A DNA stretch of 64,000 bases from Candidatus Methanomethylicia archaeon (GTDB lineage: Archaea > Thermoproteota > Methanomethylicia > Culexarchaeales > Culexarchaeaceae), in contig JANXEO010000001.1 of NCBI GenBank assembly GCA_025058215.1, forward strand, positions 248,001 through 312,000. Direction: 5' to 3'. Shown here in pieces: positions 1 to 64,000 of this stretch. The position numbers and the translations under genes are program-made. The notes under the pieces were generated by a model, which was not told where the DNA came from, searched no databases, and saw only the letters and a list, made by a program, of their open reading frames with translations. Position 1 is the first letter of the stretch; every line of letters starts with the position of its first letter.

Positions 1-373
1 ATAAACCTGTTTCACCGTAAATTGCTGACTGTATTGATACAGAGTGTATAACTTTCGTTTCTATTCCGGCGTTTATTGCCGCAAGTCTTAAATGCATATG
101 TGTAGTTGCCACAAATGGATCTCCAGGTATTAGCAGTACAACTACTTCTTTTTTGGCTTCATCCAATATTTTATAATAATCTTCTTCTAGGCACTTTCTT
201 GAAACAGGGAAGACTTTCTTATTGAAAAAAGTTTCTAACTCATTTATGGAAAAATTTGGTATTAAACTTGTATAATTATCCAGGTAGATTTTCTCTCCAT
301 TTTGTATCCATTGTATACCAGAGCGTGTTAGATCATTTAATCCATTTAATCCCATGCCCACGAATACTAACAT
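1..373 (-). CDS. dphB: Diphthine synthase, N-terminal part (cut by window edge)
   Basis: This is the first 124 codons of a SAM-dependent methyltransferase that methylates the modified histidine of elongation factor 2 during diphthamide synthesis (Dph5/DphB family). The ATG start reads MLVFVGMG, the typical hydrophobic beta strand and glycine-rich turn of the family. The signature PGDPFVATTH lies at residues 83-92, followed by the VIHSVSIQSA stretch, which is conserved around the SAM site. The gene runs off the left edge, so the C-terminal half is not visible. A tRNA-Lys gene lies upstream on the other strand. Identity is clear from the motifs; the family role is known biology, not seen here. 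Confidence 0.92.
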   Translation of the reverse strand, partial: MLVFVGMGLNGLNDLTRSGIQWIQNGEKIYLDNYTSLIPNFSINELETFFNKKVFPVSRKCLEEDYYKILDEAKKEVVVLLIPGDPFVATTHMHLRLAAINAGIETKVIHSVSIQSAIYGETGL

Positions 374-578
374 AATAACTCACAACAACTATATAGTTGA
401 AGAAGTTCTAGATGAAAATTTTGTGAACAAATTTATAAATAAAAGTGATCGTCAGTGAAATAAAACAATAAATCAATTAAAATTATATATATCACAACGG
501 AATTAATTTTTAATTCATATCTATCGTCATGGTTTATGCGAAATGTTAATTTATACCAATTTGCAACATTTTTACCAA

Positions 579-653
579 GGGCCCGTAGCTCAGCCAGGAT
601 AGAGCAGTGGGCTCTTAACCCATTGGTCGCGGGTTCAAATCCCGCCGGGCCCG
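579..653 (+). tRNA. tRNA-Lys (CTT)
   Basis: A full cloverleaf is visible. The 7-bp acceptor stem is GGGCCCG/CGGGCCC with discriminator G653. The anticodon stem GTGGG/CCCAT closes the loop CTCTTAA with anticodon CTT. The T arm is GCGGG-TTCAAAT-CCCGC. No intron and no encoded CCA are present. Confidence 0.95.
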
Positions 654-804
654 CTATAAATAAACTTTTGAAAACGAAGCCATCCAATATTTAGGAAATT
701 AATTATTGTCAATCTTGTTTAAAATAATACACAATCGTAGTAGGCATTATGAACAGGATAGAAAAATTAAAGAAACTCTTTTTATAATATAAAACTGTAG
801 TGGA

Positions 805-935
805 CCCGCCGTAGCTCAGTGGTAGAGCATCCGGCTGTAGCGTTTGCATACACACGATACAGATGTAAAATCGTGGATGAGTGTGTATCAGCCGTAGAAA
901 CCGGAGGGGCGCCGGTTCAAATCCGGCCGGCGGGA
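805..935 (+). tRNA. tRNA-Tyr (GTA) with intron 841-899
   Basis: The acceptor stem CCCGCCG/CGGCGGG starts with the C1-G72 pair typical of archaeal tRNA-Tyr, with discriminator A935. The anticodon arm TCCGG-CTGTAGA-CCGGA is formed after removing a 59-nt intron at the canonical 37/38 site. A bulge-helix-bulge can form: exon CTGT pairs with intron GTAG, flanked by 3-nt bulges. The intron contains an internal hairpin around 853-880. Confidence 0.92.
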
Positions 936-949
936 TCACAAAAATATAT

Positions 950-1063
950 GCGGGGGTAGCCAAGCTAGGACAAAGGCGCGGGACTTAAGACCGTACTAAT
1001 AAAAGGGCTGGATAAGAAATCCCGTCCCGAAGGGGTTCGTGGGTTCAAATCCCACCCCCCGCA
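950..1063 (+). tRNA. tRNA-Leu (TAA) with intron 990-1018
   Basis: Class II tRNA with a long variable arm. The acceptor stem is GCGGGGG/CCCCCGC, discriminator A1063. Removing a 29-nt intron after position 37 leaves the loop CTTAAGA on stem CGGGA/TCCCG, anticodon TAA. Exon CTTA pairs perfectly with intron TAAG between two 3-nt bulges, a canonical bulge-helix-bulge. Confidence 0.93.
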
Positions 1064-1390
1064 TTATAATTGACCTCTTTGGGGTAAAGTCCTAATTTAT
1101 TTTTCTTGTTTTCTGATATCTTTTACGCTATTTATTTTATTATACTGTATCTAAAAATATACCGAACTATTAACCTGAATTTTGTCAGAGTAGTGGTTTC
1201 TTAATTTTACAATTTCAGATTTTAGTCTAAAAACAATTATGAATCAAATATTTTAAATTTGTGTTTAGGAACCATATTACTTAAAATTGTATAATTTTTG
1301 TTTCGTAATCTCGTAACATTCGATAATAGTCTTTTTAGTAAAATAGAAAATCTACTTCTCAGAAATCTTATGAGGAATGTTTCAATAAAG
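1064..1390. other. Intergenic stretch, nothing recognised
   Basis: AT-rich DNA between tRNA-Leu and the 3' end of the zinc-ribbon gene. A 62-codon reverse open frame covers part of it, but it overlaps the neighbouring gene, lacks a ribosome site and shows no recognisable protein. I see no RNA fold or repeat. Confidence 0.5.
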
Positions 1391-1756
1391 TTATAGTTCT
1401 TTAAATATCTTAATGAGACGTTCAATTATGGATAATAGTTGATTAGCATCATTAATATCATTGACCATATCAAGTCTATCGATAAAATATGTTATTTTTT
1501 CGTATATTTTTGTCTTTAGAGATTTAATAAGATCACCCTCTACTTTAATTTCTCTGACAAAATTTTTTTCCTCAATTCTCCGATGTTTTTCCTCTTCTTG
1601 AAAAACTGCCTTGCGTTTACACGATGGACAAATAATTTCACCATCTTTCAAACGAAAAAGCGGAACTTTACATTCTGGACATATATATGAGAGCATAGTT
1701 GCACCCTTCATTAAAAGATCAGCCATTTCTTTAATTTTTGTATCACGATCACTCAT
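1391..1756 (-). CDS. Small zinc-ribbon protein, Sjogren/scleroderma autoantigen 1 (p27) family
   Basis: A 121-residue protein of the archaeal/eukaryotic autoantigen p27 family (function in archaea not established). A helical N-terminus (residues 1-23) precedes a compact zinc ribbon with Cys pairs at 26/29 (CPEC) and 43/46 (CPSC), then a charged, probably helical C-terminus. The ATG at 1756 (MSDRDTK) is preferred; a TTG 12 nt upstream is also in frame but the purine-rich GGGG then falls inside the gene. It lies head-to-head with the UPF0147 gene, about 90 bp away, so the promoters are divergent. Confidence 0.75.
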   Translation of the reverse strand: MSDRDTKIKEMADLLMKGATMLSYICPECKVPLFRLKDGEIICPSCKRKAVFQEEEKHRRIEEKNFVREIKVEGDLIKSLKTKIYEKITYFIDRLDMVNDINDANQLLSIIERLIKIFKEL

Positions 1757-1849
1757 CTTAATCCCCAATAGAAAAAGTGCTTATCTAAAAGAAAAATATT
1801 AAAGTTTAATGTTTTCTAATTTGTAAATTGGGTTTATGGAGGTTAACCT

Positions 1850-2104
1850 ATGTTTCAGGATAAAGTTCAGCAGGCTATAGCATTACTTCAATCAATAGTA
1901 GATGATACTGTAGTACCAAGAAATATAAGAGGTGCAGCAAGTAACGCCATAAAAATGTTACAAACAGGAAAATTAAGCTTAGGAGTTAGAGCATCAAATG
2001 CAATAAGTATTTTGGAAGAGATATCGCAAGATCCTAATATGCCATTACACACAAGGGTAAAATTATGGAATATAATTTCAATATTAGAAACGATAAAAGA
2101 TTAA
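1850..2104 (+). CDS. UPF0147 family protein
   Basis: An 84-residue all-helical archaeal protein matching the UPF0147 family in length and pattern: [20 protein letters not shown] near the start, then two further copies of a similar helix pair ([20 protein letters not shown]). No catalytic residues are apparent, and no function is established for the family. A good ribosome site GGAGGTT lies 6-12 nt before the ATG, which fixes the start. Confidence 0.85.
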
Positions 2105-2161
2105 ATAGGATATTTCTGAAAAATTTAAAAGCAATAAAATAGAGCTATTATACTCGGAAGA

Positions 2162-2235
2162 GCCGGGGTAGCTCAGCATGGAAGAGCGGCGGGCTGTTAA
2201 CCCGTTGGTCGCAGGTTCGAGTCCTGCCCCCGGCG
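2162..2235 (+). tRNA. tRNA-Asn (GTT)
   Basis: Acceptor stem GCCGGGG/CCCCGGC, discriminator G2235, anticodon arm GCGGG-CTGTTAA-CCCGT with anticodon GTT, and T arm GCAGG-TTCGAGT-CCTGC. There is no intron. Confidence 0.95.
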
Positions 2236-2307
2236 TTAACTATATCTAAAAAATAAAAATATAAATAAACTTTCGTAGGTAATTGTAATTAGTGAAATAA
2301 ATCCATT

Positions 2308-2381
2308 GGGCCCGTAGCTCAGCTCGGTAGAGCGCCCGGCTCATAACCGGGTGGTCGTGGGTTCAAATCCCACCGGGCCCA
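2308..2381 (+). tRNA. tRNA with CAT anticodon, most likely tRNA-Ile2 (agmatidine-modified)
   Basis: Acceptor stem GGGCCCG/CGGGCCC, discriminator A2381, anticodon arm CCCGG-CTCATAA-CCGGG. This window holds two other CAT tRNAs: an initiator with an A1-U72 pair (39447-39521) and an intron-bearing GCCGGGG-type elongator tRNA-Met (11692-11794). The remaining CAT tRNA is therefore best read as tRNA-Ile2, whose C34 is changed to agmatidine by TiaS; a tiaS gene is present at 39613-40974. A second elongator Met is the alternative. Confidence 0.85.
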
Positions 2382-2451
2382 AAATAAAAAGCTAATAAAA
2401 ATGAAGTAAAAAATAAATAACTGATGAATTAGCTATGATATAGGTGAAAGT

Positions 2452-4086
2452 ATGTGTGCACATGGGGGTCAACCAGTATTACTACTTAAAGAGGGAACTT
2501 CAAGAACAATAGGTAAAGATGCCCTTAGAGCTAATATTATGGCTGCAAGAATACTTGCAGAAACTGTAAAGAGTTCTCTTGGTCCTAAAGGTATGGATAA
2601 GATGCTTGTAGATAGTTTTGGTGATATAGTTGTGACTAATGATGGTGCTACTATTCTTAAGGAAATGGATGTTCAACATCCAGCTGCAAAAATGATGGTG
2701 GAAATATCAAAAGCCCAGGATGATGAAGTTGGTGATGGAACAACAACGGCAGTAGTACTAGCAGGAGAACTTTTGAGAAGAGCAGAAGAACTATTACTAC
2801 AGGATGTTCATCCCACCATTATAATGGAGGGATATAAGAAAAGTATGGAGAAAGCAATAGAGATATTAGATAAAATTTCAGAATCCGTAAATCCAATGGA
2901 TAAGGATATCCTCAGAAAAGTAGGAAAAACAACTTTAGTAGGTAAAGCCCTAGTTGTGGGAGCTTTAGAAAGATTGACAGACATGGCAATTGAAGCAGTA
3001 ATTCAAGTGGCTGATGTAAAGGAAGATAAAATAATGGTTGATGTTGATGATGTAAAAATTGAGAAGAAGGAAGGAGGAACATTAAATGATACTACATTGA
3101 TTTATGGTGTTGTTTTGGATAAGGAAGTGGTTCATCCAGGTATGCCTAAAAGAGTTGAAAAAGCAAAAATAACATTATTAAATTGTCCGTTGGAAGTGGA
3201 AAAAACTGAGATAAGTGCAAAAATAAATATTACAAGTCCACAGCAAATGAGAGCCTTTTTAGATCAAGAAACAGAGATTCTTAAGAGGATGGTTGATAAG
3301 ATTAAGAGTGTTGGTGCTAATGTTGTTTTTTGTCAGAAGGGTATTGATGATGTTGCTCAACATTTCTTAGCTAAATATGGTATATTGGCTGCTAGAAGAA
3401 TAAAGGAATCAGATGTGGCAAAGCTAGCTAGAGCTACTGGTGCAAGGATAGTAACAAGTATAGATGATCTTACCGAGAAGGACTTAGGATACGCTGAACT
3501 AGTAGAAGAAAGGAGGATAGGAGAGGACAAGATGATTTTTGTTGAAGGTTGTAAGAATCCAAAGTCTGTAAGTATACTAGTAAGGGGAGGATCAAAACAT
3601 ATAGTAGATGAAGCCGAAAGGTCATTTCGCGACATATTGTGCGTAATAAGAGATGTATTAAGAGAACCTAAGGTTTTAGCTGGTGGCGGTGCACCTGAGA
3701 TGGAAATTGCACAGAAATTAAGAAACTGGGCTAGAACATTAAAAGGGAAGGAGCAACTTGCCGCTTTAAAATTTGCTAGTGCTGTTGAGAGTATACCAAT
3801 AACTTTAGCTGAAAATGCTGGATTGGATCCAGTGGATATATTGGTTGAAATGAGGGCAAAACATGATAAAGATGAAAAGTGGGCTGGTGTAAACGTTATA
3901 GAAGGTAAAGTATCAAATATGTGGGAATTAGGCGTACTAGAACCGTTAGTTGTGAAGAAGCAGGTGATAAAATCTGCAACTGAAGCCGCGATAATGATAC
4001 TAAGGATAGATGATATAATTGCAGCAGCACCGCCGAGTGCAGAAAAAGAAAAGGGAGAATTCAAGAAGGAGGAGGAAACAGAGTAG
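2452..4086 (+). CDS. Thermosome subunit (group II chaperonin), paralog 1
   Basis: A 544-residue ATP-dependent protein-folding chaperonin subunit of the cytosolic double-ring thermosome. Visible motifs: [15 protein letters not shown] near the N-terminus, [10 protein letters not shown] (43-52), NDGATIL (63-69), GDGTTTA (94-100; ATP/metal binding) and GGGAPE in the C-terminal equatorial domain. The tail is charged (KKEEETE), not the GGM tail of other chaperonins. The ATG has a purine-rich GGTGA about 5-9 nt upstream. It is convergent with a second thermosome gene 73 bp away and shares several long, near-identical nucleotide tracts with it (see findings). Family length is about 540-560, so this is complete. 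Confidence 0.96.
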
Positions 4087-4159
4087 ATTTACGGCAAATA
4101 AATAAAAAATTTATATTTTTAATTTTTAATGAATTATTTAACAAAGCAATTTTACATTT

Positions 4160-5851
4160 TTATTCTATTTCACTTTCACTTTTCTCTTCAAGTGGAGCTT
4201 TGCCCTTTTCCTTTCCAACTTCAGTCTTTGAAGCAGCAATTATATCATCTATTCTTAGTATGAAAGCAGCTTCCTCCACAGCAGTTTTTATAGCATTTAC
4301 TTTTACTAGTAGTGGTTCAAGTACGTTCTTACTAAGCATGTCAGCGGGTTTACCTTCATATACATCGATGCCATACCATACATTTTTGGGATCTGTATGT
4401 AGTGCTCTCAACTCAGTTATTATATCTATCGGGTCTAATCCAGCATTTTCTGCTAAAGTGCTGGGTATAACTTCTATTGCGTTTGCAAAAGCTTCTATGG
4501 CTAGCTGCTCTCTACCACCAATTGATGATGCATATCCTCTTAGTTCTTTTGCGACTTCTACTTCAGGTGCACCGCCACCAGCTAAAACCTTAGGTTCTTT
4601 AATGACGTCAGCGACAACATATAAAGCATCCCTCAATGACCTTTCGGCTTCATCTACAAATCTTTCCAGTCCTCCCCTTACTAGTATACTTACAGACTTT
4701 GGATTCTTACAACCTTCAACAAAAATCATCTTCTCTTCAGCAATTTTCCTCTGTTCTACTAGTTCAGCGTATCCTAAGTCCTTCTCGGTAAGATCATCTA
4801 TACTTGTTACTATCCTTGCACCAGTAGCTCTAGCTAGTTTTTCGATATCGGACTTCTTTATTCTTCTAGCAGCCAATATACCATATTTAGCTAAGAAATG
4901 TTGAGCAACATCATCAATACCCTTCTGACAAAAAACAACATTAGCACCAACACTCTTAATCTTATCAACCATCCTCTTAAGAATGCGCTCTTCTTCCTCT
5001 AGAAATGCCCTCATTTGTTCAGGATCGCTTATCCTTATTTCAGCATCTATTTCAGTTTTTTCCACTTCCAACGGACAATCTAGTAATGTTATTTTTGCTT
5101 TTTCAACTCTTTTAGGCATACCTGGATGAACCACTTCCTTATCCAAAACAACACCATAAATCAATGTAGTATCAAATACACTTCCTCCTTTCCTTTTTAT
5201 TATTTGTATTTGATCAACATCGGCAACTAGTTTATTATTATGTTCTTCTACTATTTGTCTAACAGCTTTCACCGCGATTTTTGCTAAGTGTTCTGCTGCA
5301 ACACTAACGACTTTTCCACTCATAGCAGTCATAGCAACTTTCTTTAAAAGCTCTTCATCATTTATATCAACTGGGATGGCTATTCGTTGGAGGACTTCTT
5401 CAGCTTTTTGTGCAGCTTTTTTATAACCACTATTTATTATTGAAGTATGTATGTTTTTATCTAAAAGCTCTTCCGCTTGTTTTAATAGTTCTCCTGCTAG
5501 TACTACTGCCGTTGTTGTTCCATCACCAACTTCATTATCCTGGGCTTTTGATATTTCCACCATCATTTTTGCAGCTGGATGTTGAACATCCATTTCCTTA
5601 AGAATAGTAGCACCATCATTAGTTATAGTTATATCACCAAGGCTATCTACAAGCATCTTATCCATACCTTTAGGACCAAGAGAACTTCTCAATATTTCAG
5701 CTATAGCTCTTGCAGCCATAATATTAGCCCTTAAAGCTTCTTTTCCCACTGTCCTGCTAGTACCCTCCTTCAATATTAAGACCGGAACTCCACCTATTTG
5801 ACCTAACGTAGCAGTTTTAACACCAGCACCAGTAGACATCCTTACCACCAT
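4160..5851 (-). CDS. Thermosome subunit (group II chaperonin), paralog 2
   Basis: A second chaperonin subunit, 563 residues, with the same motifs as paralog 1 ([36 protein letters not shown]), presumably co-assembling in a hetero-oligomeric ring. Two starts are possible. The ATG at 5851 lies about 26 nt from the centre of a TATA element (5873-5880), as expected for a leaderless message. The ATG at 5839 has GGTGGT just upstream. I keep the longer one. The C-terminus is charged (EEKSESEIE). Middle and apical parts are identical to paralog 1 at the DNA level over about 120-bp runs, while the flanks differ, so the two genes have probably exchanged sequence. Confidence 0.96.
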
Positions 5852-5870
5852 AAAAGAAAATATAGAGGGG

Positions 5871-5886
5871 GGATATATATGTTTCC
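5871..5886 (-). promoter_or_regulatory. BRE/TATA promoter of thermosome paralog 2
   Basis: On the minus strand the sequence reads GGAAACATATATATCC: a purine-rich BRE (GGAAA) followed by a TATA box. Its centre is about 26 bp from the ATG at 5851, placing the transcript start at or next to the start codon. Inferred from spacing only. Confidence 0.55.
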
Positions 5887-5969
5887 TCCTACAGAACGAT
5901 TATCTATCAGGTGCTGATATTATAAAATTGTCATAGAGATGCATAAAAGATCAAGTTAAGAATGTAATG

Positions 5970-7205
5970 TTATGAAAAAGACCAAGGATCTACTTTTCCG
6001 ATCTCTCTATAATTTTCGTCTAACTTTATACTTCCAAAAGCAATTGCACTTATTTCATTTTCTACACTTGTAAGTATACTAATAGTTTTTTTGTGAAAAT
6101 CAATGTCTTTGATTATGCCAAAGCCAAGAAATTCGTTGTAAGAATTTAAAATTCCTACTAGGAGATTTTTTGCGAAATTTTCATCAACAACTATTGCTAT
6201 ATCTTTACCACTTTCATTTAATACTTTATGTCTAAAGTCTTGTAAGGTATCCTTGTCGATAGACCCTCTACAAACTAAAAAAATGAAATCTGTAGTAGCT
6301 TCACCATATACAATTGGTGTGTTAAGTAGTGATTCATACTTTTTAATCTCATTATTTGAAAGAGGGAAACCGGAACCAAAAAGAGAATACATGAAGCTTA
6401 AACGATTAAAATTAAGAACTTTAATTTTAGCATCGGAAAATAATCTTGTAAAAGCATGTTCCCTCCAAGATCTTCTCTCTTCTTTGCTTCTCATTTTAAC
6501 AGTCTTTGGTGGTAAAAATCTGAATACATTAATTATGGATGATCCTTTAAATTGTTTAATTATGCTTTCTATTTCATCTAATTTCTGAATAGACAGTATG
6601 ATGTTTGGTTCCACGCACATAATTAAAGATGTTTTAAATTTTTTAGCTTCTAAATCGGAAGTCCATCCATCAGTATTAATTATTGCAACTTCAGCACCAT
6701 TATTTAGTGCTAATTCCACGGCTTTTTTAGTGTTCAAAATAATTAAGTCAGAAACATCTTTTGGTGATGTTGAACCAAGAAAGAAAACATTAGAAATAGG
6801 AATTTCAGACAAGAAGGTTACCTTACGTTCTAAAAACCCTACACTTATTGTTGCTGGCAACCCAAAGTCTGATTGCCCCACATCGCTATCTATTACAGCT
6901 GTTTTATATCCTCTACTAAAAGCCTCATTCGCAATAAATGTGGAAAGAACTGATTTGCCACTTTCCGCACTTCCTAACACCATTATTTTCAATGGCTTTC
7001 TAAGGTCTAATACTTTTTTAATCGCACTATGCCATTCAATTGGAATAGGGATATCTTCCACTTCTTCGATAATCCCACCAACACCACATCTAATCTTAAA
7101 CATAGAGGTTTCAATTACATTAAGGACTACAACTTTAGATTTAGGAACGATTATGGGTTCTTTTATATTGATTTCTCTTCCCAACGATGTAGCTTTACCT
7201 CTCAA
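5970..7205 (-). CDS. Clp1/Grc3-type polynucleotide 5'-kinase
   Basis: An RNA/DNA 5'-OH kinase of the Clp1 family, related to the kinase that acts in tRNA splicing and mRNA 3'-end processing in eukaryotes. Numbering from the TTG at 7205: Walker A GSAESGKS at 78-85 and the family motif IDSDVGQSDFG at 105-115, followed by a C-terminal beta domain. The TTG start is the first ordinary start codon in frame, but homology continues upstream: the in-frame extension reads KFIKIEGPAYIELLRGKATS, which matches the Clp1 N-terminal domain. The true start is therefore probably near 7280, where a GGAGGTG ribosome site inside the upstream gene precedes an ATA codon (436 residues). It forms an operon with the RNase H-fold gene. 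Confidence 0.88.
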   Translation of the reverse strand: MRGKATSLGREINIKEPIIVPKSKVVVLNVIETSMFKIRCGVGGIIEEVEDIPIPIEWHSAIKKVLDLRKPLKIMVLGSAESGKSVLSTFIANEAFSRGYKTAVIDSDVGQSDFGLPATISVGFLERKVTFLSEIPISNVFFLGSTSPKDVSDLIILNTKKAVELALNNGAEVAIINTDGWTSDLEAKKFKTSLIMCVEPNIILSIQKLDEIESIIKQFKGSSIINVFRFLPPKTVKMRSKEERRSWREHAFTRLFSDAKIKVLNFNRLSFMYSLFGSGFPLSNNEIKKYESLLNTPIVYGEATTDFIFLVCRGSIDKDTLQDFRHKVLNESGKDIAIVVDENFAKNLLVGILNSYNEFLGFGIIKDIDFHKKTISILTSVENEISAIAFGSIKLDENYREIGKVDPWSFS

Positions 7206-7266
7206 AAGTTCTATATAGGCAGGTCCTTCAATCTTTATGAACTTTCCAGCATTAATGTTTATAACT

Positions 7267-7977
7267 TTATTGATTAATATAATTGTACACCTCCATTTTT
7301 TTGCCTTTAGTTATTGCAATTATGTAAGCAGAAAAAACATCATCTGAAAGGTCATTTTTTTCACGATGATATTTAATATTAGTACCAGCTAGAGAGAACT
7401 CATTAATTACTTCAAAAGATATATTATGTTTTATATTAGGGTTTATATATTTCATAATTTTAGCCAGTTTACTTTCTAATATTTTCAAATATACACCACC
7501 ACCACTGCCAATTCTTATAATTGCTCTCTTAAATGGTATATAGTTTAATGTATCCATCAGTTCGCTAACAATAATATCCACATCAACGGAGCTTTGAGAG
7601 AAAAGAATTTTTCCATCAGCGATGACTATAAGTCCATAGGTTTTTCCAGGGTCTATACCTACAATTACTTCATTAAACATTTTTTTATCAAACAAGTGAG
7701 GAAAAATTTTGAAAATAAGCTCTTTAATTGAAAAAATAAAGTCATAATCATAGTTAAGAACAATAATTTCCTTAAATTTTTCATTCAAATTTGGTAAATT
7801 ATCATCGAAGAGAATAGAATGTACATTGATATCTGTGAAAAGCACGTTTACATTTTTATTCATAGCTTCCTCGATTGAAGAAAATTCAATAAAATTTACT
7901 TTATACTTATTCAGATAAGACATTATTAAATATTTAATTCTTTGATTTTTTACTATTATCCCTGCTATTTTAGTCAA
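7267..7977 (-). CDS. RNase H-fold (RuvC/YqgF-like) protein of unknown function
   Basis: A 236-residue protein. Residues 105-128 (VIVGIDPGKTYGLIVIADGKI) form the first strand of an RNase H/RuvC-like fold with a candidate catalytic Asp at 109. A second acidic cluster, KNDLSDDVFSA, near residues 214-224 fits the C-terminal acidic site of such nucleases. The first 100 residues resemble a small alpha/beta domain. The last codons contain the ribosome site of the downstream Clp1-like gene, so the two are translationally linked and may share an RNA-processing role (inference). It could be inactive; I do not recognise a named family with certainty. Confidence 0.6.
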   Translation of the reverse strand: MTKIAGIIVKNQRIKYLIMSYLNKYKVNFIEFSSIEEAMNKNVNVLFTDINVHSILFDDNLPNLNEKFKEIIVLNYDYDFIFSIKELIFKIFPHLFDKKMFNEVIVGIDPGKTYGLIVIADGKILFSQSSVDVDIIVSELMDTLNYIPFKRAIIRIGSGGGVYLKILESKLAKIMKYINPNIKHNISFEVINEFSLAGTNIKYHREKNDLSDDVFSAYIIAITKGKKMEVYNYINQ

Positions 7978-8123
7978 ATATTTTCACCCTTTAGACAATT
8001 TGTAAAACGTTTAAACAACTAATACATTTGAGAGAATCTCACTATAGAAAATAATTTTTAAAAAAGAGTTTATAAAGTTTTGTGCATTTTTTTCGTGTGA
8101 GAAATAAGGGTTGACTATGTAAA

Positions 8124-8837
8124 ATGAAGGACATAATAATACCATTCGGTTGGAAGAAATTGGATGAAAAACTTAATGGCGGATTATATGGAAAAGAAAT
8201 TACAATGATATATGGTAGCTATGGTACTGGTAAGACTTTATTATGTTTAATGGCTTCGATCAGCTGTATTGAAATGGGATTTAAAACGATATTCATAAAC
8301 ACTGAAACACCATTTGCAATTGAAAGAATAGTACAGTTAATTAGGAATAGAGGGGGTGAAGAATGTGGCAAAAAAGAGCTGATTGAAAAATTAGAAAAAT
8401 TGATGTTATTTAATCTAAATGATTTTGACGAACAAATGTATTTAATAAATAAATTAGAATTGTTTGTTACGCAAGGAGTAAAGCTAATAGTTTTTGATAG
8501 TATAATAGATAAATACAGGGAAAGTTTACTTGGTAAAAAGACAGCTATAAAATCTAGTAAAATGTTAAATGAGCAAATAGCTTTTTTAAAATATGTTGCA
8601 AACAAAAACTATGTGTCAATACTATTAACTGGACAAGTAACGGAAGTGCATGGACATTTAAAGAGTGAAGTAGTTGCATCAAAAATCATTAAATTTTGGT
8701 GTGATAATATTATAAGACTTGAAAGAGAATATTTGGGGAGAAGATTAATCATTGAGAAGGCCAAGAAGGAGGTAAAGGAAATAAGTATACCATATAAAAT
8801 AACATCTAAAGGGATAGAAGATGAATGTAGTATATGA
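8124..8837 (+). CDS. radB: RadB-like RecA-family ATPase
   Basis: A 237-residue single-domain RecA/RadA paralog. Walker A is GSYGTGKT (31-38), Walker B is VKLIVFDSII (around 120-129), and the LTGQV strand near residue 173 is the usual sensor region. It lacks the N-terminal helix-hairpin-helix domain of RadA, as RadB does. RadB is a recombination mediator in archaea. An alternative is a KaiC-like ATPase, but length and motifs favour RadB. Its last 17 nt overlap the start of carS, so the two are cotranscribed. Confidence 0.82.
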   Translation: MKDIIIPFGWKKLDEKLNGGLYGKEITMIYGSYGTGKTLLCLMASISCIEMGFKTIFINTETPFAIERIVQLIRNRGGEECGKKELIEKLEKLMLFNLNDFDEQMYLINKLELFVTQGVKLIVFDSIIDKYRESLLGKKTAIKSSKMLNEQIAFLKYVANKNYVSILLTGQVTEVHGHLKSEVVASKIIKFWCDNIIRLEREYLGRRLIIEKAKKEVKEISIPYKITSKGIEDECSI

Positions 8838-9312
8838 AAAAATAGTATTACTAATTTGGAGGATACTTCCTGCATATGTAGCTAATGCTGCACCAGTCAT
8901 ATTTGTTAAACAAGGTCATCCATTAGATTTAAATAGGAAATTTATCGATGGTAAACCAATATTCGGTTCTGGAAAAACTATAGAGGGTTTTATTATTGGG
9001 GTGTTTTTTGGAGTACTCGCAGGGATACTTCAAGATCAAACGAATGCTCTTAGGGCTGTTATGTTGGCAATCGGCGCTATGTTAGGTGATGTTGCTGGAT
9101 CTTTCATGAAAAGGAGGTTAAATATAGGGAGAGGTAAGCCAGCTCCAATATTAGATCAGACATCATTTATTATTGGAGCTTTATTACTTTCATACAATAT
9201 TGAGAAATATACTTTATCTGAAATAATTATAATAGTCATTATTACAATTCCAATACATATAATTTCAAATAAAATAGCATTTATGCTTCGCATTAAAAAT
9301 GTCCCATGGTAG
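8821..9312 (+). CDS. carS: CDP-archaeol synthase
   Basis: A 163-residue integral membrane enzyme (DUF46/CarS) that transfers CMP from CTP to digeranylgeranylglyceryl phosphate, giving CDP-archaeol for polar lipid head-group attachment. Family marks are the N-terminal LPAYVANAAPV, the cytosolic loop with GKTIEGF (about 51-57) and LGDVAGSFMKRR (about 88-99), with about five hydrophobic segments. Length is normal for the family. The ATG lies inside the end of radB. Confidence 0.9.
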   Translation: MNVVYEKIVLLIWRILPAYVANAAPVIFVKQGHPLDLNRKFIDGKPIFGSGKTIEGFIIGVFFGVLAGILQDQTNALRAVMLAIGAMLGDVAGSFMKRRLNIGRGKPAPILDQTSFIIGALLLSYNIEKYTLSEIIIIVIITIPIHIISNKIAFMLRIKNVPW

Positions 9313-9315
9313 TAG

Positions 9316-9693
9316 TTATGTGGGACCAAATTTTATTGAAAATAGGTATTGTAATATAATTATCATAACTACAAACAACATTAAACCAAATAAGGAAATA
9401 AAATTCGAGAATTTTTTGTCAGCAGTAATTTTTGATCCGTATAATGTTAACAATATACCAGATGAAGATAGGAAAATTGATATGGAAATTACAATAAATT
9501 CTGTAATTGTTTGATATTCAATGTACGGTATAATTAGAGAATAGCCAGAAGATGTTGGGAATAAACCAATCACAGGTGAGAGAAAAGCAGAAGTAAATCC
9601 ACTTAGAAATAACAGGAAAATTATTAGACAAAGGAGGGGTAGAATTTCATTAATAAGAAACGTTTCGATGAAACGTTTAATATTCCGTAACAT
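9316..9693 (-). CDS. Small membrane protein, unknown
   Basis: A 125-residue protein with three strongly hydrophobic segments (roughly 12-38, 55-77, 92-115 from the ATG at 9693) joined by short loops, starting MLRNIKRFIETFL. A longer frame begins at a TTG 36 nt upstream. AGGTCA a few nt before the ATG supports the shorter start. I do not recognise the family. It is convergent with carS, with only 3 bp between the genes. Confidence 0.6.
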   Translation of the reverse strand: MLRNIKRFIETFLINEILPLLCLIIFLLFLSGFTSAFLSPVIGLFPTSSGYSLIIPYIEYQTITEFIVISISIFLSSSGILLTLYGSKITADKKFSNFISLFGLMLFVVMIIILQYLFSIKFGPT

Positions 9694-9819
9694 ATTCACT
9701 GACCTAAGATTATTTTGATTTATTACCAAATTAATTTTTCTTTAGTAATTCATTGTAGCAATTTAACGGAGTATCTGATGCCCACTTATTTTTAAAATGA
9801 GGGATAAATAGAGGGAAGA

Positions 9820-10212
9820 TTATTTACGTTCTTTAGTTTCAAAAGCGTAAATAGCTTCAATATGTATGTTGCTATTGCACTTTGGACATTTACCAGCACT
9901 TTTAAAGATGTAGTCTCCCTCTTGAAAAAATCGTTCCTCTTTGTAGTTGCAAGTTGCATTAATACATTTTATTAGAGTTACCGCTTGTGGTAAACCAAGA
10001 GAAATCAGACTGACAACTCGTTTATATCTATGGAAGAAGAAGAAAGACATAGTTACACATATTATACCTGCCATTAAGAAATCTAATGATGTAAAATCGA
10101 TTTTTTCATAACTGGCTTTAATACCAACCATTGCTATGACTATGAAAAATATTGATAAAATTGAAAATACGGCAGACAACACCATCAATAACTTAATTTT
10201 AAAATTGTTCAT
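9820..10212 (-). CDS. Membrane protein with C-terminal zinc ribbon
   Basis: A 130-residue protein: two hydrophobic segments (about 8-30 and 45-62), then a cytoplasmic zinc ribbon with CNATC (83-88 region) and CPKC (about 109-112). It lies 11 bp downstream of the DUF1512 gene and on the same strand, so the pair is probably an operon at the membrane. No function can be assigned. Confidence 0.65.
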   Translation of the reverse strand: MNNFKIKLLMVLSAVFSILSIFFIVIAMVGIKASYEKIDFTSLDFLMAGIICVTMSFFFFHRYKRVVSLISLGLPQAVTLIKCINATCNYKEERFFQEGDYIFKSAGKCPKCNSNIHIEAIYAFETKERK

Positions 10213-10223
10213 GTTTATTCCTC

Positions 10224-11384
10224 CTAAATGATCCCCATACTATTTCCAACTCCCACAACTATTATAGCATCTCCAACAGAGGAACGTGTATCCACTATTT
10301 CAAAAACTTTTTTGATCACTATATCAGCAGCATTAATAATATCTTTTCGAATTGTAGTTATGGCTTCTTCTAATGACATTTTTATGATCAAAGCATCTAG
10401 AGGAATATTATATTTTGTTGCTATTTCCTCCAGCTTAAATTTCTCAATACCAGTACCCCCAATAGCTGCTCCTACTCCCTCTGCGATGTGCCCTGTTTTT
10501 TCACCTTCAAGTTTTAACGCAGCGTCAATCATTATTATGCGTGAAATTTTATCTCCATGTATATTCATTATTCTCTCTACAGCATCATCTATTTTACCAA
10601 CTTCTGCACCTGGGCCTTCAGCTTTAATGACTATTAATTTACGTCCATTATATTCAAACTCTGAAAAAACAGTCTTGCGAGTTAATAATTTTACTTCCTT
10701 TCCATACATCAATTTTGATGCTATAAGTGCTCCAATACCATCTCCTATAGGTGTCCCTCTTGAAAATGCATAGGTTGCTTTGAAATATGCTTCCGCATAA
10801 CGCATTATTATTGGTAGATTCATTTGAAGTTGCATTAAAAGGAACATATTTCTAGTTTTCTTTCCTAGTATGAAATAATGTCTAATTATTTTATACAATT
10901 CATTTAAACCTATGGTTGTTTCTAATAATCCTTCAACATTAGGTATATATGTTTGCGGTATAGTAGGTGCTACTTGTTTAATAAATGATTCTATACGTTC
11001 ATCACGAGTACTTAATATATGCTTTAGTTTATTTACAATACCATAAGGATCCAATGAAGTTGGTTCGATTACGAAGAAGTCTAAGAAGTTTTCTATTGAA
11101 CTTGATGGATCAAGTTCAAGTTTTCCCAATTCTTTTATTTTTTTAATAGTTATTTCCTTGGATTTGTTTGCAAGTATTTGTAAGCGTTTAAGGGATGCTT
11201 CGGCCCCCCTCAACCACATATATGTTTGTAATTTTTGGTTTAAAAATGCTAATGTAAATATTATAATCAAAAAGTATATTAGTTGAAGTAAATAAGAATT
11301 GATAGATTCACTAGGTATAATTTGAAAACTAATAAGTGGTGAATAAAAAATTCTGGGGCTCATGTGTACAAGATAATTTAGCAT
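10224..11384 (-). CDS. DUF1512 family protein
   Basis: A 386-residue archaeal protein with one N-terminal transmembrane segment (about 27-45) followed by a long soluble part. Recognisable family stretches are LDPSSSIENFLDFFVIEPTS, KAEGPGAEVGKIDDAV and GAAIGGTGIEKFKLE; the last is reminiscent of a ligand- or nucleotide-binding glycine loop, but the function is unknown. The ATG at 11384 sits about 26 bp from a TATA-like ATTTATATTTT near 11404-11414, compatible with a leaderless transcript. The zinc-ribbon membrane gene follows directly. Confidence 0.82.
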   Translation of the reverse strand: MLNYLVHMSPRIFYSPLISFQIIPSESINSYLLQLIYFLIIIFTLAFLNQKLQTYMWLRGAEASLKRLQILANKSKEITIKKIKELGKLELDPSSSIENFLDFFVIEPTSLDPYGIVNKLKHILSTRDERIESFIKQVAPTIPQTYIPNVEGLLETTIGLNELYKIIRHYFILGKKTRNMFLLMQLQMNLPIIMRYAEAYFKATYAFSRGTPIGDGIGALIASKLMYGKEVKLLTRKTVFSEFEYNGRKLIVIKAEGPGAEVGKIDDAVERIMNIHGDKISRIIMIDAALKLEGEKTGHIAEGVGAAIGGTGIEKFKLEEIATKYNIPLDALIIKMSLEEAITTIRKDIINAADIVIKKVFEIVDTRSSVGDAIIVVGVGNSMGII

Positions 11385-11462
11385 CCTAACATTACACGTA
11401 TAAAAACAAAAATATAAATGTGTTCACAAATCAAGGGAATTGTATGAAAATAAAAAGTGTTA

Positions 11463-11586
<124 letters not shown>

Positions 11587-11691
11587 TATCTTAAATAATG
11601 CTACTATTTCAATATAAATTTTTGTTTCAATATTTTTTGGGAGGGAGGACAAGTTAAACTTATTAGATAAATCTTTGCTAATTAATTTGGA

Positions 11692-11794
11692 GCCGGGGTC
11701 GCCTAGCTTGGTTAGGGCGCCGGACTCATAATCGTGTTAAACAAAGGGTTAAGGAGAAATCCGGTTCTCGCGGGTTCGAGTCCCGCCCCCGGCA
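11692..11794 (+). tRNA. Elongator tRNA-Met (CAT) with intron 11731-11758
   Basis: Acceptor GCCGGGG/CCCCGGC, discriminator A11794. After removing a 28-nt intron at 37/38 the anticodon arm is CCGGA-CTCATAA-TCCGG. The bulge-helix-bulge is slightly relaxed: exon CTCA with intron GGAG gives three of four pairs. The G1-C72 pair marks it as elongator, not initiator. Confidence 0.92.
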
Positions 11795-11925
11795 TTTATA
11801 ATTATTACGAATCGATAATTCTTAAATTGGGAATATTACAGTAATAGTTTAACAATCGAAAAATTAGAAACAATAAGTGTAATTCCGTGATGAATAATGA
11901 AAATTAAGTATTATGTTGTATTGTT

Positions 11926-12447
11926 TTACTTCATGTTTATTTGTTCGGTTATTTTTTCCTCTATAATTCGTGTTGATATTGGAATCTTGGATGCAGCCAC
12001 CTTTAATGCTTTTTTAGCATATTCTACATAATTTTCAGAAGTTCTTATTACTATAAGTTCTTGACCTTCCTCTATCCTTGCAGCTGTTCCTATAGGTTTT
12101 CCAAAAGAAAGTCTCATACCATCCTGTAGACGATCTGCACCTGCAAATGCCATCATCTTGTTTTCTCTTAATACGTGATGGGGGTATATCATAATCTTCA
12201 AATGATAGTTTTTGCCAACAGCTTCTTCCATAATTCTGTTTGAAGCTATACGTGCTGCTTCCAATGCATTATGCCTTATTTGCCCTCTCTCTTTTGCCAC
12301 TAATTTTAGAACCACATTAAAACTTCCTTTTTTATCGCCCATTTCAAAAACTGTTATCTTAGGTGGAGGAACTCCCACTATATACTCTTTCCTAGTGTAT
12401 GGTGGACCACTAAAGTGCCTGTAACATCTTCCAGGTCTTAGAGGCAT
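11926..12447 (-). CDS. rpl10e: Large-subunit ribosomal protein L10e (uL16)
   Basis: A 173-residue ribosomal protein of the 50S central protuberance region near the A-site tRNA. It begins [22 protein letters not shown], the classic L10e N-terminus, and contains [15 protein letters not shown] and [23 protein letters not shown], the conserved finger-loop region. Length is normal. It appears monocistronic. Confidence 0.96.
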
Positions 12448-12522
12448 AATATTACCACTTTTATACGTTCTTAATAATTAAGTTCTTACACAGATATATA
12501 AAGATTGATTACACAACCTTGT

Positions 12523-13563
12523 TTATAATGTTGGTTCGGCAATGAATATATTATCTTTTACCCTCAAAATTTTAATATATAGTTTCGATTCTAACGGTAC
12601 CTCTTCAGAATTTATTACTGTAATAATTCTATTCTTAGCAACGGCGAGTTTTTGTCCTCTAAAAAGCCCAAACCCAACTATTTTTGCCTTTATTTTTTCA
12701 TATTTCTTAAAAACATGTGGTATTTTGGGTGTTTTAAATATTCCGAAATCTTCAGGGTGTAAAATAAGTTTTACATCAAATTTTTCCTCCCAATATTTTA
12801 ATTGTTCATAAAACTTTTTCCAAGAAATAAACTTCGCATTTTTTGGCTTTCTACCATATTTGTGAAATTCAAACTTTTGTATACCCAGTGGAGGCCACTT
12901 TTTCCCAGCGTGAATTCTTTTAGCGTATTCGATTATTTTTGGAATTTCTAAATCATTGATTGGTGGAACCCATACGGGGGCTATTAATAAATCTATACAA
13001 GAGTTGGTGATGTACTCAGCAATAGCTAAAATACGGTTTATATCATAGCTTTCTGTAGAAGTCAAATATTTTGTCATTTCTGAATCTAATGCATCAATTG
13101 ATAAGTTAATTCTTGATAGGCCAGATTCTGCTAGATCATCTACCAGTTTTTCACTTAACAGAAAGCCATGTGTTTGCATCGAAATGATGTTGATCCCTTT
13201 TATATCATTGAGCTTATGTACCAAATCTACTAAGAAGGGGTAAGTTAGTGGATCTCCAATGGTGTCTATATGAGCTTCAATACCCTTACCACCTTTGAAT
13301 TCAACCACCTTTTTAACCCATGGCAGTAAGTAATCTAACTCAACAATGAATTCGCACAATCTTTTCATAGATTTAGGTCCAGCATCTGTAGAACAAAAAA
13401 TACATGATAAAGGACAGAGAGTTGAAGGACGTATCTGAATTGTATTGGTTCCTCTGTCTATTATTCCAAAGGCTATGCAGCCTATCAAAGGCATTTCAAT
13501 GTGGCTAGGTATTTTTATAACTTCTCTTTTGATGCCAAAAGTTTCTGTATGGTTAAGTTGCAT
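12523..13563 (-). CDS. Radical SAM protein with C-terminal TRAM-like domain
   Basis: A 346-residue radical SAM enzyme. The 4Fe-4S motif CPLSCIFC gives Cys 50, 54 and 57 (CX3CX2C), followed by the SAM-binding TIGDPLTYP stretch and the strand LSRINLSIDAL. The last 60 residues (IKAKIVGFGLFRGQKLAVAK onward) look like a small beta-barrel TRAM RNA-binding domain, suggesting an RNA substrate. This matches the archaeal COG2100-type group, whose substrate I cannot name. A GC-rich structured RNA region lies 70 bp upstream of its start and may be its leader or a separate gene. Confidence 0.82.
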   Translation of the reverse strand: MQLNHTETFGIKREVIKIPSHIEMPLIGCIAFGIIDRGTNTIQIRPSTLCPLSCIFCSTDAGPKSMKRLCEFIVELDYLLPWVKKVVEFKGGKGIEAHIDTIGDPLTYPFLVDLVHKLNDIKGINIISMQTHGFLLSEKLVDDLAESGLSRINLSIDALDSEMTKYLTSTESYDINRILAIAEYITNSCIDLLIAPVWVPPINDLEIPKIIEYAKRIHAGKKWPPLGIQKFEFHKYGRKPKNAKFISWKKFYEQLKYWEEKFDVKLILHPEDFGIFKTPKIPHVFKKYEKIKAKIVGFGLFRGQKLAVAKNRIITVINSEEVPLESKLYIKILRVKDNIFIAEPTL

Positions 13564-13630
13564 ATCTGACTCTTATAAGGAATGTTATGTAAATAAAAAT
13601 TTATTTTTGAGTGAAAATAAATATAACTGG

Positions 13631-13812
13631 GAAGGCGCCGCATAGACGGACTTGAAGGAGAAATCCCTTCGATGACTTCAAGGTACCCAAAATGCGGGAA
13701 ATCCCTAGGTGAAGTGATAAAAAAACCCACTGGTGAGAGAGCCCTGGGAGAGAGAAGTAATTCCTCTCTGTGAAAAAGGGTGATCGCTGGTGGGGGACAT
13801 TCACTTCACCTA
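13631..13812. ncRNA. Unassigned GC-rich structured RNA
   Basis: About 180 bp whose base composition resembles the RNA genes rather than the AT-rich coding DNA. Complementary arms on the plus strand: CCGCAT (13638-13643) with ATGCGG (13692-13697); inside it CTTGAAG (13651-13657) with CTTCAAG (13676-13682); a 10-bp helix GGTGAAGTGA (13708-13717) with TCACTTCACC (13801-13810); inside it CCCAC (13726-13730) with GTGGG (13790-13794) and AGAGAG (13749-13754) with CTCTCT (13764-13769). The second hairpin is followed by ACA (13797-13799), so a two-hairpin H/ACA-like guide RNA on the plus strand is one reading. A minus-strand leader for the radical SAM gene is another. It lacks the conserved motifs of SRP or RNase P RNA. 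The edge overlaps the coaD stop codon. Confidence 0.5.
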
Positions 13813-14276
13813 CTAAAATCTTGTAAAAATTTTTCACAGATTCTTTCACCTCTACGCAATTTTGTTGATGATAATGGTCTTAAATCAACATCTTTAACTA
13901 ATGGTATAACAAAAATTTTTAATGGAGGTAAATATTTGTTTTTTCTAACTTTATTTATGTCAATAGCTCGCTTTAAAGTTTCTTCGCTAACAATAATACC
14001 GAAAATTTTAATTTCGTTATCGTCTATTGTTGGACCATAAGGATCATTAAGAATTATTATTTTAGCATTATTAGCCAATTTGTAGAAATATAAAAATGAC
14101 TTTAAGTTATTCTCTCGTTTTTTAAGAGGTTCAATCTCATGATTTTTTCTTTTTGCAAAATTATCGCTAGTAATACCTATTAGAGTTATATCACCAATTT
14201 CAAAGCTTTTCGAAAGGAGTTGTATGTGACCTAAATGTAAATTATCAAAGGTTCCTCCAACAGCTACAATCTTCAT
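13806..14276 (-). CDS. coaD: Phosphopantetheine adenylyltransferase, archaeal type
   Basis: A 156-residue nucleotidyltransferase that adenylates 4'-phosphopantetheine to dephospho-CoA. The Rossmann HIGH-type motif is GTFDNLHLGH (8-17) and the C-terminal SSTKLRRGE (about 137-145) is the ISSTxIR-equivalent loop. The ATG start is followed at once by the first beta strand. The stop codon lies within the 3' arm of the structured RNA region downstream. The upstream 330 bp contain no gene. Confidence 0.88.
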   Translation of the reverse strand: MKIVAVGGTFDNLHLGHIQLLSKSFEIGDITLIGITSDNFAKRKNHEIEPLKKRENNLKSFLYFYKLANNAKIIILNDPYGPTIDDNEIKIFGIIVSEETLKRAIDINKVRKNKYLPPLKIFVIPLVKDVDLRPLSSTKLRRGERICEKFLQDFSR

Positions 14277-14605
14277 ATGAAGTTACACCCTTTCTTAAAA
14301 TATTATCAATTGAATAACACATTTTTAAAGTTAAGAAAATTTAAAAAATTAATTTTTATTTATATTACTTAATTATATTACTTACCCTTCCTTTTACTAA
14401 GAAGGTATCTTTCTGAGTTATCATTTGTATGGTTAATACGTTTCTTATTAAGAAAGGCAGTTAGAGGCAATTGGTAGTTTATTAATACCTTTATGCACTT
14501 ATCGCTGTTGTTACCCAATTCCCCTGTTATAATAATTTGTGAAAAAGTATTTAAATTAACAAGGAGGAAAAACTTACATACTGGGAGGTAATATTAAGAT
14601 ATTCA
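14277..14605. other. Intergenic stretch before tRNA-Trp
   Basis: AT-rich, without an open frame I can support. It presumably holds the divergent promoters of coaD (minus) and tRNA-Trp (plus). I see no repeat or RNA fold. Confidence 0.5.
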
Positions 14606-14765
14606 GGGGCCGTAAAGGGTCGGGACTTTGGAAGCGATAAGCCGTAGCTCAGTAAGGCAGAGCGGCGGGCTCCAGAGTATAAAATAGTATGACTCGAAGC
14701 GGGATGATGAAGCTCTGGAGCTGGGAGAAACCCGTTGGTCGTGGGTTCAAATCCCACCGGCCCCA
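14606..14765 (+). tRNA. tRNA-Trp (CCA) with two introns
   Basis: The acceptor GGGGCCG (14606-14612) pairs with CGGCCCC (14758-14764), discriminator A14765. The D arm does not follow directly: 32 extra nt separate the acceptor from TAGCTCAG. The intron ends are ambiguous within a 6-nt direct repeat GCCGTA (14609-14614 and 14641-14646); 14614-14645 gives the best, though relaxed, bulge-helix-bulge (three of four pairs). The second intron, 14676-14729 (54 nt), is at the canonical 37/38 site with perfect CTCC/GGAG pairing, leaving GCGGG-CTCCAGA-CCCGT. That intron contains a box C-like GATGATGA (14703-14710) followed by CTCTGGAGC, which is complementary to the anticodon region. Confidence 0.9.
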
Positions 14766-14814
14766 TTCTTGTAATATTATAACACTGTAATTGTTGATTA
14801 AAAAGAGTTAGAGA

Positions 14815-16212
14815 TTAATGAATAAATGTTTTCTTTGGGGAGTATTTTTCTATGATTGAAGGATCTATACGTTTCCAATCACTTTCTGGTATATATTTTG
14901 AGAGTAGATCCCATCCTATTTCTAACGTTTTTCTTAATGATCTATTTTCATATACTTCCTGAGAGATAAATTCTCTTTCAAAAGCATCTGCAAATTCTAA
15001 ATATTTTTTATCCCTTTCAGTTATAGCCTCCTCACCAATAACAGCAACCAATCCTCTCAATTCTACACCTTCAGCATAACAGTAGTAAAGTTGATCACTC
15101 AAAGATTGATGATCCTCTCTTGTATACCTTGTTGCCTCTTTCATTAATCGAGAAAGAGATGGTAATACATTAATCGGAGGATATATGCCTTTCCTGTGCA
15201 AAGCTCTATCAAGATATATTTGCCCCTCTGTTATGTAACCTGTTAAATCAACCACTGGGTGTGTAATATCTCCCCCAGGCATTGTAACTATTGGCATTAA
15301 GGTTATGCTTCCCTTTCTATTGCGTATTCTGCCACATCTCTCGTATATAGTCGCGAGATCTGTATACAGGTATCCAGGATAACCCCTTCTTCCGGGAACC
15401 TCCTCTCTGGCTGCACTTATTTCACGGAGGGCTTCACCATAATTTAGCATATCAGTTAATATTACGAGTACGTGCATATCTTGATGAAATGCAAGATATT
15501 CAGCTGTGGTGAGTGCAAGTCTAGGTGTTATTATTCTTTCTATTGCCGGATCCTCAGCTAAATTTAAAAACATAACTGACCTCCCTAGGGCACCTGTTTT
15601 TTCAAATTCATTTCTAAAGTATATAGCGTCCTCGACTGTTATCCCCATAGCAGCAAACACTATCACAAAGTCTTCTTCTTTACCAGGGATAGTAGCTTGT
15701 CTTGCTATTTGAGCAGCTAAAATATTATGTGGCAACCCTGATTCCGTGAATAAGGGTAATTTTTGACCTCTACTTAACGTGTTCATGCCATCTATAGCTG
15801 AGATTCCAGTTTGAATAAACTCTTTGGGATATTCTCTTGCTGATGGGTTGATCGGAGCTCCGTTTACATCTAGTTCTTCAAATGATAATGGTGGTGGTTT
15901 ATTATCTATAGTTTCACCTCTTCCATTGAATATTCTGGAAAGAACTTCCATAGAAACAGGAAATTTCATAGTTTCTCCGGTAAACATCACAGTGGTATTC
16001 TTTATATCTAAGCCTTTCGTCCCTTCAAAAACCTGTATTATCGCATATCCATATCCAGTTTCAAGCACTTGACCAGTACGTATTTCACCATCAGGAGTTT
16101 CAATTCTAACTATTTCTCCATAAGCTGCCGACCTCACACCTCTGACTACCAGTAAAGGACCCCTAATTTCAGACACTGTTCTAAATTTTAACCATTTTTC
16201 AGTTATGCTCAT
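14815..16212 (-). CDS. atpB: A-type ATP synthase subunit B
   Basis: The 465-residue non-catalytic subunit of the membrane A1A0 ATP synthase head. It shows [12 protein letters not shown] at the N-terminus, [35 protein letters not shown] and the arginine-finger region typical of B subunits, without an intact Walker A loop. The ATG at 16212 (MSITEKW) follows a GGGGGG ribosome site; an earlier in-frame ATG at 16230 is less likely. It is the last gene of the H-E-F-A-B cluster, 18 bp after atpA. No atpD follows: the next gene is tRNA-Trp on the other strand. Confidence 0.95.
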
Positions 16213-16230
16213 AGATTTCCCCCCTTTCAT

Positions 16231-17997
16231 TCACTTAGTTAATTTTGAAAACTGTTCTTTCATTCTATGAATGATTTGTTCATATATTTTGTTAAACTCA
16301 GAGAACGGTACTATTTTCATTCTTGCTAATTCATCTTTTATTGGTAATGACATTATTCTTGATAAGGGTATCCCCTCGCTTATTTTTGCTTTAGCCTCTC
16401 TATGAAACTGTATTATTGCTTTCAACATTAGATAGCTTTTCTCTAATGGACAATATGAATCCACCGAGTGATACGCATGTTGAGTTAAGAAATCTTCTCT
16501 TATCATCCTAGATACTTCAAGTATTTCCCTATCACTTTCAGGTAACGCGTCAGGTCCTACAAGTTTCACGATTTCCTTTAATTCATCTTCCTTCTGCAAT
16601 ATGGACATAGCTTCTTTCACTATTTCAATCCAATCGTAGGCTAAGTTTTTATGATACCAGTCTTTTATACTATCAATGTATAAAGAGTAACTTGTTAACC
16701 AATTTATCGCGGGAAAATGTCTTCGCTCAGCTAAGGATTTATCAAGAGCCCAGAAAACTTTAACAAGTCTTAGTGTAGATTGAACAACCGGCTCTGAGAA
16801 ATCTCCCCCTGGGGGAGAAACAGCCCCTATTATTGTGACAGAACCAATACGTTTATCTAGACCAAGAGCTATTACTTTTCCTGATCTTTCATAAAATTCG
16901 GCAAGTCTTGCACTAAGATATGGGGGAAAACCTTCTTCACCTGGCATTTCTTCAAGTCTTCCGCTTATTTCTCTTAAAGCTTCAGCCCATCTTGAAGTGG
17001 AATCTGCCATTAAGGCTACATCATATCCCATATCCCTAAAATATTCTGCTATTGTTACGCCGGTATATATGCTAGCTTCTCTAGCAGCTACTGGCATGTT
17101 ACTTACGTTTGCTATAAGCACAGTTCTTTCCATTAATGGTCTACCAGTTAATGGATCTGTTAACTCGGGAAACTTCTCAAGAACCTCTGTCATTTCGTTT
17201 CCCCTCTCTCCACAACCAACATAAACTATTACTTTTGCATGTGACCATTTGGCAAGTTGATGTTGTGTAACGGTTTTACCTGTACCGAACCCTCCGGGTA
17301 TAGTAGCTGTACCACCTTTTGCTACAGGAAAGAAAGTATCTATAACCCTTTGTCCCGTTATTAATGGCTCATCTGGTGGTAGCTTTTGAACATAAGGTCT
17401 TGCGATTCTTACAGGCCATTTCTGAACCATTGTTAAATATTTTTTCTCGTGATTTTTAACTATTACAGCCATAACATCCTCAACCGTATAATCACCTTCC
17501 TTTGCTATATCAATTATTTTACCTTCAATCCCCGGTGGAACCATAATTTTATGATCAACAAGAGGGGTTTCTTGAACGACCCCTATGATGTCGCCAGATG
17601 ATACAAAATCACCAATTTTCTTTAATGGTTTAAAATTCCATTTTTTATTCCTTGGAAGCGCAGGCATACTTGCGCCTCTGAATACAAAATCGCCTATTCT
17701 TTTTCTTATTTCAGGTAAAGGTCTTTGAATTCCATCATATATTTGCCCTATAATCCCAGGGCCTAGCTCAACAGATAATGACTCTCCCGTTAAGTATACA
17801 TGATCGCCAGGTTTTAAACCAGTAGTTTCCTCGTAAACCTGAATTATGCCCACGTCCTCTTTTAAAGATATTATCTCCCCAATTAATTTTTCCTCACCAA
17901 CTCTAACTACTTCATATATTCTTGCACCTTTAAGACCTTTTGCAGATACTACTGGACCCGCAACTCTTACTATGGTTCCTTTAATAAGGTTTAACAT
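16231..17997 (-). CDS. atpA: A-type ATP synthase subunit A (catalytic)
   Basis: The 588-residue catalytic subunit, which hydrolyses or makes ATP in the A1 head. Walker A GGFGTGKT is at 235-242; upstream is the non-homologous insert typical of A/V-type A subunits (about 115-190). The block [20 protein letters not shown] and [11 protein letters not shown] are diagnostic. The ATG at 17997 has a strong purine-rich site (AGGGGGAGAGGG) just before it; a TTG 18 nt upstream is less likely. It lies 10 bp after atpF. No intein interrupts it. Confidence 0.96.
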
Positions 17998-18007
17998 CCC
18001 TCTCCCC

Positions 18008-18325
18008 CTAACCAATTATTACTTCGACGCCTACTGTTTTCTTAACCAGTTCCCTAATAAATTCAATAGTGGGAGAAGGACCTGTTTTGTCAGGTATTTC
18101 AACAATTATTGGCATCATTTTATCACGCTCTTCTTTCATATATCTCCTAATACTAGTTGCTAAACTTTCAGTTACAACTATTATATCATAATTTACTGAT
18201 TTAACTAGATTCTTTATTATGTTTAGAGCCTGTACGCCATTTTCAGCTGTATATGCATCCTTTAAACCAGCCAATTTAAAGCCTATTACAGTATCAAAAT
18301 CAGCTACTAGTGCTACTTTACCCAT
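18008..18325 (-). CDS. atpF: A-type ATP synthase subunit F
   Basis: A 105-residue small regulatory subunit of the central stalk. It has the family pattern [17 protein letters not shown], a mid-region IIVVTESLA and the C-terminal [12 protein letters not shown]. It overlaps the end of atpE by 8 bp and precedes atpA by 10 bp, so translation is coupled. Confidence 0.92.
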
Positions 18326-18983
18326 ACAAATCCCCTGAACGAGCTAATTTTTCATATAATACTTTCCTTATATCTTTCTTCCTCCTCTCAATTATTGCCT
18401 CAAGGGTATTATCACAGGTTATAGTTTCATCAATTGATGAAACTATAGCTCCACCAAGTCTGGTTATGTTATCAACGAAAAGCATGTTAATTTTTGTTTC
18501 ATTATTTGTTCTCATTTTTACTTCTTCAATTATTTCCTTTAAATTGATCTGTAAATTGTTATCCTTTGAATCCATTTTAACTAAAATATCACCACCACCT
18601 AAGTTTATACAGCTTTCCACAATTAATCGTTTTATAAGTGTTCTATACTCTTTCGTATTTCTTAGTTTAATAAGTCTATATTCTAACAATTGCATTACTT
18701 CATTAAATATTTTCTCTCGTTCTTTCAATATTTCTTCAGCAGTTTTTGAATTAATTTCGTTGATTTTTTGCTTTTTCTCAACTTCAAGCAGTTGCATAAA
18801 CTTTTTTATTTCGTTATTTAGGATTTCTTCAGCCTGTTTTTTTGCTGCCTCTATTATTTTTTCACCCTCTTTCTTTGCTTCTTCAATAATCTTCTTCGCC
18901 ATATCATCAGCTCTAAGCGATATGCTATCCAATAGCGTTCTCAGATTTCCGATAATTTTTAACTCATCTTTAATCTCTTTCAT
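18318..18983 (-). CDS. atpE: A-type ATP synthase subunit E
   Basis: A peripheral-stalk subunit of 221 residues: a long N-terminal coiled coil (about 15-110) and a globular C-terminal part with LGGGDILVKMD, RLGGAIVSSIDETITCDNTL and the terminal RRKKDIRKVL, all typical of subunit E. The ATG at 18983 has GGTGA five nt upstream; a TTG at 18995 is also in frame. A 114-bp stretch of its coiled coil (18803-18916) is identical in DNA sequence to part of the preceding atpH gene, so the two stalk subunits share an exact segment. It overlaps atpH by 14 bp. Confidence 0.92.
   Translation of the reverse strand: MKEIKDELKIIGNLRTLLDSISLRADDMAKKIIEEAKKEGEKIIEAAKKQAEEILNNEIKKFMQLLEVEKKQKINEINSKTAEEILKEREKIFNEVMQLLEYRLIKLRNTKEYRTLIKRLIVESCINLGGGDILVKMDSKDNNLQINLKEIIEEVKMRTNNETKINMLFVDNITRLGGAIVSSIDETITCDNTLEAIIERRKKDIRKVLYEKLARSGDLYG
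18803..18916. repeat. 114-bp perfect direct repeat, copy 1 (in atpE)
   Basis: Identical base for base to 19161-19274; the flanking bases differ on both sides. It encodes the same frame in both genes: the coiled-coil segment from RADDMAKKIIEEAKK through EEILNNEIK. The copies are 358 bp apart in the same orientation. Confidence 0.95.
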
Positions 18984-19308
18984 ATAGATCACCAAGAATT
19001 AATTTTAATAAAGAATCTATCAAAATCTCTTTTTCTTCTTCAATTTTCTTTCTTATTTTTTCCATTTTTTCCATTTTTTCAAGCTCTTTTTCGTTTTCGT
19101 AGTTTTTAAGTTCAGTAATAACTTTTTTGTTTAATTCATTGAGTGCACGATCAATATCCCTTTTTATTTCGTTATTTAGGATTTCTTCAGCCTGTTTTTT
19201 TGCTGCCTCTATTATTTTTTCACCCTCTTTCTTTGCTTCTTCAATAATCTTCTTCGCCATATCATCAGCTCTAAATACTTCATTCAATATACTTTTTAAG
19301 TCTATCAA
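18970..19308 (-). CDS. atpH: A-type ATP synthase subunit H (peripheral stalk coiled coil)
   Basis: A 112-residue, almost wholly charged helical protein, matching AtpH/subunit G, which pairs with subunit E in the peripheral stalk. The start is a TTG at 19308 (MIDLKSILNEVF) with GAGGT about 9 nt before it. Residues 13-50 are encoded by the second copy of the exact 114-bp repeat shared with atpE. It is the first gene of the cluster; the usual I, K and C genes are absent here. Confidence 0.75.
   Translation of the reverse strand: MIDLKSILNEVFRADDMAKKIIEEAKKEGEKIIEAAKKQAEEILNNEIKRDIDRALNELNKKVITELKNYENEKELEKMEKMEKIRKKIEEEKEILIDSLLKLILGDLYERD
19161..19274. repeat. 114-bp perfect direct repeat, copy 2 (in atpH)
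   Basis: Exact copy of 18803-18916. Perfect identity at the third codon positions implies recent duplication or gene conversion, not just shared coiled-coil composition. Confidence 0.95.
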
Positions 19309-19378
19309 TATTAAGACCTCACTTTGCTTTTGTTAAAATTATTTATTAGTGGAGTTTTTAAACTTTATTTGAGTAAAG

Positions 19379-19855
19379 TTAAAATTGTTTTTCTATGTCC
19401 TCCAATTCTAAGATTCTTTCGCAAAATTCACATCTTAACCTAATAGGTCTTTCGGACACAACTTTAAATCTAGAGGTAATAGGTTCTCTTTCGTCCTTAG
19501 TTATACACAAAGGATTAGTACATTTTACTATACCTACAATTTCATTTGGCAATTTTAGTTTATACTTTTCAATAACTTCATAATTTCTTATTATGTTTAT
19601 AGTAGCAGTTGGTGCTATTAATGCAATTTTATTTGCTTCATTCACTTTTAACTCTTTACCTTCTATTTTTACTATGTCCTTCTTTACGTATTTTTTACTT
19701 GGAACATTGCATGCTACAGTTACTATGAACCCTTCTTTACCAGTGATCCCTAAAATCTTTAAAACACTAAAAGCAGAGCCTGCAGGTATGTGATCTATTA
19801 CTGTTCCTTCTTTTATCTTCTCAACTTTTAATTCTCGTTTGCCCAACATCATCAT
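19379..19855 (-). CDS. pyrI: Aspartate carbamoyltransferase regulatory chain
   Basis: The 158-residue regulatory subunit of ATCase, binding allosteric nucleotides and bridging catalytic trimers. It shows the N-terminal effector domain (GTVIDHIPAGSAFSVLKILG) and a C-terminal zinc domain with Cys 112, 117, 142 and 145. Three ATG codons stand in a row at the start; no ribosome site is visible, so the message may be leaderless. It is divergent from pyrB, 103 bp away, instead of the usual pyrBI operon; a shared control region is likely (inference). Confidence 0.94.
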   Translation of the reverse strand: MMMLGKRELKVEKIKEGTVIDHIPAGSAFSVLKILGITGKEGFIVTVACNVPSKKYVKKDIVKIEGKELKVNEANKIALIAPTATINIIRNYEVIEKYKLKLPNEIVGIVKCTNPLCITKDEREPITSRFKVVSERPIRLRCEFCERILELEDIEKQF

Positions 19856-19952
19856 AATAAGTTATTAAATTACTTTAAATTTAAAGCTTAAAGTTTTGTA
19901 AAGTCAGATTAAAGTAAGTTTTATTTTTATCATCAACACCTTACTAATATAG

Positions 19953-23081
<3,129 letters not shown>

Positions 23082-23362
23082 ACTAATTATATATCTTTAT
23101 GTTATGTTATCATTATAAATATATCCCCTCCTTAGAATATATCAATTTGCATTTTATTTTCTTCAAGTTATACATTTACTATGTTAATTTTAGATAATAT
23201 TTTTGGTTCAACGTATTCTTATAAAGATAATCCAATTTGAAATTAAGATTTATAAAGTAACTAAAATAATGTTTAAGTATTAAAAATTTAGTATTTTTAT
23301 TTCTCTACGTTTTACATAACATAAAAATTTTAAAATATATGACTTTATAAAATTAGAGTTTA

Positions 23363-23450
23363 GGGGCCGTAGGCTAGCTTGGAAGGCTGCGGGGTTAGAA
23401 AAGTCCCCCAATGGGTCCCCGTGACCGGAGTTCAAATCTCCGCGGCCCCA
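23363..23450 (+). tRNA. tRNA-Pro (TGG) with non-canonical intron 23397-23411
   Basis: Acceptor GGGGCCG/CGGCCCC, discriminator A23450, T arm CGGAG-TTCAAAT-CTCCG. The anticodon stem CGGGG/CCCCG encloses 22 nt. Removing 15 nt between positions 33 and 34 leaves the loop TTTGGGT with anticodon TGG and G37. The cut sites fit a canonical bulge-helix-bulge: exon GGGG pairs with intron CCCC, bulges TTA and AAT, cut after two bases in each. The D stem contains one G-G mismatch. Confidence 0.87.
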
Positions 23451-23538
23451 TCCCCATAATCAAAAATTTTACCGAAATGAACAAGTGATGGAAAAAATTA
23501 CTATTTAAGGTTTGAAATATTTACATTTGAAGATAAAA

Positions 23539-24015
23539 ATGCTTAACCTAGTCAGTATCAGGGAAGCTACCTTAAATGATATCGAAAAAATATGTTCAAT
23601 TGAAGAGAAGTCATTCAATAAAGAGGACATGTACTCAAAAGATTTATTTAGATTTTATTTAACAATTGCTCCTAAAACTTTTCTAGTTGTTGAATTATAC
23701 AATGAAGTTGTGGGATATGTAATTGCGGTAATTAGGAGGAATTATATTGGTCACATAGTTTCTATAGCTATTGATCCCAACTTTAGAGGTAAGAAACTTG
23801 GTAGAATGTTGATGGAAGAAATAGAAAGAAAGTTAAGAGCTATGGGGTGTACGGTCCTAAGACTGGAAGTTGATGAAAATAATATCATCGCACACAATCT
23901 TTATTTAAGTTTAGGATATAGAGATGCTTACAAGATACCATGTTATTATTATGGTGGTAGACCTGCAATAGTTATGTTTAAGTTGAAGCAAGAAAATCAT
24001 CGAAAGTCAGTATGA
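23539..24015 (+). CDS. GNAT N-acetyltransferase, RimI/Ard1-like
   Basis: A 158-residue acetyl-CoA-dependent acetyltransferase of the archaeal N-terminal alpha-acetyltransferase type. It shows IREATLNDIEKI at the start, the strand HIVSIAIDPNFRGKKLGRMLM (acetyl-CoA loop RGKKLG) and the C-terminal NLYLSLGYRDAYKIPCYY, typical of RimI/Ard1. The ATG at 23539 is preferred over a TTG 27 nt upstream. Its 3' end overlaps the convergent dnaG gene by 38 bp. Confidence 0.87.
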   Translation: MLNLVSIREATLNDIEKICSIEEKSFNKEDMYSKDLFRFYLTIAPKTFLVVELYNEVVGYVIAVIRRNYIGHIVSIAIDPNFRGKKLGRMLMEEIERKLRAMGCTVLRLEVDENNIIAHNLYLSLGYRDAYKIPCYYYGGRPAIVMFKLKQENHRKSV

Positions 24016-25135
24016 TCAAGGTGTGAGGTCGTCTAATTATGCTTCCGACCCTAGCTCCTATAATGTATTTCACATCCTTTTCTTCTGCTAGATCAATAAT
24101 CCTCTGTGTAATAACTCCATCAAAAATTATTCCATGAACCTTATTATGTTGATGCATTTCATTTATTAGGTCTCTGACGAATGTCTCCCTTATCTTCTCT
24201 CCCTTTTCATTGTATAATGATGCCTTTAAGGTACCTATATGCTCTTTCACTCTCTTAGTAATATCTTCAGTTAATGATGTTTTTATTTTCTCTATGTAAC
24301 GCCTTGTTTGTTGTTCTAAATATTCTTTTGCTGGAATCACAGCTGATAGACATTTAGCTATCTCCTTTGCTGTTAACCCTTCAACTTCTCTTCCGGGCGG
24401 TGCTTGAGCTATATAATCAATATCCGCTACTTGTAGTAATTCCTTTAAAATCAATTCACCTGCTCTATCCCCATCAACAAAAGCTATGGTTGTTTTCTTC
24501 TTAGAGAGTTCAATTATAGTTTTTGGTATAGATGCTCCTTCTATTGCTATGACATTTTTATACCCATGTTTCAGTAAATTAATGACATCAGCTCTACCTT
24601 CAACAATGATAATAGTGTTGTCAGTAGTTATGTTTGGTCCTGCAGGTAATCCTTCTTCTCCAAATTTAATTATCTCTGAAGTACTAATTTCCTTGTTTAA
24701 TTTTTCTAGTAATTCATGAGTGTCTGCTTCTACTTCCTTCTTCCATTTATTTAATATCTCTTTCGCTCTACTAAGTATTTGCTCCCTTTTCTTGACTCTT
24801 AAATCTTCTACACTCTTAAGGTAAAATCTAGCAGAACATGGACCCACTTTATCTATAGTTTCAATGGCAGATATTATTAGTGCTGTACTAATCTTGTCGA
24901 GGCTTGAAGGTATAATTATCTCGCCAGTAGTTTTCCCACCTTCACTACTTAATTTAACCTCTATTCTACTAATTCTACCTGTTTTCTGTAGTTCTCTAAG
25001 GTCAAGATCCTCACCTAACAACCCTTCCGTTTGTCCAAAAATAGCGCCTATAATATCTGGTTTTTCTACAACTCCATCTACTTCAAATCCCATAGTGACA
25101 TTATATTTTGCTGTATTAGATGGGCCCCCAACCAC
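23978..25135 (-). CDS. dnaG: Archaeal DnaG primase (TOPRIM protein, exosome-associated)
   Basis: A 385-residue DnaG-like protein. In archaea it associates with the RNA exosome and has primase activity in vitro. The N-terminal block DGVVEKPDIIGAIFGQTEGLLG is diagnostic. The TOPRIM fold shows IIIVEGRADV (Glu 179) and the acidic pair DGDRAG (221-226). The start is a GTG at 25135 with GGGGTT just upstream; the next ATG (codon 15) would remove conserved residues. The CHC2 zinc domain of bacterial DnaG is absent, as expected in archaea. Confidence 0.95.
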   Translation of the reverse strand: MVGGPSNTAKYNVTMGFEVDGVVEKPDIIGAIFGQTEGLLGEDLDLRELQKTGRISRIEVKLSSEGGKTTGEIIIPSSLDKISTALIISAIETIDKVGPCSARFYLKSVEDLRVKKREQILSRAKEILNKWKKEVEADTHELLEKLNKEISTSEIIKFGEEGLPAGPNITTDNTIIIVEGRADVINLLKHGYKNVIAIEGASIPKTIIELSKKKTTIAFVDGDRAGELILKELLQVADIDYIAQAPPGREVEGLTAKEIAKCLSAVIPAKEYLEQQTRRYIEKIKTSLTEDITKRVKEHIGTLKASLYNEKGEKIRETFVRDLINEMHQHNKVHGIIFDGVITQRIIDLAEEKDVKYIIGARVGSIIRRPHTLIILTFDDFLAST

Positions 25136-25311
25136 AGCTAACCCCTTTTGAGTTTTAATTTTCTCCTTTTTAATATATAAATTATCCTAAACTTCAAAAA
25201 ATTTAGTAACGATTTAAGTTAAGGTCGTAATACAATTTGGCTAGAAGTTTATATCACTGAACACTATTAACAATTTTTATAATTTTGATTTTTTACTATA
25301 ATTTTGAATTA

Positions 25312-25385
25312 GCCTCGGTAGCTCAGCACGGTAGAGCGACGGCCTCGTAAGCCGTTGGTCGCGGGTTCAAATCCCGCCCGAGGCT
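25312..25385 (+). tRNA. tRNA-Thr (CGT)
   Basis: Acceptor GCCTCGG/CCGAGGC, discriminator T25385, anticodon arm ACGGC-CTCGTAA-GCCGT with anticodon CGT, T arm GCGGG-TTCAAAT-CCCGC. No intron. Confidence 0.95.
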
Positions 25386-25488
25386 TTAAAACTCAATTAT
25401 TACCTTATAATAACCAATTTTAGTTCCATCAAATCAGTTTGGAATGAAATTAATAAGTTCACAACGCAAGAAACCAGAATTAGATCTA

Positions 25489-25563
25489 TGGGGCCGGTGG
25501 GATTTGAACCCACGACCTTCGCCGTCCGAGGGCGACGTCATAACCAGGCTTGACTACGGCCCC
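25489..25563 (-). tRNA. tRNA-Pro (CGG)
   Basis: Acceptor GGGGCCG/CGGCCCC with discriminator A, the same as the other tRNA-Pro. The D arm is GTCA/TGAC and the anticodon arm TCGCC-CTCGGAC-GGCGA, giving anticodon CGG. Position 37 is A, where tRNA-Pro almost always has G. No intron is present. Confidence 0.88.
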
Positions 25564-25672
25564 AAGCTTTTATCTACCCTATATTGCTACTTTATTCTCA
25601 TAATTCCATTTCATCACAAAGTCGGGATTAAAGGTATTATTTCATTGTTGTTAACTGTTAAATCCATGTAAT

Positions 25673-27055
25673 TTACCTAATGAATCCCTCTTTAGACAAT
25701 ATATCTCTTGCAGCTATTATGCCCGTTGCAGCTGCAACTACTATACCCCTCGATGCACCAGCACCATCACCCACGGCGTATATTCCAGGTATGGGTGTTC
25801 CCATATTGGCATTTGTCTCTATCCTTTTAGCTGAAAATTTAACTTCTGGTGCATAAAGTAATGTTGATGATGAGGCAACGCCAGGTATTATCTGGTCAAG
25901 TATTTCTAGTCCTTCAAGAATATCCGTTAGTATCCTATGGGGTAAGACCATCGAAATATCTCCAGGAGTTACCGATTTTAATGTGGGTTGCACGTGACCT
26001 TGTGAAATCCGCTTCCATGTAGATCGTCTTCCAAGTTTTAAGTCCCCTAACTTTTGTAAGATGGGTTTACCTCCACCAAGTATTGTTGCTATTCTGGTTA
26101 TTGAAATACCATAAGCTGTAGTATCCTCTAACGGTTCTGTTAATGAAACTCTAACCAGAAAAGCAAAATTAGTATTGGAAGACTGAACACCTGTAAATGA
26201 ATGGCCATTAACACCAATAGATCCATCATCATAAAGTTCTTGTACAACAAACCCCTTATGATTTACACAGAATGTTCTTACGAAATCATCATAAGTACGT
26301 GTATATATGTGAAATTTTGGATCTTTATTCACATTAATTATGGGATCCATTACTACAGCAGGCACTTCAACCCTTACACCAATATCTATTGGTTCGGGAC
26401 GCGTAGGTATTCCAAGTTTTTCCGCTTGCTTAGCAAGCCAAGTTGCACCTATCCGGCCTGGTGCCAAAATTAAATATTTACACGTAAATATGGTACCATC
26501 TTCAAGTTGCACATATTCTTTATTAACATCTGTTACGCGTGTTTTCAACATGAATTTTACATTCCTATATTCTAAGTCTTCCTTAAATCTTCTTATTACT
26601 TCTACAGCTTTATCAGAGCCTATATGACGTTGAGGTATGGGAATAAATTTAGCACCAACAGCTGCTGCCTTTCTTTCTAATTCCTCAATTTTATTTAGAT
26701 CACCATAATATAGATTCTCAGGTGCCCCATACTTCAGAAATATTGAATCAACATATTTTACCAATTGCCAAGCTTCATCACTTCCAACTAGATCTATTAA
26801 GTTACCTCCTATCTCTGGTCTCAAGTTTAGTAGTCCACTGGACAATGTACCAGCCCCACCAACACCAGACATTATGTTACAAGGGGAGCATTTTCGACAG
26901 TAATAATACTCATTGGTAAAGCATTTTCTCTCATTAATATCCCTGCCTTGATCTATTACCAACACTCTTAAATTGCTCTTATATGCTAACTCATGAGCAG
27001 CGAATAAACCTGCAGGACCTGCACCTACGATTATAACGTCAAAATTGTTAACCAT
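25673..27055 (-). CDS. FAD-dependent dehydrogenase (COG2509-like)
   Basis: A 460-residue flavoprotein. The N-terminal Rossmann motif is VGAGPAGLFAAHEL (10-23); a cysteine-rich segment follows (KCFTNEYYYCRKCSPC), then SGVGGAGTLSSGLLNLRPE. The C-terminal FAD-ribityl motif is GIYAVGDGAGASRGIV. This combination matches the archaeal/bacterial COG2509 uncharacterised FAD-dependent dehydrogenases. The CX2CX2C-like segment could bind metal or be redox active (inference). The substrate is unknown. It stands alone between tRNA-Pro and the SWIM gene. Confidence 0.88.
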   Translation of the reverse strand: MVNNFDVIIVGAGPAGLFAAHELAYKSNLRVLVIDQGRDINERKCFTNEYYYCRKCSPCNIMSGVGGAGTLSSGLLNLRPEIGGNLIDLVGSDEAWQLVKYVDSIFLKYGAPENLYYGDLNKIEELERKAAAVGAKFIPIPQRHIGSDKAVEVIRRFKEDLEYRNVKFMLKTRVTDVNKEYVQLEDGTIFTCKYLILAPGRIGATWLAKQAEKLGIPTRPEPIDIGVRVEVPAVVMDPIINVNKDPKFHIYTRTYDDFVRTFCVNHKGFVVQELYDDGSIGVNGHSFTGVQSSNTNFAFLVRVSLTEPLEDTTAYGISITRIATILGGGKPILQKLGDLKLGRRSTWKRISQGHVQPTLKSVTPGDISMVLPHRILTDILEGLEILDQIIPGVASSSTLLYAPEVKFSAKRIETNANMGTPIPGIYAVGDGAGASRGIVVAAATGIIAARDILSKEGFIR

Positions 27056-27177
27056 ACCGCTTTGTAAGAGAGAATTACTAAAATATAAAAGTAGTTGCTT
27101 ATAGATTGACGGGTGATTGGCTTCTCAAAATTATGGACACAAAACATAAAATGAAGATTGAATAATGGTATAACTGT

Positions 27178-27540
27178 ATGAATATAAATAAAGATGATGA
27201 AATGGTTAATAATAGAAAAAATAAGTTAATGGTAGAAGGTTATTCTAAATTCAGAAAAGCAATCATGTTAGTTAAACAAAAAAAAGTGAAAAAGTATGTT
27301 TTTAAGCCAAGTAATATAGAAAGATGGATTGTGGAGGGTAAAAGAAGAAAATATCTCGTTATCCCGAATTTATTTTGTCAATGTGAAAATTTCTACATAT
27401 TCGTTGTTATAAAAAAGAAAGAAAGAATATGTTATCACCTGTTGGCACAAAAGATGGCTGAGGAAAATAAGGAATATGATGAAATTATTTTAAGTGACAA
27501 TGAATATGATAAATTCATGGAAAATTTCAGAGAAAATTAG
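27178..27540 (+). CDS. SWIM zinc-finger-like small protein
   Basis: A 120-residue basic protein. Residues about 67-91 contain CQC followed by CYHLLAQKM, the CxC...CxH pattern of SWIM zinc fingers, which bind nucleic acid or proteins. The N-terminus is Lys/Arg-rich. Two in-frame ATGs (27178 and 27202) are possible; neither has a strong ribosome site. It is convergent with the ABC genes across a perfect inverted repeat. Confidence 0.7.
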   Translation: MNINKDDEMVNNRKNKLMVEGYSKFRKAIMLVKQKKVKKYVFKPSNIERWIVEGKRRKYLVIPNLFCQCENFYIFVVIKKKERICYHLLAQKMAEENKEYDEIILSDNEYDKFMENFREN

Positions 27541-27552
27541 AAACCAATAATT

Positions 27553-27602
27553 AAAATTAACTTTTTGTGAGTTAGCGACCATTATGACAAAAAGTTAATT
27601 TT
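27553..27602. terminator. Perfect 16-bp inverted repeat between convergent genes
   Basis: The arms AAAATTAACTTTTTGT (27553-27568) and its exact complement (27587-27602) flank an 18-nt loop. It lies between the stop of the SWIM gene and the stop of the ABC ATPase, and each arm contains a T-run in the relevant orientation. It is therefore a plausible bidirectional terminator. Function is inferred from position and symmetry. Confidence 0.6.
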
Positions 27603-28305
27603 ATGCTAAGTAACTACGAACATCTATTTTCTCTATCTTACCATCTCTTATCCATACAATTCTGTCACTTATTTCAATTATTTTAAAATCATGCGTAGCG
27701 CAAAAGATAGTAATGTTATTTTCTCTGTTTAATCTTCTCAATAAACTTGTTATTTCTAATCCAGTTTTTAAATCTAGATTCCCAGTTGGCTCATCGGCAA
27801 GTATTATCGACGGATCGTTTGCCATCGCCCGCGCAATAGCAACACGTTGCTGCTGTCCGCCAGATAATTCATATGGCTTGTGGTGTAATCTATCACTTAA
27901 ACCCACTTTTTCGAGGAGTAATATGGCTTTATTAATGCGTTCCAATGCCGGGGTCCCTGCAAAAACCATAGGTAATGATACATTTTCAAGAGCTGTAAGT
28001 ATTGGTATTAAGTTAAATGTTTGAAAGATGTATCCTATCTTCTTACACCGCAACCAAGCTAATTCGTATGCGTCTAATTTTGAGATATCAATATTTTCAA
28101 CAAATACTTGTCCGCTGGTTGGTTTATCAAGACCCCCTATTAACTTAAATAAAGTTGTCTTACCGGAACCAGAAGGACCTAGAAGAGATAAATATTCGCT
28201 TTTATATATCTGAAGACTTACATTTTCAACAGCTTTTATTACCGACCCTCCCAAATAATAATGTTTAGTTAGGTTAATAGTTTCAACTGAATATTCATAG
28301 GACAT
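27601..28305 (-). CDS. ABC transporter ATP-binding protein, MacB/LolD type
   Basis: A 234-residue ATPase that drives a FtsX-type permease. Walker A GPSGSGKT (43-50), Q-loop IFQTFNL, signature LSGGQQQR (147-154), Walker B with DEPTGNLD (171-178) and the switch His in CATHD are all intact. The DEPTGNLD form is typical of the MacB/LolD/FtsE branch. The permease gene lies 3 bp upstream in the same operon. Confidence 0.94.
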   Translation of the reverse strand: MSYEYSVETINLTKHYYLGGSVIKAVENVSLQIYKSEYLSLLGPSGSGKTTLFKLIGGLDKPTSGQVFVENIDISKLDAYELAWLRCKKIGYIFQTFNLIPILTALENVSLPMVFAGTPALERINKAILLLEKVGLSDRLHHKPYELSGGQQQRVAIARAMANDPSIILADEPTGNLDLKTGLEITSLLRRLNRENNITIFCATHDFKIIEISDRIVWIRDGKIEKIDVRSYLA

Positions 28306-28308
28306 AAC

Positions 28309-28896
28309 TTACACCTCATATCTTAATGCATCTACAGGATTTATCTTAGACGCATAGAAGGCAGGATACATCGTTGCAAATATAGTTATTGCAATCGAAA
28401 TGAGTAAGGATACAAACATTATAAATGCGTAATTTGTTAATGGTAGTATGTACCCTATTTGAACGCTAAAAGGAAAGGTAAATATAACCGATGTTATAAA
28501 GCCAAGAAAACCACCAATTACCCCTATTAAGAGAGCTTCTAGAAGAAATAGGTTAACTATCAATGAGCTTTTTGCACCAAGACATTTCATAATGCCTATT
28601 TCCTTGTATCTTTCAGCAACAGATATTAACATAGAATTGAAAATAGTTATTACACAAACTATTATTGATATTGCTGATACCCATAAATGATATTCACTAA
28701 GATTCATAAAAAGCTTATCTGATGTAAGTTTAACAACTTGTAATGAGCTAATTATCATCATTGAAGAAACTAATGATGTGCCCAAAAATATGTTGCCAAT
28801 AGATAACAGTATTCTAGACCGCCTCTTACTCATGTTCTGTATGGTAATGTAAAGTAAATCTTTAATTGACACTTTAGACTGCATACTTTTGATCAT
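28309..28896 (-). CDS. Compact FtsX-like ABC permease
   Basis: A 195-residue permease with an N-terminal segment SKRRSRILLSIGNIFLGTS (first TM, about 27-45) and a C-terminal FtsX core of three TM segments including RYKEIGIMKCLGAKSSLIVNLFLLEA and the end motif PAFYASKINPVDALRYEV. Usual MacB-type permeases are about 380-420 residues, with a large extracellular domain between TM1 and TM2; here that region is only about 20 residues. The frame is clean and the motifs are intact, so it looks like a natural minimal version. Pairs with the ATPase gene just downstream. Confidence 0.85.
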   Translation of the reverse strand: MIKSMQSKVSIKDLLYITIQNMSKRRSRILLSIGNIFLGTSLVSSMMIISSLQVVKLTSDKLFMNLSEYHLWVSAISIIVCVITIFNSMLISVAERYKEIGIMKCLGAKSSLIVNLFLLEALLIGVIGGFLGFITSVIFTFPFSVQIGYILPLTNYAFIMFVSLLISIAITIFATMYPAFYASKINPVDALRYEV

Positions 28897-28980
28897 AAAT
28901 ATTCTAAATCATTCTAAAGGTTTATTGAATATTTAAAGTTTAAATATTGTGAATAAAATTATTTATCGCTGTGAGTAATT

Positions 28981-29079
28981 ATGGAAATATCATTAACTGT
29001 GAATATTTTAATGTTTCTTTCAATATTTGCGTTAATTTCATTACTCATTTATATTATCCTTGAAAAAGGAAAATATTAG
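28981..29079 (+). CDS. 32-residue single-TM micropeptide upstream of Elf1
   Basis: The short frame begins MEISLTVNILMFLSIFALIS, with one continuous hydrophobic helix (residues 5-27), and ends in a charged tail (EKGKY). It sits 9 bp before the Elf1-like gene on the same strand. A TATA-like AAAATTATTTAT lies about 26 bp upstream of the ATG, as for a leaderless transcript. It is too short for homology by eye; the coding call rests on position, clean hydrophobic helix and promoter. Confidence 0.45.
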   Translation: MEISLTVNILMFLSIFALISLLIYIILEKGKY

Positions 29080-29088
29080 GTGGAAAAA

Positions 29089-29331
29089 ATGGGCAAAAAA
29101 TATAAGAAAAAATTACCAATAAGACCACCCAAAAAAATTCCGACTGTATTTCAGTGTCCTAATTGCGGGAAAAGATCAATAAAAATAGATATCAATGAAA
29201 ATGAGGGAAAAGCTAGAATTGGTTGTGGGAACTGTAAGGTAAATATGGAAATAAACATTCCTTCAATCTTTACAAGTGTAGATGCTTATGGTAGATTTCT
29301 AGACGTATATTACTCCTCTAGAGAAAAGTAA
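29089..29331 (+). CDS. Elf1-like transcription elongation factor (zinc ribbon)
   Basis: An 81-residue protein with a basic N-terminus (MGKKYKKKLPIRPPKKI) and a zinc ribbon: CPNC and CGNC pairs about 22 residues apart, followed by the conserved D-AYGRFLDVYY segment. This matches the archaeal/eukaryotic Elf1 family, associated with RNA polymerase during elongation. The ATG at 29089 has a good GGTGG site 5 nt upstream; a GTG at 29080 is also in frame. It leads an operon-like run to GGGPS and DP2. Confidence 0.85.
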   Translation: MGKKYKKKLPIRPPKKIPTVFQCPNCGKRSIKIDINENEGKARIGCGNCKVNMEINIPSIFTSVDAYGRFLDVYYSSREK

Positions 29332-29346
29332 TCAGGGTGTTAAATT

Positions 29347-30126
29347 ATGAGCTTAGGGATAGGTAAGGTGGAAGCATATTTATTAGAAAGAATAAAAAAT
29401 GAAGGCGCAATACATATTACATTAATTGATCCAGAAAAAGTAAATGATACAGTAATCGATCGTGTTGTAAATGCTGTAAAAGCAGGAAGTGCAGCCATAA
29501 TGATTGGAGGAAGCACTGGAGTTACAGAAACAGTACTGGATAATGTTATCTTAAACGTAAAGGAGCGTGTAAAAGAAGTTCCTATAATACTTTTTCCTGG
29601 AAACATAACTGGGATAAGCAGATGCGCTGATGCTATATGGTTTATGTCTCTTTTGAATTCATCTAATACATATTATATAATTGAAGCACAAACACAGGGT
29701 GCAATTATAATTAAAAAATATAATATTGAAGCCATACCAATGGGATATATAATTCTTGGAAAAGGAGGATTAGCAGGTTACATAGGTCATGCAAAGCTAA
29801 TACCGTATGATTATCCAGAACTAGCTGCAATGTACGCATTGGCTGGAAGTTATCTTGGGATGCGTTTTATATATTTAGAAGCAGGATCAGGAACCGATGA
29901 ACCTATACCACCTAAAGTGGTACGTACTGTAAGGAACGTAACAAAAAGTAGAATAATAGTTGGGGGAGGTATAAGAACAGCACATCAAGCTGTTAGTATC
30001 GTAGAAGCCGGAGCAGACATCATAGTCACTGGAACACTAATTGAGGAAGATAAAGGACATGAAAAAATAAAGGAGATAATAAATGCAATAAGAAGTAGAA
30101 GTACTAAAACAAATTCATATTTATGA
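29347..30126 (+). CDS. Geranylgeranylglyceryl phosphate synthase
   Basis: A 259-residue prenyltransferase with a TIM-barrel-like fold that joins glycerol-1-phosphate to geranylgeranyl diphosphate, the first ether-bond step of archaeal lipids. Motifs: HITLIDPEK (Asp for Mg binding), IMIGGSTGV, PIILFPGN, YLEAGSGTDEPI and IIVGGGIRT, IIVTGTLIEED near the C-terminus. Together with G1P dehydrogenase at 53666 and CarS at 8821 it covers key lipid steps in this window. Overlaps the DP2 gene by 4 bp. Confidence 0.95.
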   Translation: MSLGIGKVEAYLLERIKNEGAIHITLIDPEKVNDTVIDRVVNAVKAGSAAIMIGGSTGVTETVLDNVILNVKERVKEVPIILFPGNITGISRCADAIWFMSLLNSSNTYYIIEAQTQGAIIIKKYNIEAIPMGYIILGKGGLAGYIGHAKLIPYDYPELAAMYALAGSYLGMRFIYLEAGSGTDEPIPPKVVRTVRNVTKSRIIVGGGIRTAHQAVSIVEAGADIIVTGTLIEEDKGHEKIKEIINAIRSRSTKTNSYL

Positions 30127-33100
30127 ATAAAATATTAAAAACTAAATTTTATAACAGTATTCTTCAATTATTGAAAACGTATGGTGAAAAAATGTCTGGA
30201 AAAAATAGTGAGGAATACAAAAAATATTTTAATGAAATTAGAGATAAAACGATAGAGATCTACAATTTAGTAAATATGATTAAGAAAAATTCTTTCGATC
30301 CATCAGAAAAATGTGAAGTATATTTAGCGAATAATCTCGCTGAAAGAGTGGAAGGTTTACTTTTAGAATATGGTGTAAGGAATATATCACAAAGAATAAA
30401 TGAACTTTTGAAAGAAACAACCAAAGAAATTACAGCTCTCAAGATTGCTGAAGAAATAATACATGGAAAATATGGTGAATTGGACGATGAAAAAAGAGCA
30501 GAAATAGCCTTAAGAGCAGCACTTGCAATACTAACGGATGGAATAACAGCTGCCCCTATCCAAGGAATAAGTCATGTAAAGATAAAAAGGAATTCGGATA
30601 AAACAAAATATCTAGCTGTGTATTTTGCAGGTCCTATTAGATCAGCTGGTGGAACAGAACAAGCATTAACGGTATTTATTGCAGATTACATTAGACAATT
30701 GTTGCATCTTGATAAATATAAACCTAATGAAAACGAAGTAAAAAGATATATAGAGGAAATAAGATTACATGAAAGATATATAGGGAGATTTCAGTATAAC
30801 CATAATGAAAAACTCATAGAAAAAGCTGTAAAAATGATACCAGTTGAGGTAACAGGTCCTCCGACAACACAGATTGAGGTAAGTATAAATCGGGATCTAC
30901 CAAGAGTCGAAACAAACAAAATAAGAGGGGGAGCCTGCAGAGTTATAAATGATGGAATTCTAGGAAAAGCATCAAAATTACTTAAAATAATAAACGAATT
31001 AGGATTTAGAGAATGGGAATGGTTATCAGAGATAAGTGAAGGAAGAGGCGAGGAAGAACCAATTAGTGAGAAATACCTAGAGGAAGTTATAGTTGGTAGA
31101 CCTATATTTTCTCATCCATCTAAAGTAGGAGGATTTAGACTTAGGTATGGAAGATGTAGAAATACGGGACTCGCAGCTATTGGGTTAAACCCATATACAA
31201 TGAGCATTCTTGGAGATTTCTTAGCTGTAGGAACTCAAGTAAGATTAGAAACTCCAGGGAAAAGTGGAGTTGTTATGTCAGTTGATAGTATATGTGGACC
31301 TATAGTAAAAGTCACGAATGGTAGTGTGATTAAAATAGAAAATCAAGAAGATATAGAAAAAATAAAGGATAAAATAAAAGAGATAATTTTCTTAGGAGAT
31401 ATATTAGTATCTTATGGTGATTTTCTAGAAAACAATTGCAAATTGCTACCTTCCGGTTATGATGAAGAATGGTGGCAACAAGAATTAATTTTGAAAATTA
31501 AGAGCAAATTTAATGGTGAAATTGAAAAATTAGTATTAGAAACCAATATATCTCCTGAGAGATTAATTGAAATAATAAGAGGTTCTAAACCTTCGGTTGA
31601 AGAAGCCATAAATCTTTCAATGAAACTCGATATACCATTATATCCTTTGTATACATACTACTGGAAAGGAATAAGTCCAAGTGATATAATTTACTTAAAA
31701 GAATGGTTACTTGAAAGAACATACAATAATATTGCTGACATACAGGAACATATAGTGTTAAAATGTGATCAAAGAATTAAGAAAATATTGGAAAATTTAT
31801 GGGTACCACATGACTTTAATCCAAACGGAGGAGAAGTTATCTTAAATAAAGGTGTTTTAAAGATTCTACATACTTGTCTAGGTGACAATAACGATGTTAA
31901 AAAGATTTTGGAAGCTAAAAATGGATTAGAAGCTATCAATTTAATTTCTAGAGTAAGAGTAAGGGATTTTGCGCCCACATTTGTAGGATTGAGAATGGGG
32001 AGACCTGAAAAAGCAAAGGAAAGGAAAATGAAGCCGCCAGTGCATGTTTTATTTCCAGTAGGATCTGAGGTTAATAATAGAAACATTATTGAAGCAGCTT
32101 CAAGGAAGATTGTCAATTTAGAGGTGTCTCTAAGATATTGTAGCAAGTGTGGGAAATATACAATTTATCATAGATGTGATCAATGTTTCAACTCAACAAT
32201 TGAAGTAAGAAAATGTAAGAAATGTGATTTAAAAACTTTCAATGAAAAATGTAGAAAATGTCATAATAATACACAACTACTATTCATTCAAACATTTGAT
32301 GTATATGAAGAATTGAAGAGAGCATGTATAAATTTAGGTATAAGAACGCCTCCAAGAATTATTAAGGGAGTTAAAAAATTAATGAATAAATTTAGAATAC
32401 CAGAACCCCTTGAAAAAGGAATATTAAGGGCAAAATATGGAGTCTTTGTCTATAAGGATGGTACTATAAGATTCGATGTTACAAATGCTCCACTAACACA
32501 TTTTAAGCCTAAAGAGATAAAGACATCTATAGAAAAATTAAATGAACTAGGATATACCAAAGACATTAATGGTAATGAATTAAAAGATGATGAACAAATT
32601 GTGGAATTAAAAATTCATGATATAATAATACCCATAGAAGCTGCTGAATATCTAATTAAGGTATCGAAATTTATTGACGATTTACTTGTCAAATATTATA
32701 GGTCTAAACCATTCTACAATATAAAAAAGAAAGAAGAGCTTTTAGGACACATGATTATTGGTTTAGCACCTCATACATCGTGTGGTGTTATTGGAAGAAT
32801 AATAGGTTTTACAGATGCAAAAGTATGTTTTGCACATCCATACTGGCATGCTGCAAAAAGAAGGAATTGTGATGGTGATGAAGATTCCATATCACTAACT
32901 CTGGATGTCTTCCTCAATTTTTCTAAAATTTACTTACCAGAAAAGACTGGAGGATTCATGGATGCTCCATTGGTTGTAACATTAATTGTAGATCCAAACG
33001 AGGTAGATGATGAGGTCTTTAATATGGAGGTATGTGAAAAAATTCCTTTAGAATTTTATGAAAAAACATTAGTAGGCTCTGACCCAAAGGAGGTCAGTTT

Positions 33101-33623
33101 AATTATAGAAAAAGTAAAAGATAAATTAAGCAAATCATCGCCATATGAAGGATTAAAATTTACAGTGAATACAACATACATAGACCGAGGTCCAAAGATT
33201 TCGTCATATAAAAAACTTAAGACTATAAGTGAAAAAATTTTCCACCAATTAAAAATGGCAGAAAAGGTGCGTGCTGTGGATGTAAAGGATGTTGTTAGAA
33301 GAGTTTTACAACATCATTTCATACCGGACCTTATGGGGAATTTACGAGCTTTCTCTACACAAACTTCACGCTGTGTAAAATGTAATGCAAAATATGATAG
33401 ACCTCCATTTCTTGGAAAATGTAGAAAATGCGGTGGGAAAATACTGTTAACCGTACATAAGACTAACATAGTAAAATACTTGTCATTTGCGGAAAGCTTA
33501 GTTACAAAGTATAATTTACCGGCATACTATAAACAAACTATTGACCTAATAAAAAGGGAGATACAAATAATATTTGACAGAAGTGAGAGAGGTAGGCAGT
33601 CAAAAATTTTGGATTATATTTAA
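30123..33623 (+). CDS. polC: DNA polymerase D large subunit DP2
   Basis: The 1166-residue catalytic subunit of archaeal replicative DNA polymerase D. Family blocks: AVYFAGPIRSAGGTEQALTV, the double-psi beta-barrel core region, and the catalytic NCDGDED loop (Asn 915, Asp 917, Asp 919). Several zinc modules are visible: CSKCGKYTIYHRCDQC and CKKC/CRKC in the middle, and CVKCNAKYDRPPFLGKCRKC near the end. No intein interrupts the frame. DP2 is present in Euryarchaeota, Thaumarchaeota, Korarchaeota and related lineages but missing in classical Crenarchaeota, which helps place the organism. The ATG overlaps the GGGPS stop (ATGA). The small subunit DP1 is not in the window. Confidence 0.96.
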   Translation: MNKILKTKFYNSILQLLKTYGEKMSGKNSEEYKKYFNEIRDKTIEIYNLVNMIKKNSFDPSEKCEVYLANNLAERVEGLLLEYGVRNISQRINELLKETTKEITALKIAEEIIHGKYGELDDEKRAEIALRAALAILTDGITAAPIQGISHVKIKRNSDKTKYLAVYFAGPIRSAGGTEQALTVFIADYIRQLLHLDKYKPNENEVKRYIEEIRLHERYIGRFQYNHNEKLIEKAVKMIPVEVTGPPTTQIEVSINRDLPRVETNKIRGGACRVINDGILGKASKLLKIINELGFREWEWLSEISEGRGEEEPISEKYLEEVIVGRPIFSHPSKVGGFRLRYGRCRNTGLAAIGLNPYTMSILGDFLAVGTQVRLETPGKSGVVMSVDSICGPIVKVTNGSVIKIENQEDIEKIKDKIKEIIFLGDILVSYGDFLENNCKLLPSGYDEEWWQQELILKIKSKFNGEIEKLVLETNISPERLIEIIRGSKPSVEEAINLSMKLDIPLYPLYTYYWKGISPSDIIYLKEWLLERTYNNIADIQEHIVLKCDQRIKKILENLWVPHDFNPNGGEVILNKGVLKILHTCLGDNNDVKKILEAKNGLEAINLISRVRVRDFAPTFVGLRMGRPEKAKERKMKPPVHVLFPVGSEVNNRNIIEAASRKIVNLEVSLRYCSKCGKYTIYHRCDQCFNSTIEVRKCKKCDLKTFNEKCRKCHNNTQLLFIQTFDVYEELKRACINLGIRTPPRIIKGVKKLMNKFRIPEPLEKGILRAKYGVFVYKDGTIRFDVTNAPLTHFKPKEIKTSIEKLNELGYTKDINGNELKDDEQIVELKIHDIIIPIEAAEYLIKVSKFIDDLLVKYYRSKPFYNIKKKEELLGHMIIGLAPHTSCGVIGRIIGFTDAKVCFAHPYWHAAKRRNCDGDEDSISLTLDVFLNFSKIYLPEKTGGFMDAPLVVTLIVDPNEVDDEVFNMEVCEKIPLEFYEKTLVGSDPKEVSLIIEKVKDKLSKSSPYEGLKFTVNTTYIDRGPKISSYKKLKTISEKIFHQLKMAEKVRAVDVKDVVRRVLQHHFIPDLMGNLRAFSTQTSRCVKCNAKYDRPPFLGKCRKCGGKILLTVHKTNIVKYLSFAESLVTKYNLPAYYKQTIDLIKREIQIIFDRSERGRQSKILDYI

Positions 33624-34144
33624 TTGTGACTTAACGTGATTTTATATCCTTCACTATACCATGTTAAAATTACCTTTTAAAGTCAATGATTGGAAAAATA
33701 TTATCCACTAGTAGTTTGCATACTGTAATAATTTTATCTTTACTGTTTTAGGTCCCGATCTACTAATACTGTTCGATCTTCTGCTAACTTATTCAATATA
33801 GAACAGCAGATGATGATGCCAACAAGGTTCTTGACATTTCTTACTGTAGGTAAACTGCACTTCTATATTTCTTAATAATCGATGACCTTCGACCTGAAGC
33901 CAGGTACTTCACAATATAGTACGACATTTTTGGTTATTACATCAATTTAACTTGATATTCGTGGCTATATGTCCATATATTCGATCGATTATATGTATAT
34001 GTTTTAATGGGGTTGTTATTACGTATTAGAATTCCCTCTCAATAACGCTAAATCCAAAATTAAGTAATTGCTCTTTTAAATATAAATTTAGTTTGCAATT
34101 GGATTGATCCAGTTTAGGACAAATTATGGTGTCTATAGGATACA
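33624..34144. other. Gene-free stretch after DP2
   Basis: About 520 bp without a supportable open frame. A hairpin TCTGCT/AGCAGA spans about 33779-33812 and is followed by box C-like ATGATGA; a later GATGA-(guide)-CTGA lies near 33880-33893. Spacing is too long for a standard C/D guide RNA, so no gene is called. The last part carries the downstream end of mazG. Confidence 0.4.
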
Positions 34145-34435
34145 CTATTCTTTTGGGCATCTACAAGGTGTACATTTACATCGAGGACAGAAGTTACCAT
34201 ATTTAGAGATAAAAGCATATTCTATATCTATATCTAACAGGTTAGCTAATGATATAAGCCAAGCTAATACATCTGCAAATTCATTTTCCAAATTTTTCCT
34301 ATTCTTATCTTTAATTGCGGTAGCTAGTTCACCAACTTCTTCAATAAACCAAACAAAAGTTTTCTCTAAACCTCTTTCAAGATCTCTATGCAGGTATAAC
34401 GTTTTTATAATTTTTTGAACTTCGCACAATTGCAT
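34145..34435 (-). CDS. MazG-like nucleotide pyrophosphohydrolase
   Basis: A 96-residue all-helical NTP pyrophosphohydrolase. The metal-binding helices show FIEEVGELATAIKD (EExxE pattern) and ENEFADVLAWLI (ExxxD). The C-terminus adds a small Cys cluster, CPRCKCTPCRC, likely a zinc site. Similar short MazG proteins with a Cys tail are common in archaea. The role is presumably removal of non-canonical nucleotides (family inference). Divergent from the Sec61 beta gene. Confidence 0.9.
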   Translation of the reverse strand: MQLCEVQKIIKTLYLHRDLERGLEKTFVWFIEEVGELATAIKDKNRKNLENEFADVLAWLISLANLLDIDIEYAFISKYGNFCPRCKCTPCRCPKE

Positions 34436-34525
34436 TTATACACCAAGTATATCTAAATAATCAGTAGCAATATTTATGCTTATGTATTGTAATAGTTTAG
34501 GTAGGTAGGTAGGGGGCTGGTATTT

Positions 34526-34711
34526 ATGTCTAAGAGGAGGAAAAGAGGAGACACTTATATGCCAATCACCGGAGCAGGATTAATACGATTCTTTGAAGAA
34601 GAAATAAGAGGTCTGAGAGTTACTCCAATACAAATATTGGCTTTTACTCTAATTTTCATAACAGTAGTCATGCTTGGAAATATGGGACTATTTTCATTTA
34701 TAAAGATATAG
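34526..34711 (+). CDS. secG: Preprotein translocase Sec61 beta subunit
   Basis: A 61-residue tail-anchored component of the SecYEG translocon. The sequence has the family pattern: charged MSKRRKRGDTYMPITGAGLI, then RFFEEEIRGLRVTP, and a single C-terminal TM helix (about 38-58). It appears monocistronic. Confidence 0.9.
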   Translation: MSKRRKRGDTYMPITGAGLIRFFEEEIRGLRVTPIQILAFTLIFITVVMLGNMGLFSFIKI

Positions 34712-34871
34712 GATGATGATGTCCATCACCCTCATCTGTCATAAAATAAATTTTAGTTATGAAATAACAACGATAAGTTATACATAAAGTTTGTATAGGA
34801 AAAATATTTCCGCCAAAGGATTAGCAGAACTATTAATCATTAGTTTATGATAAAAAAGTGATTAGAAGTTT

Positions 34872-34885
34872 GTGATGTAAATCAC
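34872..34885. promoter_or_regulatory. Palindromic operator-like site GTGAT-N4-ATCAC
   Basis: The sequence GTGATGTAAATCAC is a dyad with 5-bp half-sites. A further GTGAT follows 3 nt later, and related GTGAT...ATCA elements occur at 36784-36799, followed by tandem GTGATGTT. It could be a binding site for one of the nearby helix-turn-helix proteins (inference). Confidence 0.35.
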
Positions 34886-34979
34886 GTTGTGATTTCAATT
34901 TCAAAATCCGACCTTCAAAAAAGGTTGACAAATGTAACATAATGTTAATAGCTAATCTTATTCTTTTTCCTCATCAGCC

Positions 34980-35006
34980 CTCTTTGCACAAAGATTGTGC
35001 AAAGAG
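34980..35006. repeat. Perfect 12-bp inverted repeat with 3-nt loop
   Basis: CTCTTTGCACAA, loop AGA, then its exact complement TTGTGCAAAGAG. The symmetry is far above background for this AT-rich stretch. It could be a hairpin terminator, an operator or a recombination site. Confidence 0.7.
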
Positions 35007-35837
35007 CACTTCTAAACTATATTTTCTAAGCATCGAAACATATTTCAAGTTATATTATCAGTCGGAGGAGGCATCTATTACCGATCCCCGTAATAGCCGA
35101 TTACCATCCTTTTTTGGGATTTTGAACAAAGTTAGTAAATGTATGATTAATTTTCATACTCCTTCTTGTAATTGTATCTTCAAGTGGGGCTACTGATATA
35201 ATTGAATGAAGATTTCAAATGTCCATTATTTATTTATTTTGAATGTGTGATAGTCTAAAGATTAGAACTTTTAGTTTAAGTTTAAAATAGTATTTAAACA
35301 GTTTTTATTCTAGGATTCTAAACACCGTTAGTTACGGAGTATGAAGTTTTTTGTGTTTCCATTATTATAATTCAAATGAATTATAATTTTGGCATTATGT
35401 TTTCTAATTTTCATTTGATTTTGCTTTAAATCATGGAACTATAGTATTTGTAAGTCAAAAAGTCATTAATGTTACATTTATTGAATAGGTGTCTGAAAAT
35501 AAATATTTTTAAACTTAGTGTAGTTGACATTCGAAGACATTTAGATACCCATTAAAATACTTCTGATAATCGCATTAAACAAGAGTTATTTTAATTACCA
35601 ATAAAAAGAAGTCTATTTGAGAGTATAATAAAATTAGTTTTACTTTAATTATAATTATATGACAATTGTAAATCAAAAACCTTTATCATGAAAGTATCAT
35701 TATGTTTTGAGTAAACAATAGAAGAAATTAATGTAATAACAAAAAGTATATAATTCAAATAATTGAAATGGTACCAATTATTGGTGTGGTGAGTATAGGA
35801 TTCCGTTTTATTGTTAGGTTTTTAGTTTCTCAGATAA

Positions 35838-35869
35838 TTCAATACAATAAGAGTTCAATACAATAAGAG
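35838..35869. repeat. Two tandem copies of a 16-bp unit
   Basis: TTCAATACAATAAGAG occurs twice head to tail with no mismatch. No further copies are visible nearby. Confidence 0.8.
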
Positions 35870-36117
35870 TATGTGATTAATACAGTGATCGTGATATTAT
35901 TTAGTTAAATCACATTTTTATCATGAAGCAATGGAAATCAAAAATTTTAAGCAGAAAATTTAGAAATAAATGTGGTGTGCTATAACTATGGAAAAATACG
36001 TTAAGTGATTTTTAAGTTTATGTTTAAAAAAATGTGAAAGATTCAAAAATTTTTAAGTATGGAAAGTGATATGTAGTATGTCATCCTGAAAGTGAGAAAA
36101 GGATAGTGGTAATAAAC

Positions 36118-36720
36118 ATGACAAACAACAAAGAAAATTCAATAGAAAAAAGTTTGCAAGAACTACATAAAGAAATAATAGATTATCTAGATCTGATCAG
36201 TAGAAAGTTCTTAAGAATAAGAAGTTTAGAGGAAAGACTTGAATCTGTGGAAAATCAATTGTATACAATATTAAGTAAGATACGTAGAATGGAAAATATT
36301 TTAAATGAATATATAAGCATTAGTGGTGAGAGGAGAGTTGTTGTTGACAAGAATACACAACTAAGACAAGAGCAACAGAAAGAAGTAACAGACATTAATC
36401 AAACACAACCTCAGAAGTCTTTGAGAACTACACGTATTAAAAAGGGCAAAGAGGAGGGAGCTTTAACAGAAAAAATTGATATTACAAGCAAGTTAAATGG
36501 TTTAAATGAAACTGAAAAACAAATAATAAGAATACTGGCTAGCAACCCCGATATCAGAGGTGGAACAGCATTAGCAAAACGTTTAGGAAAAACAAGAGAA
36601 CATGTAAGTAGACTTCTTAAGAAACTAGTTAATGAAGGTATATTAGTTAGAGATGAAAAAGTGTGGCCATATAAATATATTGTACCAGAAGAAGTAAGAC
36701 AATACATCATAATAGAGTAA
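36118..36720 (+). CDS. Coiled-coil plus winged-helix DNA-binding protein
   Basis: A 200-residue protein. Residues about 10-70 form a coiled coil with heptad leucines/isoleucines (EKSLQELHKEIIDYLDLISR, LEERLESVENQLYTILSK). A polar Gln-rich linker follows, then a MarR-like winged helix (LNETEKQIIRILASNP, TALAKRLGKTREHVSRLLKKL, NEGILVRDEKVWP). The layout suggests a dimeric regulator. The ATG at 36118 is preferred over a GTG 12 nt upstream. It stands in a gene-poor region rich in small palindromes, so autoregulation is plausible but unproven. Confidence 0.7.
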   Translation: MTNNKENSIEKSLQELHKEIIDYLDLISRKFLRIRSLEERLESVENQLYTILSKIRRMENILNEYISISGERRVVVDKNTQLRQEQQKEVTDINQTQPQKSLRTTRIKKGKEEGALTEKIDITSKLNGLNETEKQIIRILASNPDIRGGTALAKRLGKTREHVSRLLKKLVNEGILVRDEKVWPYKYIVPEEVRQYIIIE

Positions 36721-36863
36721 TTTAACAACCTTTCTTATTATTTAAAAAAACTTTGGAAACAAGATAATAATGATGAAGAAAAAGTGATTTACACATCATA
36801 TTGTGATGTTGTGATGTTGATTTGCCCATAATTTTAAAACTTTTATAACAAAAATTGCCGGGT

Positions 36864-37283
36864 TTAGCTATTAATACAATATAATCTTTTAAGTCTAGAT
36901 CCCTTATAAGAAAGAACTCCAGAATGATATAACCTTGATAAATAGGATGAAACAACATTAATAGGCAATCGTTCACCGTATGTTTTATAATAGGCTTCTG
37001 CTACATCCTTACTGCTAAACCAACAATTCTTAAAATCTCTCTCTAATAACAAAAGTAGAAGCTCTTTAATATTCCGTCTAGTTCTTTCATGTGATGTACT
37101 AAACACATCAATATCACTTTTATCACTACTAATACCTGATGATACATCCATTAACTCAAGCAATTCAGTTATTTGTTTAACTTTTTCAGAGCTAAAATTC
37201 CCTTCCATAGAGATAGTGATTTTATTACCCTCAGGAGACACATATTGTATCAACCATTTACCCTTTTTCTTATTAGTCACCAT
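36864..37283 (-). CDS. Small HTH-like protein, unknown
   Basis: A 139-residue protein with a basic N-terminus and beta-like first 35 residues (WLIQYVSPEGNKITISMEG). The C-terminal half resembles a winged helix: WFSSKDVAEAYYKTYGERLP, then INVVSSYLSRLYHSGVLSYK, ending SRLKRLYCI. It is convergent with the coiled-coil regulator. The family is not recognised; DNA binding is inferred from the pattern only. Confidence 0.6.
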   Translation of the reverse strand: MVTNKKKGKWLIQYVSPEGNKITISMEGNFSSEKVKQITELLELMDVSSGISSDKSDIDVFSTSHERTRRNIKELLLLLLERDFKNCWFSSKDVAEAYYKTYGERLPINVVSSYLSRLYHSGVLSYKGSRLKRLYCINS

Positions 37284-38200
37284 AATAACGCCTCACCGCA
37301 ATAAACAAGGGATTCGGAATAAATATTCAAATAGCATTTATATAAAACTTGCTTACAACAGTATAAAACAAAAATAAATAAAAAATAAACCTATTTATTG
37401 GAAAAACAGAAAAATTTGGATAATAAATGCACGGTATAGGTTTTATATATTTTATTAAGTTTAAAATTACAAAAAATATTGTTTTTGTAATTTTCCAGTG
37501 GAAATAAAGGGGTTAATCTGTTGTAAATACTAATTTCTATAGAGGTCAACTGCTATAAAAGAAAATTTTAATTCTAAAACAACCTGGCTCTTGTTTAAAT
37601 TTAATGACACTCCAAAAAGTAATTCAATTATTTTTGTGTTTAATTGTTTTTCAACCTTGGTATAAGGAAAGGTATAACATGATATTAAGACTCTCCTTTG
37701 GTTTAACTATCTAGTGAACTATAAAATAAACAATTGAAATTCTCAATTTTACCGGGACTTTATTATGTAATAAAAATATGTTTGGAAATGATGATGTAGA
37801 AGCTCATGAAAAATTCATGGAGGTATCAACCTTAATGATTTGATGATAGAAAAATTTATATATTGAATTTGAATCATTTGTGATTATTACATTTATAGTT
37901 CATCAAATAGAAAACTAAAACATGTAAATTTCTGATGTTTTGTTAAAGAAAAAATTTAACATCAGCTTAACGAACAGATTAGAGGGATGGGGAAATGGAA
38001 AAACCTAAAACTCATAATTACAATGGTATATGATGGATTTAGAATCAAAAGAGGAAATAGGGATCTTTCATATTTAAATAGGTGAGGAATATTCCCCTCA
38101 TTTAAAAATTTTAAACTTAAAAATTTTCCAAGGGACAAGAAGACTCCCTATTTAAATTTAGAATGTATATTATTTCAAAATTAACATAAATTTTAATTTT
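37284..38200. other. 0.9-kb AT-rich gene-free region
   Basis: No open frame of credible length or composition, no tRNA, no long repeat. Short A/T runs dominate. Confidence 0.5.
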
Positions 38201-38512
38201 TTAGATATTTGAGACAAGTTCTCTCATTTGTCTCAAAAGGAATTTAAAGAAATCTTTTGTTTGAGCTGGACGCAACCTGTAAGCAACAATTATTATCCTT
38301 GCTAAAATTTCATCTGAAGGTACATCTCTTCGTCTGGTTTTACCAAGATAACGATATATTTGAGAGCGAGAAACTTTAATTTCCTTAGCAGTTTTAGATA
38401 TATTTTCACCAAAGGCTTCTAGAATTATATTCAAAAGTTTTGTCCTTTCATTAGCAGGTACAAATTGTGCCAGCCTATATGCTTGCTCATCATCAATGAG
38501 GGACAACGGCAC
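38201..38512 (-). CDS. Helix-turn-helix protein, unknown
   Basis: A 103-residue, mostly helical protein with a clear HTH at about 38-57 (ISKTAKEIKVSRSQIYRYLG), whose SRSQIYRYL recognition helix resembles regulators linked to plasmids and toxin-antitoxin loci. It starts at GTG, with TTG two codons later as an alternative; upstream AAGGGG could serve either. No partner gene adjoins it. It is the third small DNA-binding protein in this sparse stretch. Confidence 0.65.
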   Translation of the reverse strand: MPLSLIDDEQAYRLAQFVPANERTKLLNIILEAFGENISKTAKEIKVSRSQIYRYLGKTRRRDVPSDEILARIIIVAYRLRPAQTKDFFKFLLRQMRELVSNI

Positions 38513-39446
38513 CCCTTAGTTTCTTATGGAAATACTCAGGTAAAAACATTGTGTTTATCTATGTTTGGAAATACTCTAGTGGCTATTAGAGATTTTAGTA
38601 TATAATTCTTTTTGTTAATAAACATTGATTTTTTTCTCTGTTTTTTTTGAGTTACGTATTATACCCTCCTATAGTAGTAATATTAATAAATAAAGTCTTT
38701 ATGTTTTCCAATGGAAATACTGGGGATAAGTCCCATTCAAAATATAGGACGTTTAAAATTAAAAGAATTATACAATTATCAATCAAAATTTTAGTATAAA
38801 TGTATCATCAACTATACAATGAACTATAACCAAGTGAAGTTTTTCTATTTAATCTGTTTAAATCTAGATATATAGTTACAAATTTTTTCACAAACTATGA
38901 TTTAATTTATCATGGACTTTATGGATATATTTTTTTTGATGTTTCTTATTATAGAAATATTTATATATGGCAATTCATTTAGTTTCAAGGGTCAGAATTA
39001 TAGTTTATTTAATATAATACTAAGATTGTTATACTTAATAATTGTTATGATGAATATGTATCTAATAAGGTAACATAAGATCATCCAATACTACATTAGT
39101 TATTAAATGTTTTGTCATCTAAAAAATTAATGTTTATATTGACTAAATGTCATCATTCGTCATTAAAAATTTATTAAAATTGAGTTTTTAGGGGTCTATT
39201 TATTTTAAGTAGGGTTACGGACCAGACTATATACATAAAAGTCTTTTAAGTTAAAATTGCTGGGTAATTATCATTTAGACAATTTTAAGATAATAAGATA
39301 ATAACAATTAAAATTGTTGAGATGGAAAGCATAGTTGAAAGAGAGGAGCCCATCGGAGTTGTTGGTTGTTCAGAGCTAGTTGGTCTTTTTTAAGGAGATA
39401 GTGGTAATAATTATGTCTTAATTTTTGATAAGAAACAGTTACTTAG
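38513..39446. other. 0.9-kb AT-rich gene-free region before initiator tRNA
   Basis: No supportable gene. Very AT-rich with many short homopolymers. I see no repeats or folds worth naming. Confidence 0.5.
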
Positions 39447-39521
39447 TAGCGGGGGGTGGATTTGAACCACCGACCTCGGGGTTATGAGCCCCGCGGCATA
39501 ACCTGGCTAGCCCACCCCGCT
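39447..39521 (-). tRNA. Initiator tRNA-Met (CAT)
   Basis: Acceptor AGCGGGG/CCCCGCT gives the A1-U72 pair that marks archaeal initiators; discriminator A. Anticodon stem GCGGGG/CCCCG with three G-C pairs next to the loop CTCATAA. T arm GGTGG-TTCAAAT-CCACC. No intron. Confidence 0.95.
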
Positions 39522-39612
39522 TTATATACTGTTACTACTATTAGTGTAATTTTCTGGGCAATAAGTTTTACTACTCCTATTTTTAGTGGTTTATATGTAA
39601 GTTTATAGATAG

Positions 39613-40974
39613 TTATAAGAGTTGGATATCATTTAGGGTTTCACTCCAGTACCAATTTTTAATTGGTTTACATGGTTCATGATTCTTCTCGCTTCCGTAT
39701 CTTATTATTGGCTTCGTTAAATGTCTTTGGGATTTTTGTGGTGGTAAATATATTCCCTCTATTATTTTTCGCTGTAAGGGTATCTCTCTTTTTTCATTTT
39801 TTGATTTGTATTTACATTTTTTACATTCATATCCTTTATCTTTGCCTTCAGATTTCATTGTTTTTCCACATATTGGACATTTCGGATTTGCTTGTATCTT
39901 TAAGTTGATTAGCTTTTTTATGTTTATTTTTTCAATATTTAAAGTTAATTTTCCGTTCTTAATTGGTTTTGTTACACCATATAGTTCTACTATATCTTCA
40001 GGCATTAATTTTACTGCTATTTTTTTGAGATTTTCTGTTGGTTCGTATACTGCACAATTAATAGTTTTTTCATTATCGGTTATTGATAGTATTACATGTC
40101 CTCCAGGTATAACTTTTGGTTTTTCATATATTTTTCCAGTTATTCGTATGGCATCATAGCTTCTTATATCTGTTATTTTCTCTACTTTCCTGTAATGCAT
40201 GTCAGTACCTTGATTTGTTCTGTATATGACCCATCTTTCTATAGGTTCATATACTTTTATTTTCTGCATAGCTGCTAATAGTATTTTGGGACTCTCTCCC
40301 CGTATTCCATATAACACAGGATCTGGTCCTCTAGGAGTTATCAATACTCTTTGTGCATTATAATCTATGTTGTTGAATGTGTAGGGTGATGTAATTCTAT
40401 CCATTTCATATATACTTCGTATGTCTATTTTGCGCTCTGTACCCCAATTTTCTCTTTTTCTGTAAGTCAATAATTCAAATGTGTAATCCATGTATGTTAA
40501 GGGTATTCCTACAGCGCTTAATGCCCCTATAATCCCTCTCTTTTTATTTTTCAGTGTTATCAATTTAACATTGTTATACTTAGCTATTTTTTCTGCAGTT
40601 TCGATGTTTATAATCCTTTTCACAGATTCAAGTGCAAAAATTTTTAATTCTTCTTTGGGGTCGCCTATTAAAAATGCTATTGCAGGTTCAGCGCCATCAT
40701 CTACATATGAGTTTTCCCAAACTTTTTCAGTTACTAATTCTTCGATTTTCTCCATAATGCTTTCTTCACTATCTTTGATTTCTATTCTTAAGGCTATTGC
40801 ACCATTACCTCTAGTCTTCCAAGGTATATTTGGGTTAAGTCTTATTAAATTAGGGTAATCGATAAATTTGATTTCTTTTATTTTTAAAAGTTCTTCCACG
40901 ATTAACGCTCCAACATATGTTGTGCATCCACCGTATAATGAATCAGTATTATCAATTCCAATGTGAAGTTTCAC
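39613..40974 (-). CDS. tiaS: tRNA(Ile2) 2-agmatinylcytidine synthetase TiaS
   Basis: A 453-residue enzyme that uses ATP and agmatine to convert C34 of tRNA-Ile2 to agmatidine, so that the CAU anticodon reads AUA. The N-terminus HIGIDNTDSLYGGCTTYV is the kinase-like signature; an OB-fold (about 280-345) and a C-terminal zinc ribbon (CPICGKTMKS...CKKCKYK) follow. Length and order fit the family. The likely substrate tRNA is at 2308-2381. The Lrp-type gene is 9 bp upstream, so the two may be cotranscribed. Confidence 0.95.
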   Translation of the reverse strand: MKLHIGIDNTDSLYGGCTTYVGALIVEELLKIKEIKFIDYPNLIRLNPNIPWKTRGNGAIALRIEIKDSEESIMEKIEELVTEKVWENSYVDDGAEPAIAFLIGDPKEELKIFALESVKRIINIETAEKIAKYNNVKLITLKNKKRGIIGALSAVGIPLTYMDYTFELLTYRKRENWGTERKIDIRSIYEMDRITSPYTFNNIDYNAQRVLITPRGPDPVLYGIRGESPKILLAAMQKIKVYEPIERWVIYRTNQGTDMHYRKVEKITDIRSYDAIRITGKIYEKPKVIPGGHVILSITDNEKTINCAVYEPTENLKKIAVKLMPEDIVELYGVTKPIKNGKLTLNIEKINIKKLINLKIQANPKCPICGKTMKSEGKDKGYECKKCKYKSKNEKREIPLQRKIIEGIYLPPQKSQRHLTKPIIRYGSEKNHEPCKPIKNWYWSETLNDIQLL

Positions 40975-40983
40975 GATTCTCTC

Positions 40984-41226
40984 TCACTTTTTTCCTTCTT
41001 CTACAACTATCATCGTTAGAGTTGATCTAACTTTACTTAACTTTCTTATTCTCATAGTTATTATCTCTTTTAGCTTGTCTAGGTTTTCTGCTCTTACTTT
41101 TGCAATTACATCATAGACGCCATATATTACGTATGTTTCTTCAACACCTTCAATTTTTATAATTTCATTTGCTACTTCCCTTTCAGAACCTATTTCAGTG
41201 TTTATCAGTACAAATGCTATGCTCAT
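40984..41226 (-). CDS. Stand-alone Lrp/AsnC ligand-binding (RAM) domain protein
   Basis: An 80-residue protein made only of the RAM/ACT-like domain of Lrp regulators (AFVLINTEIGSEREVANEI, VEETYVIYGVYDVIAKVRA, LSKVRSTLTMIVVEE), without any DNA-binding part. Such SARD-type proteins form oligomers and bind small ligands. The ATG at 41226 is preferred over an in-frame GTG. Lies directly upstream of tiaS. Confidence 0.87.
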   Translation of the reverse strand: MSIAFVLINTEIGSEREVANEIIKIEGVEETYVIYGVYDVIAKVRAENLDKLKEIITMRIRKLSKVRSTLTMIVVEEGKK

Positions 41227-41291
41227 ACTTGATCCCACATTATATTGGTTAAACTAAAATTTAAGGATTTGTGGTAAATATCATAATATTG

Positions 41292-41849
41292 ATGAAGCAA
41301 AGCTCATATTCGTATAATCTCTATATACTCCATTTTCATCAATGCGATCCAAGTAAATGTACCTCAATTAAACTTAAGAAATTCGGCTTTGTAACATTCG
41401 TTAAATCCATAAGAGATGTTAAACACTCTATAATTTTAAATCCCTTTTCAAATAAAATTTTAAGTATATTAGATGAACACATCGCAAAAAGTAATGGCAT
41501 CACTGTTATTGATTGTTCATGGAAGAGTGCTAATATATTGAATGTACTTAAAAATTTAAGTGGTAGTAGACGCTTACCTCTTTTTTTAGCAGCAAATCCA
41601 ATTAATTATGCAACACCTTACATGCTAAGCTCTGTAGAAGCTTTTTCTGCAGCACTAATACTTTTAGGTGAAGAGAATTTAGCTATAAAGATGTTATCGT
41701 TGTTTAAATGGGGATTAAATTTTCTCTTATTAAATAGAGAATTCATAGAATCTTATCTTAAAGCTAAAAATGACGTAGAATTATTGAATATGGATACTAT
41801 GTTTTCAAAAAGGTTTGGGGTGAGTAGTAGTAGCCCACCTTCTGTTTAA
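41292..41849 (+). CDS. tsr3: Tsr3-like rRNA aminocarboxypropyltransferase (DUF367)
   Basis: A 185-residue SAM-dependent enzyme that adds the acp group to a hypermodified small-subunit rRNA nucleotide. Motifs: FHQCDPSKCTSIKL at the start, VIDCSWKSA and SRRLPLFLAANPINYATPYMLSSVEAFSAAL in the core. The ATG at 41292 is preferred over a GTG 21 nt upstream. The last dozen codons (FGVSSSSPPSV) are read from the complement of the P1 helix of RNase P RNA, so gene and RNA overlap antisense by 37 bp. Confidence 0.9.
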   Translation: MKQSSYSYNLYILHFHQCDPSKCTSIKLKKFGFVTFVKSIRDVKHSIILNPFSNKILSILDEHIAKSNGITVIDCSWKSANILNVLKNLSGSRRLPLFLAANPINYATPYMLSSVEAFSAALILLGEENLAIKMLSLFKWGLNFLLLNREFIESYLKAKNDVELLNMDTMFSKRFGVSSSSPPSV

Positions 41850-42152
41850 AGCGAGATTCGTCTAAGCGGCCTACCTCAGCCTCCTGTGGCCTTCATCAGC
41901 CTTATTTGGCCTTACCCCCCACAAGCTTGACCGTTGCAACCAATCTTCCAGTATTGTCAGCAGCTTACTCGGCCTTTTACAAGTCCTACGTCTGCATCAT
42001 TCTCATATTACTGGAAGAGGTGGCGTTTCTGTGTCAAGCTGGGGCTCTCGCCCCACCCCATTAAAGGGGTTGTGGTGCCACGCGGAGTGGGCTTCCTCAG
42101 ACAAAATCAACAATGATTTTGTCCGGCGCTCGCTCTACTACTCACCCCAAAC
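41813..42152 (-). ncRNA. rnpB: RNase P RNA
   Basis: A GC-rich RNA on the rRNA strand. P1 is an 18-bp perfect helix (42135-42152 with 41813-41830); P2 is AGCGAG/CTCGCT (42129-42134 with 41850-41855). P3 is a hairpin at 42100-42124. CR-I follows as CTGAGGAAGCCC (within 42081-42100). Further on come GACACAGAAACGCC, typical of archaeal RNase P RNAs, and near the 3' end GGCCGCTTAGACGAAT at the CR-V position. The order P1-P2-P3-CR-I...CR-V-P2'-P1' is that of RNase P. Mature ends may lie a few bases inside the given limits. Confidence 0.85.
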
Positions 42153-42165
42153 AAGAATTTAAGGT

Positions 42166-42194
42166 AGGTCATGCATAGTTAGGTAGTTTCGTTT

Positions 42195-42214
<20 letters not shown>
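42166..42214 (-). other. 3' arm of the pre-23S processing stem
   Basis: Two blocks here pair with 45282-45329: a 20-bp helix (42195-42214 with 45282-45301, one wobble) and a 15-bp helix (42166-42180 with 45315-45329), separated by an internal loop. This is the expected long-range stem bringing both ends of 23S rRNA together for cleavage; the loop does not give a fully canonical bulge-helix-bulge. Confidence 0.75.
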
Positions 42215-45301
<3,087 letters not shown>

Positions 45302-45398
45302 AATTAACGCCCCCAACTATACATGACCTTTGCGCGGCTTTTCATTGAAAAATTCTCAGCCCTTCATCTGAAGGATGAAACCTTCAGATTGCATGGAA

Positions 45399-45427
45399 GG
45401 AGTTAACCCCTCTAGTAGCCCCCAAAT
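45399..45427 (-). other. 16S precursor bulge-helix-bulge, spacer arm
   Basis: Minus strand: ATTTGGGGG-CTAC-TAG-AGGGGTTAACTCC. It pairs with the leader arm at 46956-46984 (GGGGTTAACCCCT-GTGG-AAA-CCCCCAAAT). The result is two 3-nt bulges (TAG and AAA) on opposite strands, separated by 4 bp (CTAC/GTGG), the canonical splicing-endonuclease target. Confidence 0.85.
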
Positions 45428-45435
45428 TGTAACGT

Positions 45436-46937
<1,502 letters not shown>

Positions 46938-47108
46938 GTACGACCGCAGAATTTTATTTGGGGGTTTCCACAGGGGTTAACCCCATTTCAGACCTAAGAA
47001 CGCATTTTTAGGTCTACACTAATGTGCCCACACTTGGAGGCCGATTTTTCATACAGGGGAAGCTTGTATTCCCCGTCCAATCGACGCCGCCGTTTATGTG
47101 TGGGCTAA
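46938..47108 (-). promoter_or_regulatory. 16S rRNA leader
   Basis: GC-rich transcribed leader between pyrH and 16S. It contains the leader arm of the 16S bulge-helix-bulge (46956-46984), a hairpin AGACCTAAAAATGCGTTCTTAGGTCT (in parts, 46992-47016 region) and a further hairpin around GGGGAATACAAGCTTCCCC (47057-47075). GC content drops sharply at about 47108, so the promoter probably lies in the AT-rich 47108-47149 next to the pyrH stop. Confidence 0.65.
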
Positions 47109-47149
47109 ATATTTTTATTATTTTTCTACTATATTTATTTTACTCTTCC

Positions 47150-47857
47150 TTACTTTTTATTCAGTTCTTCTACAATCACTAATGTACCTATGTCTTCACC
47201 ATTGATTACTTTTAATAAATTTTCAACACATTTACCATTTATTATCCTTAACGGTATCTTTGAACGTTCAATAATGTTTATTGCATGTTGATCTATTAAC
47301 TCATAAAAACCCGCTCGTACCAACTGATTTTTTAACAAATTTTTAAGTTTACATGTGGTAATTTTTTTCAAAAGTTCAGCATCTGGATGTTTTTTAGGAT
47401 CATGGGTATATACTCCATCCACATCAGTCATGTTTACAATTAAATCTGCACCTATAGCTTCCGCTATAATTGCCGCAACAGTCATTGTCGATTGTGCTGG
47501 AGTTAAACCTCCACAAACTATTATTTTATTAGTTAAATTGTTTATGCTCAAAAATTCATCTAATGTTTGTGGAATCCTGTTATATGCATATTCTTTAAGA
47601 GCTAACATTACTAAAAAAGCATTTGCACGAGTTATCATTATTGCCAAATAGTCTTTCTCAAATTCTGATGATGAAAGGTAATTTGCAGTATTTATGTATT
47701 CCCTCGCATAATACCCTCCTCCAACAACTACTCGTAAAAGATATCCTTTATTGTAAATTTCCTTAAATACTTTAGCAAATTCGCTTATTCTTTCAACATT
47801 TATTTTGCTGGAATCAGCAATTAGGTGCCCTCCAAGTCTTACAACTACTTTTTTCAT
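47150..47857 (-). CDS. pyrH: UMP kinase (archaeal type)
   Basis: A 235-residue amino-acid-kinase-fold enzyme phosphorylating UMP to UDP. Motifs: VVVRLGGHLI at the N-terminus, LLRVVVGGGYYAREYI, VCGGLTPAQSTMTVAA and NMTDVDGVYTHDPKKHPDA, all typical of archaeal UMP kinases. Complete in length. It is divergent from aRF1 and precedes the rRNA operon on the same strand. Confidence 0.93.
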   Translation of the reverse strand: MKKVVVRLGGHLIADSSKINVERISEFAKVFKEIYNKGYLLRVVVGGGYYAREYINTANYLSSSEFEKDYLAIMITRANAFLVMLALKEYAYNRIPQTLDEFLSINNLTNKIIVCGGLTPAQSTMTVAAIIAEAIGADLIVNMTDVDGVYTHDPKKHPDAELLKKITTCKLKNLLKNQLVRAGFYELIDQHAINIIERSKIPLRIINGKCVENLLKVINGEDIGTLVIVEELNKK

Positions 47858-47945
47858 TGATACCCATGACTATTTCGTGAGAAAGTTTATATAAAGTTTA
47901 ACAAATTATCTTTTTTAGCCTTTACTAACTTTCAGGTGTACTAAA

Positions 47946-49205
47946 TTGACGGAAGTTACCGAAAAAGAATTGTTAGATGAATACAGGTTGAAAAAAGTAA
48001 TAAAAGAACTTGAAGAAAAAGAGGGTAGAGGAACTGAATTAATAAGTTTATATATCCCCCCAGAACGTCAACTAACTGATGTTATTAATGTTTTAAAACA
48101 AGAATATTCTCAAGCAAGTAATATTAAAGATAGAAAAACTCGACACCACGTCCTTGACGCATTAACTTCATGTATGCAGAGATTAAAATTATTTAAGACT
48201 GTTCCTAAAAATGGACTTATAATTTTTTGTGGATATGTTTCTACAGGTATCCCTGGGGATGAAAAAATGGAGGTACATATATTGGTACCACCAGAGCCCG
48301 TAAAAACATACTTATACAGATGTGATAGCAAATTTTATTTAGATCCACTTAAAGAGTTAGTAAGCGAAAAAGAAATTTATGGTTTAATCGTAATGGATCG
48401 TAGTGAAGCAACGTTCGCTTTACTAAAAGGTAGACAATTACAGATACTTGATACAATAACGTCCGGAGTTCCGGGAAAACACGACGCTGGAGGGCAATCT
48501 CAAAGAAGGTACGAACGTGTAATCGAACAAATGGCGCACGAATTCTACAAAAGAGTATCAGAATATGCAGAAAAATACTTTCTCAATCCATATGCAAATT
48601 TGAGTGGAATAATCATTGGAGGGCCTGGGAAAACAAAAGAAGAATTTGTAAAAGGCAATTATTTACATTATCAACTTCAATCAAAAATCATTGGAGTGTT
48701 AGATGTTGGATATACTGGTGACGAAGGAATCTATGAGTTATTAAACAGAAGTAAAAATATATTACAAAATGTTAAGTACATACGTGAGAAGAATCTAATA
48801 CAAGAATTTCTATTGTACCTTGCTAAAGACAGCAATAGCATAACTTATGGACTTAATGAAGTGGAACGGGCTATCTCCTTAAATTTAGCTGAAAAAATAC
48901 TTGTATCCACATATTTCGAAAATCTCGAAAAAATATTCTTTCAATGCTCAACTTGTGGATTTAATAAAGAGTTAGTTATCAATATCTCAGGAACTTATAA
49001 GATTTTAAATGAAACTTGCCCCAAATGTGGTACTCCATTGGAAATTAAATATAGAAATAACTTGCTAGATTATGTAGTTGAAAAGGCTGAATCAAATAAT
49101 ATAAGGGTTGAATTAATATCAACAGAAACAGATGAAGGTGAACAACTACGTAAGGCTTTTGGCGGTATAGCTGCCATATTAAGATACAATTTACCTGAAA
49201 GATAA
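47946..49205 (+). CDS. prf1: Peptide chain release factor aRF1
   Basis: A 419-residue class-1 release factor that recognises all three stop codons and triggers peptide release. The decoding loop reads NIKDRKTR (59-66), with Asp in place of the usual Ser of NIKS. The catalytic GGQ is at 182-184 (DAGGQSQRR). The C-terminal domain keeps a zinc-ribbon-like set (CSTCG, CPKCG), as in some archaeal aRF1. The start is a TTG, with GGTG about 10 nt upstream; no ATG exists before conserved residues. Confidence 0.95.
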   Translation: MTEVTEKELLDEYRLKKVIKELEEKEGRGTELISLYIPPERQLTDVINVLKQEYSQASNIKDRKTRHHVLDALTSCMQRLKLFKTVPKNGLIIFCGYVSTGIPGDEKMEVHILVPPEPVKTYLYRCDSKFYLDPLKELVSEKEIYGLIVMDRSEATFALLKGRQLQILDTITSGVPGKHDAGGQSQRRYERVIEQMAHEFYKRVSEYAEKYFLNPYANLSGIIIGGPGKTKEEFVKGNYLHYQLQSKIIGVLDVGYTGDEGIYELLNRSKNILQNVKYIREKNLIQEFLLYLAKDSNSITYGLNEVERAISLNLAEKILVSTYFENLEKIFFQCSTCGFNKELVINISGTYKILNETCPKCGTPLEIKYRNNLLDYVVEKAESNNIRVELISTETDEGEQLRKAFGGIAAILRYNLPER

Positions 49206-49302
49206 TTTAGAATAATGATAAAAAGAGTGTATGACTATGACCTACATATTTTAGAGATAAAAATATTATCAAGAATTCTAATACTATGTACAGAATATCA
49301 CT

Positions 49303-49377
49303 GGCCGCCGTAGCTCAGTCTGGAAGAGCGGCAGGCTGTGGACCTGTAGGCCGCGGGTTCAAATCCCGCCGGCGGCC
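49303..49377 (+). tRNA. tRNA-His (GTG) with encoded G-1
   Basis: Acceptor GCCGCCG/CGGCGGC preceded by G49303 and followed by C49377, giving the G-1:C73 pair specific to tRNA-His. Anticodon arm GCAGG-CTGTGGA-CCTGT, anticodon GTG. No intron. Confidence 0.95.
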
Positions 49378-49434
49378 TTTAAATATATTCTTCATAAAAT
49401 TTAAATTACTAAAACCAATCATATAGGATATGAA

Positions 49435-49508
49435 GGGCCGGTAGCTCAGTCTGGAAGAGCACCTGCCTTGCACGCAGGAGGCCGCGGGTTCAAATCCCGC
49501 CCGGTCCA
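49435..49508 (+). tRNA. tRNA-Ala (TGC)
   Basis: Acceptor GGGCCGG/CCGGTCC has the G3-U70 wobble that identifies tRNA-Ala; discriminator A49508. Anticodon arm CCTGC-CTTGCAC-GCAGG with anticodon TGC. No intron. Confidence 0.95.
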
Positions 49509-49804
49509 CTTATTCTCTTCTTGACATGGTATGAAGAGTAAGCACGACTTACTTACTTGAAGGTGAAGACGTTAAGAGGTGATTTGATAATCCTACACCT
49601 AAATTTTGTCCAACCGCCAATGTTTATCTTGGAACTCTTTAGACTTTATTGCGAGGTTAACAGGTAGATTCCAAAGTTTTGTTTAGGTTGTGAAAACCAA
49701 TATTTTTCCGGAATTTTTTCACTGACTTCGTTTGAAAGATGGGAAAGATGGGGGAAGGTAAGCTCATACACTGCAAGTTTTAAGAAATTTATTTCATCAA
49801 ATCA

Positions 49805-49972
49805 CTACTTATTTAAAACCCATGCATACTTTCTAAGTTTACTTGAACTACCAAACCCACATGCAGCACAATATTTTTTCCTAATGTGGTATGAATTGCG
49901 ACCACATCTTCTACATCTAATATGTGTCTTCTTTTTACTCGCTTTACCGAATGATGTGGTTCCCTTTACCAC
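49805..49972 (-). CDS. rpl37e: Large-subunit ribosomal protein L37e
   Basis: A 55-residue zinc-binding ribosomal protein. It reads [20 protein letters not shown] near the N-terminus, with Cys 20, 23, 35 and 38 forming the zinc site (CRRC, CAAC) and the typical [15 protein letters not shown]. The start is a GTG at 49972, preceded by AGGAGGTG at 7-nt spacing, a strong ribosome site. It directly follows the LSm gene, the common archaeal LSm-L37e pair. Confidence 0.93.
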
Positions 49973-49995
49973 AACTTCACACCTCCTAATTTTAA

Positions 49996-50223
49996 TTACA
50001 TTAATACTGGTGAAATTAATATTATGTTGTCCCCTCTAATTATTAAAGTTCCTAAAACTTTCGTGCTGTTATCTTCAATTTCCTCAGCATTCTCTAATAC
50101 TAGGTTTAAATGTTGATCAAAACTTTTAAGTAAACCTCTGATAACCTTTTCCCCCTTCAATTTGACATAAACCATTTTTCCCAATGATTTAAGCAAAATT
50201 TCGTTGGTTGTGCTTTCATTCAT
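49996..50223 (-). CDS. LSm (Sm-like) RNA-binding protein
   Basis: A 75-residue archaeal Sm protein forming ring oligomers that bind U-rich RNA. Sm1 motif: [32 protein letters not shown] (split here as [16 protein letters not shown] and QHLNLVL); Sm2 motif: [14 protein letters not shown]. Upstream of rpl37e in the same operon. Confidence 0.95.
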
Positions 50224-50372
50224 CCGGAAACACCTAATTCATCCTAGTAGTCTTTAAACTCAGTAAATTTAAAAGTAACGATAATTAAGTAGTCTATGGC
50301 AACTTATAAGATAACCCCCCAAAATTATTATGTAGTTAAAGTTAATCTAGATAAAATGGAGGCATTAAAGTC

Positions 50373-50912
50373 TTGAGAATAAAAATTAAGCACAGATACA
50401 TATTAAAAAATAAAGAGACCAAAAAGCTTCTTAGTAGAGTATGTAGTCGATATCCATTACTATATCAAAATATAATAACTAAGCACCAAGAGATATATGT
50501 TGAGAATGTAATATTAGACAATATTAAAGTTTACGTCATAAAAGGGGAACCTATATTGATAGAAATGGAAAATGAACTTTTGTTTCCAACAATAAGTCTA
50601 TTAAACAACATTGGTATTGAAGAAAAGAAAAGTATACTACCATGTGTAATAATTGATCAAGGCGCACTTCCACGTATAGTTAATGGCGCCGACATCATGG
50701 TTCCTGGTATAATTGAAGTAATAGGTTCTTTTCATGAAAATGAAATTATACAAGTACTAGAATGTTCATATAACATGACAATAGCCATAGGTAAAACCAT
50801 ATATTCATCAGATGTTATATGTACTATGAAACATGGTAAAGTTATTAAAAATATTCATTACGTTGGTGACAAGATATGGAAGATAATGAAACAGTATTTT
50901 GACATCTGGTAA
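50373..50912 (+). CDS. PUA-domain protein, MCT-1/Tma20-like
   Basis: A 179-residue protein: an N-terminal alpha/beta domain (about 1-85) and a C-terminal PUA RNA-binding domain (CVIIDQGALPRIVNGADIMVPGI onward), in the layout of the MCT-1/density-regulated translation proteins of archaea and eukaryotes. The start is a TTG, with GGAGG about 10 nt upstream. Divergent from LSm. Confidence 0.85.
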   Translation: MRIKIKHRYILKNKETKKLLSRVCSRYPLLYQNIITKHQEIYVENVILDNIKVYVIKGEPILIEMENELLFPTISLLNNIGIEEKKSILPCVIIDQGALPRIVNGADIMVPGIIEVIGSFHENEIIQVLECSYNMTIAIGKTIYSSDVICTMKHGKVIKNIHYVGDKIWKIMKQYFDIW

Positions 50913-50971
50913 TCACATCACACATAACTTGATTAAAATACTTCCCTGTCGTTATTGTTAACTTTACATGT

Positions 50972-52888
50972 TCATTTTAATCTTATGGTTTCAAGATTGC
51001 TTGGAGCATAAGCATTTACTTTAAATATCCTTGAGAAAGTATTAGCTAAGTCGATTACTTTACTTTCTTCCCCATGACATACAAATACTCTCTCTGGTTT
51101 AGGTGTAATCCTTTTCATAAACCCCAGTAATTGTCTTCTATCACTATGACCAGAAAAACCTTCTATTGAGTAAACAGACATATTTACTCTTATTATTTCG
51201 CTTCTCCCGTAATCTGAGACTATTGGTATTTCTTTCACTCCACTCAAGACAAGTCTACCCAATGTCCCCGGAATTTGATATGAAACAAATATTATCGTAT
51301 TTCTTTCGTCCGGCGCAAGAAGCTTGAAATATGAGAGCGCAGGCCCCCCGGTAAGCATACCTGAAGTGGCTACTATTATACATGGTTCACCATGTGCTAT
51401 TGATTCACGGTCTACCGAGGGTGGCAGTACGTGGAAATACTCACTCAAAAATGGGCTTTTATTTTCGAGTATTATTAGGTCTCGAATTCTCTTTGATAAA
51501 CCTGAAGGGTAAATCATGTGTATGCTTGTAGCTTCTTGAATCATTCCTTCTACATATACCGGTACTGGTTTTATATAATTCAATTTAAATGCTTCATTAA
51601 GTAGTAGCAATATTTCTTGAGCTCTACCCACTGAAAGTACTGGTATAAGTACTTTACCCCCTTTGTTTATTGTTTTAATAATTATTTCTATTATTTTTGC
51701 CTCAGCTTCTATTCTCTGTGGAAGGATATCTGTTGGGGCTCCGTATGTTCCTTCAATAATTAGTGCTTCTACTCTTGGAAATATATATGATGCTGGCTCC
51801 AAAAGTTTAGTTCTTCCAAATTTAAAATCTCCCGTATACACAACGTTATATTCTCCATCTCCTATATGTAAATGCACAATGGCGGATCCTAAAACATGTC
51901 CTGCATTATAAAATGTTAGTCGTGTATCTGGTGCTATATCTGTTACTTCATTATACTCAATGGGTATAGTATGTAATACTAACTCTTGTATATCTTGCAT
52001 TGAATACGGCGGTTTTATTCCTTCCTTTCCTGCTACCTGCAAATAATCAACTAAGAGTAAAATCATTAAATCGAGGGTCGGTGAAGTACAATATACTGGC
52101 CCCTCATAACCATACTTGAAAAGATAGGGCAAAAAACCACAATGGTCCAAATGTGCATGTGAAATTATAACTGCATCTAAATTTTCAATAGAGAATTCTG
52201 GTACATCAATTCTTGGAAAACTCTGTAAGGGATGTGTAAATCCTGGTTTCACGCCACAATCCAATAACACTCTACTTTCACTTGTTTCTAGAAGTATCGC
52301 TGAACGTCCAACTTCTCGAAAACCTCCTAAACAAATAATCCTTATTTCTCCGGATTGAAATATTAGCGGTCTATGTATCCTAGAACCTATGTTACGTAAA
52401 ATTCTTCTTCTATATTCGCCGTCTTGCAATTTAATTTTCATAATATAATCATTAATGAATGATTTCATTAGTGGTTCCTTAACTATTTTTGGCTTCCACA
52501 AGGTGGTCATGGTTATTTGCCTCAATAATTCATGATCGTTTTCAAGTTTTAAAAAATCTCCTCCTCCTATCATTATATAAACTTCACCAAATGTGTCGTC
52601 AAAAATTGCATCCTTTATTTTTACGTTTTTCTCCTGTATTTTTGTGCTAATATACTCAATTGTTTCTTGTTTATTTTTGCGATATTCATATTCACTTCTT
52701 ATTATTATTCTTTTCTTAATCTCTTTTGCTATCTTCCTTAATATATCTTCCCCAATTAGTAGTTCTGGCTTTGAAACGTAAATAACTATTTCTGGGCCTT
52801 CAAATTCTATCCTACTTACCCCTGTTTCAAACGGGATATTCTTAATTATAATTTCTCTAATGCGTGATAGTGCACTTTCCATCATCAT
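50972..52888 (-). CDS. aCPSF1/FttA: KH-MBL-beta-CASP ribonuclease and termination factor
   Basis: A 638-residue archaeal homolog of CPSF73, shown in other archaea to end transcription by cutting nascent RNA. The N-terminal KH domains (about 1-180) include YIMIGGGDFLKLEND; the metallo-beta-lactamase site is SHAHLDHCGF; the beta-CASP part has VLIPVLSVGRAQEILLLLNE and the closing FSGHSDRRQLLGFM and VFVCHGEESK. Three ATG codons stand at the start; the exact one is uncertain by two residues. Proteasome beta lies 30 bp upstream on the same strand. Confidence 0.95.
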   Translation of the reverse strand: MMMESALSRIREIIIKNIPFETGVSRIEFEGPEIVIYVSKPELLIGEDILRKIAKEIKKRIIIRSEYEYRKNKQETIEYISTKIQEKNVKIKDAIFDDTFGEVYIMIGGGDFLKLENDHELLRQITMTTLWKPKIVKEPLMKSFINDYIMKIKLQDGEYRRRILRNIGSRIHRPLIFQSGEIRIICLGGFREVGRSAILLETSESRVLLDCGVKPGFTHPLQSFPRIDVPEFSIENLDAVIISHAHLDHCGFLPYLFKYGYEGPVYCTSPTLDLMILLLVDYLQVAGKEGIKPPYSMQDIQELVLHTIPIEYNEVTDIAPDTRLTFYNAGHVLGSAIVHLHIGDGEYNVVYTGDFKFGRTKLLEPASYIFPRVEALIIEGTYGAPTDILPQRIEAEAKIIEIIIKTINKGGKVLIPVLSVGRAQEILLLLNEAFKLNYIKPVPVYVEGMIQEATSIHMIYPSGLSKRIRDLIILENKSPFLSEYFHVLPPSVDRESIAHGEPCIIVATSGMLTGGPALSYFKLLAPDERNTIIFVSYQIPGTLGRLVLSGVKEIPIVSDYGRSEIIRVNMSVYSIEGFSGHSDRRQLLGFMKRITPKPERVFVCHGEESKVIDLANTFSRIFKVNAYAPSNLETIRLK

Positions 52889-52918
52889 TCAACCTGTATT
52901 TCCATTCAAATTTTTAAA

Positions 52919-53554
52919 CTATTTTACTGATAACTTCTCGCTACTATATTCTCTTATACCATAACTAGTAACTATAGCTATATCATAACCACCACCACTT
53001 GCAGGATCTCTTTTCATAGCGGACGATATTGCTCGTATAACTACATCCATTGCTTCATTTACATGTAATCCCTTTTTGAATGAATCCTCTAATATTCCAA
53101 TAGCAACAGATGCACCGGAGCCTGTAGCCGCATATTTTTCTTCAGTTAGCGTTCCAAACGGATCTAAAGCGAACAGATGGGGACCGCTTTTATCTACTCC
53201 ACCTATAAGCAATTGTATGATAAATGGGTAAGCTCTTGCTTGTGCTAGGAGATTTGAAATAAGACTTGCGGCTGCTTTAACATTTATTGCCCTATTATAT
53301 GTGTATCTGTAGAGTCTTATGTTTGCACTTGTAATATTCATCACTTCTTGAGCATGAGCTACAATGCCTGCTATAGTTGCTACTATGTGATCATCCAGCC
53401 TATATATTTTCTTGACATGTGGATGAGCAATAAAAAAACCTGCTGTAGCCCTTCTATCCGAGGCTACGATTACTCCATCTGAACATACTAATCCAACAGT
53501 CGTAGTTCCACTACGAATTACCTTGTTCATATACCCATTATAAATCTGACGCAT
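52919..53554 (-). CDS. psmB: Proteasome beta subunit
   Basis: A 211-residue catalytic subunit of the archaeal 20S proteasome. A short propeptide ends at SG before Thr 17 (SGTTTVGLVC), the nucleophile after self-cleavage. Downstream motifs ASDRRATAGFFI and ATGSGASVAIGILE are typical. The mature protein would be about 195 residues. Lies 30 bp before FttA on the same strand, so cotranscription is likely. Confidence 0.95.
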   Translation of the reverse strand: MRQIYNGYMNKVIRSGTTTVGLVCSDGVIVASDRRATAGFFIAHPHVKKIYRLDDHIVATIAGIVAHAQEVMNITSANIRLYRYTYNRAINVKAAASLISNLLAQARAYPFIIQLLIGGVDKSGPHLFALDPFGTLTEEKYAATGSGASVAIGILEDSFKKGLHVNEAMDVVIRAISSAMKRDPASGGGYDIAIVTSYGIREYSSEKLSVK

Positions 53555-53665
53555 TATCTTAATCCTCCTTACTATTCAGCCAGTAACAACTAAAATTAAG
53601 AATACAATTAATATTTTAAGAGTTCACTGATATATATTTGATGCGATAGATTTGGAGGATCAACT

Positions 53666-54724
53666 TTGTCAGTTCACAAAATTTCTTTACCCCAAAAGGT
53701 TATAGTTGGAAAGAACGCAATAAATCAAATATGCCATGTATGTTATGAACTTAAATTATGCAATAAAACTGTTATTTTAACAGGTCCAAATGTTAATAAA
53801 ATTGCCGGAGAGAAGGTATATGATATATTATGTAACGCCAACATACAAAGCGAACTATTTGTGGTTAAGGATTTTTCAACATATGGAGTTGAAAATATAT
53901 CTGAGAAAATTCGAAATTTGAGAGATGTTAGTGCTATAATTGGTGTTGGTGGCGGTAGAGTTATTGATTTGACAAAACTTATATCTTTCAAAACGAATGT
54001 ACCGTACATAAGTGTCCCCACGGCAGCCAGTCATGACGGAATAGCATCTCCAATAGTCTCAATGAAAAGCAATAATAAGAAGTTCTCGATAATTGTAAAT
54101 CCCCCGATATCAATAATTGCTGACTCTGAAATTATAGCTAGAGCTCCTTACAAATTAACAGCAAGTGGTTGCGGAGATATAATTGCAAAATTCACAGCAG
54201 TTAAAGATTGGAAGTTAGCTAATAAGCGAATAGGAGAGTATTACGGAGATTATGCAGCATCATTAGCTTTAATGTCAGCAAAACTCGTAGTCAAGTATGC
54301 CTCTGAAATACGACATTTAACTGATGATAGTATTAGAACAGTAATTGAAGCGCTGATAAGTTGCGGTGTAGCGATGTGTATTGCAGGGAGTAGCAGACCT
54401 TGTAGCGGAGCTGAACACCTATTTAGTCATGCACTTGAAATTTTAGCAAAAAAACCAGCTTTGCATGGTGAGCAGTGCGGTGTTGGTACAATAATAATGA
54501 CATATCTTCACAAAGGTTATTGGAAGAGGATCAAAGATACATTGTCAATGGTTGGAGCACCAACAAATGCTAAGGAATTAGGCGTCGATGAATATGAAAT
54601 AATAGAAGCTATAGTTAAAGCTAAAGATGTGCGTAGCGATAGGTACACTATACTAAATGAAAAAGAAATAAGTTGGAAAAAAGCTGAAGAAATAGCAATT
54701 GTCACGGGTGTTATTGGGTCATAG
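53666..54724 (+). CDS. egsA: sn-Glycerol-1-phosphate dehydrogenase
   Basis: A 352-residue NAD(P)H enzyme making sn-glycerol-1-phosphate, the backbone of archaeal lipids. Motifs: SLPQKVIVGKNAINQI, IIGVGGGRVIDLTKL (nucleotide site), VPTAASHDGIASP (with metal-binding Asp) and SGAEHLFSHALE, LHGEQCGVGT (zinc His residues). The start is a TTG with GGAGG 9 nt upstream. Divergent from psmB. Confidence 0.95.
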   Translation: MSVHKISLPQKVIVGKNAINQICHVCYELKLCNKTVILTGPNVNKIAGEKVYDILCNANIQSELFVVKDFSTYGVENISEKIRNLRDVSAIIGVGGGRVIDLTKLISFKTNVPYISVPTAASHDGIASPIVSMKSNNKKFSIIVNPPISIIADSEIIARAPYKLTASGCGDIIAKFTAVKDWKLANKRIGEYYGDYAASLALMSAKLVVKYASEIRHLTDDSIRTVIEALISCGVAMCIAGSSRPCSGAEHLFSHALEILAKKPALHGEQCGVGTIIMTYLHKGYWKRIKDTLSMVGAPTNAKELGVDEYEIIEAIVKAKDVRSDRYTILNEKEISWKKAEEIAIVTGVIGS

Positions 54725-54935
54725 AACTTTTTGATAGTATTCAGTACTACCTCAAAACACTGAGTACATGAAGCTTATTAATCCAATAAATCTTATCTAA
54801 TGGATATTTAAAAGAAAATTTTCTTTAGTAGAGTCTGTAATACTATGATTTACGTTACTAGACTTTGATAACATATATCCAAAGACTTATATTATCGTAA
54901 ACATTTACTTCACGTATTACTCATCTTGACTTGTT

Positions 54936-55622
54936 TCATACATCGTAAATTTCAGTAAATTCAACTCTTTTTATAACGTTTTTAAAATGCTTTTCAATAT
55001 CATTCACTATACTACGTTTAATGCGTTGTAGATCTTCTAGTGAATATATTTCGGATGGGAGTTCAATTACAAGTCTAGTATTTTCTATTTTTAAATTGAA
55101 CTTAGATACATCAATTGATGGTACTCTTCTATGAATTAATGCTAATAATTTTTCACGTAAATCCTCAATCTTTTTAACGACATGGACTTCATATATTAAC
55201 GTTTTTCCTGCTAATGGATGATTTAGGTCTATAATTACTCTACCACTACCTATACTCCTCACAATTCCTAATCCTTCGTCTGTCTCAATTTTGATTCCTG
55301 GTTTAAGAGATATACCTTTACTTGTTAATTCCCTCGCTGGTATAACTTTTATCTTCGATGGATCTCTTTGACCGAAGGCTTTTTCAGGCTCTAATTCAAT
55401 TACTTTACTTTCACCTAAATTCATCAGTAATATTTCCTCTTCTACCTTCTCCAGTAATCGTCCTTCCCCAAGTACTACAAGTATAGGTTCATAGATTTTA
55501 CTTTCTTGGTAAATTTTGGTTTCTTTTGCTATTTTTTCAAATGTTGTTTCAATGATCTCTCCAGTATCTTTTACTTTTACTGTAAGATTTAAAAGTATAA
55601 AATCCCCCTTATTCAGAGGCAT
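54936..55622 (-). CDS. FKBP-type peptidyl-prolyl isomerase (SlyD-like, long form)
   Basis: A 228-residue folding helper. The FKBP core with inserted-flap domain shows NKGDFILLNLTVKVKDTGEI, VVLGEGRLLEKVEEEIL and the pattern PEKAFGQRDPSKI, followed by DLNHPLAGKTLIYEVHVVK. A C-terminal extra domain of about 75 residues is usual in archaeal long FKBPs. The ATG at 55622 is preferred over a TTG 9 nt upstream. Confidence 0.93.
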   Translation of the reverse strand: MPLNKGDFILLNLTVKVKDTGEIIETTFEKIAKETKIYQESKIYEPILVVLGEGRLLEKVEEEILLMNLGESKVIELEPEKAFGQRDPSKIKVIPARELTSKGISLKPGIKIETDEGLGIVRSIGSGRVIIDLNHPLAGKTLIYEVHVVKKIEDLREKLLALIHRRVPSIDVSKFNLKIENTRLVIELPSEIYSLEDLQRIKRSIVNDIEKHFKNVIKRVEFTEIYDV

Positions 55623-55901
55623 ATAACTCAACCATTGGAAATTTAATCATACAGGAAATTTATAAAAATTGTTTCAATACTTCTATAATGCTTCACCTCA
55701 CTTGAAGACTCAAATTAATTGAAACCATGAATATATTGAAGGTATGTAACATGTAAAAATGTGACATGTATTTTATTTTTGTCTACTTAAGCAAAATTAT
55801 TATAGTTAAGTTTATAATATAGAGTATTGCTAGTGGATGATGAACTGGCTGAGCACTACTTAATTAAACAATAATGACGAAAGTTAAAAGCTCTGACACT
55901 T

Positions 55902-56441
55902 TTAAATATCTTTTTTCGCTAATTCTTTTAATCTTTCGTCCCCCTTTATCTCTATTATGTATTCATAAACACTTTTAGGAACAAGTTCCTTCCAGCCCTC
56001 ATCTCCTTCAATAATCATTCTTCTGATGATAGTTCCAGAAAATCTTTGCCTGTTTATATATGGAATTCCTTCAACCTTTATTTTTTCTTCTTCGAATAAT
56101 CTCTTCGTTAAAGGACTATTTGTAAATACTACATTAAATTTTGGTATGAGGCTTCTGACCTTTGAAACCCATATCGAGTGATTGTTATTTACCGTATCCT
56201 CAACGGGAACTATGATAAATTTATTTAAGTCTACATTATTCTCTTGTAAAGCTAATCGAATCATTTCAACTCTTTCACCAGCTGTAAAAGGATTTTCTAA
56301 AGTATGACTTGCTTGTGCACTGCCTATAACTACTATTATTTCCCTACATCTATACAAAACATATCTAATGCATTCCATATGACCTAAGTGCAATGGTTGA
56401 AATCTTCCAACGTATACTCCTCTATCATAAGGTGTACGCAT
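55902..56441 (-). CDS. nadM: Nicotinamide-nucleotide adenylyltransferase
   Basis: A 179-residue enzyme making NAD from NMN and ATP. The HIGH-type motif is GRFQPLHLGH (12-21), with GSAQASHTLENPFTAGER next and the C-terminal RFSGTIIRRMI (SGTxIR) loop. The ATG at 56441 follows GGTAG; the frame extends 20 codons further upstream, but without family homology. The UPF0248 gene is about 95 bp upstream on the same strand. Confidence 0.94.
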   Translation of the reverse strand: MRTPYDRGVYVGRFQPLHLGHMECIRYVLYRCREIIVVIGSAQASHTLENPFTAGERVEMIRLALQENNVDLNKFIIVPVEDTVNNNHSIWVSKVRSLIPKFNVVFTNSPLTKRLFEEEKIKVEGIPYINRQRFSGTIIRRMIIEGDEGWKELVPKSVYEYIIEIKGDERLKELAKKDI

Positions 56442-56537
56442 AATTTCTACCAATAAACTATAATAAAAACTGCGATATAAGTTAAAGGTACTGTGCTTCA
56501 ATCTATTTTACTGTTCACTTAAAGTTATCTGATAGTA

Positions 56538-56813
56538 TTAATAGCTAATGTTTTTATTTTCATTTGGTTTTCTTCTCCAAAGAATTTCTCCAGTTTTAAT
56601 GTTTCTTATTAAGATGATACGATGAAATGGTATATGTATTTTTCCATAGTAGTCTTGATATTCAAAGCTTTCTTTACCAATTTTTGTTATTAAACTTACA
56701 GGTATCGATTTAATATTGTTAAGTGCTCCTCTATGAACAAAAATTACCTCGTAATTTTCCCTAACATAGTTTTGATGCCAAAACAATTTGTTTAGGATAC
56801 TTCTTATTCTCAT
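56538..56813 (-). CDS. UPF0248 (DUF504) family protein
   Basis: A 91-residue protein matching the archaeal DUF504 family: MRIRSILNKLFWHQNY at the start, YEVIFVHRGALNNIKSIPV and IPFHRIILIRNIKTGEILWR. The function is unknown; the fold is a small beta barrel, suspected to bind RNA. The ATG at 56813 is preferred over a TTG two codons upstream. Divergent from the AK6-like gene, with only about 45 bp between. Confidence 0.87.
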   Translation of the reverse strand: MRIRSILNKLFWHQNYVRENYEVIFVHRGALNNIKSIPVSLITKIGKESFEYQDYYGKIHIPFHRIILIRNIKTGEILWRRKPNENKNISY

Positions 56814-56858
56814 AAACAACTTATATTTATTTATTACTTGCGTTTAATAAATTTGTGT

Positions 56859-57461
56859 ATGGATTCGCAGAAAGTTATAATAATCCATGGATGTCCAGGC
56901 ACCGGTAAAACTTTAGTAAGTGAAAAACTTAGCAGACTTTTGAAAGCGATACACATAAATATTTCAGAAATAGCCTTAAGAGAAGAGTTGTTTATAGGAT
57001 TTGATAAGGAGAGAGAATCCTTTATATTGGACGAGGAGTCATTAAAAAACAGAATTATTGATTTAATAGTAAAAAGTGAGTCATTAGTTATAGTGGAGGG
57101 GCATCATGCTAACATAGTACCACCAAATTATGTAATTAAAGTCTTCGTTTTGAGAAGACATCCCGTTGAGCTAGAAAAGGTACTTGAATTGAGAGGGTGG
57201 AAGAAAGAGAAAATTCTTGAAAATGTGCTTGCGGAAATTTTAGATTATTGTGTGGTGGTCGCTTTAGAAACGTATGGTTCCGAGAAAGTTGTAGAAGTTG
57301 ATGTAACTAATAGAAATGTAGATGATGTGGTCATGGAAATATTAAGTGAGTTATACGTAAATAAAATCAAATCAAATTATCATATTGATTGGATTAAAGT
57401 ATTAAAGCATGAAGGGTTATTAGAGAAATACATAATGAATTTTTCATCCTCCCAATCCTAA
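56859..57461 (+). CDS. AK6/Fap7-like adenylate kinase
   Basis: A 200-residue P-loop kinase of the AK6 (Fap7) family, linked to small-subunit ribosome maturation in eukaryotes and archaea. P-loop GCPGTGKT is at 11-18; a later VIVEGHHANIVPP is characteristic; VFVLRRHPVELEKVLELRGW forms the lid region. The ATG at 56859 is preferred over a TTG 21 nt upstream. Its end overlaps the convergent pilin gene by 18 bp. Confidence 0.87.
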   Translation: MDSQKVIIIHGCPGTGKTLVSEKLSRLLKAIHINISEIALREELFIGFDKERESFILDEESLKNRIIDLIVKSESLVIVEGHHANIVPPNYVIKVFVLRRHPVELEKVLELRGWKKEKILENVLAEILDYCVVVALETYGSEKVVEVDVTNRNVDDVVMEILSELYVNKIKSNYHIDWIKVLKHEGLLEKYIMNFSSSQS

Positions 57462-57683
57462 AAATGACATTATCCTATTCCATAAATCATTCAGAGAATT
57501 CATGAAATTTTGTGCGTTGAAGCCCAAATTTTGAATTACTTTTTGAACGTCACCCAGTATTCCCAGCACCATCGAGAAAACTATGGACATGGTTATCACA
57601 GCTAATGCTATAAGAAGTCCTTCTTCTAATAATGGTGAACCTCTCTTCCTTCTATTTACATGATTAATTTTGAATCCCCATAT
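57444..57683 (-). CDS. Type IV pilin-like small protein, start codon problem
   Basis: A 79-codon frame with a class III (type IV pilin) signal: NRRKRG followed by SPLLEEGLLIALAVITMSI, one hydrophobic helix after a basic stretch, then a polar tail ending SFLGLGG. It is preceded by no ATG, GTG or TTG in frame. Either an ATA at 57683 starts it (reading MWGFKINHV), or the GGGG run at 57676-57679 contains one extra base: with three Gs, the ATG at 57681 would read MGFKINHVNRRKRG. A TATA-like TTTAAATAT lies about 20-26 bp upstream. Last gene of a pilus cluster and likely its substrate. Confidence 0.65.
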   Translation of the reverse strand: MWGFKINHVNRRKRGSPLLEEGLLIALAVITMSIVFSMVLGILGDVQKVIQNLGFNAQNFMNSLNDLWNRIMSFLGLGG

Positions 57684-57704
57684 TATAATTAGAAAATTTC
57701 ATAT

Positions 57705-58568
57705 TTAAATCCCTAAGATAAATGTGTTAGGTAAGATAACATATAAGAAACCAAAAATTAACGATGATACTACTGTTAGAATTATAGGATACGTACAAAA
57801 AACTGCTTTTGAAACTATATACGTATTGTATGTAGTTATTATAAGGAATGAAAAAAATGTAATTGTTGACAGCATATACACGTTCTCTTGTCTTGTCACC
57901 ATAATCAATACGAATACTAGAATTTTTGATAAAAACGAATAAATAGCTGCCGAAGATATTGATAATATAATTACCCGTATTCGCATCCTGCTAAGTAATG
58001 ATTCTACATGATTTTTTAAATTTATATTTTTCTTTATGTAGTTTAATACTTCATAAGCTATTAAAGAGAAAAACTTTGAATTAAAAGATAGAGCACTTGA
58101 AAGGAGAAGTAATATTCGTTTATTGTTTTTAGTAGAAAAAACATTACACATGTTTTTAAGTAACTCTTTTATTGTAACTCCTGAAATCATATTTTGAAGT
58201 GTAATGGTATATAGATTGTACAAATTCATTTTTTTATTGTATTCATATTTTTTAGTTGAAATCAATAATGCTCTTTCTGGGCTCATGCCAATTTTTAAAT
58301 TATCCATGAACTTTGATACAAAAGTTTCAAAGTACATCTCTTCCTTTAAATGTTTTTTTATTGTTGTGATTTTTTCCATATTTTCTTTATTTTTCATAAA
58401 GTATCTAATTATCGATATCATAGTTAATGTTAATAAACTCAATATGAAAAATGAGAGAAATAAAAGTGATTGTCCTTCTCCATTATAATGATGAAACAAT
58501 ACATCGTTTGGGAAAAATGAGTTAAATGATAACTTGTTATTGTGATTATTAAAGATGAATGATCTCAT
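57705..58568 (-). CDS. Type IV pilus/TadC-like membrane protein, second copy
   Basis: A 287-residue membrane protein with one N-terminal TM (about 33-55), a cytoplasmic helical part (EEMYFETFVSKFMDNLKIGM, typical of T2SF/TadC proteins) and several TM segments at the C-terminus. It overlaps the upstream TadC-like gene by 4 bp (ATGA). Together the two would form the platform for pilus assembly. The sequences are diverged, so the family call rests on pattern and context. Confidence 0.72.
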   Translation of the reverse strand: MRSFIFNNHNNKLSFNSFFPNDVLFHHYNGEGQSLLFLSFFILSLLTLTMISIIRYFMKNKENMEKITTIKKHLKEEMYFETFVSKFMDNLKIGMSPERALLISTKKYEYNKKMNLYNLYTITLQNMISGVTIKELLKNMCNVFSTKNNKRILLLLSSALSFNSKFFSLIAYEVLNYIKKNINLKNHVESLLSRMRIRVIILSISSAAIYSFLSKILVFVLIMVTRQENVYMLSTITFFSFLIITTYNTYIVSKAVFCTYPIILTVVSSLIFGFLYVILPNTFILGI

Positions 58569-59416
58569 ACTTTTTCACCTATCGCATCATAGATCTTTGA
58601 GAATAAAACCCTTGAAAGGAGGGTTACGATAAATACCTGAAAAATAGTAAATAATAGTATTCCAATATGAGAGGCGACTTTTATGTATACTATCACGAAG
58701 GTAGACGCTATTGGAATCAAAAATCCAGAGAAAATCAGAAGTAAACAATAAGCTTCTATTTTAGATACTATAGTTTCATATGAGTTTTGTATAATATTGT
58801 TACTTTCTAGATTAGGAGTCTTATGTATACATGAATATGTATCTTCAAGCTTTACTTTTAACAATATTTTTTCTATGTCTACACCAAGTTTCTCTAAGGG
58901 ATTATCTATATTCCCTTTTCCAATAAATTTACTTTCAATATCTATTCCATTAATTATGTTCTTTAGGTAGTTTCTAAGTAAATTTGAAATGACAGGATAT
59001 GTTCCTAAGGCAGCGAATCTTATAGCCTCTATAAATGATTTAGTGGAGAAGTATGCCAATCTAATGTCTTCAAACATCATAAAATAATACAAACATACAA
59101 TAAGTTTGTCATATTCATAATCTCCTAAAATCCCATAATATATTGAAAGGTATATTACTATTGTAAGTATTACAAAAATGAGTATTGACACAGAAATATT
59201 GTTTATGAATGAACTCAATATACATGAAGATATTAATGATAAAATTATTGAAAAACTTAAAATATTCAAATAAATATCTTCAGTTCTAATGTGAGTTTTA
59301 TTATATTTAATTTTCAAATAATCTACTGCTTCATAAAATTCCTGTGGGATAATGTGACTTAGCTTTTTAAATAAAAATGGAAAATGTATGCTTGAAAAAA
59401 TGATGAAAAACCTCAT
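58565..59416 (-). CDS. Type IV pilus/TadC-like membrane protein, first copy
   Basis: A 283-residue membrane protein with two N-terminal TM segments (about 48-90), a cytoplasmic helical region (YYFMMFEDIRLAYFSTKSFI and EAIRFAALGTYPVISNLLRN) and two C-terminal TM segments. This is the T2SF/FlaJ-like arrangement. It overlaps both neighbours by 4 bp, so the cluster is translationally coupled. Confidence 0.75.
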   Translation of the reverse strand: MRFFIIFSSIHFPFLFKKLSHIIPQEFYEAVDYLKIKYNKTHIRTEDIYLNILSFSIILSLISSCILSSFINNISVSILIFVILTIVIYLSIYYGILGDYEYDKLIVCLYYFMMFEDIRLAYFSTKSFIEAIRFAALGTYPVISNLLRNYLKNIINGIDIESKFIGKGNIDNPLEKLGVDIEKILLKVKLEDTYSCIHKTPNLESNNIIQNSYETIVSKIEAYCLLLIFSGFLIPIASTFVIVYIKVASHIGILLFTIFQVFIVTLLSRVLFSKIYDAIGEKV

Positions 59417-61452
59417 AAATTTACCTCTTTTAATATTTTCTCAAAGTCATATTCTGAATTTAATTTTCTAACAAAGTTTATTTTATCAAAGATGATATTC
59501 AGTTTATTATGGTCAATTTTTTTAGCTAAAATTTTCTCTATAATCCACTTATTTTCCAAATATTCTTTATATAATACATCAGTTTTTACTTGTTCTTCGT
59601 AACTTATTTTCTTAAATACATTTGATTCTCTAATATCCCTCATAAGAATAAGTTTTTCTTTTTCATATTTGAATAAATCAATTAATTTCACTTCATATGA
59701 ATTTTCCCTAGTTTCTAATAGTGGTTCTGATATTCTATTTATATATCTCCTATTCTTATTGTAGGATATCTCTCTTTTCATATGCACAATAATGTCTAAA
59801 TGTTCTATTGAGTGTATGGGAATTTTATAATGAAGAATCCATTTTCTTATCAGAGATTCAGGTGTTGTGGCATGTGTTGTTTGTATTCCACGTATCCCAG
59901 ACTCTAGTGATTGCAAAAAGATGAAAACATGTTCAGGCGTCAATAGCTCTCCAAAGAATACATAATTCGGTGACCTATGTAATAACTTAACAGTTTCTAT
60001 AATTCTTTTACTTTGATTTATTTCAAATGGATCAACTCGGTATCTTACTTGATGTTTACCAAATTTCTTTAAATCTATACTTTCAATGACTTCCTCAATG
60101 GTTATCCTTCTCCAACAAGATGGAGTCATAATATCTAGTGCATTTATTAATGTTGTTTTTCCTGATGATGGTTCACCAACAACAAGAATATTACGTTGAT
60201 GGAACAATAGTAGCAGAAGGTAAGCGGCTGCTTCTATCGTCAACGTATTATTTCTTATTAAATCGATTATTGTTAGAGGTTTACTTCTAAATTTTCTAAT
60301 TATTAATGAACATCCCTCATCTATTAACGGATGTACATCTACTGTTATTCTTGTTTTGAATATTCTTGTGTTTAAGTCCGTCTTAAGCGATGGTGAACCG
60401 TAGTCTAATGGCCGTCCACTTTCAACCTTCAAGTATGTAATGAGACGTGATATACTTTTTTCGTCTAGTGATATTTCTGTTTCACATCTCCCCCATTCAT
60501 TGTGGTCTATGTATACATTATGTTTAGGGGAATCTATATAAATTTCCTCTATATGTTGATCCAACAGGAATGGAGAAAGCTTAAGTAAACCTACTGATGC
60601 TAAGCTTGCTAATACGCATATTTTTTCAACTAATTGTCCAGGAATTTCAACTACATATTCAAATAAAAACTCTTTTGCCTTTTTAATTCTGTTCTCCAGA
60701 ATATCATTTAAAAAACCTGGACCGAATGCCACTTCTTCTGGTATATCAATCTCTAGATATACTGTTAAAAACCATAATAGGGGTATCAAGTTTACATTTT
60801 CATTATTTACTTCTACGTGATAATAAACTTTTGCTACTTCGGTGTTCATAATTTTATTTACAGAAAAAATGTTGACGCTGTAGTACCAATTAATTCCTTT
60901 GCTGCCGTAATCTTTATTTTCTTCTGTAATTGTAAAATTTTCGTTTTCTCCTTTCTCAAGAAAATATTTTACAAAATTTTCTTTAATTACTTCTGCTTGT
61001 AAAATCAACTTTTTTATATTCTTTTCCCCTTTTTTCATTCCCATTGACATTTTATCATAAAAGATTAATGGATTATATGCTAAACCAATATTTGGATATA
61101 ATTGAAATAATTCTTCGTTATCCTTTAGACTTTGACTTATTTTCTTTATTTTATTTAAAAATCCTAAATCAGCTATTGTTTTTGCGTATTCAAGTATCTG
61201 TTTCCTTATAGGATCTTTCAAATATAGGTTTTCTATTTCCACAATTTTTAAATTATAAACGAACGCTGGAATTAACGATAATATTACTAATGTTAAGTAG
61301 TTGAAATCTGAATTCAAAAAATAATTATCTGCTTTAATTCTATCAATGATTTCTTCATAATATACTATTTTCACGCTTTTTTCGTTTACATATATAATGA
61401 TTGGTGGTTCAGGTATAAGCCCCATATTCCTACTATAAAATAGTGAATTCAC
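59413..61452 (-). CDS. Type IV pilus assembly ATPase (TadA/GspE/PilB family)
   Basis: A 679-residue secretion ATPase. A long N-terminal region (about 1-280) is poorly conserved. The core has the DPLxxD-like LDQHIEEIYIDSPKHNVYI, Walker A VVGEPSSGKTTL (about 410-421), RITIEEVIESIDL, and the FFGELLTPEHVFIFLQSLESG/THATTPESLI blocks. First gene of the four-gene pilus operon. No archaellum-specific genes (flaG, flaF, flaH) are nearby, so an adhesion-type pilus is more likely than an archaellum. Confidence 0.88.
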   Translation of the reverse strand: MNSLFYSRNMGLIPEPPIIIYVNEKSVKIVYYEEIIDRIKADNYFLNSDFNYLTLVILSLIPAFVYNLKIVEIENLYLKDPIRKQILEYAKTIADLGFLNKIKKISQSLKDNEELFQLYPNIGLAYNPLIFYDKMSMGMKKGEKNIKKLILQAEVIKENFVKYFLEKGENENFTITEENKDYGSKGINWYYSVNIFSVNKIMNTEVAKVYYHVEVNNENVNLIPLLWFLTVYLEIDIPEEVAFGPGFLNDILENRIKKAKEFLFEYVVEIPGQLVEKICVLASLASVGLLKLSPFLLDQHIEEIYIDSPKHNVYIDHNEWGRCETEISLDEKSISRLITYLKVESGRPLDYGSPSLKTDLNTRIFKTRITVDVHPLIDEGCSLIIRKFRSKPLTIIDLIRNNTLTIEAAAYLLLLLFHQRNILVVGEPSSGKTTLINALDIMTPSCWRRITIEEVIESIDLKKFGKHQVRYRVDPFEINQSKRIIETVKLLHRSPNYVFFGELLTPEHVFIFLQSLESGIRGIQTTHATTPESLIRKWILHYKIPIHSIEHLDIIVHMKREISYNKNRRYINRISEPLLETRENSYEVKLIDLFKYEKEKLILMRDIRESNVFKKISYEEQVKTDVLYKEYLENKWIIEKILAKKIDHNKLNIIFDKINFVRKLNSEYDFEKILKEVNL

Positions 61453-61485
61453 TATATTAATGCTAAAACTTATTACTTAACTACT

Positions 61486-62469
61486 TCATAATTCACAATT
61501 TTTAAGTAAATTGCTCAAATACTTATAATGTTGTCTAATAGTATACTCCGTAGAACCTAATACTTCTGCAGCAAGTTTCTGGGATATAATTGGTTGACAT
61601 CCGAGCTTTTTACATATTATTTTATCTGCAATGTAAACTATTGATACAGCTAGTAAGTATGGATTCTTACCCATTCTAAATCTTTCATCAATTAAATTGA
61701 AAGTCTTATTTGCAATTAAAGTCAGTTGTGTATAATATTCTTCAGAACTTTTTCCCGTGAAGTAGAAGATTTTTCTGTTTATGTATTCTTTAGATTTTAA
61801 CATGTTTATTATTCGTGGTAAGTAATCTCGAGGGTTTCGTAATATGTTTTTAATAGACATTGTTTCTCTAATCTTTGACATTATGCGTATCACTGATTTG
61901 ACAGAAACTTTATGTCCCATTTCACGATATGTGCGAATTACATCTTGTAATGTAATCGGATGTTGTAATTCTCTTAATGCCAATATTAATGAAGAGGCGG
62001 TTAACTGATATGTTGTACCTAAATATTCATCAAAATTTATTATTTTGCTATATATGTAACTCGCTCTTTCATAAACATTTTTTGGTATATTTAATAGTGA
62101 ACATACTCTTCGTAGAGTTGTCAGTGCATCAATACCTCTATGTTTGCTTTTCACATACATAAAATTTATCTTTTTCAGTCTGTAAAATCGTGTTTCTTTT
62201 ACTTCCTTACCTTTTCCATCAATGAGTTTACCTTTTACTTTAATGAATGTAGATCCTAATCCCCTCCCTCTAAAAGGTTTACCTTCTGGGCTTACATAAA
62301 CTTTCTCTATAGCCGAAAAATCTGACAATGGTTCGATTTCAAATAGCGGTTGTAAATACGTTCTTTCGTGCACAAGACCACATTCGGAACAAACTATTTC
62401 ACCATGTTCTGAAACCACTAATTTCCCCTTACATTCTTTACATTTAGATGAAGTATTAGTATCACTCAT
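61486..62469 (-). CDS. tfb: Transcription initiation factor TFB
   Basis: A 327-residue TFIIB homolog that bridges TBP and RNA polymerase. The zinc ribbon uses Cys 10, 13, 27 and 30 (CKECKGK...CSECG). A B-reader-like segment follows (VSPEGKPFRGRGLGSTFIKVKG), then two cyclin repeats (about 120-210 and 225-320), with the C-terminal recognition helix STEYTIRQHYKYLSNLLK. The zinc ribbon and linker are somewhat diverged from main TFBs, so it may be an alternative TFB. Lies just upstream of the pilus ATPase on the same strand, 33 bp apart. Confidence 0.88.
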   Translation of the reverse strand: MSDTNTSSKCKECKGKLVVSEHGEIVCSECGLVHERTYLQPLFEIEPLSDFSAIEKVYVSPEGKPFRGRGLGSTFIKVKGKLIDGKGKEVKETRFYRLKKINFMYVKSKHRGIDALTTLRRVCSLLNIPKNVYERASYIYSKIINFDEYLGTTYQLTASSLILALRELQHPITLQDVIRTYREMGHKVSVKSVIRIMSKIRETMSIKNILRNPRDYLPRIINMLKSKEYINRKIFYFTGKSSEEYYTQLTLIANKTFNLIDERFRMGKNPYLLAVSIVYIADKIICKKLGCQPIISQKLAAEVLGSTEYTIRQHYKYLSNLLKNCEL

Positions 62470-62687
62470 ATAATTTCAAAATTATTTTAGATTTTTTATA
62501 TAATAATTTTTTCTTATAATATTGTATATTTTATTAAATTAATATTACTATTAAAAATTTTTAGTGTTTATTTGATACAATTAACTATCCAATCTCTCTA
62601 CACTGAAAGTTATAGCTGTTTGTGAACATGTCTAATTGTAGCAAAAATAAATAAGTCACTTATTTTCTGATATTATTTGGATGAAGC

Positions 62688-63131
62688 ATGATAAGCAGTG
62701 CTAGTACATCAAGTATGGCACGTTATCAACGTGAACTCACCTCACTATTGGATAAGGAAGTTTGTGTTAGAACCATTTACAATAAGAGATTTCGTGGAAA
62801 ACTTATGGGATATGATCAGAACACTTTAAATTTAGTGTTATCTAATGCTAAGGACGAGGAAAACAACTTTTATACAAGAATACTAATAAGAGGGGAAGTG
62901 ATTTCTGAAATTATTAGGGAAGAAGAACCCTTTGATTTAAAAGGTTTAGCTCAACGATTAGAAAAGTTATTTCCTAATAACGTTACCTTACTTGAAGGTG
63001 CTGGAGTTATTATTGTTATGGATAGAGTTCGAGTAAACGAAAGTGGAGTTATCGAAGGGAGTGGTCCGATAGCTGAAAAAGTTAAAAAGGTATATGAACA
63101 ATTTTTACAGGAAAAGAAGGTAAGTGAATAG
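62688..63131 (+). CDS. Sm-like protein with C-terminal extension (SmAP3 type)
   Basis: A 147-residue protein: an LSm domain (RELTSLLDKEVCVRTIYNKR, FRGKLMGYDQNTLNLVLSNA, FYTRILIRGEVISEI) followed by an alpha/beta extension of about 65 residues (LAQRLEKLFPNNVTLLEGAG, VIIVMDRVRV). This architecture is that of archaeal SmAP3. The ATG at 62688 has GGATGA just upstream; a second ATG at 62715 is possible. The tgtA gene follows after 3 bp. Confidence 0.88.
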   Translation: MISSASTSSMARYQRELTSLLDKEVCVRTIYNKRFRGKLMGYDQNTLNLVLSNAKDEENNFYTRILIRGEVISEIIREEEPFDLKGLAQRLEKLFPNNVTLLEGAGVIIVMDRVRVNESGVIEGSGPIAEKVKKVYEQFLQEKKVSE

Positions 63132-63134
63132 TGA

Positions 63135-64000
63135 ATGATATTTGAAATATTTGATAGAGATATTCTCGGTAGAATTGGTAGGTTAAAAACAAAAAATGGT
63201 CTTCTAAATACGCCTGCATTTTTCCCTGTAATAAATCCCATAAAAAACATCATAGATCCTACTGACATTAAGCATCAATTTAAGATCAATCAACTAATGA
63301 CAAATGTGTATTTAATAAAACAAGCAATAGGTAAAGGATTGTTAGAACTCAATGATATACACAAATTACTAAATTTTAACGGCGTTATCATGACCGATTC
63401 TGGTGCGTACCAAATATTAAGTTATGGAGAAATTTCCATAACACCAGATGAAGTCATAGAACTACAGGAGATCATAAACAGCGACATATCTGTTATCCTT
63501 GATATTCCTACATCTAAAAAACATACTTATGAAGAAGCTAAAAGGACTGTTATTTCAACAATAAACAATGCACTTATTTTAGATCGTAAGAAAACAAGAG
63601 ATGATATAATATGGGTTGGTCCAATACAGGGTGGTAGATATCTTGATTTAGTTAGAGAATGTGCATCCAAAATCAGCAAAATACCTATATTTAATATGTA
63701 TGGAATTGGTGCTCCAGTGCAATACATGGTAAATTATAGGTTTGAAGAACTTGTAGATATAATAATAAATATTAAAATGTCATTACCTCAAGATAAGCCT
63801 ATACACATGTTCGGGGCAGGACATCCAATTTTTCTCCCAATGTTAGTAGCCCTTGGATGTGATACTTTTGATTCAGCATCATATGCTCTTTTTGCTAAAG
63901 ATGATCGATACCTAACATCTTATGGTACTATTAAGCTGAAAAACTTAAAGTATTTGCCATGTATTTGTGATGTTTGTAGAAAATACGATATTGAAGATCT
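63135..64000 (+). CDS. tgtA: Archaeosine tRNA-guanine transglycosylase, N-terminal part
   Basis: The first 288 codons of ArcTGT, which exchanges guanine at position 15 of archaeal tRNA for preQ0, the first step to archaeosine. The catalytic TIM barrel shows MTDSGAYQ (Asp 88, near the nucleophile region), VGPIQGGRYLDL, GAPVQYMVNYRF and HMFGAGHPIFLPMLVALG; the zinc-site CICDVC begins at the end of the window. The gene runs off the right edge. Starts 3 bp after the SmAP3 gene. Confidence 0.93.
   Translation, partial: MIFEIFDRDILGRIGRLKTKNGLLNTPAFFPVINPIKNIIDPTDIKHQFKINQLMTNVYLIKQAIGKGLLELNDIHKLLNFNGVIMTDSGAYQILSYGEISITPDEVIELQEIINSDISVILDIPTSKKHTYEEAKRTVISTINNALILDRKKTRDDIIWVGPIQGGRYLDLVRECASKISKIPIFNMYGIGAPVQYMVNYRFEELVDIIINIKMSLPQDKPIHMFGAGHPIFLPMLVALGCDTFDSASYALFAKDDRYLTSYGTIKLKNLKYLPCICDVCRKYDIED

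Follow-up and report, generated by a model that had tools for sequence, protein, structure and literature searches.

A tRNA-Trp gene of Culexarchaeia with an intron at position 3/4 and a proposed surrogate acceptor strand in its 5′ leader

The question raised by the tRNA gene at 14606-14765 of the window (the whole stretch of 64,000 nucleotides analysed here) is where its first nucleotide lies, and how its acceptor stem is formed when the 5′ strand of that stem is interrupted. The gene, on the + strand, encodes tRNA-Trp(CCA) and contains two introns, the removal of which leaves a cloverleaf with a CCA anticodon and the acceptor GGGGCCG/CGGCCCC. The region reads GGGGCCGTA at 14606-14614 and GCCGTAGCTC from 14641, the 6-nt repeat GCCGTA is found at 14609-14614 and 14641-14646, and another interruption follows the anticodon on its 3′ side. 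A preliminary description of the locus had read all of this correctly; however, it took 14606 as the start of the 5′ exon and counted 32 nt between the acceptor and the D arm, where we find a 16-nt leader and a 16-nt intron. ARAGORN made no call at 14606-14765, and the Rfam tRNA model matched the gene only partially, from position 4 to 67, the start at position 4 being a hint that positions 1-3 were detached. The assembly that includes the window spans 452 kb and is 46%-complete; the AtpB encoded near the tRNA-Trp gene is 87% identical to that of Candidatus Culexarchaeum nevadense and 81% identical to that of Culexmicrobium profundum, which identifies the uncultured host as an archaeon of Culexarchaeia type.

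The strict bulge-helix-bulge (BHB) motif, denoted hBHBh′, consists of a 4-bp centre and two 3-nt bulges, each cut after its second base (PMC3978253). A scan demanding four central pairs, two 3-nt bulges with cleavage following the second base of each, and also a spliced product with intact acceptor and D arm, gave a single solution per sequence, which was the same in 7/7 tRNA-Trp sequences: GGG^A...AA^GCCG. In the source genome the motif reads leader..[GUCG]GG^A..[CGAU]AA^G, with 14619-14622 paired with 14635-14638, and the bulges GG^A and AA^G recur in all seven sequences scanned. Given the required spliced product, the boundaries are unique, and the GCCGTA repeat, within which the splice sites had been thought ambiguous, is thus irrelevant to them. 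The motif places the 5′ exon (positions 1-3) at 14622-14624, GGG, this being the sole strict-BHB solution giving GGGGCCGTAGCTC; therefore, as read from the sequence, position 3/4 is interrupted by an intron of 16 nt (ACTTTGGAAGCGATAA, 14625-14640), and the 16 nt that precede the exon, including GGGGCCG at 14606-14612, are 5′ leader. The remaining leader, TAAAGGGTC (14613-14621), provides the BHB outer helix (14617-14618) and part of the central helix (14619-14621). By sequence reading and alignment, exon 2 (positions 4-37, anticodon CCA at 14672-14674) occupies 14641-14675, and the 3′ exon (positions 38-73) lies at 14730-14765, with the 3′ acceptor strand CGGCCCC at 14758-14764 and A73 at 14765; this 3′ exon is invariant within the order. 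The spacing of TATA elements could not fix the 5′ end, as A+T is high throughout the leaders. A pairing of intron letters GGGYYGG with the 3′ acceptor strand (65-71) was considered and dropped, since these letters are those of the BHB centre and exon 1.

The earlier reading, with a 5′ exon GGGGCCG(TA) at 14606 and a 32-nt intron cut within the repeat by an endonuclease of relaxed specificity, draws on the conservation of the first copy and on its perfect match to the 3′ strand. Nevertheless, none of the phases of the repeat yields a strict BHB; the best candidate, at 8/9, has three of four pairs, and one relative (G006) cannot use this phase because U8 would be changed. In addition, in a tRNA-Lys gene (L182) described below, the second copy continues into U8-A9, and the first copy there must therefore be leader. 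Cleavage of the real BHB, at GGG^A/AA^G, would take place in any case, and we regard the 32-nt intron as very improbable. The imperfect three-pair motif is replaced by one with 4/4 pairs and two 3-nt bulges that covaries, and the supposed need for a relaxed endonuclease is not supported.

Support for the motif came from comparison among relatives. The central helix appears as GUCG/CGAU, GCCG/CGGU, GCCG/CGGC, GUUG/CAAU, GCUG/CAGU and GGUG/CACU, all of them standard pairs (100%, eight sequences), and both sides have changed in two of the pairs. The covariation score of the whole motif is 0.57, against a mean of 0.24 for shuffled alignments (0/500 shuffles reach 0.57), and it drops to 0.08-0.17 when the partners are slid; such counts lean high as the sequences are related, although the slide control retains that relatedness. 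The outer helix has 2 bp in most genomes of family f1, 3 bp in G005, G006 and G008, and 1 bp plus a mismatch in G002 (f1); the definition of hBHBh′ calls for a helix longer than 2 bp on each flank. The inner helix comprises about 2-4 bp and is weak in G006. The minima of RNAfold count against the BHB, which in most genomes they did not recover unaided: the unconstrained minimum lies 3-9 kcal/mol below the BHB-enforced precursor fold, as computed with 37 °C parameters for a thermophilic host.

The possibility that the locus is a pseudogene or an assembly error could be evoked from the failure of the tRNA finder to see it. A DNA search of 41 related genomes recovered the entire gene, insertion included, at 80-84% identity in G001-G004 and G006 (same family and order), as well as a match in G005 that starts at the D arm and whose 5′ part was aligned by structure; a homologous insertion is present in G008, from another family of the class. 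Altogether, the architecture is kept in 7/7 genomes examined in the order, with intact exons in these seven assemblies, and in that one other family. Genomes with a match have a single tRNA-Trp gene, and no second one, which the preliminary description had named as a sign of a pseudogene, was seen in the relatives or in the 46%-complete source assembly. The presence of the same gene across the order, with one tRNA-Trp per genome, argues strongly against a pseudogene or an assembly error, to which we attach almost no probability. The idea that the gene is functional and has an additional intron on its acceptor side is supported.

How far this arrangement extends was evaluated with a covariance model built without the leader copy and used to search 398 Thermoproteota genomes. 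Scores of at least 50 bits were obtained only in the order and in G008, the next best being 33.6; within the 398 genomes, no match of at least 34 bits lay outside the class for this model, which is specific to this D arm. Matches of around 30 bits were set aside as mostly plain D arms, the sole real one among those read being L193, a tRNA-Phe gene of a distant family. Elsewhere in the class, the acceptor is intact in G012 and in 26 other genomes with a match, which have a different extra intron in the anticodon stem, at about 28-30 (L077-L085, L089, L149-L171 and L172). Each tRNA-Trp gene read in the class has two introns, one of them at 3/4 or at about 28-30.

The reassignment of GGGGCCG (14606-14612) to the leader raises the question of why it should be complementary to the 3′ acceptor strand at 14758-14764. 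In families f1-f3 it is kept as GGGGC[C/T]G while the surrounding leader letters diverge, and a 7-bp match of this kind arises in 0.02-0.8% of shuffled leaders. When the BHB is enforced, the precursor is closed by the leader copy in all genomes but G008, which has only a partial copy, GGGCTAG, and whose leader pairs with the D arm instead; folds deprived of the copy lose about 9-15 kcal/mol. The best explanation, which we hold with considerable confidence, is that the locus is a working two-intron tRNA-Trp(CCA) gene with a BHB-bounded 3/4 intron, in which the leader copy would act as a surrogate acceptor strand. Copy and true strand are of equal strength in the five f1 genomes, and strand exchange there would consequently not be driven by pair strength; moreover, predicted folds after splicing still put the copy on the 3′ strand. 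These two facts could also be taken to mean that the copy is a switch, slowing maturation by its competition with the restored strand and serving as a checkpoint or regulator. However, no sign of a signal or ligand is found and several genes carry weaker, G-U-containing copies, and we deem a switch improbable.

Similar copies were found in other intron-bearing tRNA genes. In L180 (G008 C22:250-540), a 3/4 intron is accompanied by the leader copy GGGGCTG, and its motif, read by eye, has bulges GG^G and AA^G. This gene has a class-I body and an anticodon loop reading UGA; ARAGORN calls it Ser, and its assignment as tRNA-Gln was rejected because of that loop, the tRNA-Gln(UUG) of G008 being L183. 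The close resemblance of the L180 intron to that of tRNA-Trp suggests, from sequence, that an intron may have been transferred between genes sharing the acceptor GGGGCCG. In the tRNA-Lys gene L182 the intron is at 9/10, and GGGCTCG in the leader precedes the gene's own acceptor, GGGCCCG, which is contiguous; L193 combines an intron at 6/7 with the leader sequence GGCGAGG; and the tRNA-Gln genes L183 and L247 carry AGCCCGG. Variants that still pair through G-U (GGGGCTG, GGGCTCG and GGCCCGG) are among the copies.

The tRNA-Gln genes with a D-arm intron offered a wider sample, since they were searched for in the 398 Thermoproteota genomes by exon and intron letters only, the leader not being used. 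The 20 genes recovered, from 17 genomes and 10 genera, are partly related by descent and do not represent 20 independent events; 19 of their leaders have a full 7-bp match to the 3′ acceptor strand (five via G-U) and the remaining one matches at 6/7. In the thirteen genes whose motif was read (L258 and L183 by eye, as their inner helix falls below the scan cut-off), the central strand consists of acceptor-side nucleotides 5-8 (CGGU). Copy and gene are separated by a spacer of variable length and sequence, while the 7-mer is kept. As a background, a second copy 7-32 nt upstream is present in 4/182 tRNA genes with a contiguous 5′ strand, three of which are intron genes of this type, leaving about 1/179 for ordinary ones. 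In the genes read, then, a splice motif that takes up the acceptor 5′ strand is, by sequence, accompanied by a spare copy of it in the leader. Sequence and covariation together show the BHB, the intron ends, their conservation and this association.

These data also bear on the alternative that accepts the 3/4 BHB intron but takes the leader copy for a role-less relic of intron gain by local duplication, or of promoter sequence. The copies are short and near the gene, and where a tRNA 5′ end is directly repeated beside a disrupted tRNA gene, the integration of an element has been invoked (PMC3293823). A relic would hardly be expected to keep its 7-mer while spacer and flanks diverge, as occurs in f1-f3 and in tRNA-Gln genes of several families, to be nearly absent from ordinary tRNA leaders, or to vary by G-U changes that leave it able to pair; we therefore see it as a rather unlikely account, although one to be reckoned with. 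It appears somewhat probable that the surrogate copy is a general, previously undescribed element of tRNA genes in Thermoproteota, supplying a provisional acceptor stem wherever the splice motif borrows the 5′ strand.

The splicing endonuclease expected for such a motif was sought in the genomes. Two paralogues are present in nearly all complete genomes of the relatives: an alpha subunit, closest to that of Aeropyrum pernix (E 1e-48), which retains the Tyr, His and Lys and has a segment resembling the Crenarchaea-specific loop (KVRKPKDLNF), and a beta subunit without the His. The predicted enzyme resembles the A. pernix alpha2-beta2 enzyme (PDB 3P1Z/3AJV) in these residues and the loop. The search for an alpha2-beta2 enzyme that had been recommended was in this way successful for the relatives, whereas in the 46%-complete source assembly no alpha subunit was found and the only splicing-endonuclease gene is beta-like (L001, G000 C1:327328-330585). 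This gene shares its strand with a UbiA-type prenyltransferase-like gene, which its start either overlaps or directly adjoins.

We infer the following course of events, with an exchange of strands and a role for the leader copy. Until splicing, the true 5′ acceptor strand (G1, C5-C6) would be held in the BHB, and the leader copy GGGGCCG would pair with the 3′ acceptor strand, giving the precursor an acceptor-like stem for folding and 3′-end processing. The alpha2-beta2 endonuclease would then excise the intron by cuts at GGG^A and AA^G, after which joining of the exons would restore GGGGCCG; the restored strand would replace the copy, and RNase P would take off the leader along with it. Such a scheme sets out concretely in what order splicing, RNase P and tRNase Z would act.

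Non-canonical tRNA introns are known mainly from Thermoproteales (PMC4090602, PMC3218864), including introns at 3/4 (Sugahara et al. 2008, as reported in PMC4090602), in agreement with what the preliminary description had stated about such positions, and many also occur in Atabeyarchaeia and Freyarchaeia (PMC11291895). The tRNA-Trp intron resembles the Thermoproteales 3/4 introns in position and BHB type and differs in its lineage, Culexarchaeia, which extends these introns beyond Thermoproteales; the gene here also has a 37/38 intron. With hBHBh′ it shares the 4-bp centre, the two 3-nt bulges and the cut sites, but one strand of the centre and outer helix comes mostly from the 5′ leader, not from an exon, and the outer helix is of 2-3 bp. 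A text search of the description of Culexarchaeia (PMC9723716) found no introns, and a search of the open literature, outside which the key 2007-2010 papers on Thermoproteales introns lie, returned no mention of an acceptor strand copied in a tRNA leader. The leader copy is the less expected part. The gene illustrates how an intron placed directly behind nucleotide 3 can be accommodated in a tRNA: the leader, usually treated as disposable, provides half of the splice motif and, if our reading holds, a stand-in acceptor strand. In practical terms, tRNAscan-SE 2.0 extends candidates by 60 nt for introns near the ends (PMC8450103), and the leader copy could be a signal by which tRNA finders catch genes now missed.

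The second intron, at about 37/38 (54 nt, 14676-14729, ends approximate), is kept in 33/40 genomes of the class and contains a box-C-like element, GGGATGATGA, at about 14701-14710. The C-like GATGATGA is conserved, and UGACC..GGGAUGAUGA together with the anticodon-complementary CUCUGGAG is found in most of the class; no canonical D box was seen, Rfam gave no C/D match, and by eye the intron lacks a strict BHB. It shares with the archaeal box C/D RNA nested in the tRNA-Trp intron (PMC4090602) the 37/38 position, GATGATGA and the anticodon-complementary CTCTGGAG, and differs in its 54-nt length and the lack of a clear D box; it may be a box C/D-like RNA and a putative guide. Among other tRNA genes, a D-loop intron is present in tRNA-Ser(UGA) of G003 (L181, C4:34290-34560) and missing from the apparent orthologue in the source genome (L102), a difference that, from the two sequences, is a recent gain or loss. 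Finally, a class-I tRNA gene at 23363-23450 of the window has the acceptor GGGGCCG, and its anticodon loop is interrupted; the ARAGORN call is Phe, with loop letters (GUUAGA) that are not decisive as to isotype.
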